A stretch of DNA of 64,000 nucleotides from Alcaligenes sp. SDU_A2 (GTDB lineage Bacteria > Pseudomonadota > Gammaproteobacteria > Burkholderiales > Burkholderiaceae_B): the NCBI RefSeq assembly GCF_038237375.1, contig NZ_CP151273.1, positions 2,914,001 through 2,978,000 on the forward strand. The letters are read 5' to 3'. Shown here one piece after another: positions 1 through 64,000 of this stretch. Within the stretch, counting starts at the first letter, position 1. Each line of letters begins with the position of its first letter. A program made the position numbers and the translations under genes. The notes under the pieces are model-generated. The model worked only from the letters and a program-made list of their open reading frames with translations. It made no database searches and had not been told where the DNA came from.

Positions 1-2
1 CC

Positions 3-1868
3 TTCAGGCTGGCCTTCGCATTCTGGAAATGGCCTCGGGTGCGCCAAGCCGGCGGCCTGGGCCCCATTCTTTTAGGTGGGCTGCGCATCGATGCCCTGAT
101 GATCGCAGCCCTTTGTGCACCGGTCGCCCTGCTGGCCCCCTGGGTCGGGCACTACGAAACCGCCACGCTGTTGACGGCGGTGTGGTTCACATTCGCCTGG
201 TTCTTGCTGAGCCTGCTGGAAGTCTCCACCCCGCAGTTCATCATTGAATACGACACCCGCCCCAACCGCCTTTATGTGGACTACCTGAAGCATCCCCAGG
301 AGGTCATGGGCATGCTCTGGAAAGGCTACAAGCTCATGATTGCCGTGGCGCTGCTTGGGCTGGCGCTGATCGTCTGGTCAGGATGGAGCCTGTTCGGCCA
401 CACCACCCCCGACCCCGCCATGAATCTGTGGCTGCGTCCGGTCTGGATGCTGGTCGCCGCCGCGCTGTGTACCCTGGCCATACGCGGCACCCTGGCGCAC
501 CGTCCCATCAATCCGTCCACCGTAGCCTGGTGCGGAGACAGCATGGTCAACACCCTGCCCCTGAACTCGCTGTACAACGTGGCCTACGCCATCTACAGCA
601 TGAAAAATGAGCGTTCGGCACAGGATCTTTACGGCCATATGGACCCGCAGCGCATGAACGAGATCGTGCGAACCGCTGCGCAATTGCCCCCCGGCCCGGA
701 GAATCTGCCCACCCTGCACCGCCAGCAGGCCAGCCAGACCCGCACGCGCAAACCTAATCTGGTGCTGATCGTGGAAGAAAGCCTGGGGGCGCAATATGTC
801 GGCAACCTGGGCGGTGCCGACCTGACGCCGGAACTGGATCAACTGGCGCAAACAGGCTGGAACTTTCGCCGCGCCTACGCTACCGGCACCCGTTCCGTGC
901 GCGGCCTGGAAGCCGTCAGCGCGGGCTTTCCGCCCACGGTAGCCGATGCCGTGCTGCGCCTGCCAGGCTCGCAAAGCCGCTTTTTTACCCTGGCCCAATT
1001 GCTCAAGGAACAGGGCTACCGCTCACGCTTCATTTATGGCGGCGAAGCCCACTTCGACAATATGAAGAGCTTTTTCCTGGGTAACGGCTTTGACGAACTG
1101 CACGAGCAGTCCAGCTTTGAGGCACCGCAATTTGTCGGCACCTGGGGAGCCAGCGATGAAGACATGTTCAACAAGCTGCACACACTGCTGAGCCAGGATG
1201 GCGAACAGCCCACCCTGACTCTGGCTTTTTCGGTCAGCAACCATTCCCCCTGGGAATACCCGGCCGGCCGCATCCAGGTTCAGGGCGATCCAGCCACCGT
1301 GGAAAACACCGTACGCTATGCGGACTGGGCCATCGGCGACTTCTTTCGCAAAGCCCGCAATGCCGAATACTGGGACAATACCGTCTTTCTGGTCGTGGCC
1401 GATCACGATTCGCGCGTAGGTGGAGCCAGCCTGGTGCCGCTAAAGCATTTTCATATTCCCGCCCTGATACTGGGCGGGGGCGTACCCCAGCGCCAGGACG
1501 AACGCATCATCAGCCAGATCGACCTGGCCCCAACCCTGCTCTCGCTGATGGGCATAGACAGCGAACACCCCATGATAGGACGTGACCTGACGCGCCAGGA
1601 CAGCGATCGGGCCATGATGCAGTATTACGAAAACTATGGTTATCTTAAAGGCGACATACTGACGGTACTGACCCCGCACCAGGAACCGGGGCAATACCGA
1701 TTCACCGCCCCCGACCAATACACGCCCATCGCACAACCCGACCCGGAACTGGCCCAGGAAGCACTGGCCCATGTGCTCTGGCCAAGCTGGGTCTACCACG
1801 AACACGCCTATACGCTGCCGCATCTGCAGACACGCCAGGCTGGCAGCGAGTCCGCCCGCACATCTTGA
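3..1868 (+). CDS. LTA synthase-like membrane sulfatase (5' end outside window)
   Basis: The reading frame is open to the left edge, so the true start is probably upstream; the first possible start inside is GTG at 39. About 621 residues are visible. Four hydrophobic segments lie in the first third (roughly 90-160, 165-230, 330-400 and 430-480 bp), followed by a periplasmic sulfatase/alkaline-phosphatase-type domain. That domain opens with PNLVLIVEES, carries a TGTRSVRG stretch holding the expected catalytic threonine near 880-900, and has an ADHDSRVGG metal-binding motif near 1400. Family members transfer phosphoglycerol or phosphoethanolamine from lipids to envelope glycans or lipids (LtaS, MdoB/OpgB type). 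Which acceptor is used here cannot be told. The gene ends shortly before a tRNA and has no visible operon partner. The domain call is sure; the substrate is unknown. Confidence 0.85.
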   Translation, partial: FRLAFAFWKWPRVRQAGGLGPILLGGLRIDALMIAALCAPVALLAPWVGHYETATLLTAVWFTFAWFLLSLLEVSTPQFIIEYDTRPNRLYVDYLKHPQEVMGMLWKGYKLMIAVALLGLALIVWSGWSLFGHTTPDPAMNLWLRPVWMLVAAALCTLAIRGTLAHRPINPSTVAWCGDSMVNTLPLNSLYNVAYAIYSMKNERSAQDLYGHMDPQRMNEIVRTAAQLPPGPENLPTLHRQQASQTRTRKPNLVLIVEESLGAQYVGNLGGADLTPELDQLAQTGWNFRRAYATGTRSVRGLEAVSAGFPPTVADAVLRLPGSQSRFFTLAQLLKEQGYRSRFIYGGEAHFDNMKSFFLGNGFDELHEQSSFEAPQFVGTWGASDEDMFNKLHTLLSQDGEQPTLTLAFSVSNHSPWEYPAGRIQVQGDPATVENTVRYADWAIGDFFRKARNAEYWDNTVFLVVADHDSRVGGASLVPLKHFHIPALILGGGVPQRQDERIISQIDLAPTLLSLMGIDSEHPMIGRDLTRQDSDRAMMQYYENYGYLKGDILTVLTPHQEPGQYRFTAPDQYTPIAQPDPELAQEALAHVLWPSWVYHEHAYTLPHLQTRQAGSESARTS

Positions 1869-1906
1869 CTTGTTTCTAAATTCAATTTAAGATTACTGTC
1901 TTTAGT

Positions 1907-1983
<77 letters not shown>

Positions 1984-1991
1984 TGTATTTT

Positions 1992-2020
1992 AAAAAAGCA
2001 CCGCTTGGCGGTGCTTTTTT
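1992..2020 (+). terminator. Terminator after first tRNA-Pro
   Basis: The stem GCACCGC/GCGGTGC with a 3-nt loop is followed by a run of T and preceded by A's. It sits about 10 bp behind the tRNA. Confidence 0.9.
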
Positions 2021-2068
2021 TATGGTTACTCGAGACATTCCAAGAGCCAATTTACCCAGCCACTGACG

Positions 2069-2150
2069 AACTGGCTTTTTGAATACGACATTCAAGGCGC
2101 AGGCAGATCGGACGGGGCTGACGGCTTGCCGGCCCGCAATTACAAGACAG
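2069..2150 (+). repeat. Fragment of dispersed palindromic repeat
   Basis: This stretch between the two tRNA-Pro genes shares CTGGCTTTTTGAA, ATTCAAGGCGCAG and GGCTTGCCGGC, in the same order and spacing, with 47584-47655. It is the outer left arm of the palindromic element described at 47577-47830. Only the arm is present: no central GTCCAC palindrome follows. The rest of the 2021-2275 gap holds a small TTGGC/GCCAA hairpin and nothing else I recognise. Confidence 0.75.
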
Positions 2151-2275
2151 CCTCTTTGGCGCTTAGCCAACCGTCTTTTCCAGATATACGGAAAGCGCAC
2201 CCCCACGACAAACCGTCTTTTTACTCTGCACAGCTTGCCAAGAACAAAAACCGGAGATATAATTTTTTTCTTAGT

Positions 2276-2352
<77 letters not shown>

Positions 2353-2361
2353 AAAAATTCA

Positions 2362-2396
2362 AAAGCCTTGCAGATTTTTCGTCTGCAAGGCTTTTT
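2362..2396 (+). terminator. Terminator after second tRNA-Pro
   Basis: An 11-bp stem (AGCCTTGCAGA/TCTGCAAGGCT) is followed by five T's. It could also serve the convergent gene ending at 2437, because A's precede the stem. Confidence 0.88.
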
Positions 2397-2436
2397 GTTT
2401 GGCCGTCCATTGTATTTGGCCGTAAGCCAACCAACT

Positions 2437-3162
2437 CTATTGCGGCACACTAACATTGGACTGACCGCTATCGGCCAGAAACTGTGCCACCATGCCTTGG
2501 TTTTTTTGTCGTGCAATAAATTCCTGCATCCAGGCATGGGCCAATGTACGGCCCGCCGGCACCGCCATCGCTTGGCGGATCACCGTAAAGCTGTCCGGCA
2601 AAACCCGCAATCGATCGCGCGAACGCGCATAGCGCTCCAAAGGCTGACGCACCCCCGCCGCCGCATCCAGCTCCTGTTCCACAAACAGATCTATCGCCGC
2701 TGCCGATGTGGGAGCGCGCACCAGATCGGCCTGCTTGAGCGCACGACTCAAGAACAGGTCGTACGCCGCACCCTTGCCGACCGCAATGCAGACACCGCGC
2801 CGATCCAACTGCTCCACGCTCTGGTAGTCCGAATCGGAGCGCACCAGATACGTCCCCTCAATGTGCACATAGGCCTGCGTGAACAAAATCTTTTCAGCCC
2901 GCTTGGGATCGATGGCCAGAAAAGCCAGATCCCACTCGTCTTTGTAAACACCATCCACAACCATCTGGGCGGAATCGTAAGAATGAAACTGCACACTCAA
3001 GCCCAGCTCCTGGGCTACGCTGTGCGCCAGATCTGCGGACACCCCGCGTGGCGTCTGCTCCAGTTCGCCGCGCTGCGCCAGTACCGGATTGCCGTAATTG
3101 ATCGCCACGCGCAATACACCTGCGGGGGCCAGCTCTGCGGCCACAGCCTGCTTTTCTGTCAT
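2437..3162 (-). CDS. Family 3 solute-binding protein, amino-acid type, no signal peptide
   Basis: The 241 residues form one SBP_bac_3 domain. GVLRVAINYGNP begins the first lobe, then PRGVSADLAHSVAQELG, a DLAFLAIDP stretch and a sugar/amino-acid-type hinge, as in periplasmic amino-acid binding proteins. The ATG at 3162 has a GGAG ribosome site 7 bases ahead. Unlike transported family members, the N-terminus has no hydrophobic signal sequence and no lipobox, and no permease or ATPase lies nearby. It may act in the cytosol, as an orphan binding protein or a cyclohexadienyl-dehydratase-like enzyme, or the signal may be missing through a start shift. The fold is sure; the role is not known. Confidence 0.85.
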   Translation of the reverse strand: MTEKQAVAAELAPAGVLRVAINYGNPVLAQRGELEQTPRGVSADLAHSVAQELGLSVQFHSYDSAQMVVDGVYKDEWDLAFLAIDPKRAEKILFTQAYVHIEGTYLVRSDSDYQSVEQLDRRGVCIAVGKGAAYDLFLSRALKQADLVRAPTSAAAIDLFVEQELDAAAGVRQPLERYARSRDRLRVLPDSFTVIRQAMAVPAGRTLAHAWMQEFIARQKNQGMVAQFLADSGQSNVSVPQ

Positions 3163-3245
3163 GGATACGCTCCGTCATACTTGTTGATCCCAAGACCTCC
3201 TACAATACCCCACGTTGCGAACCTTTCAAATGATGGAGACTGGTC

Positions 3246-3647
3246 ATGTCCCGGGATGATCTTGGAAAACTGATTCTGCGCGCGGGCGTTGGCCTGCTGC
3301 TTTTGCTGCACGGCATCGCCAAGATCCGCTATGGCATAGGCGGCATAGAAAAACTGGTGCTAGCCAACAACCTGCCGTCCGTCGTGGCCTGGGGCGTTTA
3401 CCTGGGCGAAGTTCTAGCCCCCATCATGATGATTCTGGGCTACTACGCCCGTGCGGCAGGTCTGGTGGCCGCGCTGAATATGCTTATCGCTTTGCTGCTG
3501 GCGCACAGCTCGCAACTGACTTCCTTTACCGGCCAAGGAATCTGGAGCCTGGAACTGCAAGGCCTGTTCCTGATCGGCTGCCTGACCGTGGGCCTGATCG
3601 GTGCCGGCAAATACAGCGTGGGCGGCAACGGCGGCCCCTGGAACTGA
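3246..3647 (+). CDS. DoxX family membrane protein
   Basis: A 133-residue protein with four predicted membrane segments (about residues 10-25, 40-62, 68-88 and 100-120) and the DoxX opening GVGLLLLLHGIAKI. Family members are inner-membrane proteins, some of them quinone-linked or tied to redox stress; the biochemical role is mostly undefined. The ATG at 3246 has GGAG 8 bases upstream. The gene stands alone, divergent from the binding protein on its left and convergent with the histidine kinase on its right. Confidence 0.88.
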   Translation: MSRDDLGKLILRAGVGLLLLLHGIAKIRYGIGGIEKLVLANNLPSVVAWGVYLGEVLAPIMMILGYYARAAGLVAALNMLIALLLAHSSQLTSFTGQGIWSLELQGLFLIGCLTVGLIGAGKYSVGGNGGPWN

Positions 3648-3695
3648 TTCGCCTCCTGGCGGGCCCCGTCAGGAAAGGCTGCCAGAACCGGGCAG

Positions 3696-5057
3696 TCAAG
3701 CCGCCAGGGTCAGATCCAAACGCAGGCCACCCTTATCCGAAGGCCCGGCCTGTACCTGACCATGATAGCTTTGGGCCAGTTCGCGCACAATGTCCAACCC
3801 CAAACCAAAACCGGGGTGACGTTCATCGGCACGCTGGCCCCGGCCAAACACCCGCTCCAGCTGATCGGCGCTCAGGCCCGGCCCATCGTCCTCGACCACG
3901 ATGCGCAACATGCCGTCTTCCTGGCTGACACGGCACCATACATGGCCCGCCGCCCACTTGCAGGCATTATCAAGCAGGTTGCCGGCCATTTCCTGAAGAT
4001 CTTGCTCCTCGCCCTTAAAAATCACTTCCTGATCGGGCAAATCCAGATCAATCCTCTTGTCCGTATGCAGGCGGCCCATCACCCGACATAAGGTCTGCAA
4101 GCTGACCCGCACATCAGTACGCAAACCGATGGCTCGTACGGCGCTTGCCCTGGCCTTGGACAAATGATGATCGACCTGCCGCTGCGCCAACGCCACCTGC
4201 TCGACCACCAGTTCGGCCAGATGCGGATCGGCCGCCGCCGCCGCATTGCCCATGATGCTCAAGGGCGTCTTGACCGCATGAGCCAGATTGCCGGCCTGCG
4301 CCCGGGCGCGCTCGACCATGCGGGCATTGGCATTCAGAACGGCATTGAAGTCATCGACCAAAGGCTGAATCTCCGAGGGAAATCGTCCATCGATCTCCGG
4401 CTGCCGCCCTTGCTGCACATCCAGCAGCCGCCGGCGCAGCAAACGCAAGGGATACAACGCCAAGACAAGCTGCAACACCGCCGCCAAAATCAGGCCCAGC
4501 GCCAGCCCGCCCAAGGACAGAAACAAAATCCGCTCGAAACGCGCCAAAGGCTCAGCCAATAATTGACGATTACCGGCAACCATGATTTGCAGACTCAGGC
4601 CCGAGTCATTCAGCTCGTCCAGCTCCTGACGCAGCACAATCAAAGGCTGCCGCCCTGGGCCAGTCAAGGCGAACGCACCATGCGCTTTGCCCACTGCATT
4701 TACGTCCAGCGCCTCATCCCACAGCGAGGTCGAGCGCAGCGCAACTACCCAGGCCTGGGTGTCGGCGCTACGCCGCGCAATTTGCCAATACAGTCCCGAG
4801 TACGGCTGCTCGAACAAAGGATCGCTCAGGCGGGACTGCAGCGACAGCGCATCTGCGCCTTCCAGATTGATATCGGCCATGATCTGATCCAGGTGCGTTT
4901 GCAGCCGCTGCTCGAACTGGCGATAGACATGGTCCTGGAACAGGCGGTTCAACCCCAGTCCGGCCAAAATGATACTGACCACGATCCAGGCCAAGGTGCC
5001 CAGCAACAAACGGCTGCGCAAGGAACCAAGGACAGTGTAGCTGCGGCCTGGACTCAT
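3696..5057 (-). CDS. Sensor histidine kinase (PhoQ/QseC type)
   Basis: The 453-residue sensor kinase has an N-terminal membrane helix (about 12-35), a periplasmic sensor region of about 140 residues, and a second helix (about 178-203) leading into HAMP. The phosphorylated histidine lies in an unusual H box, LAHAVKTPLS, instead of the common HELRTPL. The ATP-binding domain follows, with N box NLLDNACKWA, DDGPGLS and GFGLGLDIV. Its ATG overlaps the stop codon of the response regulator (ATGA at 5054-5057), so the two are translationally coupled. The reading frame extends further upstream, but only across the regulator gene. H boxes of the form HA(L/V)KTPL are found in PhoQ-like kinases of this phylum; the signal is unknown. 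Confidence 0.93.
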   Translation of the reverse strand: MSPGRSYTVLGSLRSRLLLGTLAWIVVSIILAGLGLNRLFQDHVYRQFEQRLQTHLDQIMADINLEGADALSLQSRLSDPLFEQPYSGLYWQIARRSADTQAWVVALRSTSLWDEALDVNAVGKAHGAFALTGPGRQPLIVLRQELDELNDSGLSLQIMVAGNRQLLAEPLARFERILFLSLGGLALGLILAAVLQLVLALYPLRLLRRRLLDVQQGRQPEIDGRFPSEIQPLVDDFNAVLNANARMVERARAQAGNLAHAVKTPLSIMGNAAAAADPHLAELVVEQVALAQRQVDHHLSKARASAVRAIGLRTDVRVSLQTLCRVMGRLHTDKRIDLDLPDQEVIFKGEEQDLQEMAGNLLDNACKWAAGHVWCRVSQEDGMLRIVVEDDGPGLSADQLERVFGRGQRADERHPGFGLGLDIVRELAQSYHGQVQAGPSDKGGLRLDLTLAA

Positions 5058-5719
5058 GCTGCCGGGTCCACCAGACGATAACCCATGCCGCGCACGGTCT
5101 CGATATAGCCGGGCGGCAGTTTTTTGCGCAGTCGCACAATAAACACCTCGATGGTGTTCGAGTCGCGCTCGAAGTCCTGGGCATAAATATGCTCGGTCAG
5201 TTGAGTACGCGACAAGACCTGCCCCGGATGATGCATCATGAACGCAAGCAAGCGATATTCGTGGCTGGTCAATACCAGACCGATGCCATCGCAACTGACC
5301 GTCGAGGCACGCGGGTCCAGCTCCAGCCCCCCCAATTGCAGCCGGGGGTGTGCCTGCCCTGCCGCACGGCGCAGCAAAGCCCGCATACGAGCCAGCACCT
5401 CTTCCATGTGAAACGGTTTGGCGACATAATCGTCCGCCCCCGCATCCATGCCTTCCACCTTGTCGTGCCAGTCGTTGCGCGCGGTCAGGATCAGCACCGG
5501 CATCGCAACGCCGGCTGCGCGCCAGCGCCGCAAAATGGACACCCCATCCATACCGGGCAAGCCCAGATCCAACACGACAGCATCGAATGACTCGACTTCG
5601 CCCAAGTAGTGGCCTTCGCGCCCGTCGTGCGTCACCTGCACGACATATCCAGCCCGCTCCAGTGCCTGCTGCAGTTGTGCGGCCAGCGTCGTTTCATCTT
5701 CGATGACCAAAATCCGCAT
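5054..5719 (-). CDS. OmpR/PhoB-family response regulator
   Basis: A 221-residue regulator starting MRILVIEDE. The acidic pocket is E7/D8, the phosphoacceptor is D51 in VVLDLGLPG, and there are a TARND switch region and AKPF lysine motif. A winged-helix DNA-binding domain follows, with LTSHEYRLLAFM and the SNTIEVFIVRLRKKL recognition helix. It is closest in layout to PhoP/QseB regulators. The ATG at 5719 has AAGGAG ahead of it, inside the end of the PepSY gene 2 bases away. It is the middle gene of a PepSY-regulator-kinase operon. Its targets may include the small exported proteins transcribed divergently at 6390 and 6730; that is inference from position. Confidence 0.95.
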   Translation of the reverse strand: MRILVIEDETTLAAQLQQALERAGYVVQVTHDGREGHYLGEVESFDAVVLDLGLPGMDGVSILRRWRAAGVAMPVLILTARNDWHDKVEGMDAGADDYVAKPFHMEEVLARMRALLRRAAGQAHPRLQLGGLELDPRASTVSCDGIGLVLTSHEYRLLAFMMHHPGQVLSRTQLTEHIYAQDFERDSNTIEVFIVRLRKKLPPGYIETVRGMGYRLVDPAA

Positions 5720-5720
5720 T

Positions 5721-6209
5721 TCAATGCTCCTTCTTACCGGCACGCCGAGGGCCGCGTACAGCCAATACCTCGGCCGTCAAGGCATCGACTTTAAGCCGCA
5801 CCAGACGGCTTTCGTCAAACAGCATACGAATGTCGTACACCCAGACCTCGAAACGCGTGTCGTATTCAAACTGAACCCGCAGCACCCGCCCGGGATAGTC
5901 GGGTCGCAGACGCCGCAGCACCTCGCGCAGCGGCAGCGCCTGACCGCGTTGCACCGCTTCGCGCGCTTGATCGTGCCCTCGGTACGCCGGCCCCGCTGGC
6001 CAGTGCGGGCTGGGACCGAAGCGTTCGGACGGCGCGGGATCGGAAGCGGAATACGGCGGATACGGCACCGCATCCTGCTCAGGCCAGCCATGCTCCACAG
6101 ACTCATGCCGCTGCGAATCGGTACAGTGCGCCCACGCCGACGGCATAGAAGCCGACAGCACAGCGCCCAGGCATAGGCAGCAGAACGAGAAGTGGCGAAA
6201 TATTTTCAT
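5721..6209 (-). CDS. Exported PepSY-domain protein, first gene of two-component operon
   Basis: A 162-residue protein whose start MKIFRHF begins a signal peptide ending near SAWA-H. After a proline-rich linker, the PepSY-like domain covers about residues 80-150 (LREVLRRLRPDYPGRVLRVQFEYD...VWVYDIRML). Such proteins are often encoded with PhoPQ-like two-component systems in betaproteobacteria and are thought to modulate the sensor or bind peptides or cations in the periplasm. Only one base separates its stop codon from the regulator start. The start at 6209 was chosen because the signal peptide begins there. Confidence 0.85.
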   Translation of the reverse strand: MKIFRHFSFCCLCLGAVLSASMPSAWAHCTDSQRHESVEHGWPEQDAVPYPPYSASDPAPSERFGPSPHWPAGPAYRGHDQAREAVQRGQALPLREVLRRLRPDYPGRVLRVQFEYDTRFEVWVYDIRMLFDESRLVRLKVDALTAEVLAVRGPRRAGKKEH

Positions 6210-6389
6210 CAACAGGCAGCGACAGAGATCGCAAAAGACAAGACACAAGCAGCACGCCCCCGGTATAGCAAGTTGCCGATGAACATAACATGAACAGCCA
6301 CTTCAGACTTGATTAAGAGGCAGCTGCCCATAATGGGCACCAGGCTGATACGAAACGGCCTGACTTCTACCTCTACAAGGAGCTTTACC

Positions 6390-6629
6390 ATGAAACGCTC
6401 GACATTGATTTACGCAGTCATTCTGGGTACTACGGGTGTATTGGGGGGCACGGCCGCGATGGCGCAAGCACCCGCAACGGCTCCCAAACCGATGACCCAT
6501 CACACCACCAAACCTGCTCACGCCGTAAAAGCGCCGGCCGCCAAAAAAGAACATGGAACCATGCCCCGCGCTCATGCGGCTCCCGCCAAGCCCGCCGCGC
6601 CCGCCAAGCCAGCGGCCCCTCACCGTTGA
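6390..6629 (+). CDS. Small exported Ala/Pro/Lys/His-rich protein
   Basis: A 79-residue protein with an AAGGA ribosome site before ATG 6390. The signal peptide (MKRSTLIYAVILG...GGTAAMAQ) is cut after about residue 26. The mature part is low in complexity, rich in Ala, Pro, Lys and His, ends in AAPAKPAAPAKPAAPHR and has no domain I recognise. The end of its signal peptide (LGGTAAMAQ) is nearly the same as that of the next gene (LGGTAAIAQ). It is divergent from the PepSY/two-component operon, with about 180 bp between starts, and may be controlled by it. Confidence 0.75.
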   Translation: MKRSTLIYAVILGTTGVLGGTAAMAQAPATAPKPMTHHTTKPAHAVKAPAAKKEHGTMPRAHAAPAKPAAPAKPAAPHR

Positions 6630-6648
6630 ACGTTTACTGTGTAAACCA

Positions 6649-6675
6649 AGAGGGCCAGGCACGGCCTGACCCTCT
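6649..6675. other. Hairpin between the two small exported genes
   Basis: The 12-bp stem AGAGGGCCAGGC/GCCTGACCCTCT has one mismatch and a 3-base loop. No T-run follows on either strand, so it is more likely an mRNA-stabilising or attenuating stem than a full terminator. Confidence 0.5.
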
Positions 6676-6729
6676 GCTTCGACTCCGGCACAGCCACAGG
6701 CCAGCCGCAACATCACCAAGGAACATCGC

Positions 6730-7152
6730 ATGACAACACGCACCTCCCTTCTGAGCGCCCTTCTCCTGTCCGCCGGCCTGCTGGGCGGCACGGCCGCCAT
6801 CGCCCAGGAAGCCTCCACGCAGGCCCAGTCCCAAACCACCAACCGCGAAGCCCGCCCGGCGCGCGACCATAAAGCCCTGACAGCCGAACAGATCAAAGAC
6901 ATAGGCCCGGTCTATCAACGCCTGAAGGATGCCGGCTACACCAAAATCGGCAGCATCATGCAACGCAACGACAAAGTCATCGCCACCGTCGTAGACAAAG
7001 ACGGCAAAGTCTTGCGTGTTCAGGGCGATGCCGACAATGGTGCCTTCACACCTTGGGAACCCAAAAAAGAAAGACGCCAGCATAATCGCGGCCACATGGA
7101 GTCCCAACCAGGCACACACCACCCCACGACAACCGACAAAGCCAGCAGCTAA
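6730..7152 (+). CDS. Exported PepSY-like protein
   Basis: A 140-residue protein with signal peptide MTTRTSLLSALLLSAGLLGG...AIAQ. The mature part (about 45-110) looks like one small PepSY/YpeB-like unit: LTAEQIKDIGPVYQRLKDAGYTKIGSIMQRNDKVIATVVDKDGKVLRV. The tail is charged and histidine-rich. Together with the gene at 6390 it forms a pair of secreted proteins facing a PepSY-regulator-kinase operon, which suggests a shared periplasmic response such as to cationic or membrane stress. That link is inferred from position and domain type. A terminator follows at 7188. Confidence 0.8.
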   Translation: MTTRTSLLSALLLSAGLLGGTAAIAQEASTQAQSQTTNREARPARDHKALTAEQIKDIGPVYQRLKDAGYTKIGSIMQRNDKVIATVVDKDGKVLRVQGDADNGAFTPWEPKKERRQHNRGHMESQPGTHHPTTTDKASS

Positions 7153-7187
7153 TGTCCACGCTCCCCCTTGCGTACTAGCGGCACAAC

Positions 7188-7220
7188 AATCCGGCGCTTC
7201 GCACTGACGCCGGATTTCTT
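7188..7220 (+). terminator. Terminator after PepSY-like gene
   Basis: The stem AATCCGGCG/CGCCGGATT is followed by TTCTTCTTT. It lies 35 bp downstream of the stop codon at 7152. The remaining gap to 7352 shows no further feature that I can support. Confidence 0.8.
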
Positions 7221-7352
7221 CTTTCCGACCCGGAGACGCTGCGTGCCATCGCCTATTCCCTGGGCCACCAACCTACATATAAGCCCTGATGGGGCAAACA
7301 CCCGGAACCGGCTAGGATAGATTGTTGTATCCAGATTCAAGGAACCACCTTT

Positions 7353-8975
7353 ATGCTGTCCGCCGGCTCTGGCTATTCAAGTACCTACTCGTCTTTTCGT
7401 TGGCTCGTCCCCAAGCATTACAACATCGCCGCCGACACCTGCGACAAATGGGCCGACGGCTCTGGCCGACTGGCGCTGATCCAACACATGCCGGACGGTC
7501 AGGTTCATCGCTATAGCTTTGATCAGTTAAAGCGCTGGTCAGACGCACTGGCAGCCGCCTGGCAAATACAAGGCCTGAAACGCGGCGACCGAATCGGCAT
7601 TCTGCTGGCGCAAGGGCTGGAAACCGCACTGGCGCATCTGGCCGCCTACAAAATCGGGGCCATCGCCATGCCGCTGTTTACCCTGTTCGGCACGGATGCG
7701 CTGATGTATCGCCTGAACGACTCGGGGGCCTGCGCCTTGGTCACAGACCAGAGCGGCCTGGACACGCTCCGCCCCATCCGGCATCAGCTCACTCACCTGC
7801 AACACATTTATAGCGTCGATGCTAGCGAATCAACCGCCACCGAGCATGCATTCTGGCCCGTTCTGGAATCCGCAACAGGCACCGACTTCCAGCCCGCGCA
7901 GACCCGTGCCGACGACCCTGCCGTACTCATCTATACGTCCGGCACCACGGGTTCGGCCAAAGGAGCACTGCACGCCCACCGCGTGTTGTTGGGGCACCTG
8001 CCCGGCGTAGAAATGTCGCACAATTTTCTACCACGCGGTCAGGGGCTGATGTGGACGCCCGCCGATTGGGCCTGGATAGGCGGGCTGCTGGATGTGCTGC
8101 TGCCAGCCTGGCACCACGGCATGCCGGTGCTGGCCCATCGTTTTCCAAAATTCGATGCCCAGGCAGCCTGGGCGCTGATGTCCGAACACGGTGTCACGCA
8201 CACCTTTCTGCCCCCCACCGCCTTGAAAATGCTGCGCCGCAGTCCGTCGCCACGCACACGCTGGCCACTGCAGTTGCAGTCCATTGCCAGCGGTGGCGAA
8301 TCTCTAGGGGCCGAACTGTTGCAATGGGCGCGCCAGGAACTGGGCATCACCATCAACGAGTTCTACGGCCAGACCGAATGCAATATGATCGTCTCCTCCT
8401 GCTCTGCCTGGTTTCCCGGCCAGGCGGGCAAGATCGGCAAGCCGGTCCCCGGCCACCGGGTGGCGATTGTGGACGAAACCGGCCAGATCCTGCCGGTCGG
8501 ATCGGAAGGCCATATCGCTGTACAGCGCCCTGATCCGGTCATGTTCCTGGAATACTGGCAACGTCCGGAAGCGACGAACGAGAAATTTGTAGGCGACTGG
8601 CTGCTGACCGGCGACAAAGGCATGCTGGACGAAGAAGGCTATATCCGCTTTGTCGGCCGCAACGACGATGTCATCACCAGCGCCGGCTACCGTATCGGCC
8701 CCGGCCCCATCGAAGATGGCCTGCTGGGTCATCACGCCGTTGCGCTGGCAGCGGTCATCGGCGTTCCCGACCCGGAACGCACCGAGGTCGTCAAAGCGTT
8801 CATTGTGCTCAAGGACGGCGTGGAACCGTCAGACGAACTGATCAAAGATATCCAGGAGCACATCAAACGCCGCGTCGCCGCCCACGAATACCCCCGCATC
8901 ATCGAATTCGTAGACTCGCTGCCCATGACCGCCACCGGCAAAGTAATACGACATGCCTTGCGGCAACGCCGATGA
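7353..8975 (+). CDS. AMP-forming acyl-CoA synthetase
   Basis: A 540-residue adenylate-forming enzyme that activates a carboxylic acid with ATP and joins it to CoA. The P-loop-like core LIYTSGTTGSAKGALHAH lies near residue 190. NEFYGQTECN, the adenylate hinge region LLTGDKGMLDEEGYIRFVGRNDDVI and the C-terminal catalytic lysine motif TATGKVIRHALR are all intact. Its layout resembles medium-chain/acetoacetate-type bacterial acyl-CoA synthetases rather than Acs proper. AAGGA precedes ATG 7353 by 9 bases. The stop codon lies in the first bases of the palindromic repeat at 8972, so the gene end and the repeat touch. The fatty or aromatic acid substrate is unknown. Confidence 0.92.
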   Translation: MLSAGSGYSSTYSSFRWLVPKHYNIAADTCDKWADGSGRLALIQHMPDGQVHRYSFDQLKRWSDALAAAWQIQGLKRGDRIGILLAQGLETALAHLAAYKIGAIAMPLFTLFGTDALMYRLNDSGACALVTDQSGLDTLRPIRHQLTHLQHIYSVDASESTATEHAFWPVLESATGTDFQPAQTRADDPAVLIYTSGTTGSAKGALHAHRVLLGHLPGVEMSHNFLPRGQGLMWTPADWAWIGGLLDVLLPAWHHGMPVLAHRFPKFDAQAAWALMSEHGVTHTFLPPTALKMLRRSPSPRTRWPLQLQSIASGGESLGAELLQWARQELGITINEFYGQTECNMIVSSCSAWFPGQAGKIGKPVPGHRVAIVDETGQILPVGSEGHIAVQRPDPVMFLEYWQRPEATNEKFVGDWLLTGDKGMLDEEGYIRFVGRNDDVITSAGYRIGPGPIEDGLLGHHAVALAAVIGVPDPERTEVVKAFIVLKDGVEPSDELIKDIQEHIKRRVAAHEYPRIIEFVDSLPMTATGKVIRHALRQRR

Positions 8976-9381
8976 CATCGCCCCGGCTCTACGCACTCGT
9001 GCCAAACAGAACATTCAGCGGATGGCTGACACCTTGTACGGCGGACACGCACGTTCTGCCGTTTAGGCCAAGCGAAAAGGAACTCGGGTTCTCGCCAGGG
9101 CACTCGTAGCGGGCCGGCTTGGCTGGGTCCTTCGCCCGCGCTGCGTGCGGATTCCCTGGTCAGGATACTGGAGCGGGCGGGGCGTGAACTCGCAGGGTGA
9201 TTCGTCCACTGGACAAATCACAAGCGCCCTGCTCGAACAGCACGCCCCTTGCCTCCCGCCCCAGTATCCCGCCTGCGGCGAAGGCCCTGACTCGCCCACC
9301 GTCCCGCTACGAGTGCCCTGACGAGAACAGCACCGTTGTGCTTGACCCAAACTGCCTACCCACGACGAAGCAATCCCCGAA
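8972..9381. repeat. Large palindromic dispersed repeat, copy 1
   Basis: About 410 bp shared with 47836-48245. The core 9062-9352 is one large imperfect inverted repeat. Outer arms begin TTTAGGCCAAGC and end GCTTGACCCAAAC; the inner arms CAGGGCACTCGTAGCGGG and CCCGCTACGAGTGCCCTG are perfectly complementary; the centre is GATTCGTCCACTGGACAAATC. The left flank starting GATGACATCGCCCCGGCT (8972-9061) and the right flank ending AATCCCCGAA match the other copy in direct orientation, whereas the core is inverted relative to it. The element lies between the acyl-CoA synthetase stop codon and the pstB terminator. Open reading frames across it share no codon-like bias with neighbours and look spurious. 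Confidence 0.85.
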
Positions 9382-9397
9382 ATCTCGTGAAGAACCA

Positions 9398-9432
9398 TAA
9401 AAAAACCCTGCCGCTCAGTGCGACAGGGCTTT
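9398..9432 (-). terminator. Terminator of the pst operon
   Basis: On the minus strand the stem CCCTGTCG/CGGCAGGG (one G-T pair) is followed by seven T's. It is 43 bp downstream of the pstB stop codon. Confidence 0.88.
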
Positions 9433-9475
9433 ACCCAAAAACCGAACTGACGGCAGGGCCGCCAGTCGACAGACA

Positions 9476-10255
9476 TCAACCAAAACGGCCGGTAATGTAG
9501 TCTTCGGTTTCCTTGCGGGCGGGTTTGACGAAGATCTGGTCGGTTTCGCCGAACTCCATCAATTCGCCCAGGTACATATACGCTGTGTAATCCGAACAAC
9601 GGGCCGCCTGCTGCATATTGTGCGTCACGATGACCACGGTGTAGTCCGTTTTAAGTTCGGCGATCAGCTCTTCGATCTTGGCGGTGGAGATCGGGTCCAG
9701 CGCCGAGCAGGGTTCGTCCAGCAGCAGCACTTCAGGCTTGATGGCCACACCGCGCGCAATACACAGGCGCTGCTGCTGGCCGCCGGACAGACCGTTGCCG
9801 CTTTGGTGCAGCTTGTCCTTAACCTCGGTCCACAAGGCCGCCTTGGACAAGGCCCATTCCACGCGCTCATCCATTTCGCCTTTGCTCAGGCGCTCGAACA
9901 AACGCACGCCAAAAGCCACGTTATCGTAAATGCTCATGGGAAAAGGCGTAGGCTTCTGGAACACCATGCCGACCTTGGCACGGATCAGCGAAATATCCTG
10001 CTTGGACGTCAGCAGGTTTTCGTTGTCCAGCAAGATCTCGCCTTCGGCGCGCTGCCCAGGGTACAGCTCGTACATGCGGTTCAGCGTACGCAACAAGGTG
10101 GACTTGCCGCAGCCCGACGGACCGATGAAGGCGGTGACCTTGTTTTCCTTGATGGACATGTTCACGTTGCGCAGCGCATGGAATTTGCCATAGTAGAAAT
10201 TCAGATCTTTGATTTCGATCTTGGTCTTTTCGGCAGAAATAGTGGTTTGACTCAT
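9476..10255 (-). CDS. pstB: Phosphate ABC transporter ATP-binding protein PstB
   Basis: The 259-residue ATPase drives high-affinity phosphate import through PstC/PstA. Walker [10 protein letters not shown], signature LSGGQQQR, Walker B VLLLDEP and the switch histidine in VTHNMQ are all present, and the sequence is of typical PstB length. It is the last gene of pstS-pstC-pstA-pstB. In many bacteria phoU follows pstB; here a terminator and the palindromic repeat follow instead, so phoU, if present, is elsewhere. Confidence 0.98.
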
Positions 10256-10288
10256 AGCAATCAGGCCGACGAGGGCGCTCCGTGAAAT

Positions 10289-11152
10289 TTATTTATTGCG
10301 GAAAAGGCTGCGGGCCAGAATATTGATGCCCAGCACAAGCAAAGTGATCAGGACCGCGCCGGCCCAGGCCAGACGGTTCCAGTCCTCGAAGGGGCTGGCA
10401 GCGTATTGGAAGATCACCACCGGCAGGTTGGCCAGAGGTGCGTTCATGTTCATGGACATGAACTGATTGTTCAGGGCGGTAAACAGCAGCGGCGCGGTTT
10501 CGCCGGAAATACGGGCAACAGCCAAAAGCACGCCGGTAATAATGCCCGAGCGCGCCGCGCGATACGACACGGCCATGATGATTTTCCACTTGGGGCATCC
10601 CAAGGCGGCAGCCGCTTCGCGCAAGCTGTTGGGGACCAGCATCAGCATATTGTCGGTCGAGCGAACCACCACCGGAATCACCAAAATGGCCAGGGCCAGA
10701 GCACCGGCCCAGCCGGAATAATGCCCCACCTGCGCCACATGCACGGCATAGATGAACAGACCAATGATGATGGACGGGGCCGACAGCAGCACGTCGTTCA
10801 GAAAACGCGTGGCCGGTGCCAGCCAGCCGCGCTGACCGTATTCGGCCAGGTACGTGCCGGCCATGATGCCGATGGGCGTGCCGATCAGCGTGCCGACCGC
10901 GGCCATCATGACACTGCCCACAATGGCATTGAGCAAACCGCCTTCGCCACCTGGCGGCGGGGTGCTTTCGGTCAGCAGGGACCAGGCCATGGCGCTGCTG
11001 CCCTTTTCGATCAGGGTCAGGATGATCCAGAACAGCCAGAACAGGCCGAAGATCAGGGTTGCGAAAGACACACCCAGCATCAGGCGATTAAAAATATGCC
11101 GACGCTTATAGATGGGGTTGTCCAGACTGATAGCGGATTTTTTATCGAACAT
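10289..11152 (-). CDS. pstA: Phosphate ABC transporter permease PstA
   Basis: The 287-residue inner-membrane permease has six predicted helices. The EAA-like loop [28 protein letters not shown] couples it to PstB. After the cytosolic start, the first helix is about 25-50. It pairs with PstC (15 bp upstream) to form the phosphate channel. The start at 11152 gives [18 protein letters not shown] and fits family length. Confidence 0.97.
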
Positions 11153-11166
11153 GATAAGTATGACCC

Positions 11167-12105
11167 TTAGCGCGACGAACCTTCGTTCTTGGCCAGACGC
11201 AGCAACAGCAATTTGGAGATCGCCAGCACAACAGTGGTGATCAGGAACAGGATCAGGCCCAATTCCAGCAGCGCAGACTTCTGCATGCCGCCCGCTTCGT
11301 TGAATTCGTTGGCCAGCGCCGAGGCGATGGAGTTAGACGGTGCAAACAAGGAGTTGGGCAGATTGAACGAGTTGCCGATGACGAACGTGACCGCCATGGT
11401 CTCGCCCAGGGCACGCCCCAGACCCAGCATAATGCCGCCGATGACGCCATTTTTGGTAAATGGCAGAACCACGCGCCACATGACTTCCCAGGTCGTGCTG
11501 CCCAGTCCATAGGCCGATTCTTTCAGCAGAGGCGGAACCAGCTCGAACACATCGCGCATCACGGCGGTAATGAACGGGATCACCATGATGGACAGAATCA
11601 GTCCGGCCGTGAACACGCCAATGCCAAAGGGAGGGCCGGCAAAGATGAAGCCCAACACGGGCACACCCGAGAACAGCGAAATCAGGCCGGGTTGCACATA
11701 AGTCTGGAACAAAGGAACAAAGACAAACAAGCCCCACATCCCGTAGATGATGGACGGAATGGCCGCCAGCATCTCGATGGCGGTGCCCAAGGGGCGACGC
11801 AACCAGGTCGGCGACAGTTCTGTCAGGAACATGGCGATACCGAACGAAACCGGTACCGCGATACAGAGCGCAATGAACGAAGTCAGCAAGGTGCCGACAA
11901 TAGGTACCAACGCACCATATTGATTATTGACGGGGTCCCAGTTATCCGTCCAGAGAAAGGAAAAACCGTATTCGGCGATGGACTCCCGGCTTCCGTAGAT
12001 CAGGGAAATGGAGATGGCAGCCAGCAAAATGAACACGAAAAACGCAAATGAGCGCGTCATGTTCTTGAATATGCCATCCATAAGGGCGTTCTGATTTGAT
12101 TTCAT
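11167..12105 (-). CDS. pstC: Phosphate ABC transporter permease PstC
   Basis: A 312-residue permease with six membrane helices, the first about 15-38, and a coupling loop with [19 protein letters not shown]. The long periplasmic loop after helix 1 ([19 protein letters not shown]) is characteristic of PstC. A hairpin in the 213-bp gap to pstS may lower its expression relative to the binding protein. Confidence 0.97.
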
Positions 12106-12247
12106 GTAGACAGATGAAGTGTCAGGCCGGAATGGGACAAACGAACAGACGCTGTGCTTTGAGTCCTAGGCCAACTGGATGGACTGCCGCCAGAGACCGC
12201 CGGATGCGCCGAACGTTCAAGACAAAACCGTAATTTTTACATAACAA

Positions 12248-12276
12248 AGACGGCACCACCTAATGGTGGGCCGTCT
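12248..12276 (-). terminator. Attenuator-like hairpin between pstS and pstC
   Basis: The stem AGACGGC-CCACC/GGTGG-GCCGTCT has a 4-base loop and, on the minus strand, a weak TTTG tail. It lies 42 bp after the pstS stop, where partial termination or 3' protection would keep pstS mRNA in excess over pstCAB. No other feature is evident in 12106-12318. Confidence 0.65.
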
Positions 12277-12318
12277 CGGGAGATCAATTTACAACTGACC
12301 TGTATTTGAACACGAATC

Positions 12319-13362
12319 TTACTTCCAGACCGCAGCGCCGTCTTTGGTCTTGATCTCGGCAGCCCAGGCAGCCTTGATCTGATCCGTCACGTCCTTAGGC
12401 AGAGCAACGTAGTCCAGTTCCTGAGCGGACTTGGCACCGTTCTCGAACGCCCAGTTAAAGAAGTCCAGCACGGCCTTGCCGTTTTCAGGCTTGTCCTGCG
12501 ACTTGTGCATCAGGATGAACGTCGCCGACGTGATGGGCCAGGATTCGGCACCGGGCTCTTCGGTCAGGATCACGCCCATTCCGGGAGCGCTCTTCCAGTC
12601 TGCATTGGCGGCGGCAGCGGCAAAGCTGGTTTCGCTAGGCTGAACGAAGTTGCCGTCTTTGTTCTGCAGTTGCGTCCAGGCCAGCTTGTTCTGCTTGGCG
12701 TAGGCGTACTCGACATAGCCGACCGAGTTCTTCAGCTGGCGAACGTAAGCGGCCACGCCTTCGTTGCCCTTGCCACCCTGGCCGGTAGGCCACTTGACGG
12801 CTTTACCTTCGCCAACCTGGGATTTCCAGTCAGGCGACACTTTGGACAGGTAGTTGGTCCAGCCGAACGTCGTACCCGAACCGTCGGAGCGGTGAACCAC
12901 GACGATATCGGCGCTAGGCAGGGTCAGGTCAGCGTTCAGAGCCTTGATGGCTGGATCGTCCCACTTGGTGATCTTGCCCAGGAAGATATCGCCCAGCACC
13001 TTGCCGGACAGCTTCAGCTTGCCGGGCTCGACGCCTTCGACGTTGACCACTGGCACAACGCCGCCGATCACGGCCGGAAACTGGATCAGGCCTTCTTTGG
13101 CCAGCACGTCGCCCTTCATCGGGTCATCAGACGCACCGAAATCAACCGTCTTGGCGATGATCTGCTGCTGACCGCCACCCGAACCGATGGACTGGTAGTT
13201 GACGCGGTTGTTGGTTTGCTTAGCGTATTCCGCAGCCCACTTGGCGTAGATGGGGTATGGGAAGGAGGCGCCCGCGCCGGTGATGTCGGCGGCAGTGGCG
13301 GAAGCGGCGAATGCGCTGAACGCCAGAGCAATGGTTACCTTGTTAAATACACATTTCAACAT
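12319..13362 (-). CDS. pstS: Periplasmic phosphate-binding protein PstS
   Basis: A 347-residue binding protein. The ATG at 13362 is preceded by AGAGGA and begins a signal peptide (MLKCVFNKVTIALAFSAFAASATA). The mature protein starts ADITGAGASFPYPIYAKWA. The phosphate-binding segments GSGGGQQQI, FGASDDPM and HRSDGSGTTFGW are all present. Longer upstream starts would include no ribosome site and would overlap the Pho box. It is the first gene of the pst operon and is probably induced by phosphate starvation through PhoB. Confidence 0.98.
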   Translation of the reverse strand: MLKCVFNKVTIALAFSAFAASATAADITGAGASFPYPIYAKWAAEYAKQTNNRVNYQSIGSGGGQQQIIAKTVDFGASDDPMKGDVLAKEGLIQFPAVIGGVVPVVNVEGVEPGKLKLSGKVLGDIFLGKITKWDDPAIKALNADLTLPSADIVVVHRSDGSGTTFGWTNYLSKVSPDWKSQVGEGKAVKWPTGQGGKGNEGVAAYVRQLKNSVGYVEYAYAKQNKLAWTQLQNKDGNFVQPSETSFAAAAANADWKSAPGMGVILTEEPGAESWPITSATFILMHKSQDKPENGKAVLDFFNWAFENGAKSAQELDYVALPKDVTDQIKAAWAAEIKTKDGAAVWK

Positions 13363-13415
13363 CGAGAAATCCTCTTGATGATAGTCAGAGACAGGCCCAC
13401 CCTGTATGTCACGAC

Positions 13416-13449
13416 ATGTTAAACAGACTTTATGACATGTTCGTGACAA
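13416..13449 (-). promoter_or_regulatory. Pho box and -10 element of pstS
   Basis: The minus strand of 13432-13449 reads TTGTCACGAACATGTCAT: two TGTCA-containing 7-mers, 4 bp apart, as in the PhoB consensus. Ten bases further on, TAACAT (13416-13421) can act as the -10, the spacing expected where PhoB replaces the -35. The box begins 10 bp behind the ppk stop codon. Confidence 0.88.
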
Positions 13450-13459
13450 TGTTGTTATT

Positions 13460-15532
13460 TCAAACACCGCCCAAACGATGCATCAAAAACTGATGCAGGT
13501 TGAATGCGGTGCGACGGCTGCGGATACGGCTGTACGTACCGTCGGAATTCGCTTTCCAGGCCAATTGATTGTCCCGCAAGGCAAAGGTGAAGGCTTCGGA
13601 GATGACTCGCTTCTTCAGGCTGCGGTCCAGCACCGGCACGCCCAGCTCCACGCGACGGAAGAAGTTGCGGTCCATCCAGTCGGCCGAGGAAATAAATACA
13701 TCCTCCTGCCCTTCGTTATAGAAATAAAATACCCGCGAATGCTCCAGAAAGCGGCCAATGATCGAGCGCACCTGGATATTCTCGGACAGACCAGGCACGC
13801 CGGCCCGCAACGCACACGCCCCACGTACCACCAGATCTACCTTCACCCCAGCCTGACTGGCGTCATACAGGGCCTGGATGATTTTAGGCTCCAACAACGA
13901 GTTCATCTTGGCCATGATGCGCGCCCGTTTGCCGGCCAGAGCATTTTCGGTTTCGGTCTGAATGCGCGCCATCATGCTGTCGTGCAAGGTAAACGGCGAC
14001 TGCAGCAACAGCTTGAGCGGACGCCAGGCACCCAGCCCGGTCAAGAGCGAAAACACCTTGTCCATATCCTCGCACACATCCTGATTGGCCGTCAGCAGGC
14101 CAAAATCCGTATACAGACGCGCCGTGCGGGGATGATAATTGCCCGTGCCCAGATGTCCATAACGGCGGATGCAGCCGTCTTCGCGGCGCAGCACCAATAC
14201 CATTTTGGCGTGGGTCTTATGCCCGACCACACCATAGCTGACATGCGCGCCCACCTCCTCAAGCTTGGCCGCCCAGTTAATATTGGTCTGCTCGTCAAAG
14301 CGGGCCATCAGCTCCACCACCACTGTTACTTCCTTGCCGGCGCGGGCCGCCGACAGCAAGATATTCATCAGCTCGGAGTCTTCGCCTGTGCGGTAAATGG
14401 TCTGCTTGATGGCCACCACCGCCGGATCGGCCGCTGCCGCGCGCAAAAAGCTGAGCACAGGCTGAAACGACTGGTAGGGATGGTGCAAAAGCTGATCCTT
14501 GCGCTTGATGGCGGCAAAGAACTGGGCCGGGGTGTCAAAAGAGCCATCGAAGGGAGCGGGAATAGGAGCCCGATAGTCCGAAAACAGCAGATCGGGCCGA
14601 TCAGGCACATTGCATAGCTGCATCAGGCGCGACAGATTGACCGGACCGCGCACACGATACGTATCCGGCCCCTCCAGAGAAAACTCGCTTTGCAGGAAAC
14701 GCTCCAGACTCTCGGGTGTGGACTGATCGATCTCCAGCCGCACCGCCGCGCCGAAATTGCGCTGCGACAGCTCGCCCTGCAAGGCCGAGCGCAGATTGGT
14801 GACCTCTTCTTCGTCCACGAACAAATCGCTGTTACGGGTCACCCGCCACTGGTAGCAGCCTTTGACGTCCATGCCCGGAAACAGTTCGTTGACGAACACG
14901 CTGATCAACGAGGTCAGCAGCATATATCCCTGCGGAATGCCGGCAATATCGTCCGGCACGCGGATCACGCGCGGCAAGGCTCGCGGGGCCTGAACAATGG
15001 CAATCGTACCGGCGCGCCCAAACGCATCTTCGCCGCTGAGCGCCACAATAAAGTTCAGACTTTTGTTATAGACGCGCGGAAACGGATGCGCCGGGTCCAA
15101 GCCGATAGGCGTCAACAAGGGCATCACATCACGCTGGAAAGTCTGGTAGGCCCATTCCCGCTGCGCCTCGGTCCAGCGGGCCGGCAGCAACAGCCCTATG
15201 CCTTCTTCCATCAGATTGGGCAGCACCGTCTGCATCAACAGATTGTTCTGCCTGTCAATCAACTGATGCGCAGCCCGCTGCACACGCTCGAACGCCTCCT
15301 GGGGCAGGAAGCCGTCATCGCCGACCTGATGCGGATTCTGATGAATCTGCTCCTTCAGACTGGAGATGCGGATCTCAAAGAACTCGTCCATGTTGGAGCT
15401 GACGATACAGATATAGCGCAAGCGCTCCAGCAAAGGCGTGCTTGGGTTCTCGGCCATGGCCAGAACACGTTCATTGAACTTAAGCAGCGACAATTCGCGG
15501 TTGAGCAAAGTGGAATCGGGAGAAGGCAGCAT
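13460..15532 (-). CDS. ppk: Polyphosphate kinase PPK1
   Basis: The 690-residue enzyme polymerises ATP gamma-phosphate into polyphosphate, reversibly. Recognisable parts are the N-terminal LLNRELSLLKFNERVL, SSNMDEFFEIR, the HKTHAKM motif with the autophosphorylated histidine, GHLGTGNYHPRTARLYTDFG and SSADWMDRNFFRRVE near the end. I chose ATG 15532 (MLPSPDSTLL); a TTG at 15550 would add six residues and neither has a clear ribosome site. The gene runs towards pstS, and the pstS Pho box lies just behind its stop codon. It is divergent from ppx, so synthesis and breakdown of polyphosphate share one intergenic region. Confidence 0.97.
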   Translation of the reverse strand: MLPSPDSTLLNRELSLLKFNERVLAMAENPSTPLLERLRYICIVSSNMDEFFEIRISSLKEQIHQNPHQVGDDGFLPQEAFERVQRAAHQLIDRQNNLLMQTVLPNLMEEGIGLLLPARWTEAQREWAYQTFQRDVMPLLTPIGLDPAHPFPRVYNKSLNFIVALSGEDAFGRAGTIAIVQAPRALPRVIRVPDDIAGIPQGYMLLTSLISVFVNELFPGMDVKGCYQWRVTRNSDLFVDEEEVTNLRSALQGELSQRNFGAAVRLEIDQSTPESLERFLQSEFSLEGPDTYRVRGPVNLSRLMQLCNVPDRPDLLFSDYRAPIPAPFDGSFDTPAQFFAAIKRKDQLLHHPYQSFQPVLSFLRAAAADPAVVAIKQTIYRTGEDSELMNILLSAARAGKEVTVVVELMARFDEQTNINWAAKLEEVGAHVSYGVVGHKTHAKMVLVLRREDGCIRRYGHLGTGNYHPRTARLYTDFGLLTANQDVCEDMDKVFSLLTGLGAWRPLKLLLQSPFTLHDSMMARIQTETENALAGKRARIMAKMNSLLEPKIIQALYDASQAGVKVDLVVRGACALRAGVPGLSENIQVRSIIGRFLEHSRVFYFYNEGQEDVFISSADWMDRNFFRRVELGVPVLDRSLKKRVISEAFTFALRDNQLAWKANSDGTYSRIRSRRTAFNLHQFLMHRLGGV

Positions 15533-15749
15533 GGTGAGGTCGTTATCCAACAGTGGAAAAATAGATCGCCGGACTCTTTTACTACATGAATATTACTGTT
15601 CTATGAATACAAGATCTCCGCTCCTGGCCCCTATGTCCTTATACACAAACCTGTCATCTTGAAAAGCACAGCCAAACACGGCCGCAAGGTGGATAGGCAT
15701 CTTTTGTGAATTTTCAGGTTTATGTAACAAAACCCACGATTAATGTCCT

Positions 15750-15755
15750 TATAAT
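15750..15755 (+). promoter_or_regulatory. Candidate -10 for ppx
   Basis: A perfect TATAAT 30 bp upstream of the ppx ATG, in the A+T-rich 15533-15784 gap between ppk and ppx. No good -35 is present at the usual distance. A single CTGTCAT at 15652-15658 lacks a second Pho half-site. Confidence 0.45.
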
Positions 15756-15784
15756 CGCACAGTATTCACCCTCAGCGATTCCTC

Positions 15785-17275
15785 ATGGAACAACTACTCG
15801 CCGCCGTGGATCTCGGCTCCAACAGCTTTCGCCTGTCCATCGGACGTGTTGTCCAGCACAATGGCCATGCCCAGATCTACGCGATAGACCGCCTGAATGA
15901 ATCCGTCCGGCTCGCCGCCGGCATGGGGCCGGACAAGTGCATCAGCCCGGATGCCATCGAGCGCGCAGTCGTCATTCTGCAGCGCTTTAATGAACGTCTG
16001 AAAGGCTTTCACCCAAATCGGGTCCGCGCCGTCGCCACCAATACCTTTCGCGTGGCACGCAACCTGAGCGAAGTCTTGCCGGCCGCCGAGGCGGCCTTGG
16101 GCTTTCCCATCGAAGTCATTTCCGGTCACGAAGAGGCGCGCTTGATTTTCTCGGGGATCAGTAACGAACTGCCCCCTTCGCCTAATCGTCGGCTGATGAT
16201 AGACATAGGTGGCGGCTCGACTGAGGTCATCATCGGCAAGGGGCTCAAGCCCATGCTGCTGTCCTCGCTGTACATGGGCTGCGTGAGCTATACCGACAAG
16301 TTCTTTGCCGACGGCGCGATTACCGAAGAACGCATGCAAAAAGCCATTCTGGCAGCACGCCGCGAACTGGAAGGCATTACGCGCCAATACCGTAAGACCG
16401 GCTGGCAGGAAGCCTATGGTTCGTCCGGCACGGCCAAAGGCCTATTCGCCATCTTGCAAGAAAACGGCATGTCCAAAAAGGGCATCACGCTGGAAGGCAT
16501 GGAGCTGCTCAAGAAGCGCCTGGTGCAGGACGGCAAAGTGGACATGCGTCTGCTGCACGGCATCAAGCCGCATCGCGCACCGGTGCTGGCCGCAGGCCTG
16601 GCCATCATGATGGCCGCCTTCCAGGAACTGAAAATACGTCAAATGATGCCCGGCGAAGGCGCTCTGCGCATGGGCGTGCTGTACGACATGCTGGGCCGGG
16701 AGTCCGAGCACGACCAACGCTCCCAGACTGTGCAGCAAATGGTCAAGCGCTATCACATCGACACTCGCCAGGCGCAGCGCGTGCGCAATGCCGCCTTGGC
16801 CCTGCTGCGCTCCCTGCAGTTGCCCGATTCGCCCGAAGCCCAGGAGCTGGCTCGGCAATTAGGCTGGGCGGCCGATCTACACGAAGTCGGCCTGAGCATC
16901 GCTCACGCTGACTACCACAAACATACCGCGTACGTATTGGAACATGCGGATATGCCCGGCTTCTCGAACGATGACCAGGCCATGCTCAGTTTCCTGGGCC
17001 TGGGCCACCAAGGCAAGCTGGGAAAACTCAAGCGTTACGAAACTACCAATGCCTGGTGGCTGACGCTGCTGAGCCTGCGTCTGGCCGTCATTCTGATGCG
17101 CCGCCGCGAAGACATGGACTCCTTGCCCTTGCGTGTCGAGCTGCAAGGCAAGAAAGTGCTTATTCACCAGAACACAGCCTGGATGGCCTCGCACCCCTTG
17201 TCGCAGGCCTCCTTGCTGGCTGAAGTCCAGGCCTGGCAAACCGACCACAACGACTTGACCCTGGAGCTGGTCTAG
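15785..17275 (+). CDS. ppx: Exopolyphosphatase (Ppx/GppA family)
   Basis: A 496-residue enzyme that removes phosphate from polyphosphate ends (or from pppGpp). The ASKHA phosphate-binding loops are AAVDLGSNSFRL at the N-terminus, MIDIGGGSTEVIIG near residue 140 and the EAYGSSGTAKG stretch. A C-terminal HD-like helical domain begins after about residue 310 and includes WAADLHEVGLSIAHADYHKH. The length suits Ppx rather than a minimal Ppx. Its position opposite ppk favours polyphosphate as the substrate. Confidence 0.95.
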   Translation: MEQLLAAVDLGSNSFRLSIGRVVQHNGHAQIYAIDRLNESVRLAAGMGPDKCISPDAIERAVVILQRFNERLKGFHPNRVRAVATNTFRVARNLSEVLPAAEAALGFPIEVISGHEEARLIFSGISNELPPSPNRRLMIDIGGGSTEVIIGKGLKPMLLSSLYMGCVSYTDKFFADGAITEERMQKAILAARRELEGITRQYRKTGWQEAYGSSGTAKGLFAILQENGMSKKGITLEGMELLKKRLVQDGKVDMRLLHGIKPHRAPVLAAGLAIMMAAFQELKIRQMMPGEGALRMGVLYDMLGRESEHDQRSQTVQQMVKRYHIDTRQAQRVRNAALALLRSLQLPDSPEAQELARQLGWAADLHEVGLSIAHADYHKHTAYVLEHADMPGFSNDDQAMLSFLGLGHQGKLGKLKRYETTNAWWLTLLSLRLAVILMRRREDMDSLPLRVELQGKKVLIHQNTAWMASHPLSQASLLAEVQAWQTDHNDLTLELV

Positions 17276-17341
17276 CAGCATCACGGAATCAATAGGCCGG
17301 GCCGCCTGCCAATAAGACGAGGGATACAGAAGCAGTAAAAA

Positions 17342-17389
17342 AACGAACCCCCAATGCCGGAAACCGCTCCGGCATTGGGGGTTCGTTTC
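17342..17389. terminator. Strong bidirectional terminator between ppx and acyltransferase gene
   Basis: An approximately 19-bp stem (AACGAACCCCCAATGCCGG and its complement) around an 8-base loop, between convergent genes. Runs of A on the left and TTCG/TTTCG on the right are only short T tracts. Confidence 0.75.
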
Positions 17390-17434
17390 GTTGCGGCACC
17401 TATGCCTGATACCTATTGCCGAAAGCCTGCCGTA

Positions 17435-18217
17435 TCAGACCAGCCCAAAATGGCGCTTATAGCGTTCATCCATAGCCTGCAAATCGAGCAGAACCGGGAA
17501 GTCCGCCGTATTGAAGTCCGGGTCCCAGGCCGGTTCACCGCAAATAGTAGCCCCCAGCTTCAGATACCCCTTGATCAAGGGCGGAATACGAGCCGGCAAG
17601 TCGCTGTCCAGCCGCTCGACCGGATAGCGGTTCAGCGGTGTGACGTGCGGCACCTCGGGATGATCCTGCATGGATTTGCGGGCCACGCGCCAGACTTCGG
17701 CCGCCGTGACACCATCGTCGCGCAAGCTGACGCTGGCGCACCCCAGCAGATAGCGGTAACCGCCCATGCGCATCAGGGCGGCAATACCGCCCCACAGCAT
17801 CATGATGGCCGAACCATTGCGATAGTCCGGGTGAATGCAGGAGCGCCCCACTTCGACCAGGCTGGGACGCAAGGCGTCCAAAGCGCTGATGTCGAACTCG
17901 GACTCCGAGTAATACGCGCCCGCCAGCTTGGCCTTTTCTGGCGTCAGCAGACGGTAAGTGCCGATTACCCGGTTGCGTTCAGGCTCGGACACCATGAAAT
18001 GCTCGCACCATTGATCAAAACGGTCGGTGTCCAGACCATTATGCTGGCCTGGAAATACCGCGTTCATCTCTTCGGTAAAAACCTGGAACCGCAAACGCTG
18101 CAGGACTTCAAGCTCTTCGTCTGTGCGAGCCAGACGCAAAGCCAAGCCTCCGACGGTATGGCCGGCCCAGGCATTGCCCAGGTCGGCTGCGGATCGTGCA
18201 CGCTCAAGATCTAGCAT
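17435..18217 (-). CDS. OlsB-like N-acyltransferase (GNAT fold)
   Basis: A 260-residue protein of the Acetyltransf_5 type (hemolysin/autoinducer-like), the family that holds OlsB, which adds a 3-hydroxyacyl chain from ACP to ornithine in the first step of ornithine lipid synthesis. The opening LRLARTDEELEVLQRLRFQVFTEEM, then VIGTYRLL, the acceptor region VEVGRSCIHPDYRNGSAIMMLWGGIA, and the C-terminal PPLIKGYLKLGA fit this family. No OlsA (O-acyltransferase) gene lies beside it, so ornithine lipid formation is inferred only from family. It is transcribed behind glmM with a 68-bp gap. Confidence 0.85.
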   Translation of the reverse strand: MLDLERARSAADLGNAWAGHTVGGLALRLARTDEELEVLQRLRFQVFTEEMNAVFPGQHNGLDTDRFDQWCEHFMVSEPERNRVIGTYRLLTPEKAKLAGAYYSESEFDISALDALRPSLVEVGRSCIHPDYRNGSAIMMLWGGIAALMRMGGYRYLLGCASVSLRDDGVTAAEVWRVARKSMQDHPEVPHVTPLNRYPVERLDSDLPARIPPLIKGYLKLGATICGEPAWDPDFNTADFPVLLDLQAMDERYKRHFGLV

Positions 18218-18285
18218 CGTGATGACTCCAAAAACTTTAGTGCATGATGCACAAGCAATGTTTCAGGTTTTTGATAGCCAAATTA

Positions 18286-19629
18286 CTATTTCATTAAATC
18301 CACTGCAAGTAGGGTATCAATCCCCGATTGCGCCAGATCAGCATCCTCGGCCTCTACCATCAGACGCAGCTTGGGTTCGGTACCAGAAGCCCGGATCAAC
18401 ACCCGTCCACGCTCGCCAAGCTGGCTTTCCACCTGCGCCTTGGCCGCGGCCAGTCCGGCATGTCCCTGCCAGTTCTGACCTGCCTGCAAAGGCACATTAA
18501 CCATGATCTGCGGATACATCTTCAAATCCACCAACAATTCGGACAAGCTCTTGCGACTGTGGCGTAAAGCCGTCAATACCTGCAAGGCGGCAATAATGCC
18601 ATCACCCGTCGTATGGCAGTCCAGGCACAGAAGGTGGCCGGAACTTTCGCCGCCATACAGCCAGCCGCGCTGCTGCATCTGCTCCAGCACATAGCGATCA
18701 CCCACCTTGGCACGCTCGAACGCAATGCCCAGATCGCGCATGCTTTTCTCGAAGCCGAAATTGGTCATCAAGGTGCCGACCACGCCTTCCACGGGCTGGC
18801 TCTGCTGGCGATCGCGCACGATCAGGTAAAGCAGTTCGTCACCGTTGTAGATACGACCATCGGCATCCACCATCTGGAGCCGGTCGGCATCGCCATCCAG
18901 AGCAATGCCCAGGTCTGCGCCATGTGCGCGCACTTCCTCGGCCAGACGCTCGGGGTACGTGGCCCCCACCTCGTGGTTAATGTTAAAGCCATCGGGCTGC
19001 ACGCCAATGGCCACCACTTCGGCACCCAGCTCACGGAACACGTGGGGGGCAATGTTGTAGGCTGCGCCGTGAGCCGCATCGACCACGATCTTCAGGCCGT
19101 CCAGATCCAATTCGTTGGGAAAGGTGCTCTTGCAAAACTCGATATAACGACCGGCGGAGTCCTCCAGGCGACGGGCACGGCCCAAGGACTCGGATTTAAC
19201 CCACTGCATGGGCTGGTCGATCGCCTGTTCGATCTTGAGTTCGACCTCGTCAGGCAACTTGGTGCCATGCGCCGAGAAGAACTTGATGCCATTGTCGAAA
19301 TAGGGATTATGGGAAGCGGAAATGACAATACCGGCAGCCAGGCGCAGGGTACGCGTCAAGTAGGCGACCGCTGGCGTAGGCACAGGGCCAGCCAGCAGCA
19401 CATCGATACCGGCCGCCGACAGCCCTGCCTCCAGGGCCGATTCCAGCATATAGCCGGAAATGCGGGTGTCCTTGCCGATAATGACCGTGGGACGGCCTTT
19501 GCCCTGGTGTTGGCCTGCCAGCACCTTGCCGGCGGCATAGCCCAGCCGCAAGGCAAACTCGGGATTGATGGTTGGGCCACCCACTTCGCCACGGACACCG
19601 TCGGTGCCAAAATACTTCCGATCGCTCAT
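18286..19629 (-). CDS. glmM: Phosphoglucosamine mutase GlmM
   Basis: A 447-residue enzyme converting glucosamine-6-P to glucosamine-1-P for UDP-GlcNAc, peptidoglycan and LPS. The active-serine loop is [15 protein letters not shown], the Mg2+ loop DGDADR and the sugar-binding GGESSGH; the phosphate-binding [14 protein letters not shown] lies near the C-terminus. Its start overlaps the folP stop codon by 4 bases. The order rlmE-ftsH-folP-glmM is widely conserved in Beta- and Gammaproteobacteria. Confidence 0.98.
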
Positions 19630-20468
19630 TCAGAGACTCCAAATTCAACCGCATTCCAGATATCCAGCGCTTCGCGCATTGCGGCGACATCGTGGACACG
19701 GATCACTTTTGCACCCCGAACCACGCAGGCCAGGGCTGCCGATATACTACCAATCAGACGTTCATTTGCCGTTTTGCCGGTGACATATCCGATCATGGAC
19801 TTGCGCGACAAACCGATCAGCCAGGGATACCCTGGCACGCTGGCCTGCTCCAGCCCACGCAGCAACTGGTAATTATGGGCTGCTGTCTTGCCAAAGCCAA
19901 AGCCGGGATCGAGCATGATACGCTTGGATGCCACTCCATGCTGCAGCAATTGGTCACAACGCTCTTGCAGAAAATCCCTGACTTGCGCAACCACATCCTG
20001 GTAGCGCGGCTCCTGCTGCATGGTGCGCGGTTCGCCCTGCATATGCATAATGCACAGACCACAGTCCGAATCACGCACAGCCTCCAACGCGCCCGGCATG
20101 CGCAAGGCATAAATATCGTTGATGATGTCGGCTCCGGCGGCCAGGCTGGCACGCATGATCTCCGGCTTGAAGGTATCTACCGACAATGCCACCCCCGACG
20201 AGCGCAGGGCCTGCACCAGGGGGATGACACGCTCCATTTCCTGTTCCAGCGATACAGGCTCGGCCCCCGGTCGGGTCGATTCCCCGCCTATATCCAGGAT
20301 ATCGGCACCTTCGGCAATCAATTGATGGGCGTGGTCCAAGGCCCGGGATAGATCGGCATGCCGGTTACCGTCATAGAAGGAATCGGGAGTGACATTCACG
20401 ATCCCCATAAGCAAAGGGCGCTCCAGCCCAAGCTGGAAGCGCCCACAAGACCATTGGTCGTGATTCAT
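19626..20468 (-). CDS. folP: Dihydropteroate synthase FolP
   Basis: A 280-residue TIM-barrel enzyme joining 4-aminobenzoate to dihydropterin pyrophosphate in folate synthesis; it is the target of sulfonamides. Visible motifs are [41 protein letters not shown] and GLSRKSMIG, all as in chromosomal FolP. It follows ftsH by 25 bp and overlaps glmM. Confidence 0.98.
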
Positions 20469-20493
20469 GAAATAGGCGGTGCCTAAGTAAAAA

Positions 20494-22404
20494 TTAAACA
20501 GGCGTCGTTGCCGCCGTACCCTTGTCGCCGCTAGGGCTGACGCCCGTAGCCGGTGGCACAGAGCCGTCGGAGGAGGACGAGTTATCGCCGCCCGGGATAT
20601 GTGGAGCCCGTGGAGGCAAACCCTTCATGATGTCGTCGATCTGGTCCGCATCGATGGTTTCCCATTCCAACAGCGCCTTGGCCATAGATTCCATCTTATC
20701 GCGGTTGTCTTCGATCAGCGTACGCGCAACGCTATATTGCTCATCGATGATCTTGCGAATCTCGGAATCCACCTTCTGCATGGTCGCTTCGGATACGTGC
20801 GTGGTCTTGGTGACGCTGCGGCCCAGGAAAACTTCACCTTCGTTTTCGGCGTAAACCACTGGCCCCAGAGAGTCGGTCATGCCGTAACGGGTCACGATGT
20901 CGCGGGCGATCTGCGTGGCCCGCTCGAAGTCGTTCGATGCACCTGTCGTCATTTGATTCATAAAGACTTCTTCGGCGATCCGGCCACCGAACAATACGGC
21001 AATCATGTTGAGCAGACGTTCCTTGTCCATGCTGTAGCGGTCGCCCTCGGGCAACTGCATGGTGACACCCAATGCGCGGCCACGAGGAATGATGGTGACC
21101 TTATGAACAGGATCGGTCTTGGGCAACATGCATGCAACCAGCGCGTGGCCCGCTTCGTGGTAGGCCGTATTGCGACGCTCTTCTTCGGGCATGATCATGG
21201 AACGGCGCTCGGCACCCATGATGATCTTGTCCTTGGCGCGCTCGAAATCCTGCATGTCGACCGTACGACCATTGCGGCGGGCGGCAAACAAGGCTGCTTC
21301 GTTGACCAGGTTGGCCAGATCGGCACCGGAAAAACCCGGCGTGCCGCGTGCCAGCACCACAGCGTCCACATTGGGAGCCAGCGGCACCTTGCGCATATGC
21401 ACTTTCAGAATCTGTTCACGGCCACGGATATCGGGCAGACCCACGACGACCTGACGGTCGAAACGGCCCGGACGCAGCAAGGCGGGGTCCAGTACGTCGG
21501 GACGGTTGGTGGCGGCAATGACCAGCACGCCTTGGCCGGTTTCAAAACCGTCCATTTCCACCAGCAGTTGGTTCAGGGTCTGTTCACGTTCGTCGTTGCC
21601 ACCGCCCAGGCCGGCACCGCGCTGGCGGCCGACCGCATCGATTTCGTCGATGAAGATGATGCAGGGAGCCTGTTTCTTGGCGTTCTCGAACATGTCGCGA
21701 ACACGCGAAGCACCGACGCCCACGAACATTTCCACGAAATCAGAACCGGAAATGCTGAAAAACGGCACTTTCGCTTCGCCGGCGATGGCTCGGGCCAGCA
21801 AGGTCTTGCCGGTACCGGGCGAACCCACCATGAGGATGCCACGGGGAATACGACCGCCCAAGCGCTGAAAGCGAGAGGGATCACGCAGGAAATCGACCAG
21901 TTCCTGCACATCTTCCTTGGCCTCGTCGCAGCCGGCGACATCGGCAAAGGTGACAGGATTGGAGTTTTCGTCGAGCAGGCGCGCACGCGACTTGCCGAAG
22001 CTAAATGCCCCGCCCTTGCCGCCGCCTTGCATCTGACGCATGAAAAACACCCACACCCCGATGAGCAAGAGCATGGGGAACCAGGAAATGAACAGGCTGG
22101 TCAGGAAGGAAGGTTCCTCGCGGGCCTTGCCGGAAACCTGCACACCGGACTTGACCAGCTCGGGCACCATCCACAGGTCGCCGGGGGAAGTCAGGGTGTA
22201 GGTGCGGCCGGAATCAGGCGTGACATGCAGGGTATCGCCCTGGATATCCACCTTGGTGATGCGACCGGCGCGCGCATCATTCATGAATTGCGTATAGGTG
22301 ACGCCATCGGTGGTTGCCGGCCGGCCGTCAAACTGCTTGAAAACAGTAAACAGCACAAGCGCAATAACCATCCAGATCGCGACTTTGGAAAACGAGTTGT
22401 TCAA
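20494..22404 (-). CDS. ftsH: ATP-dependent membrane zinc protease FtsH, probable TTG start
   Basis: A 636-residue AAA+ protease that degrades misfolded membrane proteins and regulators such as LpxC. Its membrane segments are about residues 5-24 and 100-120. The AAA domain has GSPGTGKT and IIFIDEID, and the SRH region contains [17 protein letters not shown]. The zinc site is HEAGH. The tail is rich in Ser, Gly and Pro. I chose TTG 22404 ([13 protein letters not shown]) because AGGAG lies at the right distance; the ATG at 22437, which would add 11 residues, has none. Known FtsH proteins start MNNSFSK. Confidence 0.95.
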
Positions 22405-22511
22405 AGCCAATCTCCTGCGATTGCGATAACTTGCCATGCATGCTTACACATACCTGAACAAGCGCCATACTTAGTTCATTCTACCCGATCCGGAGACCGG
22501 CAAGTCATAAA

Positions 22512-23150
22512 TTACCTGCCCTTCAGACCCCGGGCAACCAGAAAAGTCTCGGACGATTTATCGCGCGACGCTTTGGGTTTGCGCTCGATCACTTTGACAA
22601 ACTTCTGCTTGAAAGATTCCACGATCTGGGAAAAACCACTACCGTGAAAAGCCTTGACGATCAGTACACCATCGGCGGTCAGATGCTCCACCGCAAATTC
22701 CATGGCCAGATCACACAAATGCTGGATGCGGGCCGAGTCGGCCGAAGCCACACCTGACAAGTTGGGGGCCATGTCAGAAATTACAAGGTCCACCGGCTCA
22801 CCGTTCAGACTGGCATGCAAACGCTCCAGCATCTGCTCTTCGCGAAAGTCTCCCTGCATGAACTCGACCCCGGCAATGGGTTCCATTTCCAGGATATCCA
22901 GTGCGATAATGCGACCGTCCAGAACCCCTCCGGGCCCGACCATGCGTTCGCGCACCAGTTGCGACCAGCTGCCCGGCGTGGACCCCAGGTCCACGACCAC
23001 TTTGCCCTTGACAAGGATCTTCTCCAGATCCAGGATTTCACTCAGTTTGAAGGCCGCACGCGCGCGATACCCTTTTTGTTGCGCCAGTTTGACGTAGGGG
23101 TCATTTATATGCTGATGAACCCAATCTTTAGAGAATTTTTTCTTGGCCAT
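22512..23150 (-). CDS. rlmE: 23S rRNA 2'-O-methyltransferase RlmE (FtsJ)
   Basis: A 212-residue SAM-dependent enzyme modifying U2552 of 23S rRNA, a late step of large-subunit assembly. The SAM motif is [13 protein letters not shown]. The catalytic K-D-K-E set is seen in the N-terminal [30 protein letters not shown] and the C-terminal [10 protein letters not shown]. It starts only 17 bp from the divergent yhbY start, so its promoter must overlap yhbY or the tiny gap. Confidence 0.97.
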
Positions 23151-23155
23151 TCCCG

Positions 23156-23161
23156 TACAAT
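23156..23161 (+). promoter_or_regulatory. -10 of yhbY, predicts leaderless mRNA
   Basis: TACAAT ends 6 bases before the ATG at 23168, so transcription would begin at or next to the start codon. There is no Shine-Dalgarno sequence in the 17-bp gap. No convincing -35 is seen. Confidence 0.5.
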
Positions 23162-23167
23162 CTCTTT

Positions 23168-23755
23168 ATGCCTACATTAAACCTTACACCTCATGAGCGC
23201 AGCGATCTTCGTGCTGCCGCTCACGCCTTGCGCCCTGTCGTTCTGATCGGCGACAACGGCCTGACAGAGGCTGTGCTGAAAGAAATCAGCGTACACCTTC
23301 AGGCCCACCAGCTGATCAAGATCCGCGTGGCCGGCGATGACCGCGAAGCCCGCCTGCAGATGCTCGAACACATCTGCCAGACGCTGGATGCCGCCGCGGT
23401 CCACCATCTGGGCAAAATTCTGACCATCTACAGGCCCAATCCCGAACGGCCGCATGTGCTGGGTGCCCCTGAACAACCGACCCGCGCCGTGCGCAAGCCT
23501 TCGGAGCCCTACACGCCCAAGAAGCTGGCAGCCGCAGGGGTCAATCGCACCCGCAGCTCCGAACGCGCCCGCCGCGCAGAAATGCGCACGGAACGCAGCA
23601 GCAACCAGGAAGAAAAAACATCCGCCGCTGCGCGCAGCGTACAAAAATTCAATGCAGTCAAACCTGCGGCATCGCGCAGCGCCACCCGCCGTCCGGGCAG
23701 CGCCATGTCCCTGAGGGCTGGTGCCCGTCGTGGACCCTCGTCGGGCAAGCGCTAA
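23168..23755 (+). CDS. yhbY: YhbY-type CRM-domain RNA-binding protein with long basic tail
   Basis: The first 95 residues form the CRM domain (HALRPVVLIGDNGLTEAVLKEI, HQLIKIRVAG, GKILTIYRPN) of YhbY, which associates with pre-50S ribosomes. Whereas enterobacterial YhbY is about 97 residues, this protein has another hundred, rich in Arg, Ala and Ser with repeated basic patches (RSSERARRAEMRTERSS, SRSATRRPGS), likely disordered and RNA-binding. It is divergent from rlmE, which acts in the same ribosomal assembly stage. Confidence 0.92.
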   Translation: MPTLNLTPHERSDLRAAAHALRPVVLIGDNGLTEAVLKEISVHLQAHQLIKIRVAGDDREARLQMLEHICQTLDAAAVHHLGKILTIYRPNPERPHVLGAPEQPTRAVRKPSEPYTPKKLAAAGVNRTRSSERARRAEMRTERSSNQEEKTSAAARSVQKFNAVKPAASRSATRRPGSAMSLRAGARRGPSSGKR

Positions 23756-23778
23756 CCATCCCGACGCCGTAAATTATA

Positions 23779-23807
23779 AGGCCCCCGCAGATTATGCAGG
23801 GGCCTTT
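23779..23807. terminator. Terminator between convergent yhbY and greA
   Basis: The stem AGGCCCCCGCA/TGCAGGGGCCT (one mismatch) is followed by TTTCTTTTT on the plus strand. Confidence 0.82.
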
Positions 23808-23864
23808 CTTTTTGAGGCTGGCGACCCTCGGGCCGCCAACGGCAGAGCCGCCTGCCTGCAGGCA

Positions 23865-24341
23865 TCAGACGTAGCTGATGCCAATGATTTCGTATTCGCG
23901 GATGCCGGCCGGTGCTTTGACCTCCACCACATCGCCCTCGGACTTGCCGATCAAGGCGCGTGCCACGGGACTGGAAATCGAGATCTTGTTGGCTCGAATG
24001 TCGGCCTCGACATCGCCCACGATCTGATACGTTACCGTATTGCCCGACTCCAGGTCTTCGATCTCGACCGTGGCTCCGAACACAATACGCCCGTCGGCCT
24101 GCAAGGTGGCCGGCTCGATGATCTGAGCGTTGGACAACGTGCCTTCCAGTTCGCTGATGCGGCCTTCGATAAAACCCTGGCGTTCGCGGGCCGCATCGTA
24201 CTCGGCGTTTTCAGACAGATCGCCCTGCGCGCGCGCTTCGGCAATGGCGTTGATAACATCGGGACGCTCTACCGTCTTTAGGCGGTGTAGTTCGACTTGC
24301 AAACGTTGTGCGCCCTGCGCAGTCAATGGGATCGCAGACAT
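23865..24341 (-). CDS. greA: Transcription elongation factor GreA
   Basis: The 158-residue protein inserts into the RNA polymerase secondary channel and triggers cleavage of backtracked RNA. The N-terminal coiled coil covers residues 1-75 and contains the acidic tip with GDLSENAEYDAARERQGFIEGRI. The C-terminal domain has VFGATVEIEDLESGNTVTYQIVGDVEAD and SPVARALIGKSEGDVVEV. The start MSAIPLTAQGAQ fits the family; the frame remains open upstream, but only across the leader. Its 140-bp leader carries a strong hairpin at 24481. In many betaproteobacteria greA follows carB; here four genes lie between them. Confidence 0.97.
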   Translation of the reverse strand: MSAIPLTAQGAQRLQVELHRLKTVERPDVINAIAEARAQGDLSENAEYDAARERQGFIEGRISELEGTLSNAQIIEPATLQADGRIVFGATVEIEDLESGNTVTYQIVGDVEADIRANKISISSPVARALIGKSEGDVVEVKAPAGIREYEIIGISYV

Positions 24342-24480
24342 AGTATTCCTGCTCAACAAGTAAAAGACGCTCCGCAGCGGGAGCGCCTGGAAGATAGTGG
24401 AGAACGGTGACAAAGGCAAATGCCCTGCCGATGCGGCCGGCACCACTGGCGTGATGCTTTGTAGACCGTACGACCTGAAC

Positions 24481-24540
24481 AAAAGCCCCTTGCTGCTGCG
24501 CAGGCCTAAACCTGCCTGGATGCCCACAAGGGGCTTTTTT
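24481..24540. terminator. Nested hairpin in the greA leader / possible bidirectional terminator
   Basis: The outer stem AAAAGCCCCTTG/CAAGGGGCTTTT encloses a second stem CAGGC/GCCTG. T-runs occur on both strands. On the minus strand it ends 140 bp before the greA ATG, where premature termination could set greA levels, as known for the greA leader of E. coli (GraL). Confidence 0.7.
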
Positions 24541-24577
24541 ACCTTGGGCGGCCCGGTGCTCCGGTCGCCCTGCGGCA

Positions 24578-24604
24578 AGAAAAAACCCCGCCAAGAGCCG
24601 GGGC
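24578..24604 (-). terminator. Terminator of uracil permease gene
   Basis: On the minus strand, CCCCG-GCTCTTGG-CGGGG is followed by six T's. It lies about 95 bp past the stop codon at 24699. The rest of 24342-24698 shows only the greA leader hairpin. Confidence 0.78.
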
Positions 24605-24698
24605 CATGCAAGCTATTGTCGGCAAACTGCCCGAAAATAGCAAGCCCCTCCGAAAAGCGGCAGACAGGACGCGCACGTGCCTGACCGACCGAAACCGC

Positions 24699-26024
24699 TT
24701 AGCCCCGCGCAGGACTTCGGCCACGCAACAAGGCGTGCAGAATAATCGCCCCAAAGGTCGCACACCCGATGCCATCCAAGCGGATCACGCCAAATTGCAA
24801 GGAAAAGTTGCCTGCGCCCAAAATCAAGGTAACGGCTGCCACCAGCAGGTTGCGGTTGTCGCTGAAGTCCACCTGATTGACCACCCAGATACGTGCGCCC
24901 GCAATGGCGATCAAGCCAAATACGACCACCGACATGCCACCGAGCACCGGACCGGGGATGGACTGGATGACCGCGCCGAACTTAGGCGAAAAACCCAAGA
25001 AAATGGCAATGACGGCGGCAAAGGCAAAGATCAGCGTGGAATAGATGCGGGTCGCGGCCATAACTCCGATATTTTCTGCGTATGTAGTGACTCCCGTGCC
25101 GCCCACAGCGCCAGATAGCATCGTAGCGACCCCGTCGCCGACAAAAGCCCGTCCCAGATAACCGTCCAGATCCTGCCCCGTCATGGCGCTGACTGCTTTG
25201 ATATGCCCCAGATTTTCGGCAACCAGAATAATCGCCACCGGCACAATGACCGTCATGGCATGCAGCTCGAACACCGGCGCAGAGAAAGACGGCAGGCCCA
25301 GCCAGGCAGCGTTCTGAACAGCGCTGAAGTCAATTGGCGTGCCATAGCCCATGACGTTGGTGAACAACCAGTACAGCACGCAGGCAAGCAGCAAACCCAC
25401 CAGGATCAGCAGGCGCTGCACGACGCCGCGCGTATAGACCGCAATTCCCCCAACGCACAGCACCGTCATCAGGGCCATCAAGGCATCAAAGGTGCTGCCG
25501 CCCATCGCGCCCTTGGCAGCGATGGGGGCCAGATTCAAGCCGATCACAGCCACAATCGCCCCGGTCACAACCGGCGGCATCCAGTGGTTGATCCAGCGTG
25601 CCGCGCCGCCTTGGGTGCGGGCATTGAAGATCCAGACGAACAGACCGATCAGCGTATAGACCAAGCCACAGATAATGATGGCACCCAAGGCCACGCCTAT
25701 ATTGGCATTGGCTCCGCTGCCCGCATAACCGGTTACGGCGATGACGCCGCCGATGAACGCAAAGCTCGACCCCAGGTAGCTAGGCACCCGCCCGCCCACA
25801 AAAGCGAAAAAGATCAGGGTACCGACGCCAGACATCAGAATCGCCAGATTGGGATCAAACCCCATCAGCAATGGAGCCAGAATGGTAGAGCCGAACATGG
25901 CTACCACGTGCTGCGCGCCCATGGCGATATTTTGCGGCGTGGCCAGGCACTCGTCAGGCTGCACAACCGTACCCGGCTCGCTGCCGGACACTCGTCGCCA
26001 GCGCGGGAAGTAGGACTGAGACAT
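24699..26024 (-). CDS. Uracil/xanthine permease (NCS2 family)
   Basis: A 441-residue inner-membrane symporter with about 12-14 membrane segments. The start MSQSYFPRWRR is followed by NIAMGAQHVVAMFGSTILAPLL, the opening of UraA-type carriers. The QH motif, and FFAFVGGRVPSYLGSSFAFIGG and AENLGHIKAVSAMTG in the substrate region, support a nucleobase carrier; uracil is the likeliest substrate, given the carAB genes nearby. Longer upstream starts lack membrane-protein character and have no ribosome site; the chosen ATG has a GGAA 11 bases before it. Confidence 0.9.
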   Translation of the reverse strand: MSQSYFPRWRRVSGSEPGTVVQPDECLATPQNIAMGAQHVVAMFGSTILAPLLMGFDPNLAILMSGVGTLIFFAFVGGRVPSYLGSSFAFIGGVIAVTGYAGSGANANIGVALGAIIICGLVYTLIGLFVWIFNARTQGGAARWINHWMPPVVTGAIVAVIGLNLAPIAAKGAMGGSTFDALMALMTVLCVGGIAVYTRGVVQRLLILVGLLLACVLYWLFTNVMGYGTPIDFSAVQNAAWLGLPSFSAPVFELHAMTVIVPVAIILVAENLGHIKAVSAMTGQDLDGYLGRAFVGDGVATMLSGAVGGTGVTTYAENIGVMAATRIYSTLIFAFAAVIAIFLGFSPKFGAVIQSIPGPVLGGMSVVVFGLIAIAGARIWVVNQVDFSDNRNLLVAAVTLILGAGNFSLQFGVIRLDGIGCATFGAIILHALLRGRSPARG

Positions 26025-26220
26025 AAAGGGAAATTCCAAAAGGAAAAAGACGAAACAGACGACAGCACTATCTGCGCCTGACTGTCGCCCCAGCAGGGCG
26101 ACAGACGCATCGAGGCGTAATTTTAGACCTGAAAGACCAGCGCGGTCATAAAAAACGCACGACATATCGCCGCGCCTGGCACCGGCGGGGATCTGTTTGC
26201 CCAACCATGCAGCAAAGCCG

Positions 26221-26859
26221 CTACAGCGACCGCCCCAAAGCCACAGACTGCCAAAGCAACGGCAAGGCAATGGACCACATAATCACCCCGATCAACAGTT
26301 CCAGCATGCGCCAGGCTCGGGGCTGCTTAAAAACGGGCTGAAGCAGTCGCGCGCCAAAACCCACGCTAAAAAACCAGATAAACGACGCCAAGCCCGCACC
26401 CACGACGAACCACGGCTTTTGCTCGGCCGAAAACGATGCCCCCACCCCGCCGATGATCAACAAGGTATCCAAATAAACGCCCGGATTCAGGTAGGTTACC
26501 GCCAGCGTCGCCAGCAAAGCCCCCCACAGACTGCCGCCGCCAGACCCTGCGCCAAGCTGCAGGCTGCTGCGCGAATACCAGGCCGCATGAAACGAACGCG
26601 CCCCATACACCAGCAAGAACAGGCCTCCGCCCAGCGTCAGAGCAAAAGCCAGCCAGGGACGCGCCGCAATCACGGCACCGACGGCCATAACGCCCAAAAC
26701 AATGAACAATAAATCGGACAAAGCGCAAATCAGCACCACCGGCAATACATGACGGCGCATCAACCCTTGCTTGAGCACGAACGCATTCTGCGCGCCGATA
26801 GCCACGATCATAGCCAGACTCAACGCAAAACCCTTGAACAGCGCTTGCATCATCAACAT
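26221..26859 (-). CDS. LysE/ArgO-type amino-acid exporter
   Basis: A 212-residue inner-membrane protein of six helices. LAMIVAIGAQNAFVLKQGL near the N-terminus is the LysE/ArgO signature, and LAVTYLNPGVYLDTLLIIGG in the middle carries the conserved NP. These transporters export basic amino acids. The probable start, ATG 26859, overlaps the end of the SDR gene and uses a GGAG inside it; ATG 26853 is possible too. Arginine or lysine cannot be settled from sequence. Confidence 0.9.
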   Translation of the reverse strand: MLMMQALFKGFALSLAMIVAIGAQNAFVLKQGLMRRHVLPVVLICALSDLLFIVLGVMAVGAVIAARPWLAFALTLGGGLFLLVYGARSFHAAWYSRSSLQLGAGSGGGSLWGALLATLAVTYLNPGVYLDTLLIIGGVGASFSAEQKPWFVVGAGLASFIWFFSVGFGARLLQPVFKQPRAWRMLELLIGVIMWSIALPLLWQSVALGRSL

Positions 26860-27629
26860 CTGCGACCTGCTCCCTGACGAGGCTTGCGCGGCGCATTGCG
26901 CGCCAGACGGTCGTACAGCCAATTGGGCAGCAAACGCATCAAACGCGCCACAATGCCCATAGGCCACGGAATGACCCGGTACGATACGCCTTGCGCAATG
27001 GCTTTGACGGCACGCCGGGCAAAGGCATCGGCCGGCATCAGGAAAGGCATGGAATAGGGATTGTGGGCGGTCATGGCAGTGCGCACATAGCCGGGCGCAA
27101 TGGTGACCACGCGCACGCCCTGCCCGGCCAACTCCAGCCGCAGGCTCTCGCAATAAGCGATGACGGCCGCCTTGGAGCAGCTGTAAGCCCCTGCTCCGGG
27201 CAAGCCACGTATGCCCGCCACGCTGGCAATCCCCACCAAAGCTCCGCCGCCATTGGCCTTCATGGCCGGGACAAAGGGCTCAAAGGTCGATACCATGGCC
27301 AGCAAATTGGTATCCACTATGGCCTTGAAAACCGCAAAATCCTCGGCCTCTTCGGTCAGAGTGCCGGCGCTGATGCCGGCACTGGCTACAACCACATCCA
27401 CCTTCTGCCCGCAAAACGCCAGAAAATCGGCAGCCGCTTCATGCAAAGCCTGCCGATCACGCACATCCACGACGTAAATGCGGTGCTGACCCGGCAACGT
27501 GGCGGCCAGCTCCTGCAATTGGTCCTGGCGACGCCCCAGCAAGCCCAGACGCGCACCCTGGGCCGCATACTCGCTGGCCAGAGCCCGGCCCAAACCACTG
27601 CTGGCTCCAGTAATAAATACCGACTGCAT
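26853..27629 (-). CDS. Short-chain dehydrogenase/reductase
   Basis: A 258-residue Rossmann-fold enzyme with the NAD(P) site TGASSGLGRALA, a basic residue pair after strand 2 (GRRQDQ, favouring NADP), VVASAGIS, the active serine in GIASVAG and the catalytic YSCSK. The C-terminal 40 residues are hydrophobic and basic (WPMGIVARLMRLLPNWLYDRLA), typical of YqjQ/DltE-like SDRs at the membrane. The substrate is unknown. It forms a two-gene unit with the exporter. Confidence 0.92.
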   Translation of the reverse strand: MQSVFITGASSGLGRALASEYAAQGARLGLLGRRQDQLQELAATLPGQHRIYVVDVRDRQALHEAAADFLAFCGQKVDVVVASAGISAGTLTEEAEDFAVFKAIVDTNLLAMVSTFEPFVPAMKANGGGALVGIASVAGIRGLPGAGAYSCSKAAVIAYCESLRLELAGQGVRVVTIAPGYVRTAMTAHNPYSMPFLMPADAFARRAVKAIAQGVSYRVIPWPMGIVARLMRLLPNWLYDRLARNAPRKPRQGAGRRC

Positions 27630-27743
27630 GTGTCATGCACTCCAGAACGCCGGGGTATAAAACCGGCCCGACTCTAAAAATGGCGACTAACGAAAAGGCA
27701 TGTCGCCATTCCAGCGCCAGTGTCCCCTAGCCCTGCGTCACAC

Positions 27744-28640
27744 TCAAAGAAAAATCAAGGCCAGTATGCCCAGCACCAGCGCCCACTTGAGCACGTAATA
27801 CAAGGTTTCGTTCTTTTTCTTGATGGCCTTGCCAAAACGGCGCACCGCATAAACCACGCCAAAAATGCGATTGATGCCACCGGTGCGATCGCCTTCCTGG
27901 TTGGGCGCTGCCGCTGCGCGCAACAGGAATCCGCCTACCGTATGGTTAACAGCCTGCGCCCATCGGTAACGCATGGGGCGCTCGACGTCCGCAAATAAAA
28001 TAATGCGGTTCTGATCCGTCTTATTTTCGGCGTAGTGGATAAACGTCTCGTCAAACACCACAGCCTGGCCGTCGCGCCAGTAATAGTCCTGACCATCCAC
28101 ATTGATGTAGCAATCCGGACTATTGGGCGTCATCAAGCCCATGTGAAAACGCAGCGATCCCGCATAAGGGTCCCGATGGCGCGGCAAACGACTGCCTGGC
28201 GGCAATGATGCGAACATAGCCGCCTTGATGCTTGGAATATCTTTGAGCAGGCCGGTGGTGACCGGGCACAATTCACGGGCCGAAGGATGGTCGGCATCGT
28301 ACCATTTCAGGTAGAAGCGCTTCCAGCCGGTCTTGAAGAAAGAGTTGAAACCGGCATCGTTATATTTGTCCGACGCTTTGATATGACCTTCGCCAAACAA
28401 TTGCTCCGCCTCGGCGCGGATCTGGTCGCAGCGTTCGAGCAAAACTTTCAGCTCGGGAAAGTTCTGCAAATCCAGGTAAGGCTTGTTGGGCACCGCCGAA
28501 AAAGCGTACATAAAGCAATTGAGCGGCGCGGTAAACGTAGAATGATCCAGCACCTGACGGGAAAAACGATGACGTACTCGTCCCCGATAATGCACCACCA
28601 ATGTGCAGACGATGAACACGGCAAGAATGAACCACTTCAC
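27744..28640 (-). CDS. LpxO-like lipid A / aspartyl-asparaginyl beta-hydroxylase family enzyme, GTG start
   Basis: A 298-residue Fe(II)/2-oxoglutarate oxygenase. An N-terminal membrane helix (residues 2-16) is followed by the catalytic domain with RLPRHRDPYAGSLRFHMGL (iron ligands H and D) and IHYAENKTDQNRIILFADVERPM (distal H and the oxoglutarate-binding Arg); a second helix lies at the C-terminus (YYVLKWALVLGILALIF). The membrane anchors and motifs match LpxO, which adds a 2-hydroxyl to lipid A acyl chains. The GTG at 28640 was chosen because of the AGGAG 8 bases upstream; the ATG nearby is in another frame. Confidence 0.88.
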   Translation of the reverse strand: MKWFILAVFIVCTLVVHYRGRVRHRFSRQVLDHSTFTAPLNCFMYAFSAVPNKPYLDLQNFPELKVLLERCDQIRAEAEQLFGEGHIKASDKYNDAGFNSFFKTGWKRFYLKWYDADHPSARELCPVTTGLLKDIPSIKAAMFASLPPGSRLPRHRDPYAGSLRFHMGLMTPNSPDCYINVDGQDYYWRDGQAVVFDETFIHYAENKTDQNRIILFADVERPMRYRWAQAVNHTVGGFLLRAAAAPNQEGDRTGGINRIFGVVYAVRRFGKAIKKKNETLYYVLKWALVLGILALIFL

Positions 28641-28730
28641 GGCATGATCTCCTAGAAAACTCTCACGATCCGCAGACGCCCCGCTGCGATCCGCACACGA
28701 TGCGTTTTCGCCTTGAATGAGTCGGCAGCA

Positions 28731-28762
28731 AGAAAAAGGGCGCACCTGCGGGTGCGCCCTTC
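28731..28762 (-). terminator. Terminator of carAB operon
   Basis: The stem AGGGCGCACC/GGTGCGCCCT is followed by TTTTTC on the minus strand, 16 bp past the carB stop codon. Confidence 0.9.
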
Positions 28763-28777
28763 CAACCTTGATAAGCC

Positions 28778-31700
28778 TTATTGTTTCGCGAGCAAGGCGT
28801 GCAGCTCTTGCACTGCGTAAACTTTCAAGCCATCTCCGTGGCGCAGATACTGCAAGCCCTGAACCGCCGCCAATGCACCTGCAATCGTGGTGTAGTAAGC
28901 AAGATTAGCAGCCAGCGCGTGAGTACGGATTGTACGCGAGTCAACGATGGCATTGCGACGCTCCTCGACCGTATTGATGACCAGAGCGACTTCGCCGTTC
29001 TTGATCATGTCCACGATATGCGGGCGGCCTTCGGTCACTTTGTTGACCACCTGCACAGGCAAACCTGCCTGTTCGATAGCGGCGGCCGTGCCACGGGTAG
29101 CGACCACCTTGAAGCCCAAGGACACCAGGCCGCGGGCCACATCCACCGCTTGCGGCTTATCCTGGGCACGCACACTGATAAAGGCCAGACCACCTTCAGG
29201 CAAACGCACGCTGGCAGCCATCTGCGACTTTACAAAGGCTTCGGCGAACGATTCGCCCACGCCCATGACTTCGCCAGTGGACTTCATTTCCGGTCCCAGG
29301 ATGGTGTCCACGCCCGGGAACTTAACGAAGGGGAATACCGCTTCCTTGACGCTGTAGTAAGGCGGAGTGACTTCTTCGGTCACGCCCTGCTGAGCCAAGG
29401 TCTGGCCGGCCATGGCACGTGCGGCGATCTTGGCCAGTTGCAAGCCGGTAGCCTTGGAGACGAAAGGCACAGTGCGCGAAGCGCGTGGGTTGACTTCCAG
29501 CACGTAGACTTCGCCATCCTGGATAGCAAACTGCACGTTCATCAGGCCCTTGACGTTCAGGGCCTTGGCCATGAGTGCCGTCTGGCGCTTGATTTCGGCC
29601 ACGGTAGCATCGTCCAACGAGTAAGGAGGCAGACTGCAGGCAGAATCGCCCGAGTGCACGCCAGCCTGCTCGATGTGCTGCATGACGCCGCCCACGAATA
29701 CACGCTCACCATCGGCCAGGCAGTCCACGTCCACTTCGGTGGCGTTATTCAGGAAGTGATCCAGCAGCACAGGCGAGTCGTTACTGACCTTGACGGCTTC
29801 GCGCATGTAGCGCTCCAGGTCTTGCTGTTCGTGCACGATTTCCATGGCACGGCCACCCAGTACATAGCTGGGACGGACCACCAGTGGGTAGCCAATTTCG
29901 GATGCCAAGGCAATGGCTTCGCCTTCGGTGCGGGCCGTGCGGTTGGGCGGCTGACGCAGCCCCAGCTTGGTCAACAGCTTCTGAAAGCGTTCGCGGTCTT
30001 CGGCCACGTCGATGGATTCGGGGCTGGTGCCGATAATGGGCACGCCGTTGGCTTCCAGCGCACGAGCCAGCTTCAGAGGGGTTTGGCCACCGTACTGAAC
30101 GATGGTGCCAACCGGTTTTTCGATGTGGACAATTTCCAGCACGTCTTCCAGCGTCAGAGGCTCGAAGTACAGTCGGTCGGAAGTGTCGTAGTCGGTGGAA
30201 ACGGTTTCGGGGTTGCAGTTGACCATGATGGTTTCGTAACCATCTTCGCGCAATGCCAAGGCAGCATGTACGCAGCAGTAGTCAAACTCGATACCCTGAC
30301 CAATGCGATTGGGACCGCCGCCCAGGACGATGATCTTCTTTTTGTCCGTAGGATTGGATTCGCACTCTTCCTCGTAGGTGGAGTACATGTAGGCGGTATT
30401 GGTTGCAAACTCGGCCGCGCAGGTGTCCACGCGCTTGTACACGGGACGCACGTTAAGCTGATGACGCAGCTTGCGCACTTCCGATTCCACCGTGTCCAGC
30501 AGGAAAGCCAGACGACGGTCGGAAAAACCACGGCGCTTCAAGCCAAACAAAGTGTCGCGGTCCAGGTCGGCCAGCGTCTTTTGTTCCAGCGCCAGCTCGA
30601 TGTCCACGATTTCCTTGATTTGCGCCAGGAACCAGGGGTCGATCTTAGTCAGATTGTGTACTTCTTCCAGGCTGAAGCCCTGGGCAAACGCATCGCCTAC
30701 GTACCAGATACGCTCGGGACCGGGTTCGCCCAGTTCCACCTGCAGTTTTTCGCGGTCAGTGGTTTTCTGGTTCAAGCCGTCTACGCCCACTTCCAGACCG
30801 CGCAAGGCTTTCTGGAAGGATTCCTGGAACGTGCGGCCCATAGCCATGACTTCGCCCACGGACTTCATTTGGGTAGTCAGGCGGGAGTCGGCCTGGGGGA
30901 ACTTCTCGAAGGCAAAACGAGGTACTTTGGTGACCACGTAATCGATGCTGGGCTCGAACGAAGCCGGGGTTGCGCCGCCGGTGATCTCGTTGCGCAGCTC
31001 GTCCAGGGTATAGCCCACGGCCAGGCGCGCAGCCACCTTGGCAATAGGAAAGCCCGTTGCCTTGGAAGCCAGCGCCGAAGAACGCGACACACGTGGATTC
31101 ATCTCGATGACGATCATGCGGCCGTTATCGGGATTAACGGCAAACTGCACGTTCGAGCCGCCGGTATCCACGCCGATTTCGCGCAGCACGGCAATCGAGG
31201 CATTGCGCATGATCTGGTATTCGCGGTCGGTCAGGGTCTGGGCCGGTGCCACGGTGATCGAGTCGCCCGTGTGTACGCCCATCGGGTCCAGGTTCTCGAT
31301 GGAGCACACGATGATGCAGTTGTCGGCGCGGTCGCGCACGACTTCCATCTCGAACTCTTTCCAGCCCAACAGGGATTCTTCAATCAGCAATTCGTTCGTA
31401 GGCGAGGCTTCCAGGCCACGGCGGCAGATCGTCTCGAACTCTTCGGGATTGTAAGCAATGCCGCCGCCCGTGCCACCCAGCGTAAAGCTGGGGCGAATGA
31501 CAACGGGAAAGCCGGACGTGCCGATTTCTTCGGCAATGCGCTTTTGCACCGCCCAGGCTTCGTCCATGCTGTGGGCAACACCGGACTTGGCGGACTCCAG
31601 ACCGATGGAGGTCATGGCGTCTTTGAACTTCAGGCGGTCTTCGGCCTTTTCAATGGCGGCGGCATTGGCACCGATCAGCTCGACACCGAACTTCTCCAGC

Positions 31701-32020
31701 ACGCCGTACTTGGCCAGATCCAGAGCGCAATTGAGCGCAGTCTGCCCGCCCATCGTGGGCAGCAAGGCGTCGGGACGCTCTTTTTCAATGATTTTTTCGA
31801 CGGCTTGCCAGGTAATGGGCTCGATGTAGGTCACATCGGCCGTATCCGGGTCGGTCATGATGGTGGCCGGATTGCTGTTGACCAGCACGGTCCGATAACC
31901 TTCCGCCTTCAAGGCCTTGCACGCCTGAGCACCGGAATAGTCGAATTCGCAAGCCTGACCAATGATGATCGGGCCCGCGCCAATGATGAGAATACTTTTT
32001 ATGTCTGAACGCTTTGGCAT
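28778..32020 (-). CDS. carB: Carbamoyl-phosphate synthase large subunit
   Basis: The 1080-residue subunit makes carbamoyl phosphate from bicarbonate, ammonia and two ATP for pyrimidine and arginine synthesis. The two homologous ATP-grasp halves are clear: first [17 protein letters not shown] and later [17 protein letters not shown], both with [20 protein letters not shown] or [20 protein letters not shown]. The C-terminal allosteric MGS domain covers about residue 940 onward. It is full length. The 15-bp gap to carA indicates an operon. The long opposite-strand reading frame is a compositional shadow. Confidence 0.99.
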
Positions 32021-32035
32021 AGTGCGATAGTGATC

Positions 32036-33205
32036 TTACGCGGCTTTGTTGGCCTGGTGAGCAGCCATCAGGCTGATGAATTTGTCGAACAGCGAGGCGA
32101 TATCGCGCGGTCCGGGCGTGGCTTCAGGGTGACCCTGGAAGCAGAACGCGGGGCGATCCGTCAACTCGAAGCCCTGCAGGCTCTGGTCGAACAAAGAGAT
32201 ATGCGTGACCTTGGCATTGGCTGGCAAGGTATCGGCGTCCACCGCAAAGCCGTGGTTCTGGCTGGTAATGAACACTCGACCACTGGCCAGTTCCTGCACA
32301 GGGTGATTGGCGCCGTGATGGCCGTTCTTCATCTTGAGCGTCTTGGCACCGACGGCCAGGCCCAGGATCTGATGGCCCAAGCAAATACCAAAGACGGGCA
32401 GCTTGCGCTCCAACAGGCCGCGACACGCTTCGATGGCGTAATCGCAAGGCTCTGGGTCACCAGGGCCGTTGGACAAAAATACGCCATCGGGCTGATAGGC
32501 CAGCACATCGGCCAGCGGCGTCTTGGCGGGCACCACGGTGACCTTGCAACCACGGTCGGCCATCAGGCGCAAGATATTGGCCTTGACGCCGAAGTCGTAG
32601 GCCACCACGTGAAAGCGGCCGGTTTCCGGCTGGCTAAAGCCCTGACCCAGCTCCCAAGAGCCTTCGGTCCAGTCGTGAGGCTGGCTGGTAGAGACGACCT
32701 GGGCCAGATCCTGGCCTTGCATGCCCTTGAAAGAGCGGGCCAGTTCCAACGCGCGCTCGGCATCGTCGCCGACCATGATGCAGGCACCCAAAGAGCCTTT
32801 TTCGCGCAGAATGCGCGTCAGCTTGCGGGTATCGACACCGGAGATGGCAACCACGCCCTGCGACTTCAGGTAGTCGGGCAGGGACTGGGTGGAGCGGAAG
32901 TTGGACAGGCGGGAGGGACAGTCACGAACGACAAGCCCGGCAGCGTGGGCTTTGGTGGATTCGGAGTCCTCTGGATTGACACCGGTATTACCGATGTGCG
33001 GATAGGTAAGCGTAACAATTTGACCGCTGTAGCTTGGGTCGGTCAGGATTTCCTGATAACCCGTCATGGCTGTATTGAAAACGATTTCAGCAACACAGTG
33101 CCCCTCGGCACCGATTGATACCCCTTTGAATAGGGTTCCATCCGCCAGGGCTAGGACAGCACTAGTGATAGTGCGGGACTCCTCAGGAAATAAAGACGGC
33201 AGCAC
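32036..33205 (-). CDS. carA: Carbamoyl-phosphate synthase small subunit, GTG start
   Basis: The 389-residue glutaminase subunit supplies ammonia to CarB. The N-terminal domain begins [27 protein letters not shown]. The class I amidotransferase domain has nucleophile Cys in [16 protein letters not shown], and the catalytic His/Glu in [15 protein letters not shown]. The frame runs upstream, but GTG 33205 fits the family start and has a GGGG stretch 8 bases before it. It is divergent from the transaldolase gene; the 167-bp gap should hold its promoter, where no clear operator can be named. Confidence 0.95.
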
Positions 33206-33372
33206 GTTAAAAACCCCGGTTCTGAAATTGACATTAAACCTTCTGATTATATGCTGAATACCCCTTGCTCCGGAAGTTAATCGGGAAAAACACTGAAAAA
33301 AGCGCGTTTTCCTACAAAATCGACTACAGTTGCCGATTGGTTTGATGGCTTTAAGATGGACTTGCAACAGAC

Positions 33373-34335
33373 ATGACAACTCAGCTTGAATCCCTGCGCC
33401 AGTACACCACCGTCGTGGCCGACACCGGCGATTTCCAGGCCATGCGCGCCTATCGCCCGACGGACGCAACCACCAACCCTTCCCTGATCCTGAAGGCTGT
33501 CCAGCAGCCCGCCTATCGTCCGCTGCTCGAGAGCGTCATTGCCGATCATCCGCACGCCAGCCTGGCCGAGACCAGCGACCTGCTTCTGGTGGCGTTCGGC
33601 CGTCAGATCCTGGACATCGTGCCCGGCCGCGTGTCCACCGAAGTCGATGCGCGCCTGTCCTTTGATACGCTGGCCAGCATCGAGCGCGCACGGCACATCA
33701 TTCAGCACTACGAGCGTGCCGGCGTAGACCGCGACCGCGTGCTGATCAAGCTGGCCTCCACCTGGGAAGGCATACAGGCGGCCCGCGCACTGCAGGCCGA
33801 AGGCATACGCTGCAATCTGACCCTGCTGTTCTGCCTGCCCCAGGCCATCGCCTGCGCCCAGGCCAAAGTCACGCTGATCTCCCCGTTCGTAGGGCGCATT
33901 TACGACTGGTTCAAGAAAAATGCCGGGGCCGACTGGAACGAGCAAGCCAATCAAGGCGAGAACGACCCCGGCGTACGTTCGGTGCGCGGCATCTACGAAT
34001 ACTACAAAACCTACGATATCCCCACGCAAGTCATGGGAGCCAGCTTTCGCAACATAGGCCAGATCCAGGCCTTGGCCGGCTGCGACCTGCTGACCATCAG
34101 CCCCGAACTGCTGAGCCAATTGGATGCAAGCCCAGGCGAACTGACCCCCGCGCTGACCGTCGAGCAGGCAAAAACCGTTGCCCCCGAATGGCGCGCCAGC
34201 AACGAAGTGGCTTTTCGTACCGAACTGAATCAGGACGCCATGGCCACCGAAAAGCTGGCTGAAGGCATACGCCTGTTCACTGCCGATGCAATCAAGCTGG
34301 ACGCTTTGATACAGCAAGCCCGCCAAACCGCCTGA
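33373..34335 (+). CDS. tal: Transaldolase
   Basis: The 320-residue pentose-phosphate enzyme moves a dihydroxyacetone unit between sugar phosphates. The Schiff-base lysine is in [19 protein letters not shown]. The N-terminal TVVADTGDF and [11 protein letters not shown] are TalB-type, and [10 protein letters not shown] is conserved. It is a stand-alone gene with a strong terminator. Confidence 0.98.
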
Positions 34336-34351
34336 CCCCCTTGCGGCCCCT

Positions 34352-34394
34352 ACAAAAACAGGCTGCATCAGCACGATACAGCCTGTTTTTGTGT
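34352..34394 (+). terminator. Terminator of transaldolase gene
   Basis: The stem ACAAAAACAGGCTG/CAGCCTGTTTTTGT surrounds a 13-base loop; T5 is part of the right arm. The remaining gap to 34604 holds nothing I recognise. Confidence 0.85.
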
Positions 34395-34604
34395 GGCATG
34401 CGCACCCGCTATGCGGGCGGCCAAGAAACCCGGCACTCTCCCGGGCGGTGGAATTCCCCGAACCGCAGCTACTGTAAAAGCAACAATACCCCACCCAAAG
34501 ACCACGCGCACCGTAGCGATAAACAAAGCAAAACAGTAGAATCTCGCGCACTGCGCCGTGCCGCATTGGCCACGAGCAAACTCCGTTGCCCCTGACGCAT
34601 AAGA

Positions 34605-34958
34605 ATGTCCAAACACACGCCGGAAATCACCTTCTTTGGTGCCCTTCTCTTGAGCCTGACAAACAGCATTGCCGGCGCTTTTGGCCTGGGTCCCACACTG
34701 AGCTGGGCCACCGGCCACTCTTTCTGGGTCAGCGTCACCACGCCCCTGGCGTTTACGGGCATTGGTTTTTTGATTTTCTCTTGGATCAACTCACTGATGA
34801 GCAATCGCTCCGGCATGATCCTATATACCTTGAATCTGGTATTTGCCCCTTTCGGCTATGGCTTGCTGGGACTGCCTTATCTGCTGGGTCTGGCTCTGGC
34901 TATCGCACCCATGCCGCTTTATTTCGGCACCCGATGGCTGTCCGATCTATTCGAGTAA
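34605..34958 (+). CDS. Small membrane protein of unknown function
   Basis: A 117-residue protein with three or four predicted membrane segments (about residues 8-28, 40-63, 72-90 and 92-108). I recognise no family. The ribosome site is weak. Codon use matches neighbours and nothing overlaps on the other strand, so it is probably a real gene. It lies alone between transaldolase and the ABC transporter. The gap 34959-35163 shows no feature. Confidence 0.55.
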   Translation: MSKHTPEITFFGALLLSLTNSIAGAFGLGPTLSWATGHSFWVSVTTPLAFTGIGFLIFSWINSLMSNRSGMILYTLNLVFAPFGYGLLGLPYLLGLALAIAPMPLYFGTRWLSDLFE

Positions 34959-35163
34959 CCCTTTCTGAACGCCACCATTCACAACAGGACACTCTGCCTC
35001 TAGCCTGGCAAGCGCACACCAAACCGCCGGTCATGACGCATCCCTTATCGCAATGGATGGATACCCATCTGCTCGCACAGGGCCAGCCCATGACCGGCGG
35101 TAGGTTTGTTGATATACGCCTTGGCAAAAAAAACCGTTCTGCTTGATAGACCACGACGCAAAA

Positions 35164-35958
35164 TCAAAGCTTTTCTGTTTCGCCCCCCTTGGGCCGCCAG
35201 GCCAGCATGCGATCTTCAAACAAGCTGACCAAACCATCGAGCACCAAGGCAAACACGGTCAAGACCACGATACCGGCAAACACGGTATTAACGTCCAGCG
35301 TGCCTTCGGCCTGCAGGATCAGGTAGCCTACCCCGCTGGCCGAGCCCAGGTATTCACCCACCACAGCACCGACAAAGGCCAGACCGACCGACGTATGCAG
35401 GCTGGAAAACACCCAGCTGGTTGCCGAAGGGATATAGACATGACGCAATAATTGGCGACGGCTGGCACCCAACATGCGGGCATTGTCCAGCAAGGTCGTA
35501 CTGACTTCGCGCACGCCCTGGTACACATTGAAAAAGACAATGAAAAACACCAGCGTCACGGCCAGCGCCACCTTGGACCAGATCCCCAAGCCAAACCACA
35601 TGCCAAAAATCGGAGCCAGAATCACGCGCGGCATGGAGTTGGCTGCGGTGATGTAGGGGTCCAGCAAAGCAGCCGCCCGGGGCGACAGACCCAGCCACAA
35701 ACCGCAAGCCAGCCCTGCAACAGTACCAATCACAAAAGCCAGCAGGGTTTCGGTCAGGGTCACGCCCAGATGCTGGTAGATATCGCCATTGGTCACGAAC
35801 CAGGCCCAGATGACCTTGACCACGTCCAATGGTCGTCCGAAAAAGAACGCCACCTTGGGGTCCAGGGTGAAGAAATGCCAGGCCGCCAAAATAAGGGCCA
35901 ACAGCAGGATTTGCCAGACGCGCAAAGTCAGGCGGGAACGATGAGTAGAAGTGGACAT
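35164..35958 (-). CDS. ABC transporter permease (NitT/TauT type)
   Basis: A 264-residue permease with six helices. The first is about 15-33, and the BPD-type coupling loop contains LDNARMLGASRRQLLRHVYIPSA. It matches SsuC/TauC/NrtB-like permeases. ATG 35958, directly behind the ATPase stop codon, was chosen; ATG 35982 would overlap that gene and add eight residues. Together with the ATPase and binding protein upstream it forms one importer. Confidence 0.9.
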   Translation of the reverse strand: MSTSTHRSRLTLRVWQILLLALILAAWHFFTLDPKVAFFFGRPLDVVKVIWAWFVTNGDIYQHLGVTLTETLLAFVIGTVAGLACGLWLGLSPRAAALLDPYITAANSMPRVILAPIFGMWFGLGIWSKVALAVTLVFFIVFFNVYQGVREVSTTLLDNARMLGASRRQLLRHVYIPSATSWVFSSLHTSVGLAFVGAVVGEYLGSASGVGYLILQAEGTLDVNTVFAGIVVLTVFALVLDGLVSLFEDRMLAWRPKGGETEKL

Positions 35959-35959
35959 A

Positions 35960-36766
35960 TCAGGCGCGCTTTTGTTGGGCATAGCCCTTCAAGACTTCGT
36001 CGCGCAGCACGGCCCAGATGGCCGAGTGCAGTTCGACAAAGCGAGGCTGGTTGCGGACTTCGGCCACATCGCGAGGACGCGGCAGATCGATGTGAAATTC
36101 GCCGATAGGGCGCGTGCCCGGACCGGCCGAGAGCACCACTACGCGATCGCTCATGGCGATGGCTTCGTCCAGGTCATGGGTAATGAACAAGACCGCCTTG
36201 CGCTGCGCCATCCAGATATCCAGCACCTCATTTTCCATCAGTTGCCGGGTCTGAACATCCAGGGCGGAAAACGGCTCATCCATCAGGATGATGTCCGGGT
36301 CGCGAATCAAGGTCTGCGCCAGCATGACGCGTTTACGCATGCCGCCCGACATCTGGTGAGGATAGCGATCGCCAAAACCGCCCAGACCGACCCGCTTGAG
36401 CCAGTCCTGGGCGCGGGCGCGGGCCTCGTCCTGCGGCACGCCGGCGAACTCCAGGCCGGCCATGACGTTGGATTCGGCGCTGCGCCAAGGCATCAAGGCC
36501 TCGCCCTGGAACATATAACCAGCACGTTGATTGACGCCCTGCAGATCCTGGCCAAACACGCGCACCTGACCAGCCGAAGGGGCCAGCAAGCCGGCCCCCA
36601 CATTGAGCAAGGTGGACTTGCCGCAGCCGGTGGGACCGACCACGGACACGAACTCGCCCGGCGCAACCGTCAGACTGGCATCGCGCACCGCCGTATACGA
36701 ACCCTTGCCGTCGCGCGAGGCAAAGACACAGCTGACCTTATCAAGAGAGAGCGCGGCTTCAGACAT
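35960..36766 (-). CDS. ABC transporter ATP-binding protein (NitT/TauT type)
   Basis: A 268-residue ATPase: Walker A GPTGCGKST, a QGEALMPWRS Q loop, signature MSGGMRKRV, Walker B IILMDEP and ITHDLDEA. The order and the MSGGM signature are typical of SsuB/TauB-family ATPases. Its start overlaps the end of the binding protein gene by 8 bases. Confidence 0.93.
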   Translation of the reverse strand: MSEAALSLDKVSCVFASRDGKGSYTAVRDASLTVAPGEFVSVVGPTGCGKSTLLNVGAGLLAPSAGQVRVFGQDLQGVNQRAGYMFQGEALMPWRSAESNVMAGLEFAGVPQDEARARAQDWLKRVGLGGFGDRYPHQMSGGMRKRVMLAQTLIRDPDIILMDEPFSALDVQTRQLMENEVLDIWMAQRKAVLFITHDLDEAIAMSDRVVVLSAGPGTRPIGEFHIDLPRPRDVAEVRNQPRFVELHSAIWAVLRDEVLKGYAQQKRA

Positions 36767-37799
36767 TGGGATACTTCTTATTGGCCTGATCGGCATAATC
36801 GTTGGTGAAAATTTTCCCCGTATCGATCTTGGCCGCATCCAGATTGGGCACGAAAGCAGCCAAGGCATTGAGCGCCGTGGCCGGGCCATCCGCATCCACC
36901 CGGCCATCGGGCGAAAGCGACTCTTTATTGGCCTGCAGGCACTGCTTGTACAGTTCAACATCGCCCAGCAGATAAGAAGCCGGCACGGTTTTGGCAATGG
37001 TATCGGCGTCGTTGGCCTGTATCCACTTGTCGGCGCGCACGATGGCATTGGCCAAGGCCTGGGCCGTCTTGGGATTTTTATCTAAGAACTCCTGCGAGGC
37101 ATACAGGCAGGCCGACGGCATATTGCCGCCGAAAATCTTTTTGGTATCGGCCACTGTACGCGTGTCGGCAATAATCTGAATGGCGTCATCCTTGACCAGC
37201 GTACCGATGACCGGGTCCAGATTGGCCATGGCATCCACCTGCCCGGTGCGCATCGCCGTTACCGCGCCCGCACCTGCGCCAACGCCGATAAACGCCACAT
37301 CCGATGGTTTAAGGCCATGCTGCTCCAGGAAGAAGTTGACCATCATATTGGTCGAAGAGCCCGGCGCGGTGACTCCGATTTTCTTGCCCTTCAGATCAGC
37401 CGGACTCTTGTAGTCGGGCATGGTTTTCTTGGAAACGGCCAAGACAATGGCCGGAGCCCGCCCCTGTTGAACAAAAGCGCGATAAAACTGCCCTTTGGAC
37501 TGCAAATTAATGGTGTGCTCGAACGCACCCGAAACCACATCGGCGCTGCCGCCCACCACCGCCTGCAAAGCCTTGGAGCCACCGGCGAAATCCGCCACCT
37601 TGACCTCCAGGCCCTCATCGTTGAAAAACCCCTTGGCTTCCGCAATCGACAGCGGCAGATAATAAATCAACGCCTTGCCACCCACGGCAATGGTAAGGTT
37701 TTTTTTCTCCAGCTCTTGTGCCCGCCCCAGGGACGGCAGAGACATGGCCAGACCGGACACACCGGCCAGCTTGAGCATATGACGACGTGTGAGTGTCAT
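36759..37799 (-). CDS. ABC transporter substrate-binding protein (NMT1/SsuA-like), possible Tat signal
   Basis: A 346-residue periplasmic protein. The N-terminus MTLTRRHMLKLAGVSGLAMSL has a twin arginine before a short hydrophobic stretch and a cut site near GRAQ. NLTIAVGGKALIYYLPLSIAEAKGFFNDEGLEVKVADF and GGSADVVSGAFEH follow the NMT1/TauA/SsuA pattern. Substrates in this family include sulfonates, nitrate, taurine and thiamine precursors; the sequence does not decide which. The ATG at 37799 has GAGGAG upstream, and it is the first gene of the transporter operon. Confidence 0.9.
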   Translation of the reverse strand: MTLTRRHMLKLAGVSGLAMSLPSLGRAQELEKKNLTIAVGGKALIYYLPLSIAEAKGFFNDEGLEVKVADFAGGSKALQAVVGGSADVVSGAFEHTINLQSKGQFYRAFVQQGRAPAIVLAVSKKTMPDYKSPADLKGKKIGVTAPGSSTNMMVNFFLEQHGLKPSDVAFIGVGAGAGAVTAMRTGQVDAMANLDPVIGTLVKDDAIQIIADTRTVADTKKIFGGNMPSACLYASQEFLDKNPKTAQALANAIVRADKWIQANDADTIAKTVPASYLLGDVELYKQCLQANKESLSPDGRVDADGPATALNALAAFVPNLDAAKIDTGKIFTNDYADQANKKYPNV

Positions 37800-37954
37800 G
37801 GAAATCTCCTCCTGTTGTTGTAGTCTTAAGTAAAAGCTTAATACTTATACTACCAAAAGGAGTGCTTCCGGCGACGATACGCCCAAATGACCGCAGAAAG
37901 GGTATGCAGCAAACGAACGGTGCGGCTGTCATAGACAACAGCGCATACCGGGCG

Positions 37955-38566
37955 CTACGTGGCGCGTCGCTCCATCAAGGCCCAGGCAATCGTACCGGGG
38001 TCCACATATTCCAATTCGCTGCCGGCCGGCACGCCGCGCGCCAAACGGGTTACTTTCAAACCCTGGCTACCTAACATTTCAGCCAGATGATGGGCCGTGG
38101 TTTCCCCTTCGGCCGTAAAGTTGGTGGCCAGAATCACTTCCTGCACCAAACCGTCGCCAGCCCGCTCCAGCAAGCGATCAAATTGCAGGGCATCGGGCCC
38201 TATGCCCTCCAACGGCGTCAAACGCCCCATCAGCACGTAGTACAGGCCACGATAGCCGTGGGTAGCCTCGATCATGTTCTGATCGGCGGGCGTTTCCACC
38301 ACGCACAGCAAGGCCGGATCACGACGCGGATTGGAACAGGTTTCGCAGATTTCCAACACCGTAAAACCATTGCAGCGTCGGCAATGGCGCAAAGTCTGGG
38401 TGGCTTGCTCCAACGCGCGGCTAAGCTGATCCGCCCCCACCAGATCGTGCTGCAACAAGTGATAGGCCATACGCCGGGCGCTGCGCTCACCCACACCCGG
38501 CAAGCGGCGCAGCGCCTGGATCAGAACCCGAAGCGGCTCGGGTTCGGCAATCTGCGGCTCGTTCAT
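37955..38566 (-). CDS. recR: Recombination protein RecR
   Basis: A 203-residue protein of the RecFOR gap-repair pathway. The helix-hairpin-helix [20 protein letters not shown] is at the N-terminus. The zinc site is [16 protein letters not shown], followed by the Toprim domain with [14 protein letters not shown] and [17 protein letters not shown]. The start at 38566 overlaps the last base of ybaB. The order dnaX-ybaB-recR is widely conserved. Confidence 0.97.
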
Positions 38567-38892
38567 CAGAAAGGAAATTTCATGCCGGGAGGTAAAGGCA
38601 AGCCTGCGGTCACGCCAGCCATTTTTTCCTGCGAGGTCGTTTCGACCTTGCGCTGGGCATCGTTGAATGCGGCGGCGATCAAATCTTCCAGCATATCTTT
38701 GTCGTCTTCCAGCAGGCTGGGGTCGATAGAGACGCGGCGCACATCGTGACGGCAATTCATGATGACCTTGACCAGACCGCCACCCGACACGCCTTCGACT
38801 TCGATATCGGCCAGGGCTTCCTGCGCCTTCTTCATGTTTTCCTGCATTTGCTGCGCCTGACGCATCAAGCCGGCAATCTGACCTTTCATCAT
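38566..38892 (-). CDS. ybaB: YbaB/EbfC family nucleoid-associated protein
   Basis: A 108-residue DNA-binding dimer found between dnaX and recR in most bacteria. [38 protein letters not shown] is the family N-terminal helix and strand. A second ATG (38889) directly follows the first. Confidence 0.95.
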
Positions 38893-38931
38893 GGTGTCAT
38901 TTCCTGAAAAAATAAGTTGAACACGGGTCGC

Positions 38932-41115
38932 TCAGGCAACCCGGACCAAGGGAGTCGCCTTGACCGATCCTTCTTTGACGCTGGCGCCAAACTCCCGGAT
39001 CAGGGTCAAGACAAAAGGATCTTGGGCGACACGCTCTTCCGCCTGCCGCTGCCGCTCGGCCAGCTTGGCCTGCTCCACAGCATGCGCCGTGGCATCGCCG
39101 GTATCGCCGTATTCGATAGCCAGTTGCACAGACTGGCCGAAGTATTCAGTGAGCACGGTACGCAGCCGGGCCTTGCCCTGGCTACCGTCCACCGCCTTGA
39201 TCTTGGCGCGCAGATGAATTTCCTGACCCTGCACACTGACCCATTCGCTCTGACGGGCCAGTTCCGCTGCCCAGCCGCTCAGCGGCAATGCGGCGGCGAT
39301 CGTGGGCCACTTGTCGGCGGTCATGCCGCCCAAGCGCACTGCTTTACCAGCATCGCGGCCATGTGCCGCAGCAGACTCGACAATCGGCAGCCCCAGTTCG
39401 CCATCTGGCATGAAATTGCCCGAGGCCGGCAATGGCGGTACATCGCCATCGTCCTCGCCTCCCGACGCCGCATCCATGCCGGCAGGCTGGTAGTTCTCGA
39501 ACTCCTCGTCCATGCCCTCGGACAACCAGGCGGGCTCCTGCGGGCCGTCATCGGCCACAGAAACCGATTCGGCGGGCACCTGGGAGGCTAGCTCCGACAC
39601 CGGGGCAAGAGTCGCGGTCGGTTCCGCAACAACTTCTGTCGCGATTACGCCAGGGGCACTTGGCGGCGAAGCGGTCTGCTCAGATAAGGGGGCTGAGGCC
39701 GCTGGCTCCGGCATCGGCGCACTGCTTGACGGCGCGTCCTCCCAGGCTGGAACAAAATTGTCCGCCACCGGCGAGCGTTCGTCCGTGCCACGCGTGTCTG
39801 AAGCAAGCGTCTGAACAGCGTCTGATGCCTCCGAGGCCGGCGCAGAAGCTGGAACGGCAGCGACCACCTGGGCCTTCGCTGCGGTCGGCGGAGCCGGAGC
39901 CGCAGAGACGGCATCAGCGACTGGGGCGGCAGGCGCAGTCGATTGTGCCGGTTCAGGCCTAGAGACAGCCTGCACAGGCTGAGCCTGTGCGCTTCCCGAT
40001 CCTGTTGGCGGTACGGGTTGGGCCGGGACCGGCTCGGGCAGTAAGGCCAGCATGCGCAAACAAGCCATGACGAAGCCGGCGTATTCGTCCGGTGCCAGCG
40101 TCAATTCCTGACGGCTGTGAACGGCGACCGAATAGAACAATTGGACATGATCCGGCGACAAGGTCGGAGCCAATTGACGTACTGGTTCCGCCAAGGGATC
40201 GTCGTCGGAAATGGTACCCGCAATGCGCTGCTCGATAGCAATGCGCGACAGCAAGGTAGCCAGATCGGCCAATGCCCCCGCGTAGGACAAGCCACGCAGC
40301 GCCAGATCGTCGGCCACCGCCAGAACAGCCTTGGCATCGTATGCCACCAACGCCTGCAACAACTGCGCCAGATGGCGCTGATCAATGGTGCCCAGCATGG
40401 CCTGCACGGCCTGCGCGCTCAAGTCGCCGGCACTATAGGCAATGGCCTGATCGGTCAGAGACAGGGCATCGCGCATGGACCCGGCAGCGGCCTGCGCCAG
40501 CAGGCGCAGCGCCGGCACCTCGAACTGCATGCCTTCCTGCGCCAGGATGTCCTGCAAATGCTCCACGATGGCCGGCACTGTCATCTGCTTGAGGTTGAAC
40601 TGCAAACAGCGTGACAAAACGGTGACCGGAATCTTCTGCGGGTCCGTCGTTGCCAAAATGAACTTGACGTGCGCCGGCGGCTCTTCCAGCGTCTTGAGCA
40701 TGGCATTGAAAGCATGGCCGGTCAGCATGTGAACTTCGTCTATCATGTAGACCTTGTAGCGCCCCGAACTGGGCGCATACACCGCCTGTTCAAGCAACTG
40801 CGTCATCTCTTCGACGCCGCGATTGGACGCGGCGTCCAGCTCTACATAATCCACGAAGCGGCCAGCGTCGATTTCGGTACAGGCACGGCACGCTCCGCAG
40901 GGGGTGGCCGTGATGCCGGTTTCACAGTTAAGCGACTTGGCCAGAATCCGCGACAGGGTCGTCTTGCCCACGCCGCGCGTACCCGTAAACAGCCAGGCAT
41001 GATGCAGGCGCTGCGTAGACAAAGCATGCGTCAAAGCGCGCACCACGTGATCCTGACCAATCAGGGTATCGAAGGAGCGAGGGCGCCATTTGCGGGCCAG
41101 AACAAGATAGGTCAT
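38932..41115 (-). CDS. dnaX: DNA polymerase III subunits gamma and tau
   Basis: A 727-residue clamp loader ATPase. The AAA+ core has Walker A GTRGVGKTT, a zinc knuckle (C..CGACRAC), DEVHML and the SRC motif VLSRCLQF. A long Pro/Ala/Ser-rich linker (about residues 400-560) leads to the tau-specific C-terminus, which binds the polymerase. I see no A6G-type slippery sequence with a following stop, so gamma formation by frameshift is not supported. It begins 115 bp downstream of the SRP RNA gene. Confidence 0.97.
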   Translation of the reverse strand: MTYLVLARKWRPRSFDTLIGQDHVVRALTHALSTQRLHHAWLFTGTRGVGKTTLSRILAKSLNCETGITATPCGACRACTEIDAGRFVDYVELDAASNRGVEEMTQLLEQAVYAPSSGRYKVYMIDEVHMLTGHAFNAMLKTLEEPPAHVKFILATTDPQKIPVTVLSRCLQFNLKQMTVPAIVEHLQDILAQEGMQFEVPALRLLAQAAAGSMRDALSLTDQAIAYSAGDLSAQAVQAMLGTIDQRHLAQLLQALVAYDAKAVLAVADDLALRGLSYAGALADLATLLSRIAIEQRIAGTISDDDPLAEPVRQLAPTLSPDHVQLFYSVAVHSRQELTLAPDEYAGFVMACLRMLALLPEPVPAQPVPPTGSGSAQAQPVQAVSRPEPAQSTAPAAPVADAVSAAPAPPTAAKAQVVAAVPASAPASEASDAVQTLASDTRGTDERSPVADNFVPAWEDAPSSSAPMPEPAASAPLSEQTASPPSAPGVIATEVVAEPTATLAPVSELASQVPAESVSVADDGPQEPAWLSEGMDEEFENYQPAGMDAASGGEDDGDVPPLPASGNFMPDGELGLPIVESAAAHGRDAGKAVRLGGMTADKWPTIAAALPLSGWAAELARQSEWVSVQGQEIHLRAKIKAVDGSQGKARLRTVLTEYFGQSVQLAIEYGDTGDATAHAVEQAKLAERQRQAEERVAQDPFVLTLIREFGASVKEGSVKATPLVRVA

Positions 41116-41229
41116 GCGAATTCCGGACGGCCAAAGCCATCGACACAGATAAGCAAAAGGAAAAGTGTACCGGATTCGGTGCCCGAAAGGAGCAGACAGA
41201 CCGGGCGCACTGATCCCGGCAGATAGATG

Positions 41230-41333
41230 AGGTGGCGAGCCTGACTCCGGCACTGATTCTGCACGGCTGTGGCTGCTTCGTTCCCGACCTGACCAGATTC
41301 ACCGCCGAACCATGCGGAGGGGCCCGCCACCCA
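41230..41333 (-). ncRNA. ffs: Signal recognition particle RNA (4.5S)
   Basis: About 100 nt on the minus strand between the helicase stop and dnaX. The ends pair (GGTGGCG with CGCCACC). The apical loop sequence GGTCAGGTCGGGAACGAAGC followed by AGCC matches the conserved Ffh-binding region of bacterial 4.5S RNA. Position directly upstream of dnaX is seen in other betaproteobacteria. Ends are approximate; no protein gene covers 41116-41344. Confidence 0.9.
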
Positions 41334-41344
41334 GGAGTGTAACA

Positions 41345-44300
41345 CTAATAAGGCACCCACAGATCCACGCGCGGAAAATAAAGCGCCCCGCGAGCTGGCC
41401 GCCCATCCAACGCCGAGACCTGCGCGCAATAACGCTCCAATTGCGGCGCATAACGCTGACGCATGCGCTCCGCAAATACCTCCAGGTTTTCGGTCGCGCC
41501 TGGCGTACTGGTCTTGTAGTCGACCACCAGCCAGTGATCCTCCTGGGAGATGGCCAGATCAATAATGGACACCCGACCATTGACATCGAGCAGCGACCAT
41601 TCCCGCTGCGCACGCGCGGCGCTGAGCAGCCAGCGGCCGCGATCGGTGCGCAATGTCGCGCTGACCGCCTCGAACAAGGCTTGACCGGCCTCATCCAGAT
41701 ACGGTGCGGGCACGCCGGCGCGCTGCAACTGACGGCGCATGACCGGCCGGCTATCGCTCAGCCGCTCCGGCGACCAGGTCTGCACGCCTTCGCGCCCCAG
41801 TTTTTCCAGCCAGGCATGTGCAACCGTGCCAATCGCCGTTTCGTGCGTCGTGTCCAAGGACCACTCCCAGGACTGCTGCGCCGCTGCTACCTGTGTCGAT
41901 ATGGGTGCGGGCAGCGTGGGCACGCTGGCCACGCGCACCAGCGGCGGTCCGATCAACTGAACCGCATCCTGCCCAGCCGCTTGCTGCACAGCCTGCCAGG
42001 CCGGTGCCGCAGGCGGATCGATGACCGCCCAAAGACGGCTAAGCAAAGAGCGCCCATCGGGATCGCGCAGTCCCTTGTCCTGGGTCACGCTCAGTTCGGC
42101 AAACAAGTGCAATTCCTGCCGGGCCCGGGTCAGGGCCACATACAGCAGGCGATGGCTTTCCTGCTCTGCCCGAATCTTCTCGCGAGCGGCCAGAAAGAGC
42201 GAAACGGGATCGCGCTGTTCACTGGCCTTGTGGGTAATCGGCCCCAGAATCAGCCGTTCGGCACTATGCTCCAGCCGGATCAGCGGCTCGGTATCGTTAG
42301 CCGACTGCTTGTGCAATCCAAACAAGATGACGGTTTCAAACTCCAGGCCCTTGGACTTGTGGATCGTCATGACCTCTACCGCTTTGCCCGAGCCTTGGGG
42401 GGTGGCATACAAGGATTCCACACGCGCCTGAAACTGCTGCTGATCGGGCGGCCCATAGGGGCAGAGCTCCTCCAGCAGACGCAGCACCTGCTCGGCATCG
42501 GCCTGATCCGCGGCCAGCGGGTAGACGTGTTCGCCGCCCAGTCGCGCCCAGCACTGCTGTACCCAGGCGGCAAACGGCATCAGTCCGCTGCGATTACCCA
42601 CATCCAGCAAGGTTTGCCGGGCAAACAGCAGGCGCTCGGCCTCGTCCGGCTCCCAATCGGCCACATCGCAGCCGCGCAGCAAATCGGGCATGGATTGCCG
42701 TGGCTGCAAGGCGCACAGGCGATACAGACTGTCCAGCCGCAGCCCTATCAGGGGCGAACGCAACAAAGACAACCACGCCAGGCGGTCGGCCGGGTGTGCC
42801 AAGGCGCGCACCAGTTGCACCAGATCGGCCACCACGGGTCGCTGCTGCAACGGTTCCAGCTCCACCGCACGGCACGGTATGCCCTGCTCGCCCAATTTAC
42901 GCACCAAGCCATTCAAGTGCGCTCGCGCACGCACCAAAATGGCCACCGGATGCGCGCTGTCGGCATGACGCTGCAAGGCTTGCCCGGCACAGCGCACGGC
43001 CTGTTCAACGGCGACATCTTGCGCCGCCTGCTCCGCCGCTGCACCATCCTCGCCGCGTCCCAGGCGAAAATGCCAAGAGGGGTGAAAACTCACCATGGCA
43101 CCCGGTTCGTCAGGCTTAAACGCCGTCGAGCGTTCGTACGTGACCATGCCCAGCTCGGGATCGGACTGGCGCGGAAACAACTGCGCCCCCACCCGATTGA
43201 CCCACTCGACCAGCTGCGGATGAGAACGAAAGTTATTGCTCAGGGCAAGCGGTTCCAGCTCCACATCGCCCAAGCATTTTTCTTGCCAGACACGCAGAAA
43301 CAAACCAACTTCTGCCTTGCGGAAACGATAGATGGACTGCATCGGATCGCCCACCAGGAACAGACTGCGGCCATCACCCGGCTCCCAACCGCTGGTCAAG
43401 CGTTCCAGCAACTGCACCTGCGACTGGCTGGTGTCCTGAAATTCGTCCACCAGCAAATGCCGTATGGAGCGGTCCATGCGCAGCAACAACTCCCCCGGCT
43501 CCTGGGCATTGCCCAAAGCCTCCAGCGCCCGCTGCGCGATCTCGGTAAAATCCACTTCGGACTTTTCCGCAAAACGCAGCTTGAGCTGGGCAGCCGCCAA
43601 CCACAAGACCTGGATCAAATTGGCCAGAACCTCCTGCTGCTGTTCTGAATACTGCTGGGGCAATTGACGGGCACTATCCAGGCGAGAGACCCACGCCTCG
43701 GTACCCATAAAACCACCCAGCCAATCGGCCAGCGTCTCTTTCTGAATCGTCTTGGGCGGAAAGCCATTGCGCACCGTCAGGCTTTTGCGCACGCTGCCGT
43801 CATTGGTCAACAGCAAAGCGGCCAAGCCGCGCCAGCGCGGCAACTCGTCCATTGTCGGGGTCAGCGGCTCGCCGCCCCAATCGGCTAGCGCCATCATCTC
43901 GCCTTCACCCAGATTGGCAGCCGCAAAGCGCGCCAACGGAGCCAAGGTCGATGCCCAGCCCGGCGGCAAACTGGCACGCAACTGCTCAAGCTGCTGTTCC
44001 ACTACCTCGCGCAGACTGTCTTGCAGCAAGGTCACATCTGCGCCCGCGCCCAAGGCCGGCAGCCACTGATCGCGACTGGCCAGCATGGAGGCCAGCAGCC
44101 CCTGGGCCTGGGCCAGGTTGACATCCATATGCTCCAGAAAGCGGGCGACGCTGGGCGTGTTTTCCGCCATTTCCAGTGTGGCCCAGGCAGCGGCCTCGTA
44201 GTGCTCCTGCGCGTTATCTGCAATGGCCGGTACGCCGCCCAAGCCAGTGACCCAAGGCATGGCCCGCACCAGATGCGCGCACAGCGAATCGATGGTGCGT

Positions 44301-44647
44301 ATGCTCAGGCGGGCAGGATAGGCCAGCAGATCCCATTTCTGTTCGCGGTTGCGGCGCATGGCCTGACTGGCCAGTTCCCAACTGCGCACCCGGTACGACT
44401 CTGCAGGACAAGGCTGGTCGGCCGCCGCCAGTTTTTCCAACACACGGGCATGCATTTCCGCCGCCGCCTTACGTGTGAAGGTAATGGCCACAATTTCTTC
44501 GGGCCGATCTACCCGAGCCAACAAACCCAATATCCGGTCGGTCAGCAATTCAGTCTTGCCCGAACCGGCCGGCGCCTGCACCAGAAACGAGTGATCCGGG
44601 TCCAGCGCCCGACTGCGGGCACTACTATCGCTGGGCAACATGGACAT
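41345..44647 (-). CDS. AddA/RecB-like UvrD-type helicase-nuclease
   Basis: An 1100-residue DNA helicase with a C-terminal nuclease. Walker A is LVQAPAGSGKTELLTDRIL, then IVAITFTRKAAAEMHARV, Walker B region LLVDEFQDTSQSQ, VGDPMQSIYRFRKAEVGLF, the late motif VMTIHKSKGLEFETVILFGL and LLYVALTRARQELHLFA. The PD-(D/E)XK nuclease motif IIDLAISQEDHWLVVDYKT lies near the end. With the adjacent subunit it should resect double-strand ends like AddAB/RecBCD. Its ATG overlaps the stop codon of the upstream partner (TGATG). Confidence 0.93.
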   Translation of the reverse strand: MSMLPSDSSARSRALDPDHSFLVQAPAGSGKTELLTDRILGLLARVDRPEEIVAITFTRKAAAEMHARVLEKLAAADQPCPAESYRVRSWELASQAMRRNREQKWDLLAYPARLSIRTIDSLCAHLVRAMPWVTGLGGVPAIADNAQEHYEAAAWATLEMAENTPSVARFLEHMDVNLAQAQGLLASMLASRDQWLPALGAGADVTLLQDSLREVVEQQLEQLRASLPPGWASTLAPLARFAAANLGEGEMMALADWGGEPLTPTMDELPRWRGLAALLLTNDGSVRKSLTVRNGFPPKTIQKETLADWLGGFMGTEAWVSRLDSARQLPQQYSEQQQEVLANLIQVLWLAAAQLKLRFAEKSEVDFTEIAQRALEALGNAQEPGELLLRMDRSIRHLLVDEFQDTSQSQVQLLERLTSGWEPGDGRSLFLVGDPMQSIYRFRKAEVGLFLRVWQEKCLGDVELEPLALSNNFRSHPQLVEWVNRVGAQLFPRQSDPELGMVTYERSTAFKPDEPGAMVSFHPSWHFRLGRGEDGAAAEQAAQDVAVEQAVRCAGQALQRHADSAHPVAILVRARAHLNGLVRKLGEQGIPCRAVELEPLQQRPVVADLVQLVRALAHPADRLAWLSLLRSPLIGLRLDSLYRLCALQPRQSMPDLLRGCDVADWEPDEAERLLFARQTLLDVGNRSGLMPFAAWVQQCWARLGGEHVYPLAADQADAEQVLRLLEELCPYGPPDQQQFQARVESLYATPQGSGKAVEVMTIHKSKGLEFETVILFGLHKQSANDTEPLIRLEHSAERLILGPITHKASEQRDPVSLFLAAREKIRAEQESHRLLYVALTRARQELHLFAELSVTQDKGLRDPDGRSLLSRLWAVIDPPAAPAWQAVQQAAGQDAVQLIGPPLVRVASVPTLPAPISTQVAAAQQSWEWSLDTTHETAIGTVAHAWLEKLGREGVQTWSPERLSDSRPVMRRQLQRAGVPAPYLDEAGQALFEAVSATLRTDRGRWLLSAARAQREWSLLDVNGRVSIIDLAISQEDHWLVVDYKTSTPGATENLEVFAERMRQRYAPQLERYCAQVSALDGRPARGALYFPRVDLWVPY

Positions 44648-47295
44648 CACACACTCCCTCCATCGGGGCCGGCTTCTTGTTGGAATAGGCGCAAGAACGG
44701 CTGCACATCGCAATACTGCAGATCGTTACGATTCCAGATACGATTGCCTGCCCGTCCCTGCACAAATTCATCGGCTAATTCCTGTACCGCCTGCTTCCAG
44801 GCCGACAACTGCGCCTGCCACTGCTGTTCGGTGTCCAATTCGATCATCCCTTCTATATCTGTGCCCGGCGCGGCCAGGCCGCTATATGCTACTTGCCGGG
44901 CATGCAAGCGCACAAAGGCCAGAGCGCTGACCTGCTGCCCCTGCTCTTGCAGGGCCGCTGCATAAAAAGGCAATTGCAGATTGACCGGCCGACTGCGCAA
45001 CCAGTCTTTTTCAGGCCGTAGTTCGCCTATGCCGGTTTTGTAATCCAAGAGCATGCGTTCTTGGCCGGCCAGGCTGTCCAGACGATCCAGTCGCAGGCTC
45101 AAGCGCAGCAAACCCCGGCTCCAGTTAAGTTCTTCTTCTGTCGCCTGCAAAGCAAAAGGAGGTCGCTGGGCTTCCAGCCGCGCATAGTCGGCCAGTACCA
45201 GCAAGCCGCGTTCCATCTCCAGCCCACGCAACACCTCCCCGTACTCGGCCAGCTCTTCTTGCGCCGCCTGTTCGACACTGTTGTGCAAAACACTGTCCAG
45301 CGTCCCCAGAGCCATGTGCTCGTGCAGGGCCTCCTGGTCCTGCACGGTACGCCAGAACAGCTCGACGGCGCGGTGCAGAAACAGCCCGCGTGTATTCATA
45401 TCGCCCAGACGCGCATAATCCGGCAAGGCCTGTCCGTGCAGACGAAACTTCACAAAGGCCCAGAGCGGACTGCGTGCCTGCGTGTCGAGCACGCTGATGC
45501 CCCCGCGTATACGCTCCTGGGCCTGCAATGCAGGGCCTTGTTCATCACTCAAGGTTTCCAGCGCCGCCGCCGGCACAGACGGTGCCAGCCAATCTAGCGG
45601 CTGCAAGGGCCAGGACGCAATCAGCGGACTGGGTCGCAACACCTGCTCGCCTGCCTGCAAGGGGGCGCTAAGCCAGACTTGATCCGCGCAGCGCAGCAAG
45701 GCTGCCATCATCCAACGCGCCCACTCCAGTTCACGCTCCGGCGTTGAACGCGGTGCCTGGGCGCGGCGCAGCACATGGGCAGGAATCAAGGGATTAGGCT
45801 TGACCGCAGCAGGCAAAATCTCGTCGGTCAGCCCCAACACCCAGACGGCATCCCAGCGGCCTCCCTCGGCCTCCAGAAAACCCAGCACATCCAGACGCGC
45901 GCGCGGATCGCGCTGCGGCTGAAACAGGCTTTCGCGCGCCATGCGCGCCAGGGCCGACTGGGCGCGCATGGCACTGATGCGGCCCAGCACCGGCGCTTGC
46001 TGCGCAAAACGCAACAGCAATTGCTCCAACGCTTCCAGCGTCTGGTACTGCGCGCTGTCCAAGCTGGCGCTGCCAGGGAAACCCAGCGCCTGCAAGCACT
46101 GACGCATCACGCTGGCCCAAACATCCACGCTCTGCGCCCCACTGGGAACACCCGCCATCGTCGCCATCGCCGTTGCCCAACTTTGTGCCAAATGTGGCGC
46201 ATAACGGCTGAGCATGTCCTCGAATTCATTACGGCGCACCACCGTCATGCGATTGTCGCGCCAGGCCTTGTCGATTTGCGCCCGACCACCCGCCTCGGCC
46301 TGATCCGCCTGACAGGCCCCCAAGCGCAGGGCCTGACCAAGCAGAGCAGGCTCGGCCTTGCCACTTGCCGTCAAAGTAAATACGGCTTTGAGCCAGGCCA
46401 GCGCGCCTTCGATCAACGGCCATTGCGCCAAGGATCGGGCTGCCGCCACGTTATAAGGCAACACCCCCTGCTCGGTCTGCATGGCCTGCCGCAACAGCCT
46501 GTGAACCAAGGGCAGTTGGGTTTCCAACTGCGCAGCCACAATCGCCACGCGGGCCTGCGGGTTTTGATCCAACTGACGGCGCGCCCATTGAATAGCCAGC
46601 CGCCACTCGGTATCGGCATCCTGCGCCTGAACACGCTGGACCTGCGTCGCCTGCGGATCGGCTTGATCCAGTCGCTGAATCGACAGGCCCATTGCCCGCA
46701 AGCCATCCAACAGACGCTGCAAGCGTGGTGATAGTTCATGAAAGCCATGCAAAATCAGATGGGTGTGCCGCAGGTGTAAAACACCGGCCTGCACCGCCGC
46801 CACCACCCTCCCGGCGGCACGATTGGCATCGTCCAGATCGCCTTGCTGCAAACCACTCTGATAGTGGCTTCGCCACTGCAAAAAACGCTCGTAATCCGCA
46901 CTCGTTTCCGAAGGGTCAAGCTGTATGTCCCACTCGTCCAGCAAGCTGTCGGCTTCGCAGGCAAAACGCGCGGCCTGGGCTATATCCAGAAAATAGCCAT
47001 CCGGTTCGCACTGTTCAATACTGTGTTCCCAGCGCTGCAAGGACGCGAACTTGTCCATATGGTGCGCGGCAGGCTGCCATTGCTCGGAAAAGCACAACTG
47101 ATCACTGGCCTGGGCCAGCCAGGCTCCCAGCGGCAAAATCTCGGGCACCGCCACCGTGCCGCCCTGCTGCGCCAGCCGAGCCGACAAACTCCCCAGCAGC
47201 CGACGCGCATAGCGATTGTTCACGGTCAGCACTACAGTGCTGGTGCTATCCAGGTCCTGCAACTGCGCCAGAGAAATAGCAGGGATGTCATCCAT
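44647..47295 (-). CDS. AddB-like PD-(D/E)XK nuclease/inactive helicase subunit
   Basis: An 882-residue partner of the helicase. The N-terminal part (TVVLTVNNRYARRLL) is helicase-like but lacks a Walker A motif. The C-terminal third carries the nuclease motif ERMLLDYKTG and QLPFYAAAL. It fits the proteobacterial 'probable DNA repair protein' family encoded next to a RecB/AddA-like helicase. ATG 47295 has GAGGGTGAG upstream. It is the first gene of the pair and begins 118 bp from the decayed CRISPR repeats. Confidence 0.88.
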   Translation of the reverse strand: MDDIPAISLAQLQDLDSTSTVVLTVNNRYARRLLGSLSARLAQQGGTVAVPEILPLGAWLAQASDQLCFSEQWQPAAHHMDKFASLQRWEHSIEQCEPDGYFLDIAQAARFACEADSLLDEWDIQLDPSETSADYERFLQWRSHYQSGLQQGDLDDANRAAGRVVAAVQAGVLHLRHTHLILHGFHELSPRLQRLLDGLRAMGLSIQRLDQADPQATQVQRVQAQDADTEWRLAIQWARRQLDQNPQARVAIVAAQLETQLPLVHRLLRQAMQTEQGVLPYNVAAARSLAQWPLIEGALAWLKAVFTLTASGKAEPALLGQALRLGACQADQAEAGGRAQIDKAWRDNRMTVVRRNEFEDMLSRYAPHLAQSWATAMATMAGVPSGAQSVDVWASVMRQCLQALGFPGSASLDSAQYQTLEALEQLLLRFAQQAPVLGRISAMRAQSALARMARESLFQPQRDPRARLDVLGFLEAEGGRWDAVWVLGLTDEILPAAVKPNPLIPAHVLRRAQAPRSTPERELEWARWMMAALLRCADQVWLSAPLQAGEQVLRPSPLIASWPLQPLDWLAPSVPAAALETLSDEQGPALQAQERIRGGISVLDTQARSPLWAFVKFRLHGQALPDYARLGDMNTRGLFLHRAVELFWRTVQDQEALHEHMALGTLDSVLHNSVEQAAQEELAEYGEVLRGLEMERGLLVLADYARLEAQRPPFALQATEEELNWSRGLLRLSLRLDRLDSLAGQERMLLDYKTGIGELRPEKDWLRSRPVNLQLPFYAAALQEQGQQVSALAFVRLHARQVAYSGLAAPGTDIEGMIELDTEQQWQAQLSAWKQAVQELADEFVQGRAGNRIWNRNDLQYCDVQPFLRLFQQEAGPDGGSV

Positions 47296-47412
47296 ATCGA
47301 CTCACCCTCTCGTTCGCACGGGAAATACACATCAAGATCATCGTCACGCAACCCAGTCCACACCCCGCGATGGGGAAAGACCCGATCTTAACCCGAGGCA
47401 GAATGACAGGAT

Positions 47413-47502
47413 CAGTCCAGCCCCGCTTACGCGGGGAACACCTGCTCTGCAACGTGTCGGGTGACCTGTATTTCGGTTCATCCCCGCTGACGCGGGGAAC
47501 AC
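47413..47502 (-). CRISPR. Decayed two-repeat CRISPR remnant
   Basis: Repeats at 47413-47441 (three mismatches in its outer part) and 47474-47502 (one mismatch, CTGACG for CTTACG) flank a 32-nt spacer, the exact geometry of the main array. A third, heavily changed unit may follow near 47533-47560 (GGTTCTTCGAAGCATTCCGG). It lies on the trailer side of the main array, where old repeats usually decay. Confidence 0.85.
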
Positions 47503-47576
47503 TTGTTCTTCTCGTAGCAGGCCCTTTTCTGGGTTCTTCGAAGCATTCCGGGAATCAATTTTTACTAATTCGATGA

Positions 47577-47830
47577 GGAGCTGGCTTTTTGAAGGCACCA
47601 TTCAAGGCGCAGCTCGCTCGAACAGGGCTGATGGCTTGCCGGCGCTGCGCGCCGGTGCCCTGGTCGGGCCACATGGCCGGGCGCGTCGTTAACTCCGGCG
47701 GCTTGCTTGTCCACCGGACAAGCAAGCCGCCGTCGAACAGAACGACGCTTGCACCCCGTCCCCGCGCCCCGCCTGCGGCAAGCCATCCGACCCGCCCCGT
47801 CCAAGCGTACTGCGCCTTGACCGGCTCAAA
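47577..47830. repeat. Large palindromic dispersed repeat, variant copy
   Basis: Outer arms ATTCAAGGCGCAG (47602) and CTGCGCCTTGAC (47811-47822) face each other. The centre is a perfect 17-bp stem with a 3-base loop (CGGCGGCTTGCTTGTCC at 47696, complement ending 47732). Its order of landmarks (CCCTGGTC, GTCCAC-GGAC, TCGAACAG, CCGCCTGCGGC) is that of the 8972 element, but the stem sequences differ while still pairing. The left arm is repeated at 2069-2150. No coding sequence is supported here. Confidence 0.8.
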
Positions 47831-47835
47831 ACTCC

Positions 47836-48245
47836 GACGACATCGCCCCGGCTATACGCCTTCATGCCAAACGGGAAATCAGCGGATGACTGTTACCTTG
47901 TACGGTGTACACGGACGCTCCGCCATTTGGGCCAAGCACAGCGGTGCCGTTCTCGCCATGCCCGCCTTAGCAGGTCAGCGGGCGAGTCAGGGCCTTCGCC
48001 GCAGGCGGGATGCCGGGGCGGGAGACAAGGGGCGTGTTGTTCGAGCAGGACGCGTGTGATTCGTCCACTGGACGAATCACCCTGCGAGTTCACGCCCCGC
48101 CCGCCCCGGTATCCAGACCAGGGAACCCGCGCACAGCGCGGGCGAAGGACCCAGCCAAGCTGACCTGCTAAGGCGGGCATGGCGAGAACCCGAGGTTCTC
48201 TCTGCTTGGCCTAAACGGCTCAAGCAATACGAAGGAATCCCCGAA
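47836..48245. repeat. Large palindromic dispersed repeat, copy 2 (core inverted)
   Basis: The core 47926-48215 is 290 bp long, against 291 bp in copy 1, and matches it as its reverse complement. The flanks 47836-47925 and 48216-48245 match copy 1 in direct orientation. Inner arms CTCGCCATGCCCGCCTTAGC... and their complement are perfectly paired over 28 bp but differ from the arms of copy 1. The centre is GATTCGTCCACTGGACGAATC. It ends 14 bp before the first trailer-end CRISPR repeat. Confidence 0.85.
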
Positions 48246-48258
48246 CCCTTTTCTGATT

Positions 48259-49937
48259 CGGTTCATCCCCGCTTACGCGGGGAACACACAAACGAGGGGC
48301 TGCCGACAACGCGCAGTCGCGGTTCATCCCCGCTTACGCGGGGAACACCAAGGCGGGGCTACTCAAGACCGACTCTATCTCGGTTCATCCCCGCTTACGC
48401 GGGGAACACGTGAGCATGCCAAGCAGGGCCACACCCAACGCCGGTTCATCCCCGCTTACGCGGGGAACACTTTGCTGATCAGGCCGGTATGGCCGTGGGT
48501 GACGGTTCATCCCCGCTTACGCGGGGAACACACCGCCATAGTAACCCTGGCGGATAAACATTTCGGTTCATCCCCGCTTACGCGGGGAACACCTATCTCG
48601 GGCGCTCAAGGAAAAGTCTTGGACCTGGTTCATCCCCGCTTACGCGGGGAACACCGTAGACTTTGGTCAAGGCCGTGGCGGTATTCCCGGTTCATCCCCG
48701 CTTACGCGGGGAACACCGTAGACTTTGGTCAAGGCCGTGGCGGTATTCCCGGTTCATCCCCGCTTACGCGGGGAACACAACTTGGCTAGCTGATCTTGTG
48801 AGCGCGTCAGCGGTTCATCCCCGCTTACGCGGGGAACACCCCTCTGGCACATCTACGGCCACCACTATGCGCGGTTCATCCCCGCTTACGCGGGGAACAC
48901 ATTTCCATCACGGTAAACCCGACCTGGGCACACGGTTCATCCCCGCTTACGCGGGGAACACGGTATGTACTAGGCGTGTACGCGATGTGGTAGCGGTTCA
49001 TCCCCGCTTACGCGGGGAACACGCCGAACCGCTCACACAGCGCGAAGCGGAAATCGGTTCATCCCCGCTTACGCGGGGAACACCAATACCTGGTTCAAGC
49101 AGATGACGCCGCGCCTGGTTCATCCCCGCTTACGCGGGGAACACCACGTAAGAAAATCCGCTCATGGCTCCACCCCCGGTTCATCCCCGCTTACGCGGGG
49201 AACACAGGGTCGGCGTCAGGTATTTCGTAGTCGCCCACGGTTCATCCCCGCTTACGCGGGGAACACGAACGCCTGCGCCGTATGTCCGAAATGGTACCCG
49301 GTTCATCCCCGCTTACGCGGGGAACACCCATACTGGCGGGTCGGCTTCCGTTGCGCAAACGGTTCATCCCCGCTTACGCGGGGAACACTTCGCCAGGTTC
49401 TTGCGCATCTCGTCCAAGCCCGGTTCATCCCCGCTTACGCGGGGAACACTCTTCCCTGGCAATGGTGGAGTCATGATGCAGCGGTTCATCCCCGCTTACG
49501 CGGGGAACACGATCTCAAACTGGAACGGGTAGGCGGTATCCCCGGTTCATCCCCGCTTACGCGGGGAACACTTTTGCTCAGCACCTACAAAGTCGAGAAA
49601 TTGCGGTTCATCCCCGCTTACGCGGGGAACACAAGTGGCGGCTGCCCTCAGCAAAGGTAAATTCCGGTTCATCCCCGCTTACGCGGGGAACACCGCAAAA
49701 GCACCGGGTTAAACCAATTGACCTGCGGTTCATCCCCGCTTACGCGGGGAACACCCGCTAACCAATATGACCTATTTGGCCAGACCCGGTTCATCCCCGC
49801 TTACGCGGGGAACACGCATCAGCCAAACGCGGGTCTACAACAACATCCGGTTCATCCCCGCTTACGCGGGGAACACGTTACCAGCAATTGTGGACGTATC
49901 TTTTTTACCGGTTCATCCCCGCTTACGCGGGGAACAC
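48259..49937 (-). CRISPR. Type I-E CRISPR array, 28 repeats and 27 spacers, no cas genes in window
   Basis: Twenty-eight 29-nt repeats with the stem CCCCGCTTACGCGGGG, beginning CGGTTCAT and ending GAACAC on the plus strand; the unit is 61 bp, or 62 bp in three consecutive units from 48565 to 48751. Read on the minus strand the repeat starts GTGTTCCCCGCG and ends GATGAACCG, the type I-E form with the 5' handle ATGAACCG. The A+T-rich leader at 49938 fits that direction. The outermost base varies (T instead of C before 48627 and 49117), as expected for the PAM-derived base. The spacers at 48655 and 48717 are identical. No cas gene lies on either side. Confidence 0.98.
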
Positions 49938-50050
49938 TCTAAAAACAAACCATTGATTTCAATAGAAAAATACCAGACCAGATTTTCCACCAAAAAAACA
50001 ACTGATTCCGCCGCCTGCTTTCTACCTGCTTTGCAAGGTCACCGATGTTA
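49938..50050 (-). promoter_or_regulatory. CRISPR leader
   Basis: The first 75 bp beyond the last repeat are strongly A+T-rich (AAAAACAAACC..., then GAAAAATACC and CCAAAAAAAC), unlike the surrounding G+C-rich DNA. The array end, the direction of the repeat and the decayed trailer on the other side all mark this as the leader carrying the array promoter. The rest of 50051-50231 shows nothing else I recognise. Confidence 0.85.
49946..49958 (-). promoter_or_regulatory. IHF-binding consensus in CRISPR leader
   Basis: The minus strand reads AATCAATGGTTTG, a full match to WATCAANNNNTTR, 8 bp from the leader-repeat junction. In E. coli type I-E, IHF binding at this distance is needed for Cas1-Cas2 to insert new spacers. 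Confidence 0.75.
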
Positions 50051-50231
50051 TTAGAGCACGCCACCTACTCCCCCAGAGCTTTTAGGCATTGCCACCCGTA
50101 ACCGATCAGGTAATATTATTCTCGACATAAAAACACACAGCGGGTAACAGACTGACCGGCGGTTCAGGTTCAGCCGTCACCCATCGCATTCGTCTTGTTG
50201 CTCTTTGCCCTACGACCTTACACTGAGGCCT

Positions 50232-51044
50232 ATGTCCAGCAAAAACGAAACTCAAGCCGAATTCACCAGCAGCCTGTCGCTGCGCACCGGCGAACATACC
50301 TGGGGCAGCGCACGGCGCATGACGCTGCTGGCAGCCATTGGTGAGCACGGCTCGATCTCGGCCGCCGCACGCAGCATAGACATCAGCTACAAGGCTGCCT
50401 GGGACGCCATCGACATCATGAACAACATGGCCGGCGAACCCCTGGTGCTGCGCAGCACCGGCGGCCATCGCGGCGGCGGCGCTACGCTCACGCCCAAAGC
50501 ACAAGAACTGCTGGATCTTTACCAGACCTACGACCGGCTGCACCAACGCTTCATGGCGCGTATCGGGCGCTTGATGCCCACAGCAGCCACCCAAATGGAG
50601 CTACTCCAAACCATGATGCTGCAAACCTCCGCCCGCAACCAACTCCCCGGCATCGTCACCGCCGTCAAGACCGGTGCCGTCAACGACGAAATCCATCTGG
50701 ACATCGGCCAGGGACAAAGCGTGGTGGCATCCATCACACGCGAAAGCACCGAGAACCTGGGCATACGCGAAGGGCAGAAAGTACTGGCCTTTCTAAAAGC
50801 TTCGTCCATCATGATCGGCACCACGGACACACGCACCAGCCTGTCGGCCCGCAATCAGTTGCCCGGCACCATTACGCAAGTGATCCCCGGCGCGGTCAAT
50901 GCCGAAGTACGGCTGGAGCTGCCGCAAGGCCTGGCGCTGACGGCGACCATTACCCTGGACAGCACGCAACGCCTGCAGCTGGAAGTCGGCCAGCAAGCCT
51001 ACGCCTTGTTCAAAGCGTCCAGCGTCATGATTGCAACGGTATAA
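50232..51044 (+). CDS. modE: Molybdate-responsive regulator ModE
   Basis: A 270-residue protein. The winged-helix DNA-binding domain (about 15-110) contains AIGEHGSISAAARSIDISYKAAWDAIDIMN and RSTGGHRGGGATLT. It is followed by two TOBE/Mop domains, each beginning SARNQLPGT/I and ending FLKASSIMI or FKASSVMI, which bind molybdate. The ATG at 50232 has GAGG ahead; an earlier TTG lacks one. It is convergent with modC, the two reading frames overlapping by 20 bp. It is expected to repress modABC when molybdate is plentiful. Confidence 0.95.
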   Translation: MSSKNETQAEFTSSLSLRTGEHTWGSARRMTLLAAIGEHGSISAAARSIDISYKAAWDAIDIMNNMAGEPLVLRSTGGHRGGGATLTPKAQELLDLYQTYDRLHQRFMARIGRLMPTAATQMELLQTMMLQTSARNQLPGIVTAVKTGAVNDEIHLDIGQGQSVVASITRESTENLGIREGQKVLAFLKASSIMIGTTDTRTSLSARNQLPGTITQVIPGAVNAEVRLELPQGLALTATITLDSTQRLQLEVGQQAYALFKASSVMIATV

Positions 51045-51750
51045 GATCCAACTGGTGCGATGGGTCCAGCTCGTCAGCGGGGCAGCAATCCACAATACGT
51101 CCATCGCGGATGCGATAGACCTCTTGCGCCAGCACGCGGGCATCTTCCGGATCGTGAGTGATCAGGATGGTGGGAATATCGAGCTGCCTTTGCAACTGGG
51201 CCAGTTCGGCCCGCAAACGGATGCGCAAGTCCTGATCCAGCGCGGCCAAAGGCTCGTCCAGCAGCAAGATCTCGGGTTCCACAGCCAGCGCCCGCGCCAG
51301 TGCGCAGCGCTGCTTTTGCCCGCCCGACAATTCTGACGGGTAGCTATCGAGCACCGGCTCGAGCTCGAAGGCCCGCGCCCAGCGCTGTGCCGGCGCAGGT
51401 AAATCCTGCACACGCCGGTTAAACCAACCGGTGTTAAGTCCAAAACAGATATTCTGGGCCGCCGTCAGATGCGGAAACAGGCCGTAATCCTGGAAAAGAT
51501 ACGCAACACGCCGCTGACGCGGTTTCAGATCCACGCCCTGCTGCGAATCAAAATAGACCCGGCCATTAATGCTGATGCGCCCATGATCGGGCTTGAGCAG
51601 ACCAGCGACACTTTGCACGGTCAGGGACTTGCCCGATCCCGACGGGCCATACAGGGCAATATGCCGAACATCGGTCTGTATATCGATATCCAGCGTGAAC
51701 TGACGCGCCTGGGACTGCACGGTGCGCTGTATGGACAAGGTCAGGCTCAT
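51025..51750 (-). CDS. modC: Molybdate ABC transporter ATP-binding protein, lacks TOBE domain
   Basis: A 241-residue ATPase: Walker A GPSGSGKSL (Leu in place of the usual Thr/Ser), signature LSGGQKQR, Walker B ILLLDEPLAALD and ITHDPEDA. E. coli ModC is about 350 residues because of a C-terminal TOBE/Mop domain; here the protein stops soon after the ATPase domain. The start MSLTLSIQ at 51750 overlaps the end of modB by 4 bases. Confidence 0.92.
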   Translation of the reverse strand: MSLTLSIQRTVQSQARQFTLDIDIQTDVRHIALYGPSGSGKSLTVQSVAGLLKPDHGRISINGRVYFDSQQGVDLKPRQRRVAYLFQDYGLFPHLTAAQNICFGLNTGWFNRRVQDLPAPAQRWARAFELEPVLDSYPSELSGGQKQRCALARALAVEPEILLLDEPLAALDQDLRIRLRAELAQLQRQLDIPTILITHDPEDARVLAQEVYRIRDGRIVDCCPADELDPSHQLDLIPLQS

Positions 51751-52427
51751 TGCACACTCCGCCGGCGTCGCACATGTCGCGGCGACAAGGCGCTGGCGCT
51801 CCACAGCACCAGCACACAGGTTATCGAAATAACAGCCACCAGCACCAGCGCCTGACTGTCCTCGCCGGCCTGCACGGCCTCGTAGATGGCGATGGACATG
51901 GTCTGGGTCCGACCCGGTATGCTGCCTGCGATCATCAAGGTTGCCCCGAATTCGCCCAGAGCACGCGCAAAAGCCAATAGAATGCCCGCAAGAATGCCAC
52001 GCGCCGCCAAAGGCAGACTGACACGAAAAAAGACTGCCATAGGCGTTAAGCCCAGCACATGCGCGGCGCTTTCCAGCCGGACATCCACATCTTCAAAAGC
52101 CGCGCGCGCCGCTTTCAGAATCATGGGAAAGGCCACGACCGTCGCGGCGATGACCGCGCCTTGCCAGGTAAAGACCAGCTCGATGCCGAACTGCGACAGC
52201 CACTGTCCGAACGGGCTGCGCCGCCCGAACAGCACCAGCAGATAATAGCCGATGACGGTGGGCGGCAACACCATGGGCAAGGTCAGGATGGAGTCGATCA
52301 GATCACACCAGCGCGACTCCCACCGCGACAGCCCATACGCTACCGCAATGCCCAGCACACAAGCAAACAAGGTCGCCCAACCGGCGACCTTGAGTGACAA
52401 CCAGAGAGGAATCCAGATTGTAGTCAT
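51747..52427 (-). CDS. modB: Molybdate ABC transporter permease ModB
   Basis: A 226-residue inner-membrane permease with five helices. LPMVLPPTVIGYYLLVLFGRRSPFG and the coupling loop ESAAHVLGLTPMAVFFRVSLPLAARG are ModB-type. It lies 18 bp behind modA and overlaps modC. Confidence 0.96.
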   Translation of the reverse strand: MTTIWIPLWLSLKVAGWATLFACVLGIAVAYGLSRWESRWCDLIDSILTLPMVLPPTVIGYYLLVLFGRRSPFGQWLSQFGIELVFTWQGAVIAATVVAFPMILKAARAAFEDVDVRLESAAHVLGLTPMAVFFRVSLPLAARGILAGILLAFARALGEFGATLMIAGSIPGRTQTMSIAIYEAVQAGEDSQALVLVAVISITCVLVLWSASALSPRHVRRRRSVQ

Positions 52428-52445
52428 CCCGTCCTTACGTAACGA

Positions 52446-53195
52446 TCAGGGTTTGGCAAAACCATATTTTGCCAGCACTTGCTGCCCTGTTTCGGAAAGA
52501 ACGAAATCCTGGAAAGCCTGGGCCTTGTCATTGCGCCCTTCGCGCTTGACCAAAGCGATCGGATAGGTGACCGGCTCGGTCGTCTTGAGCGTTTCCAGAA
52601 CAGTGACCTTGTCCTTCATGATAGCGGCATCGGTAGCGAACACAAAACCGGCCTCGACCTCGCCGCGCGACACATAATCGAGCACCTGGCGCACGTTCTG
52701 CCCCAGGATCTCGCGCTGCTTGACCGCTTCCCACTGCCCTGCCTTTTCCAGGGCGGCTTGCGTGTAACGGCCCACAGGAACGGTGGCTGGATTGCCAATG
52801 GCGACGCGCTTGACCTCGGGCTTGCCCAGATCGCCGGCATTGCCGACCTTGGCAGGGTTGTCGGTAGGCACAACCAGCACCACCTGATTCTGTACAAAGT
52901 TCTTGCGGGTGGCCGGATCGACCACCTTGGCCTCTTCGGCCTTGTTCATCGCTTTCTGGTCAGCCGAGGCGAACACATCCACCGGTGCGCCGTTAACGAT
53001 CTGCTGCAGCAGCACATCCGATGCGGCAAAGCTGGTCAGCACCTTGGTGCCAGGATGCTTGGCCTCGAACTGGGTAGCCAGATCCTTAAAGGCATTGGTC
53101 AGGCTGGCGGCAGCGGCCACCACCAGTTCGTCTGCCTGGGCGGTGCCTTGCACCAGCAAGGCCAGAGCAGCGGCCGACAATACGCGTTTGAACAT
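52446..53195 (-). CDS. modA: Periplasmic molybdate-binding protein ModA
   Basis: A 249-residue protein. Signal peptide MFKRVLSAAALALLVQGTAQA is followed by DELVVAAAASLTNAFKDLA, TSFAASDVLLQQI and APVDVFASADQKAM, the oxyanion site of ModA. GAGGAG precedes ATG 53195. It is the first gene of modABC; the ModE box lies 46 bp upstream. Confidence 0.97.
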   Translation of the reverse strand: MFKRVLSAAALALLVQGTAQADELVVAAAASLTNAFKDLATQFEAKHPGTKVLTSFAASDVLLQQIVNGAPVDVFASADQKAMNKAEEAKVVDPATRKNFVQNQVVLVVPTDNPAKVGNAGDLGKPEVKRVAIGNPATVPVGRYTQAALEKAGQWEAVKQREILGQNVRQVLDYVSRGEVEAGFVFATDAAIMKDKVTVLETLKTTEPVTYPIALVKREGRNDKAQAFQDFVLSETGQQVLAKYGFAKP

Positions 53196-53240
53196 GGTTT
53201 TCTCCTCGTGAACAGGCAATGCCCGATAAGTGCAATCAGG

Positions 53241-53264
53241 AAATATATATAGGTATATAGCGAT
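53241..53264 (-). promoter_or_regulatory. ModE-binding site upstream of modA
   Basis: ATATA-N7-ATATA (53243-53259), bordered by GCGAT on one side, matches the ModE operator TATAT-N7-TAYAT with its CG-containing edge. It sits 46 bp before the modA ATG and 107 bp before the xerD ATG, so repression could touch either. Confidence 0.82.
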
Positions 53265-53370
53265 GGTCAATCCGCCATCGGGAATATCCTCATCATCGCT
53301 CGGTGATAGCATAGGCAGAAAACCGAATGGAGGGCCGCTATCCTCTGCCTCCAACTCTTTGCCCCAGCCC

Positions 53371-54264
53371 ATGACTCCTTCCCGCATTGACGATTTCATT
53401 GCCATGCTCTGGCTACAAGATGGCCTGGCCGCCAATACACAGCAAGCGTATCGCCAGGATCTGGAGCGGCTGGCCGAATGGGCGCAGTCCAGGCGGCCGG
53501 ATACCCCGCTCGAACAACTGGCTACCACTGACCTACAAGACTGGATGGCCAGCCAAGCCACCGACACCAAGGCCAGCACCGCCAACCGCCGTCTGGCCAC
53601 GCTGCGCCGTTTTTACGATTGGGTCTTGCGCGAAGGCCTGCGCCAGGACGACCCCTGCCTGGAACTGAGCGGTGCCCGCCAGGCCCCTCGCATGCCGCAT
53701 ACCTTGTCCGAGGAGCAGGTGGAACACCTGCTGGCGGCCCCCGACCCCCACACAGAACTGGGCCTGCGCGACCGCTGCATGCTCGAGACGCTGTACGCCA
53801 CAGGCCTGCGCGTAAGCGAACTGACCGAACTGCCCGTGCAGAACCTGAGCCTGAGCGACGGCATTGTGCGTATAGACCAAGGCAAGGGCGGCAAAGACAG
53901 ACTGGTTCCGCTGGGACAAGAAGCCCTGCACTGGATCAATTGGTATCTGCAGCAATCCCGCCCAGCCCTGCTCGGCCAGCGCCGCAGCGACTTCCTGTTC
54001 ATCACCGGACGCGGCACCTGCATGACGCGTCAGTCGTTCTGGCTGATCGTCAAAAAATACGCTGCGCGGGCAGGCATTCAAGCTCCTTTGTCGCCCCATG
54101 TGTTGCGCCATGCCTTTGCCACCCACCTGCTCAATCACGGCGCGGACCTGCGCGTCGTCCAGATGCTGTTGGGCCATGCGGACATTTCGACGACGCAGAT
54201 TTATACTCATGTGGCCCGTGAACGCCTGAAAGCGTTACACGCCGCCCACCACCCGCGCGCCTAG
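53371..54264 (+). CDS. xerD: Site-specific tyrosine recombinase XerD
   Basis: A 297-residue recombinase that resolves chromosome dimers at dif with XerC. The SAM-like N-terminal domain begins DDFIAMLWLQDGLAANTQQAYRQDL. The catalytic domain has R in LYATGLRVSEL, K in GKGGKDRLVP, HVLRHAFATHLL, GHADISTTQIYTH. The ATG at 53371 fits the XerD length (298 in E. coli). The earlier in-frame start at 53230 would add an unrelated stretch across the ModE box. Confidence 0.96.
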   Translation: MTPSRIDDFIAMLWLQDGLAANTQQAYRQDLERLAEWAQSRRPDTPLEQLATTDLQDWMASQATDTKASTANRRLATLRRFYDWVLREGLRQDDPCLELSGARQAPRMPHTLSEEQVEHLLAAPDPHTELGLRDRCMLETLYATGLRVSELTELPVQNLSLSDGIVRIDQGKGGKDRLVPLGQEALHWINWYLQQSRPALLGQRRSDFLFITGRGTCMTRQSFWLIVKKYAARAGIQAPLSPHVLRHAFATHLLNHGADLRVVQMLLGHADISTTQIYTHVARERLKALHAAHHPRA

Positions 54265-54280
54265 ACGCGCCCTGTTCATC

Positions 54281-54775
54281 ATGGCCAAAGAAAAACACGT
54301 CAGTGAAACGCCCGCCACCCAGTGGCTGCGCAAACAAAACATACCCTTTACCGAACACAGCTACGAGTACATCGATCACGGCGGTGCCGGCGAAGCGGCA
54401 CGCCAGCTAGGACTAGATCCCCACCAGGTCGCCAAGACCTTGATCATGGAAGACGAGAACGCCAAACCCTTGATCATCGTCATGCATGGCGACCGGGAAG
54501 TCTCCACCAAGAATCTGGCTCGCCAGACCGGAGCCAAGAAAATAGCCCCCTGCAAGCCCGAGGTCGCCCAGCGTCACTCCGGCTATATGGTCGGCGGCAC
54601 CTCGCCTTTTGCCACCCGCAAAGCCATGCCGATCTGGATCGAAGCCGAACTGCTGGATTACGACACCATCTACGTGAATGGCGGACGGCGCGGCTATCTG
54701 GTCGGCGTGTCGCCGCAAGCCCTGGTCGACACGCTGAAAGCCCGCAGCGTCCAGGCCAGCCTGGACAAAACCTGA
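54281..54775 (+). CDS. ybaK: Cys-tRNA(Pro)/Cys-tRNA(Cys) deacylase YbaK
   Basis: A 164-residue editing enzyme that removes cysteine mistakenly attached to tRNA-Pro. The YbaK fold includes the conserved lysine in AKTLIME, NLARQTGAKKIAP, GYMVGGTSPFATRKAMP and YVNGGRRGYLVGVSP. It follows xerD by 16 bp and is likely cotranscribed. Two identical tRNA-Pro genes lie at the left end of the window, which is coincidental as far as can be seen. Confidence 0.94.
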   Translation: MAKEKHVSETPATQWLRKQNIPFTEHSYEYIDHGGAGEAARQLGLDPHQVAKTLIMEDENAKPLIIVMHGDREVSTKNLARQTGAKKIAPCKPEVAQRHSGYMVGGTSPFATRKAMPIWIEAELLDYDTIYVNGGRRGYLVGVSPQALVDTLKARSVQASLDKT

Positions 54776-54897
54776 TCACCCCCATTCCCTGCTTTTGTCG
54801 ACGGCAAACGTACGCCGTATGAGCCACTTGCCCCTCTCTCTTGGCCCGTCACCACCTTTCACCAGATAATTGACGCCTAAATATAAGAGGGGGCTTC

Positions 54898-56109
54898 ATG
54901 TTTCAATCTTTGCGCCAACCCGGGGTGATGGTCATCGCCCTGGCGGCCGCCGGCATTCTGATGGTGACAATGGGGATACGGCAGTCGTTCGGACTGTTCA
55001 TCCACCCTATCGACAAAAGCACTGGCATGGGCATTATGTCCATCAGTTTCGCGATGGCCGTCGGGCAACTGGCCTGGGGTGCCATTCAGCCTATTGCCGG
55101 TGCCTGCGCCGATCGCTGGGGGCCGGACCGGGTGCTGGCGGCCGGACTGCTTATTTTGGCGCTGGGCTGCGCCGCCACCCCGTTTATCGGCACTGGCCTG
55201 GGCCTGACGGTCACCTTGGGTCTGCTGGCCAATATCGGCGCAGGCGCAGGCAGTTTTTCCACCCTGATCGGTGCAGCTGCGCAGCGCCTGCCGGACCATG
55301 CTCGTGGTCAGGCCTCCGGCTTGATCAACGCGGGGGGCTCGTTCGGCCAATTCGTCTTTGCCCCCCTGGTCCAGAAACTGATTCAGCTGTTTGGCTGGAT
55401 GTCGGCCTTATGGGTGCTGGCGCTGACGGCACTGCTGACGTTGCCGCTGATCCGCAAGCTAAGCAGCGCCCACAACGTGCGCCCGGCCTCACATCCCACA
55501 GCAGCGCCCAGTAAGGGCTTGCGGCATGCCGTCAAAGAAGCGGCACAAGACCGCAGCTACCTGCTGCTGAACCTGGGCTTTTTCACCTGTGGATTCCACA
55601 TTGCCTTTCTGGTCACCCACCTGCCCGGCGAGATCGATCTGTGCGGCCTGCCGCCCTCGGTCGCCAGTTGGTCGCTGGCCTTGATCGGCCTGTCCAACAT
55701 CTTCGGCAGCATCGCCGCCGGCTCCTGGATCGCCCGCTATCGCAGCAAGCATGTCCTGGCCCTGATGTATGCCTCGCGCGCGCTGTTGATTATCTGGTAC
55801 TTGCTGATGCCCAAGACCGATTGGGTGTTCTACCTGTTTGCCATCGGCCTGGGCTTTACCTGGTTGGCGACGGTACCGCCGACGGCAGGCATCGTCGGTA
55901 AATTATTCGGCACCCGCTACCTGGCCACCCTTTTTGGCCTGACCCTGCTATCACACCAGATCGGCGGTTTTCTGGGGGCCTGGCTGGGCGGCATCGCCCT
56001 GACCGAGTTCGGCGACTACAGTTGGATGTGGTATGCCGACATCGCTCTGGCAGCGATGGCCGCTCTGGTAAACCTGCCTATACGCGAAGCCAAGATGCAG
56101 ACAGCCTAA
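54898..56109 (+). CDS. MFS transporter
   Basis: A 403-residue carrier with 12 predicted membrane segments. The first half has SFGLFIHPIDKSTGMGIMSISFAMAVGQLAWGAIQPIAGACADRWGPDRVL, the loop 2-3 region of this superfamily; the central loop begins near residue 195. The closest general type is the small-organic-anion group, but no substrate can be assigned. The ATG at 54898 has AAGAGGGGG upstream. It is a single gene with a good terminator. Confidence 0.9.
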   Translation: MFQSLRQPGVMVIALAAAGILMVTMGIRQSFGLFIHPIDKSTGMGIMSISFAMAVGQLAWGAIQPIAGACADRWGPDRVLAAGLLILALGCAATPFIGTGLGLTVTLGLLANIGAGAGSFSTLIGAAAQRLPDHARGQASGLINAGGSFGQFVFAPLVQKLIQLFGWMSALWVLALTALLTLPLIRKLSSAHNVRPASHPTAAPSKGLRHAVKEAAQDRSYLLLNLGFFTCGFHIAFLVTHLPGEIDLCGLPPSVASWSLALIGLSNIFGSIAAGSWIARYRSKHVLALMYASRALLIIWYLLMPKTDWVFYLFAIGLGFTWLATVPPTAGIVGKLFGTRYLATLFGLTLLSHQIGGFLGAWLGGIALTEFGDYSWMWYADIALAAMAALVNLPIREAKMQTA

Positions 56110-56120
56110 GCCGCCGAAAT

Positions 56121-56151
56121 ACAAACAGGCCGCGATTGCGGCCTGTTTTCA
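56121..56151 (+). terminator. Terminator of MFS gene
   Basis: The stem AACAGGCCGC/GCGGCCTGTT is followed by TTCA; A's precede the stem. Confidence 0.85.
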
Positions 56152-56169
56152 TTCGGGTAAAACCTGCGA

Positions 56170-56595
56170 TCACGTGGCACTGCTCGGCAAGCCGAACACC
56201 CGGTCAAAAGACCAACTGAAGCAAAACGAATAAAACAGAAAAAAGATCAGAATCGCTATTTCCATCTGCAAAGCGACCAAGAATCCGACCTGATACCACC
56301 ACATATACATAGGCACGATAAACAGGACCAGACCCGTCTCGAAGCTGATCGCATGCACACAGCGACGCAGCACGCTGCGCCCTTTGACTGCCTGGCGCGA
56401 CTCCCAGAATTCAAACAAGGTGTTGAACACATAGTTCCAGGCAATGGCCACCGCCGAAATCGCCACCGCGATAGGCACGGAATCGGACGTTGCCCCACCG
56501 GCAAAATACGCCAGCAGAAATGACGAAAAAACAATCGCGAAAAACTCAAACAAGCCCACGTACAACACGCGGCGTTTCCAACCCTGAAGTGTCAT
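56170..56595 (-). CDS. PACE-family (AceI-like) efflux protein
   Basis: A 141-residue protein of four helices consisting of two bacterial transmembrane pair (BTP) units: KRRVLYVGLFEFFAIVFSSFLLAYFAGG...WNYVFNTLFEFWESRQ and RCVHAISFETGLVLFIVPMYMWW. The conserved RR/E and FE motifs match AceI, which exports chlorhexidine and other biocides or polyamines. AGGG lies 6 bases before ATG 56595. Confidence 0.88.
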   Translation of the reverse strand: MTLQGWKRRVLYVGLFEFFAIVFSSFLLAYFAGGATSDSVPIAVAISAVAIAWNYVFNTLFEFWESRQAVKGRSVLRRCVHAISFETGLVLFIVPMYMWWYQVGFLVALQMEIAILIFFLFYSFCFSWSFDRVFGLPSSAT

Positions 56596-56674
56596 TGCAA
56601 CCCTGCGCTGCGCACGAACGCCGATTCTGGGCAGAAGCCCAGCTTGACGTACACACGCTGAAATCATGAAGGCA

Positions 56675-56749
56675 TGGCGGGCCCAGCAGGAATCGAACCT
56701 GCAATCTTCCCTTAGGAGGGGAAAGTTATATCCATTTAACTATGGGCCC
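56675..56749 (-). tRNA. tRNA-Arg(CCU)
   Basis: A 75-nt cloverleaf with encoded CCA on the minus strand. The acceptor stem GGGCCCA pairs with TGGGCCC, the anticodon loop CTCCTAA carries CCT, and GGTTCGATTCC forms the T arm. It starts a short gap between the PACE gene and the LysR gene. Confidence 0.96.
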
Positions 56750-56882
56750 GCAGCGGCATTGTCGTCTCTATCGACCACGATGCGCTGAAGAAAAGCAGGC
56801 GCAAAGTGTATCAGCTAGATGCATGCGAAGAAAGTCTCAAGCAAGAAACCATTCGCCGGCGGTTCAGGGCTTTCGCCTATGC

Positions 56883-57869
56883 TCAATAGAAAAACGCCCC
56901 GCGCTCCAAAGGCACAGTCTTATCCGTACACAGGCGCTTGAGCGCCTGACCAAACAAGAGATCCACGGGGCGATGGGGACCTTGCTCCCGGGTGAACAAA
57001 GCCACAGGCGACAAGGCCCACTCGAACGAATAGGGCACGATCGCCACGCCCGATACACGCACCAGCTCTTCGGCAATCTCCGTGGGTACGACGGAAACGG
57101 CGCGGGGGTTGTTGGCGATCAATTCGCCGATCAGCTTGGGCGATGCCGTCTCCACAATGGGTACGGGCTCCAGCAAACCGGCCTTCAGAAACAAATCCAC
57201 GACCTGGCGGCGCATGGGGGTACCGCGCGGCCCCATGATCCAGTCAAGATCTTGCAGATGCGTCCAGTCCAGTCTGCGCCGCCCCAGCCGGCCGGCCAGT
57301 TCACGACCGGCGATCAGGCGCGGATGTTGCAGATACAGTGCATCATGGCGCACCCCTTTCATGTTCAGTCCGGGCGATATGCGGGCCACGACGCAATCCA
57401 AGGAATGATCCAGCAATTGCGCCAACAGCTCTTCGGTCAGACCTTCCTGAACGCTGACGGACACGGCCTGATCTTGCGGACGCGTATCGCGAATGGCGCT
57501 GGAGATCAACTTGCCCGACACCATAGGCACCACCCCCAGGCGCAAGTGGGCCTGCCGTCCGGCCGCATGCGCCTGCAGATCCAGACTGAGCAGTTCCAGA
57601 TCCTGCAACATGGCACGCGCGCGCAGCAAGACGATGCGCCCCTGGTCGGTGGCCGTCATGCCCCGCGAAGAACGCAAAAACAAGGGCGCGCCAAAAACCT
57701 GTTCGGCTTCGGCCAATGCCTGGGTCACGGCAGGCTGACTGGTAGCCATATATTCGGCCACTTTAGTCAGCGAACCCAGGCGGTCAATCTGCAGCAGCAA
57801 GGACAAGTGGCGCAATTTGAGCCGACTAAGCAATCGATGCGCCAAATCCGTTGAGTCCGTAGCCGCCAT
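56883..57869 (-). CDS. LysR-family transcriptional regulator
   Basis: A 328-residue regulator with an N-terminal winged helix (LRHLSLLLQIDRLGSLTKVAEYMATSQPAVTQALAEAEQVFG) and a ligand-binding domain from about residue 105. GRQAHLRLGVVP, and LDCVVARISPG with DWIMGPRGTPMR support the CynR/GbpR-like branch. It is divergent from the malic enzyme gene with 154 bp between the starts; an A+T-rich stretch (ATAGGGGAATAATAA) lies there. It may control that gene or itself, but no clear T-N11-A operator was settled. Confidence 0.93.
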   Translation of the reverse strand: MAATDSTDLAHRLLSRLKLRHLSLLLQIDRLGSLTKVAEYMATSQPAVTQALAEAEQVFGAPLFLRSSRGMTATDQGRIVLLRARAMLQDLELLSLDLQAHAAGRQAHLRLGVVPMVSGKLISSAIRDTRPQDQAVSVSVQEGLTEELLAQLLDHSLDCVVARISPGLNMKGVRHDALYLQHPRLIAGRELAGRLGRRRLDWTHLQDLDWIMGPRGTPMRRQVVDLFLKAGLLEPVPIVETASPKLIGELIANNPRAVSVVPTEIAEELVRVSGVAIVPYSFEWALSPVALFTREQGPHRPVDLLFGQALKRLCTDKTVPLERGAFFY

Positions 57870-58023
57870 ATCAACCCATAAGTGTTTACTAATAGGGGAA
57901 TAATAAAACGAAATAGCACCTGCCGCTCAGCTATCTACACTGCTTGAATGATTGCTGCCGGCGCTAGCCGGCCCCCGACACTTCGGTCGGCACGTACGCC
58001 GGCTTCTTGTTAGAGAGGACACC

Positions 58024-60312
58024 ATGAGCACGACGGTAGACCGCCAAGCCGCATTGGATTATCACGAATTCCCCATTCCCGGCAAAGTCACGATTGCCGC
58101 CACCAAGCCGCTGGTCAACCAACGCGATCTGGGGCTGGCCTATTCGCCCGGCGTGGCCGCCGCCTGCGAAGAGATCGTCGCTGACCCCAAGAATGTGTTC
58201 CGCTTTACGGGCCGTGGCAATCTGGTAGGCGTAATCTCCAACGGCACCGCCGTGCTGGGCCTGGGCAATATCGGCGCGCTGGCCTCCAAGCCGGTGATGG
58301 AAGGCAAGGCCGTCCTGTTCAAGAAGTTTGCCGGCATGGATGTGTTCGACATCGAGATCAACGAAACCGACCCGGACAAGCTGGTGGACATCATCGCCGG
58401 TCTGGAGCCGACCTTCGGCGGCATCAACCTGGAAGACATCAAGGCCCCCGAATGCTTCGAGGTGGAACGCAAGCTGCGTGCGCGCATGAACATTCCTGTG
58501 TTCCACGACGATCAGCACGGCACGGCCATCTGCGTGACCGCTGCTTTCCTGAACGGTCTTAAAGTGGTCGGCAAGGATATCAAAACGATCAAGGTCGTGA
58601 CCTCCGGGGCCGGGGCCGCCGCCTTGGCCTGCCTGGATCTGATGGTGGACATGGGTTTGCCCGAGGAAAATGTCTGGGTAACCGACATTGACGGCGTGGT
58701 CTACCAGGGCCGCCCCGGCCACCAGGTGCCCGAACTGGCGCGTTTCGCCAAGGACACTCAGGCACGCACGCTGAATGATGTCATCGACAATGCCGACGTC
58801 TTTGTCGGCCTGTCGGCCGGCGGCGTCTTGAAAGCCGAGATGCTCAAAAAAATGGCCGACCGTCCTTTTGTGATGGCCCTGGCCAACCCCACTCCCGAAA
58901 TCCTCCCCGAAGTGGCGAAGGAAGCACGTCCTGACGTTATCATGGCCACCGGTCGTTCGGACTTCCCGAACCAGGTCAACAATGTGCTGTGCTTTCCCTA
59001 CATTTTCCGAGGTGCCTTGGATGTAGGTGCCACCACCATCACCCGTGGTATGGAAAAAGCTGCTGTGCATGCCATCGCCGGATTGGCCGAAGAAGAACAA
59101 GATGAAACCGTGGCCGCCGCCTACGGTGGCTACGGACTGAGCTTTGGCCCCGATTACCTGATTCCCAAACCTTTCGACCCGCGACTGATCGTGCGCATCG
59201 CCCCTGCCGTGGCGCAAGCTGCCATGCAGGACGGCGTGGCGACCCGCCCATTGGCGGATCTGGACGGCTACATCGCCAAATTGCAACAGTTCGTCTACCA
59301 CTCCGGCGCGTTCATGAAGCCGGTCTTTGCCATCGCCAAGCAAATGGTGCGCGAGGGCGGCAAAGCACGTATCGTCTTTACCGAAGGCGAAGAAGAACGC
59401 GTGCTGCGTGCGGTGCAGGTGATTGTGGACGAAAAGCTGGCGCACCCGATTCTGGTCGGTCGCCCCGCCGTCCTGCTCTCGCGCATCAAGAAGTTCGGTC
59501 TGCGCCTGCGCCTGGGCGTAGATGTGGAAGTGACCAACCCGGAATCGGATGATCGCTTTCATCAATACTGGACCACCTACTGGGAAAAAATGTGCCGACG
59601 CGGCATCAGCAAAGAAATGGCTCGCGTAGAAATGCGCCGTCGCCTGACGCTGATCGGCGCAACCATGGTCCATCTGGGCGATGCCGACGGCATGATCTGC
59701 GGCACGATCGGCTCCTACCATGCCCACCTGCGCTACATCGACGAAATGATAGGCCGCAAGCCTGACTCCAGCGTCTATGCCGCCATGAACATTCTGTTGC
59801 TGGGTGAACGCACCGTGGCCTTGACCGACACCCACGTCAACGACGACCCCAGCGCCGAACAGATCGCCGAATACACCGTGGAAGCAGCCAAAATGCTTAG
59901 TTCCTTGAACCTGGAACCCAAGGTGGCTTTGCTGTCGCGCTCGAATTTCGGCTCGGACTCGTCTTCATCCGGCCCCAAGATGCGCCGTGCCCTGGAACTG
60001 GTGCACGAACAAGCACCGGAACTGGAGATAGACGGTGAAATGCATGCCGACTGCGCCTTGGACGAAGCCTTGCGCAATCGCACCTTGCCCACCAGCACAC
60101 TCAAGGGCGCAGCCAACCTGCTGGTCTGCCCGAATGTGGATGCCGGCAACATCAGTTACAACCTTCTGAAAACCGCCGCCGGCAGCAATGTGGCCATCGG
60201 CCCCTTCCTGCTGGGAGCCAACGCCCCCGTCCATGTCCTGACCTACAGCTCCACCGTGCGCCGTATCGTCAATATGACCGCCTTGACGGTGCTGCAGGCT
60301 AATCGGGTGTAA
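58024..60312 (+). CDS. maeB: NADP-dependent malic enzyme (MaeB type) with phosphotransacetylase-like domain
   Basis: A 762-residue protein. The malic enzyme part (about 1-430) has [51 protein letters not shown] and the dinucleotide motif [16 protein letters not shown]. The C-terminal part (about 440-762) resembles phosphate acetyltransferase and is usually regulatory rather than catalytic. The enzyme converts malate to pyruvate and NADPH. ATG 58024 lies behind AGAGAGGA. Confidence 0.95.
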
Positions 60313-60335
60313 TTCGCACCAACAGGCTGTATCGG

Positions 60336-60366
60336 AAAGCCGGCCCGTTTTGGGCCGGCTTTTTTA
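60336..60366 (+). terminator. Terminator of maeB
   Basis: The stem AAAGCCGGCCC/GGGCCGGCTTT is followed by TTTTATT. Confidence 0.92.
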
Positions 60367-60508
60367 TTCTCTCTTTTTAATCACATGCATCGGAAACAAT
60401 TAAGCCAATACAAAAAATAGAAAAACCATCTCCTGCATAATTTGGAATTCCCTATACACTATCCTGACTGTCAAAACCAAAATACGAAACGGGCTCTTGG
60501 AATGAACC

Positions 60509-61426
60509 ATGCCTTCGAAACATATAACACCAACCCAGCCCTATTTCAGACACGACACGGATGTCTTGCGTTCGCGCCTGTTATCTTTGGAATTACTACG
60601 CACATTCGTGGCCGTAGTCGAATGCCAAGGGTATACCGCAGCGGCACAGTACCTGCATCGCACACAGGCATCGGTCAGCCAGCAAATCAGCAAGCTGGAG
60701 CACAGCATCGGGGTTGCGCTGTTCAACGGTTCCAGGCGTCAATTACAACTGACGGAACACGGTCAGCTCCTTCTTGATTACGCCAAACGTCTCTTGCTTC
60801 TACAGCACGAGGCCATCACGCAATTGCGTTCCGACACACTAGAAGGCGTGGTTCGCATCGGAGCCACTCACGTATACGCGACCCAGATCCTACCGGCTAT
60901 TTTGGCCAGATTTGCCCAGCGCTACCCGCATATACAAAGTGACCTTGAAGTCGGTATTGCACAGGACATGCACCGAGAGCTTGGATCCAAGTTCGACATC
61001 ACCATCAATGCCTACAGACCCGGAGAAACGCAAGGCATACTGCTGCGCCGCGACCCTGTGGTCTGGGCCATCGCCGAGCACGCCCGGCCCCATCTGAATA
61101 CGCCCGTGCCTCTGGCAACCCTGCCGCGCGGCTCTCTGTTGCGCCAATGGGCCGAAGACGCCCTGAAAGCTGCCGGGAAAAAATGGACACTGGTCCAAGA
61201 AAGTTTAAGCATAGACGTATTAAAAGCGTCTGTACTGGCAGGACTGGCCGTCGGCGTTTTTCAGAAAACAACGATTGCACAAACGCCTGGGCTGCGAACC
61301 CTGGGCACCGAAGACGGCTTCCCAGAACTCCCTTCATCAGAAATGCGCTTGGCCCGGGCCAATCGGGAACTATCCCCTTCAGCGCGCCGGCTCTATGACT
61401 ATTTGCTTGAACAACTTTCCCCATAG
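60509..61426 (+). CDS. LysR-family transcriptional regulator beside a dioxygenase gene
   Basis: A 305-residue regulator. The helix-turn-helix LRTFVAVVECQGYTAAAQYLHRTQASVSQQISKLEHSIG is followed by a ligand domain from about residue 110 (LEGVVRIGATHVYATQILPAILARFAQRYP). It is shorter than the paralogue at 56883 and of a different subfamily. It precedes the TauD-like gene in the same direction, with a weak terminator in the 174-bp gap, so it likely controls that gene. Its upstream region (60367-60508) is unusually A+T-rich and includes GGAATTCC. Confidence 0.92.
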   Translation: MPSKHITPTQPYFRHDTDVLRSRLLSLELLRTFVAVVECQGYTAAAQYLHRTQASVSQQISKLEHSIGVALFNGSRRQLQLTEHGQLLLDYAKRLLLLQHEAITQLRSDTLEGVVRIGATHVYATQILPAILARFAQRYPHIQSDLEVGIAQDMHRELGSKFDITINAYRPGETQGILLRRDPVVWAIAEHARPHLNTPVPLATLPRGSLLRQWAEDALKAAGKKWTLVQESLSIDVLKASVLAGLAVGVFQKTTIAQTPGLRTLGTEDGFPELPSSEMRLARANRELSPSARRLYDYLLEQLSP

Positions 61427-61460
61427 AGCGGCGACAGGAAAAAACCACATAAATCATTAC

Positions 61461-61496
61461 AAAGCATTATGAAATTCATAATGCTTTTTTGTTTTT
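61461..61496 (+). terminator. A+T-rich terminator after LysR gene
   Basis: The perfect inverted repeat AGCATTATGAA/TTCATAATGCT has no loop bases beyond the turn and is followed by six T's. The remaining gap to 61600 is A+T-rich and holds an AGAGGA ribosome site. Confidence 0.75.
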
Positions 61497-61600
61497 AAAA
61501 ATCTCCGCAAAAACCTACTATCCCATAACACGCAAAAAACAGAAAAATCAAAAAACACCCAGCCACGCGTAAACAATATATTTCATCTACAGAGGATCAT

Positions 61601-62497
61601 ATGCAGATCAACGATCTCCCAGAATCCAAGACGGCCTATCGAGCCATACCTATTTCGGGAACTATCGGGGCTGTCGTCGACGGCATATTGATTCGCGAAG
61701 GCATTCCCGATAGTGAAATCGCCTGGATACACCAGGCCCTGACAAAGCACCGCGTGTTGTTCTTCAGGAATCAACATGCCGTCAACGACGCCATTCACCA
61801 GGACTTCGCCCGCAAGTTCGGTACGATCATTAGCCACCCGACCATCAACAGCACAGCTGATCCGCAGATTCTGGAACTGGACTCACACCGCGGTGGTCGT
61901 GCCAACTCCTGGCACACCGACCTTACCTTTACCCTGTGCCCCCCAAAGCTCTCTATTCTTCGCGCCGTTCAACTACCCATCTATGGCGGTGACACCGTCT
62001 GGGCCAATACCGTCGCCGCCTACCTGCATTTGCCCCGTGAACTCCAGGCGCTGGCCAATACACTGTGGGCGGTCCACGGCAACGATTTCGATTACGCCGC
62101 CAGCCGTGTCGAGCTATTGCACGATGACACGGCCCGCGCCTATCGTCGTCAATACGCGGCTCAAACCATCAAGACAGAGCATCCTCTGGTCCATATACAT
62201 CCCGCAACCGGCGAAAAAAGCCTATTACTGGGCCATTACGCACAGCGCTTCGTCAACTGCAACACCTATGAGTCGGATCGACTCTATGAAATATTCCAGG
62301 CCCATATCACCCGTCTGGAAAACACGATTCGATGGACATGGGCTCCGGGTGATGTTGCGATGTGGGACAACATGGCAACTCAGCACTACGCCATCAACGA
62401 TTATGGCGACCAGAAACGAGTAATGCGTCGCGTAACCGTAGCCGGCGATACGCCTATCGCTTGCGACGGCACGCACAGCCGGGCGCATTCGTCTTGA
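61601..62497 (+). CDS. TauD/TfdA-family Fe(II)/2-oxoglutarate dioxygenase
   Basis: A 298-residue oxygenase. Iron ligands are seen in NSWHTDLTF (H..D) and MATQHYAIND (distal His), and MRRVTV supplies the oxoglutarate-binding Arg. Members oxidise taurine, alkyl sulfates or phenoxy acids and release sulfite or an aldehyde; the substrate here is unknown. The ribosome site AGAGGA lies 4 bases before the ATG. The end overlaps the MFS gene, so uptake and oxidation of one compound may be linked. Confidence 0.92.
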   Translation: MQINDLPESKTAYRAIPISGTIGAVVDGILIREGIPDSEIAWIHQALTKHRVLFFRNQHAVNDAIHQDFARKFGTIISHPTINSTADPQILELDSHRGGRANSWHTDLTFTLCPPKLSILRAVQLPIYGGDTVWANTVAAYLHLPRELQALANTLWAVHGNDFDYAASRVELLHDDTARAYRRQYAAQTIKTEHPLVHIHPATGEKSLLLGHYAQRFVNCNTYESDRLYEIFQAHITRLENTIRWTWAPGDVAMWDNMATQHYAINDYGDQKRVMRRVTVAGDTPIACDGTHSRAHSS

Positions 62498-63660
62498 GCC
62501 CAGAGCGATTTTGGCTCTCCCTGCTGAGCCTGGCCCTGCTGATGGGCCTGAGCATAGGCTTTACCCGCGTCATCACAGCCCTGTACGCCGTGGAGCTTGG
62601 GGCGTATGGCTGGCAACTGGCCATCGTGGCCTTTGCGCAAAGCATCGGTATGCTGCTCCTAGCAAGGACCGCCGCCCGCTGGGTTGATACCACAGGACCG
62701 AACAAGGTCTTTACGGCCGGGTCACTCTGGGGTCTAGGCATTTGCCTGACCACCCCACTGTTTCCGTCCGTTGCCGCTCTGGCGCTATTGACCGCTATGG
62801 GTAGTTTGGCGATGCCGCCCCGCTTTGTGTCCATCAACACGATATTCATGAGCCAGCTCGAGACACTGGGCAAACAAAAAGCCGGTTGGTTCAGGGCTGC
62901 CCACATTATCGGCATGACCTTCATGGGGGCCTTGCTGGCTACGTTTGTTTTTCCGCGTGTCGGTGCCGCTTACGCGTTTCCCTTGGCCGCATTCATCTTT
63001 GTGCTCAATATCGCAGTCTTTCACGTAGGAATCGGCCGACACCCTCTACCCTTGCGTTCGCACACGACTCCGACAACCCCGACCAACAACGTCAGCCTGA
63101 CGCGCATCCCCTTGGTGCGCAAAGTAGCGCTATGGGAATTTGCCATACAAACGCTGAACGCCTACTTTATTTTCTACATCGTCATTATTGTGTTGCGTTA
63201 CCTGCACCTGCCCGAAACGGTCGCCGGGATCGCTGTCGCCACACAAGGCTGTGTCTTTGTTGGCACTCTGGTCTGCGCCGGTAAGTGTGTGGTATCCCAT
63301 CCTATGGGCAGTCGGCGGACAGGCCTAGCACTGACGGCATTGGCTTTGCTAAGCCTGCCCGTGGCCGACACCCCAAGTACGATCTATCTGTCTGCCGCAG
63401 GCCTGGGAATGGGCCTGGGCCTGCTGCAGATCATTAACCTGACCGACTTTGCGGACCTGGGGCGGTCAATTGGGTTTAGCCAGGCCGCTTACATCAATGC
63501 CCTAGCAGGACCTGGCGGCGGTATCCTGGGCGGTCTGCTAGGAGGGCTGCTGGAACCCTGGATCGCCCCTCAAACCTTGTTTCTTTTTTTTCTGCCGCCG
63601 GTCCTCGCCCTAGGTTTCTGGTCTACGAACCGCAGCGCGAACGTATCGGCCCCCAACTAA
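62494..63660 (+). CDS. MFS transporter, likely TTG start overlapping dioxygenase stop
   Basis: A 388-residue membrane carrier with about 11-12 segments and a proline/threonine-rich central loop (HTTPTTPTNN). If TTG 62494 is used, TTGA overlaps the dioxygenase stop codon, as for coupled genes. There is no better start with a clear ribosome site upstream. It probably moves the dioxygenase substrate or product. Function beyond MFS is unknown. Confidence 0.8.
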   Translation: MSPERFWLSLLSLALLMGLSIGFTRVITALYAVELGAYGWQLAIVAFAQSIGMLLLARTAARWVDTTGPNKVFTAGSLWGLGICLTTPLFPSVAALALLTAMGSLAMPPRFVSINTIFMSQLETLGKQKAGWFRAAHIIGMTFMGALLATFVFPRVGAAYAFPLAAFIFVLNIAVFHVGIGRHPLPLRSHTTPTTPTNNVSLTRIPLVRKVALWEFAIQTLNAYFIFYIVIIVLRYLHLPETVAGIAVATQGCVFVGTLVCAGKCVVSHPMGSRRTGLALTALALLSLPVADTPSTIYLSAAGLGMGLGLLQIINLTDFADLGRSIGFSQAAYINALAGPGGGILGGLLGGLLEPWIAPQTLFLFFLPPVLALGFWSTNRSANVSAPN

Positions 63661-63699
63661 AAAGCCCAAACCCGGTGCCAAACCGGATTCGGGCTTTAA
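63661..63699. terminator. Terminator between the MFS gene and the Bug-type gene
   Basis: The stem AAAGCCC...CCGG/CCGG...GGGCTTT lies 3 bases after the stop codon between convergent genes; A and T runs serve both directions. Confidence 0.82.
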
Positions 63700-63759
63700 A
63701 CCGATTTTTTACACTGCCTGACTCACTAAAAACCGGGGTTTTCGCAACGCATCAACTAT

Positions 63760-64000
63760 TTATTCCAGCTTGATATTGCCCTTTTTGACCACGTCACGTG
63801 CCCAGTCGTACTGCTCCTTGATTTCCTTGCCGAACTCTTCGGGCGTGTTGCCCGATGGAGCAGCCCCTTGCTTTTCCAGGGCCTCTATGATTTCCGGGGA
63901 CTTCAAGGCCTGCACAGCAGCGTCGTGCAATTTGGCCACGACTTCGGGCGGCGTGCCCTTGGGAGCCAGCAAGCCATACCAAGCAGGGCTGTTCAACTGC
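63760..64000 (-). CDS. Bug-family (TctC-like) binding protein, C-terminal part only
   Basis: The last 79 residues of a protein that runs off the right edge. SPAWYGLLAPKGTPPEVVAKLHDAAVQALKSPEI and PEEFGKEIKEQYDWARDVVKKGNIKLE are the ending of Bug proteins, periplasmic binders of carboxylates and other small molecules that are very numerous in Bordetella and relatives. The start and the ligand site are outside the window. Confidence 0.9.
   Translation of the reverse strand, partial: QLNSPAWYGLLAPKGTPPEVVAKLHDAAVQALKSPEIIEALEKQGAAPSGNTPEEFGKEIKEQYDWARDVVKKGNIKLE

Follow-up and report, generated by a model that had tools for sequence, protein, structure and literature searches.

Recurrent inversion of a large palindrome with a structured centre in a probable miniature transposon of Alcaligenes

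Two copies of a palindromic element lie in the window (the 64,000-nucleotide stretch of the Alcaligenes sp. SDU_A2 genome analysed here), and they raise the question of whether a segment of DNA has been turned over in place and, if so, whether it acts as a switch. A preliminary description held that the two cores run in opposite directions between flanks of the same orientation, and this stands: the cores are identical at 252 of 296 positions as reverse complements versus 189 of 287 in direct comparison (an inverted pair of 294 nt at 86%), and the left flanks agree in the same orientation at 74 of 91 positions in a gapped alignment. The concern that palindromy could leave orientation ambiguous is removed by a segment-by-segment likelihood map, which separates both orientations across the entire core.

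Results

The palindrome is part of a repeated element

What had been read as flanks belongs to a longer repeated unit of ~733 bp that ends in terminal inverted repeats and is bordered by 8-bp target duplications. Aligned full copies give its layout as a left end (GGTTCTTCGAAGAATTCC), a palindrome P2 (~250 bp), 92 bp, a second palindrome P1 (298 bp) and a right end (...GAAATTTCTCGAAGAACC), 733 bp in total. The core, first given as 290/291 bp, spans 298 bp in both copies (47922–48219 and 9058–9355) with an outer 17-bp repeat at its bounds, and the perfect inverted repeat of copy 2 grows from 28 to 31 bp (47949–47979 and 48159–48189). Nor is the copy number two: searching the genome that contains the window, a single contig of 3.65 Mb, revealed a family of ~40, ~31 near-complete and ~10 partial, with many internally deleted variants (211–736 bp). 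The element has no recognised coding gene, and no copy lies on plasmids. Its features in the window are as follows (orientation states are explained in the next section).

2021–2133 (start approximate), forward strand: truncated left end of a further copy, immediately following the terminator T-tract between two tRNA-Pro genes
8965–9396, forward strand: copy 1, a left-truncated member without P2, right terminal repeat intact
9058–9355, reverse strand: core P1 of copy 1, inverted relative to its own flanks, end spacers included (RR)
9175–9253, reverse strand (L030 1618–1696): 79-nt structured motif of copy 1
47524–47531, no strand: left target-site duplication CTTTTCTG, inside a CRISPR spacer (the joined flanks give a 32-nt spacer)
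47532–48247, forward strand: copy 2, a non-autonomous transposon of 716 bp, left terminal inverted repeat GGTTCTTCGAAGCATTCCGGG, right end ~13 bp shorter than in the family
47576–47826, reverse strand: palindrome P2 of copy 2
47679–47753, reverse strand (L001 1350–1424): 79-nt structured motif in P2, with a 5-nt deletion in copy 2
47830–47921, forward strand: 92-bp left flank, part of the element, orientation fixed
47922–48219, forward strand: invertible palindromic core P1 of copy 2, 298 bp, in the commonest orientation (FF)
47922–47938, forward strand: left outer inverted repeat of copy 2, GCCATTTGGGCCAAGCA
47949–47979, forward strand: left inner inverted repeat of copy 2, 31 bp, perfect
48024–48102, forward strand (L001 1695–1773): 79-nt structured motif in P1 of copy 2, with strong covariation and invariant internal loops
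48159–48189, reverse strand: right inner inverted repeat of copy 2, 31 bp, perfect
48203–48219, reverse strand: right outer inverted repeat of copy 2, TGCTTGGCCTAAACGGC
48248–48255, no strand: right target-site duplication CTTTTCTG

The element has transposed. Across 31 elements the 8-bp duplications are 93% A/T and agree at a mean of 6.5 of 8 positions, where offset controls give 2.05. A stable hairpin stands on the T-tract side in 26 of these 31 elements and on the other side in 7 (p=2e-7), a bias that identifies the T-tract of an intrinsic terminator as the usual target among the A/T tracts that receive insertions. Copy 2 has entered a CRISPR spacer; excising 47532–48247 with one CTTTTCTG leaves 32 nt, the same length as the other spacers. 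The array itself (47413–49990) has 29-nt repeats, holds the transposon in one far spacer and carries one duplicated 62-bp repeat–spacer unit (48624 and 48686). No cas protein occurs among its tested neighbours; an ABC transporter and nuclease-like genes adjoin it, and cas1-like matches lie elsewhere in the window's own genome (G000), at 61.5 kb and 2816 kb. The two tRNA-Pro genes at 1902–2364, with a truncated element end between them, are nearly identical and 369 bp apart.

The element has the terminal inverted repeats and target-site duplication of a MITE. It also shows both parts of what we take to be the ISL3-family rule, a terminal inverted repeat beginning GGYTCTT and an 8-bp A/T-rich duplication, and is a MITE or other non-autonomous insertion-sequence derivative, probably of ISL3 type. 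In its own genome we found no autonomous partner with the same ends, no end pair at IS-like distance and no ISL3 transposase; the sole ISL3 match there sits inside a desaturase-like open frame and was rejected as a partner. None of the other species of the genus that were searched has these ends.

P1 occurs in four nested orientation states

Holding flank orientation fixed, we scored each copy along its core against forward and reversed profiles. All four nested states occur among the 31 copies: 22 are FF, 6 RR, 1 FR and 2 RF, so that 9 depart from the common arrangement. RR copies are inverted throughout, end spacers included (L020, L021, L023, L026, L027 and L030, the last being copy 1 of the window); in FR (L059) the centre alone is inverted, and in RF (L028 and L029) the end spacers alone are exchanged. 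Such nesting puts breakpoints in both the 17-bp outer pair of repeats and the 31-bp inner pair, and the four states would require at least three inversions or conversions. For P2, the 12 full copies aligned include no inverted one. Within the genome the P1 centres form a star-like tree that fixes neither the number of flips nor whether the six RR copies share an origin; these may therefore stem from one flip spread by transposition.

Inversion recurs at an orthologous locus

Related palindromes are present in eight of the nine other species of the genus that were searched, and their loci sort by flanks into 16 orthologous groups. One of these, shared by eight Alcaligenes species and lying at 752 kb in G007, has flanks collinear for up to 3.2 kb around a 240–290-bp core that, in 20 of 35 pairs, matches at 86–97% on the opposite strand only. 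G007, G008 and G003 hold one arrangement; G006, G001 and G004, together with G009 (sequence partly rearranged), hold the other, in which the asymmetric end spacers have changed places; in G002 the centre is inverted and the ends are not. The nested architecture is that of the window copies although the repeat sequences differ: the outer repeat is ATAGGGTGGCAG/CTGCCACCCTAT at this locus, as against GCCGTTTGGGCCAAGCA in the window's genome, and the inner repeat measures 31 bp. Well-supported branches of the flank tree (G002 with G003, 100/99; G007 with G008, 97/95) require at least two orientation changes, and we count three when the state of G002 is included. The remaining 15 of the 16 groups show no inversion between the species compared; apparent inversions at those loci, with opposite-strand matches of 78–84%, proved to be cross-matches between P1 and P2. 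Over evolutionary time, inversion is both real and repeated.

Several other features were seen at or between these palindromes. In G004 a 78-bp tandem repeat array adjoins the truncated palindrome of the orthologous locus (L051 1623–2329). Two pairs of orthologous loci (L191 and L206; L194 and L201) differ by a second, divergent palindrome (an extra 440–510 bp), a gain or loss between species. Palindrome copies of G003 at 3023218, 3068468 and 3113718 are spaced by exactly 45,250 bp, which suggests tandem triplication of a 45-kb region; similar spacings of 27–30 kb occur in G007, G008 and G006.

The palindromes share a structured 79-nt centre

The middle of P1, and on the other strand the middle of P2, consists of a motif with the plan CAAG–stem 1–CTGTTYGAG–stem 2–ACGCTT–stem 3–CGAGTT. 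Over 20 diverse sequences its 22-pair consensus is paired in 97.5% of cells, with 17 of the 22 pairs changed on both sides, and 0 of 500 shuffles reach the observed score. On the P1-forward strand, G-U outnumbers A-C by 18 to 3 among 50 motif instances (p=0.0015, with related sequences treated as independent), an excess suggesting that one strand is structured, as RNA or as single-stranded DNA. A covariance-model search detected the motif in 70 of 269 family genomes, spread over 23 of 43 genera; 398 genomes sampled elsewhere in the phylum gave no match. Carriers include Alcaligenes sp. SORT26 (29 copies), A. pakistanensis (13), Paralcaligenes ureilyticus (57), Pusillimonas sp. MFBS29 (16) and Pollutimonas harenae (3); Advenella, two Achromobacter species, Verticiella and a Pelistega genome lack it. 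Most loci in the several genera tested have near-perfect arms of at least ~30 bp, ~40–180 bp either side of the centre. Close motif pairs are divergent in 21 of 21 cases in relatives (many of them orthologous) and in 12 of 13 in the window's genome, where the lone exception is the inverted copy L059.

Rfam returned no match above gathering score, and the sub-threshold matches, mostly to eukaryotic microRNA models, were discarded; the structured centre appears to be undescribed so far. An IS110-type insertion of ~1.39 kb, 99.6% identical between loci, occupies the same point in the centres of L044 and L050 (around 1589–2979; G006, another Alcaligenes species).

This pattern of pairing, strand bias and distribution makes it a serious contender, if somewhat short of an even bet, that the palindrome persists because it works as a structured RNA or single-stranded DNA, its inversions being neutral by-products. 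Against it, the strand signal fades when all strand-symmetric pairs over the whole of P1 are counted (G-U to A-C 26:16, p=0.16, not significant), and the p-values treat related sequences as independent. Such selection would account for the conservation rather than for the flipping, and is compatible with the explanation that we prefer.

The arms are nearly identical within copies and could mediate the flips

Within a copy the inner arms match at 93%, against 82% between copies (28 copies), a value that 0 of 2000 permutations reach, and one arm column pair shows all four Watson–Crick pairs. At the orthologous locus 30–31 of 31–32 arm positions match in six species, even though the arm sequence has changed. 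Inverted repeats whose sequences vary by locus while the arms stay near-perfect favour template switching or strand exchange over a dedicated invertase.

Arms of this kind would permit in-place turnover of the segment between them: a crossover in the outer repeat would invert the whole core, and one in the inner repeat the centre alone. The route is most likely an exchange between the arms, by template switching during replication or by reciprocal strand exchange, rather than a dedicated site-specific recombinase, and either would re-homogenise the arms as well. P1 belongs to an older family of 250–300-bp palindromes of Alcaligenaceae, built on a polar 79-nt structured centre, nearly perfect inverted arms of ~30 bp and, often, a second, shorter inverted repeat outside. 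The explanation as a whole, that a transposon inserting at terminator T-tracts carries P1, which flips in place through its arms by template switching or strand exchange, is the one that we consider likely. Template switching between inverted repeats is reported to leave homogenised arms and an inverted spacer (PMC8604942; see also PMC8794818). The published spacer inversions span 2–5 bp in yeast coding genes and 4–8 nt in RNA loops (PMC8604942, PMC8794818), far shorter than the 180–290 bp found here, so we infer the molecular mechanism in this case. Arm covariation could also reflect selection on structure, and a recombinase that recognises structure instead of sequence is possible.

Ordinary inverted-repeat recombination, dependent on RecA and acting between the 31-bp arms, is a less probable route. 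It fits arms that are perfect or nearly so, and both crossover regions are inverted repeats; homogenisation would then require a separate gene-conversion step, and 31-bp arms with outer repeats of 12–17 bp are short for efficient RecA-dependent exchange.

Slightly less probable again is that nothing has flipped in place in this genome, the RR copies descending by transposition from an old inverted master copy and the mixed states arising by gene conversion between copies. The star-like tree is consistent with such a history, and conversion through the arms could swap centres between copies, but more than one event is needed to produce four states at two pairs of repeats, and at the orthologous locus of other species inversion did occur in place, the tree requiring two changes or more.

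More speculative, and in our judgement unlikely, is that the 79-nt centre represents a new functional class of structured RNA or single-stranded DNA, specific to Alcaligenaceae and arranged in divergent pairs, for which the nested arms would form a two-step flip system altering the strand, and hence the neighbouring gene, that carries the motif. Least likely is a dedicated switch in which P1 is turned by a site-specific recombinase of the tyrosine or serine type, reorienting a promoter, terminator or small RNA: perfect inverted repeats bound a core that occurs in both orientations, and its polar conserved motif changes strand with each flip, but crossover takes place in two different repeats whose sequences vary from locus to locus, and the element, short and non-coding, is too small to hold a recombinase gene.

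Discussion

The preliminary description proposed an invertible switch, and its two halves part company here. Inversion between inverted repeats is upheld, both within the genome and at the orthologous site in other species; a regulatory switch is not supported, because the loci share no constant recombinase site, the element has no linked recombinase, no output is known and most orthologous loci hold one orientation between species. We file the element as a MITE with large, arm-corrected, invertible palindromes and a conserved structured centre. Bacterial palindromes on the 180–290-bp scale here preserve a natural history of inversion in place and of arm correction, with several flips readable at one locus. 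The motif, widespread in one bacterial family and unmatched in Rfam, can be tested for transcription, protein binding and a role in replication or mobility.

Among known systems, the element resembles ISL3-type MITEs in terminal inverted repeats that start GGYTCTTCG, in its A/T-rich 8-bp duplications and in having no recognised coding gene, and differs from them in its unusual length, its two large palindromes and the lack of a detected autonomous partner; ISL3 elements of a sister species have different ends (GGCTCTACCCC). Like REPs and REPINs, the palindromes are intergenic, multi-copy and usually arranged in divergent pairs, and an IS110-type element has inserted at a palindrome centre, much as insertion sequences insert in REPs (PMC1525189). 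REPs and REPINs, which carry a conserved GTAG/CGTC tag and are mobilised by RAYTs, are however palindromes of 20–40 bp, whereas those described here measure 250–300 bp around a 79-nt multi-stem centre. The BRE is a ~90-bp intergenic repeat of Betaproteobacteria, arranged in tandem and frequent in Comamonadaceae (PMC3110155); our motif is dispersed and confined to its own family among the genomes searched, and we reject identity with this Bordetella repeat on distribution rather than on sequence. With Hin- and fimS-type switches the element has in common a segment found in both orientations between inverted repeats, but it has no linked recombinase, and in place of a constant crossover site it uses two pairs of repeats, outer and inner, both varying by locus. 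A further parallel is with template-switch mutations (PMC8604942, PMC8794818), in which arm homogenisation accompanies a recurrent and reversible spacer inversion, as it does here; the difference lies in a spacer of 180–290 bp, carried within a mobile repeat and inverted at two nested levels, inner and outer.

Follow-up and report, generated by a model that had tools for sequence, protein, structure and literature searches.

Subtype I-E CRISPR-Cas systems, for which AAG is the canonical PAM, possess more than one array in Escherichia coli. A survey of such systems (PMC12814883) indicates that two or more arrays are typical for I-E, that arrays with identical repeats show comparable acquisition whatever the distance, that I-E arrays located at a distance tend to be shorter, and that systems of types I-E and I-F occur alone more often than expected. 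The array described here lies in a window of 64,000 nucleotides, the whole stretch of DNA that was analysed (contig positions 2914001-2978000), from the genome of Alcaligenes sp. SDU_A2, which is assembled as one contig of 3,652,774 bp. In all probability it is an ordinary remote array of an intact type I-E system, whose cas operon is situated elsewhere on the chromosome. The system as a whole resembles that of E. coli in its eight-gene operon, 29-nt repeat, 32-nt spacers, IHF-bearing leader and AAG PAM, and in a Cas1e that matches E. coli Cas1 very closely (full-length alignment over 299 residues, 530 bits). It differs in its three dispersed arrays, the longest of which is about 0.75 Mb from the operon, measured round the circle if the chromosome is circular. 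As in the multi-array loci of the survey, a single I-E operon is combined with one adjacent array and others that are remote; however, in this genome the longest array is a distant one, and there is an intact I-F system besides.

Extent and composition of the window array

The bulk of the array is formed by 28 repeats of CGGTTCATCCCCGCTTACGCGGGGAACAC at 48259-49937 of the window, in agreement with an earlier sequence-only reading of this DNA, which had described 28 near-identical I-E repeats. A 27-nt core is invariant in 28/28 of these repeats, and a C or T at the outermost base is the sole variation among them. Both the 29-nt repeat, which has a GC-rich hairpin, and the spacers, which are 32 nt in length except for three of 33 nt, are I-E in type. 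Given that the leader is at the right, adjoining the modE gene, the reading direction of the array is that of the minus strand. Two further repeats lie past a 716-bp insertion at the opposite end; with them the whole array extends over 47413-49937 and comprises 30 repeats and 29 spacers. Its repeat-bearing parts are:

48259-49937, minus strand: main I-E array block with 28 repeats and 27 spacers, leader end at 49937
47474-47502, minus strand: older repeat past the insertion, with 1 mismatch
47413-47441, minus strand: degenerate last repeat, which forms the true trailer end of the window array

A degenerate repeat is usual at the trailer end of CRISPR arrays, and the two other I-E arrays of the genome, described below, likewise finish in one. 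With numbering that starts at the leader, spacers 20 and 21 (48626-48749) are the same 33-nt spacer present twice, a tandem duplication of a repeat-spacer unit.

Leader, cas operon and sister arrays

The leader side of the array contains the following features:

49946-49958, minus strand: full IHF consensus AATCAATGGTTTG, 8 bp from the first repeat
49938-50012, minus strand: conserved leader part of about 75 bp, common to all three I-E arrays by ungapped identity and alignment
49986-49991, minus strand: GGTRGA motif (GGTGGA) at -54, at equal distance in the three leaders
50232-51041, plus strand: modE, the divergent leader-side neighbour, a host gene outside the CRISPR system

The neighbour on the side opposite the leader is a gene for a 'probable DNA repair protein' (TIGR03623), and no cas gene is present in either flank of the array within the window. 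Thus, the description of the array as an orphan in the sequence-only reading holds for its neighbourhood, as do the cas-free flanks with modE on the leader side and the full IHF consensus 8 bp from the first repeat on which that reading remarked. It fails for the genome, since the same contig encodes an intact I-E operon, with the genes cas3-cse1-cse2-cas7-cas5-cas6e-cas1e-cas2e at 60976-69861, outside the window, and all frames open. The whole-genome search proposed with that reading recovers the complete set of eight genes. Seven of them pass I-E specific models; the exception is cas3, which is recognised by the cas3_core and HD domain models and falls below the cut-off of the full-length model NF007248. 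The HD, Walker and DExH regions are kept in an alignment of this Cas3 to solved Cas3, Cas6e matches CasE, and E141, H208 and D221, which we take to be the catalytic residues of Cas1, read as conserved when Cas1e is aligned to its E. coli counterpart.

These findings decide between the two explanations that had been offered for the isolated array, namely that the cas genes act in trans from elsewhere or that they were lost recently, leaving the array as a relic. The second could draw on the window itself, which lacks a cas gene beside the array; a true orphan, however, is one whose matching cas genes are absent from its genome, and here they are found intact on the same contig. Loss is thereby refuted, and we accord it practically no likelihood. 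The first is supported both by the operon and by two further arrays with matching leaders. One of these, array A, adjoins the operon (contig 59869-60600; 12 repeats and one degenerate), and the other, array C, is at contig 3230085-3230599 (8 repeats and one degenerate). Compared with the window repeat, those of both A and C carry a different base at just one position, in the hairpin loop (GTAA vs GCAA), so that the second array suggested by the sequence-only reading was indeed found, twice over, with respect to the leader, but not with an identical repeat. The hairpins of both alleles have equal predicted stability (-15.2 kcal/mol), and each array is uniform for its own allele, as would be expected if new repeats copy the leader-side one. 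Since the window repeat is one base off those of the other arrays, the survey result on arrays with identical repeats applies to it only nearly.

Over the first 75 bp the leader identities are 47/75 and 43/75 in ungapped comparison, as against 23-25 in shuffles; past about 75 bp from the repeat, the three arrays show no excess of leader similarity. A distance of 8 bp separates the end of the IHF site from the repeat in all three leaders, and the site of array C has one mismatch. We presume the layout of E. coli leaders to be similar to that of these three. The IHF pattern has 3 matches in the 64-kb window with about 1 expected by chance, and a lone match consequently means little; what counts is that the site lies directly beside the first repeat and recurs in the other leaders of the same system. 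A search of GTDB contigs with a pattern of the leader end and repeat gave no match.

The comparison of the three arrays also bears on whether the window array might be an archive, from which crRNAs are still made via the distant Cas proteins while new spacers enter only at the operon-side array. Distant arrays have been discussed as possible archives (PMC12814883), and the window array is indeed far from the operon and has a repeat allele of its own. However, with 29 spacers it is the longest of the three, the others having 12 and 8. Its leader equals the operon-side one and, by virtue of a complete IHF site, surpasses that of array C, and the repeats nearest the leader are perfect. On this evidence an archive is improbable. 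The undecayed 27-nt core throughout the main block also counts in favour of an ordinary remote array of the I-E system, whereas the imperfection of both repeats past the insertion counts against it.

A transposable element inside a spacer

The sequence-only reading had placed palindromic elements after the trailer. This position proved to be wrong: with two older repeats lying past the 716-bp insertion, the palindromic element is inside the array, where it interrupts a spacer:

47532-48247, no strand assigned: non-coding palindromic element of 716 bp, ends GGTTC...GAACC, inside a spacer
47524-47531, no strand assigned: left copy of the 8-bp target-site duplication CTTTTCTG, with the right copy at 48248-48255
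47503-47531, minus strand: split spacer, 29 nt, with its remaining 3 nt at 48256-48258 and a length of 32 nt without the insert

Removal of the element in silico joins both flanks as one 32-nt spacer with the repeat directly after it. Full genomic copies of the element end in GGTTCTTCG/CGAAGAACC and are flanked by 8-bp duplications, which agree at 8/8 positions in four copies (that of the window included) and at 7/8 in two more; the right end of the window copy is about 13 bp shorter than those of the others. Ends of this kind and 8-bp target-site duplications are, we assume, also those of ISL3-family elements. The window element shares both with ISL3-like non-autonomous (MITE-like) elements, but contains no transposase within its 716 bp. 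With its short terminal inverted repeats, 8-bp duplication and lack of a transposase, it is a non-autonomous ISL3-like transposable element that jumped into a CRISPR spacer. By such a transposition the old end of the array would have been split at a later time. The genome yields a single match to an ISL3 transposase, which is weak, at 23.1 bits, and broken by one TGA.

The genome harbors about 40 full or partial copies of the element, which is about 716-735 bp in length. Nine congeners yielded none at an E cut-off of 1e-50, and the copies are a lineage-specific expansion.

Spacer targets, function and origin of the array

Targets were found for 2/29 spacers of the window array, W8 and W3, both in mobile elements and both with an AAG PAM. 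The strong example is W8, which matches a prophage of a congener (G007:C1 near 1422385) at 30/32 positions; the two mismatches are at positions 13-14, the seed is intact, and AAG stands immediately 5'. This protospacer lies about 200 bp before a run of terminase, portal, protease and capsid genes. The weak one is W3, which matches an IMG/VR viral contig with tail genes at 25/32; three of its mismatches, at positions 6, 12 and 18, had been permitted by the search pattern. No match was obtained for the spacers in phage and plasmid collections, where the blastn queries were long and joined and hence insensitive for targets of 32 nt, nor in viral scans with the duplicated spacer and with W1, W2, W4, W5, W7 and W8. 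Congeners gave matches of about 17-25 nt at E above 0.1, which were set aside as chance.

No perfect self-target was found among the spacers. A spacer of array A, A11, matches the organism's own prophage at 27/32 positions, beside a tail fibre gene (contig 2836820-2836851). Four of the five mismatches fall at positions 1, 2, 4 and 7, and TAA stands in place of AAG. As the match is mainly outside the seed and lacks the AAG, we did not regard it as functional self-targeting; the prophage site may be related to the original target and have diverged from it.

The genome additionally encodes an intact type I-F system at contig 2806601-2817303, with Cas1f, Cas3f, Csy1-Csy4 and an array of about 35 repeats. 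With an intact operon and its own 35-repeat array at 2.806-2.817 Mb, this system might be thought to serve the window array as well. However, its repeats (TTTCTAAGCTGCCTATGCGGCAGCAAAC) have a 60-nt period and are unrelated to the window repeat, and the window array is I-E in kind in its repeat, 61-nt period, leader and AAG PAM, which makes service by the I-F system vanishingly improbable.

Together, the shared leader architecture, near-identical repeats, intact operon and AAG-flanked spacer targets suggest that the distant I-E operon most likely serves the window array in trans, a function read here from sequence. We propose that transcription would run leftwards from the leader beside modE, that Cas6e of the distant operon would cut the transcript, and that the resulting crRNAs would be used by Cascade-Cas3. 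Cas1e-Cas2e with IHF would insert new spacers at the leader end, presumably also at the present day.

The I-E system itself was likely gained horizontally. This proposal is based on the phyletic pattern, in that cas1e was found in none of nine congeners and is sporadic in the family (19/251 genomes), and on the affinity of Cse1, which, in a further difference from the E. coli system, has its closest counterparts in Marinomonas and other Gammaproteobacteria (up to 57% identity in GTDB contigs). A scan of up to 1.5 kb on either side of modE in the nine congeners, allowing up to six mismatches, recovered no repeat-like sequence.

It is conceivable, if rather unlikely, that the window array is the main, preferred site of acquisition, ahead of the operon-side array. 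If true, preferred acquisition at a remote site would run against the reported tendency of distant arrays to be shorter. More generally, a window free of cas genes does not by itself mark a CRISPR array as an orphan. The genome presents a clean natural case in which one operon is accompanied by three arrays, with leaders alike over 75 bp only and repeats one loop base apart, and in which spacer acquisition per array could be compared across the three.
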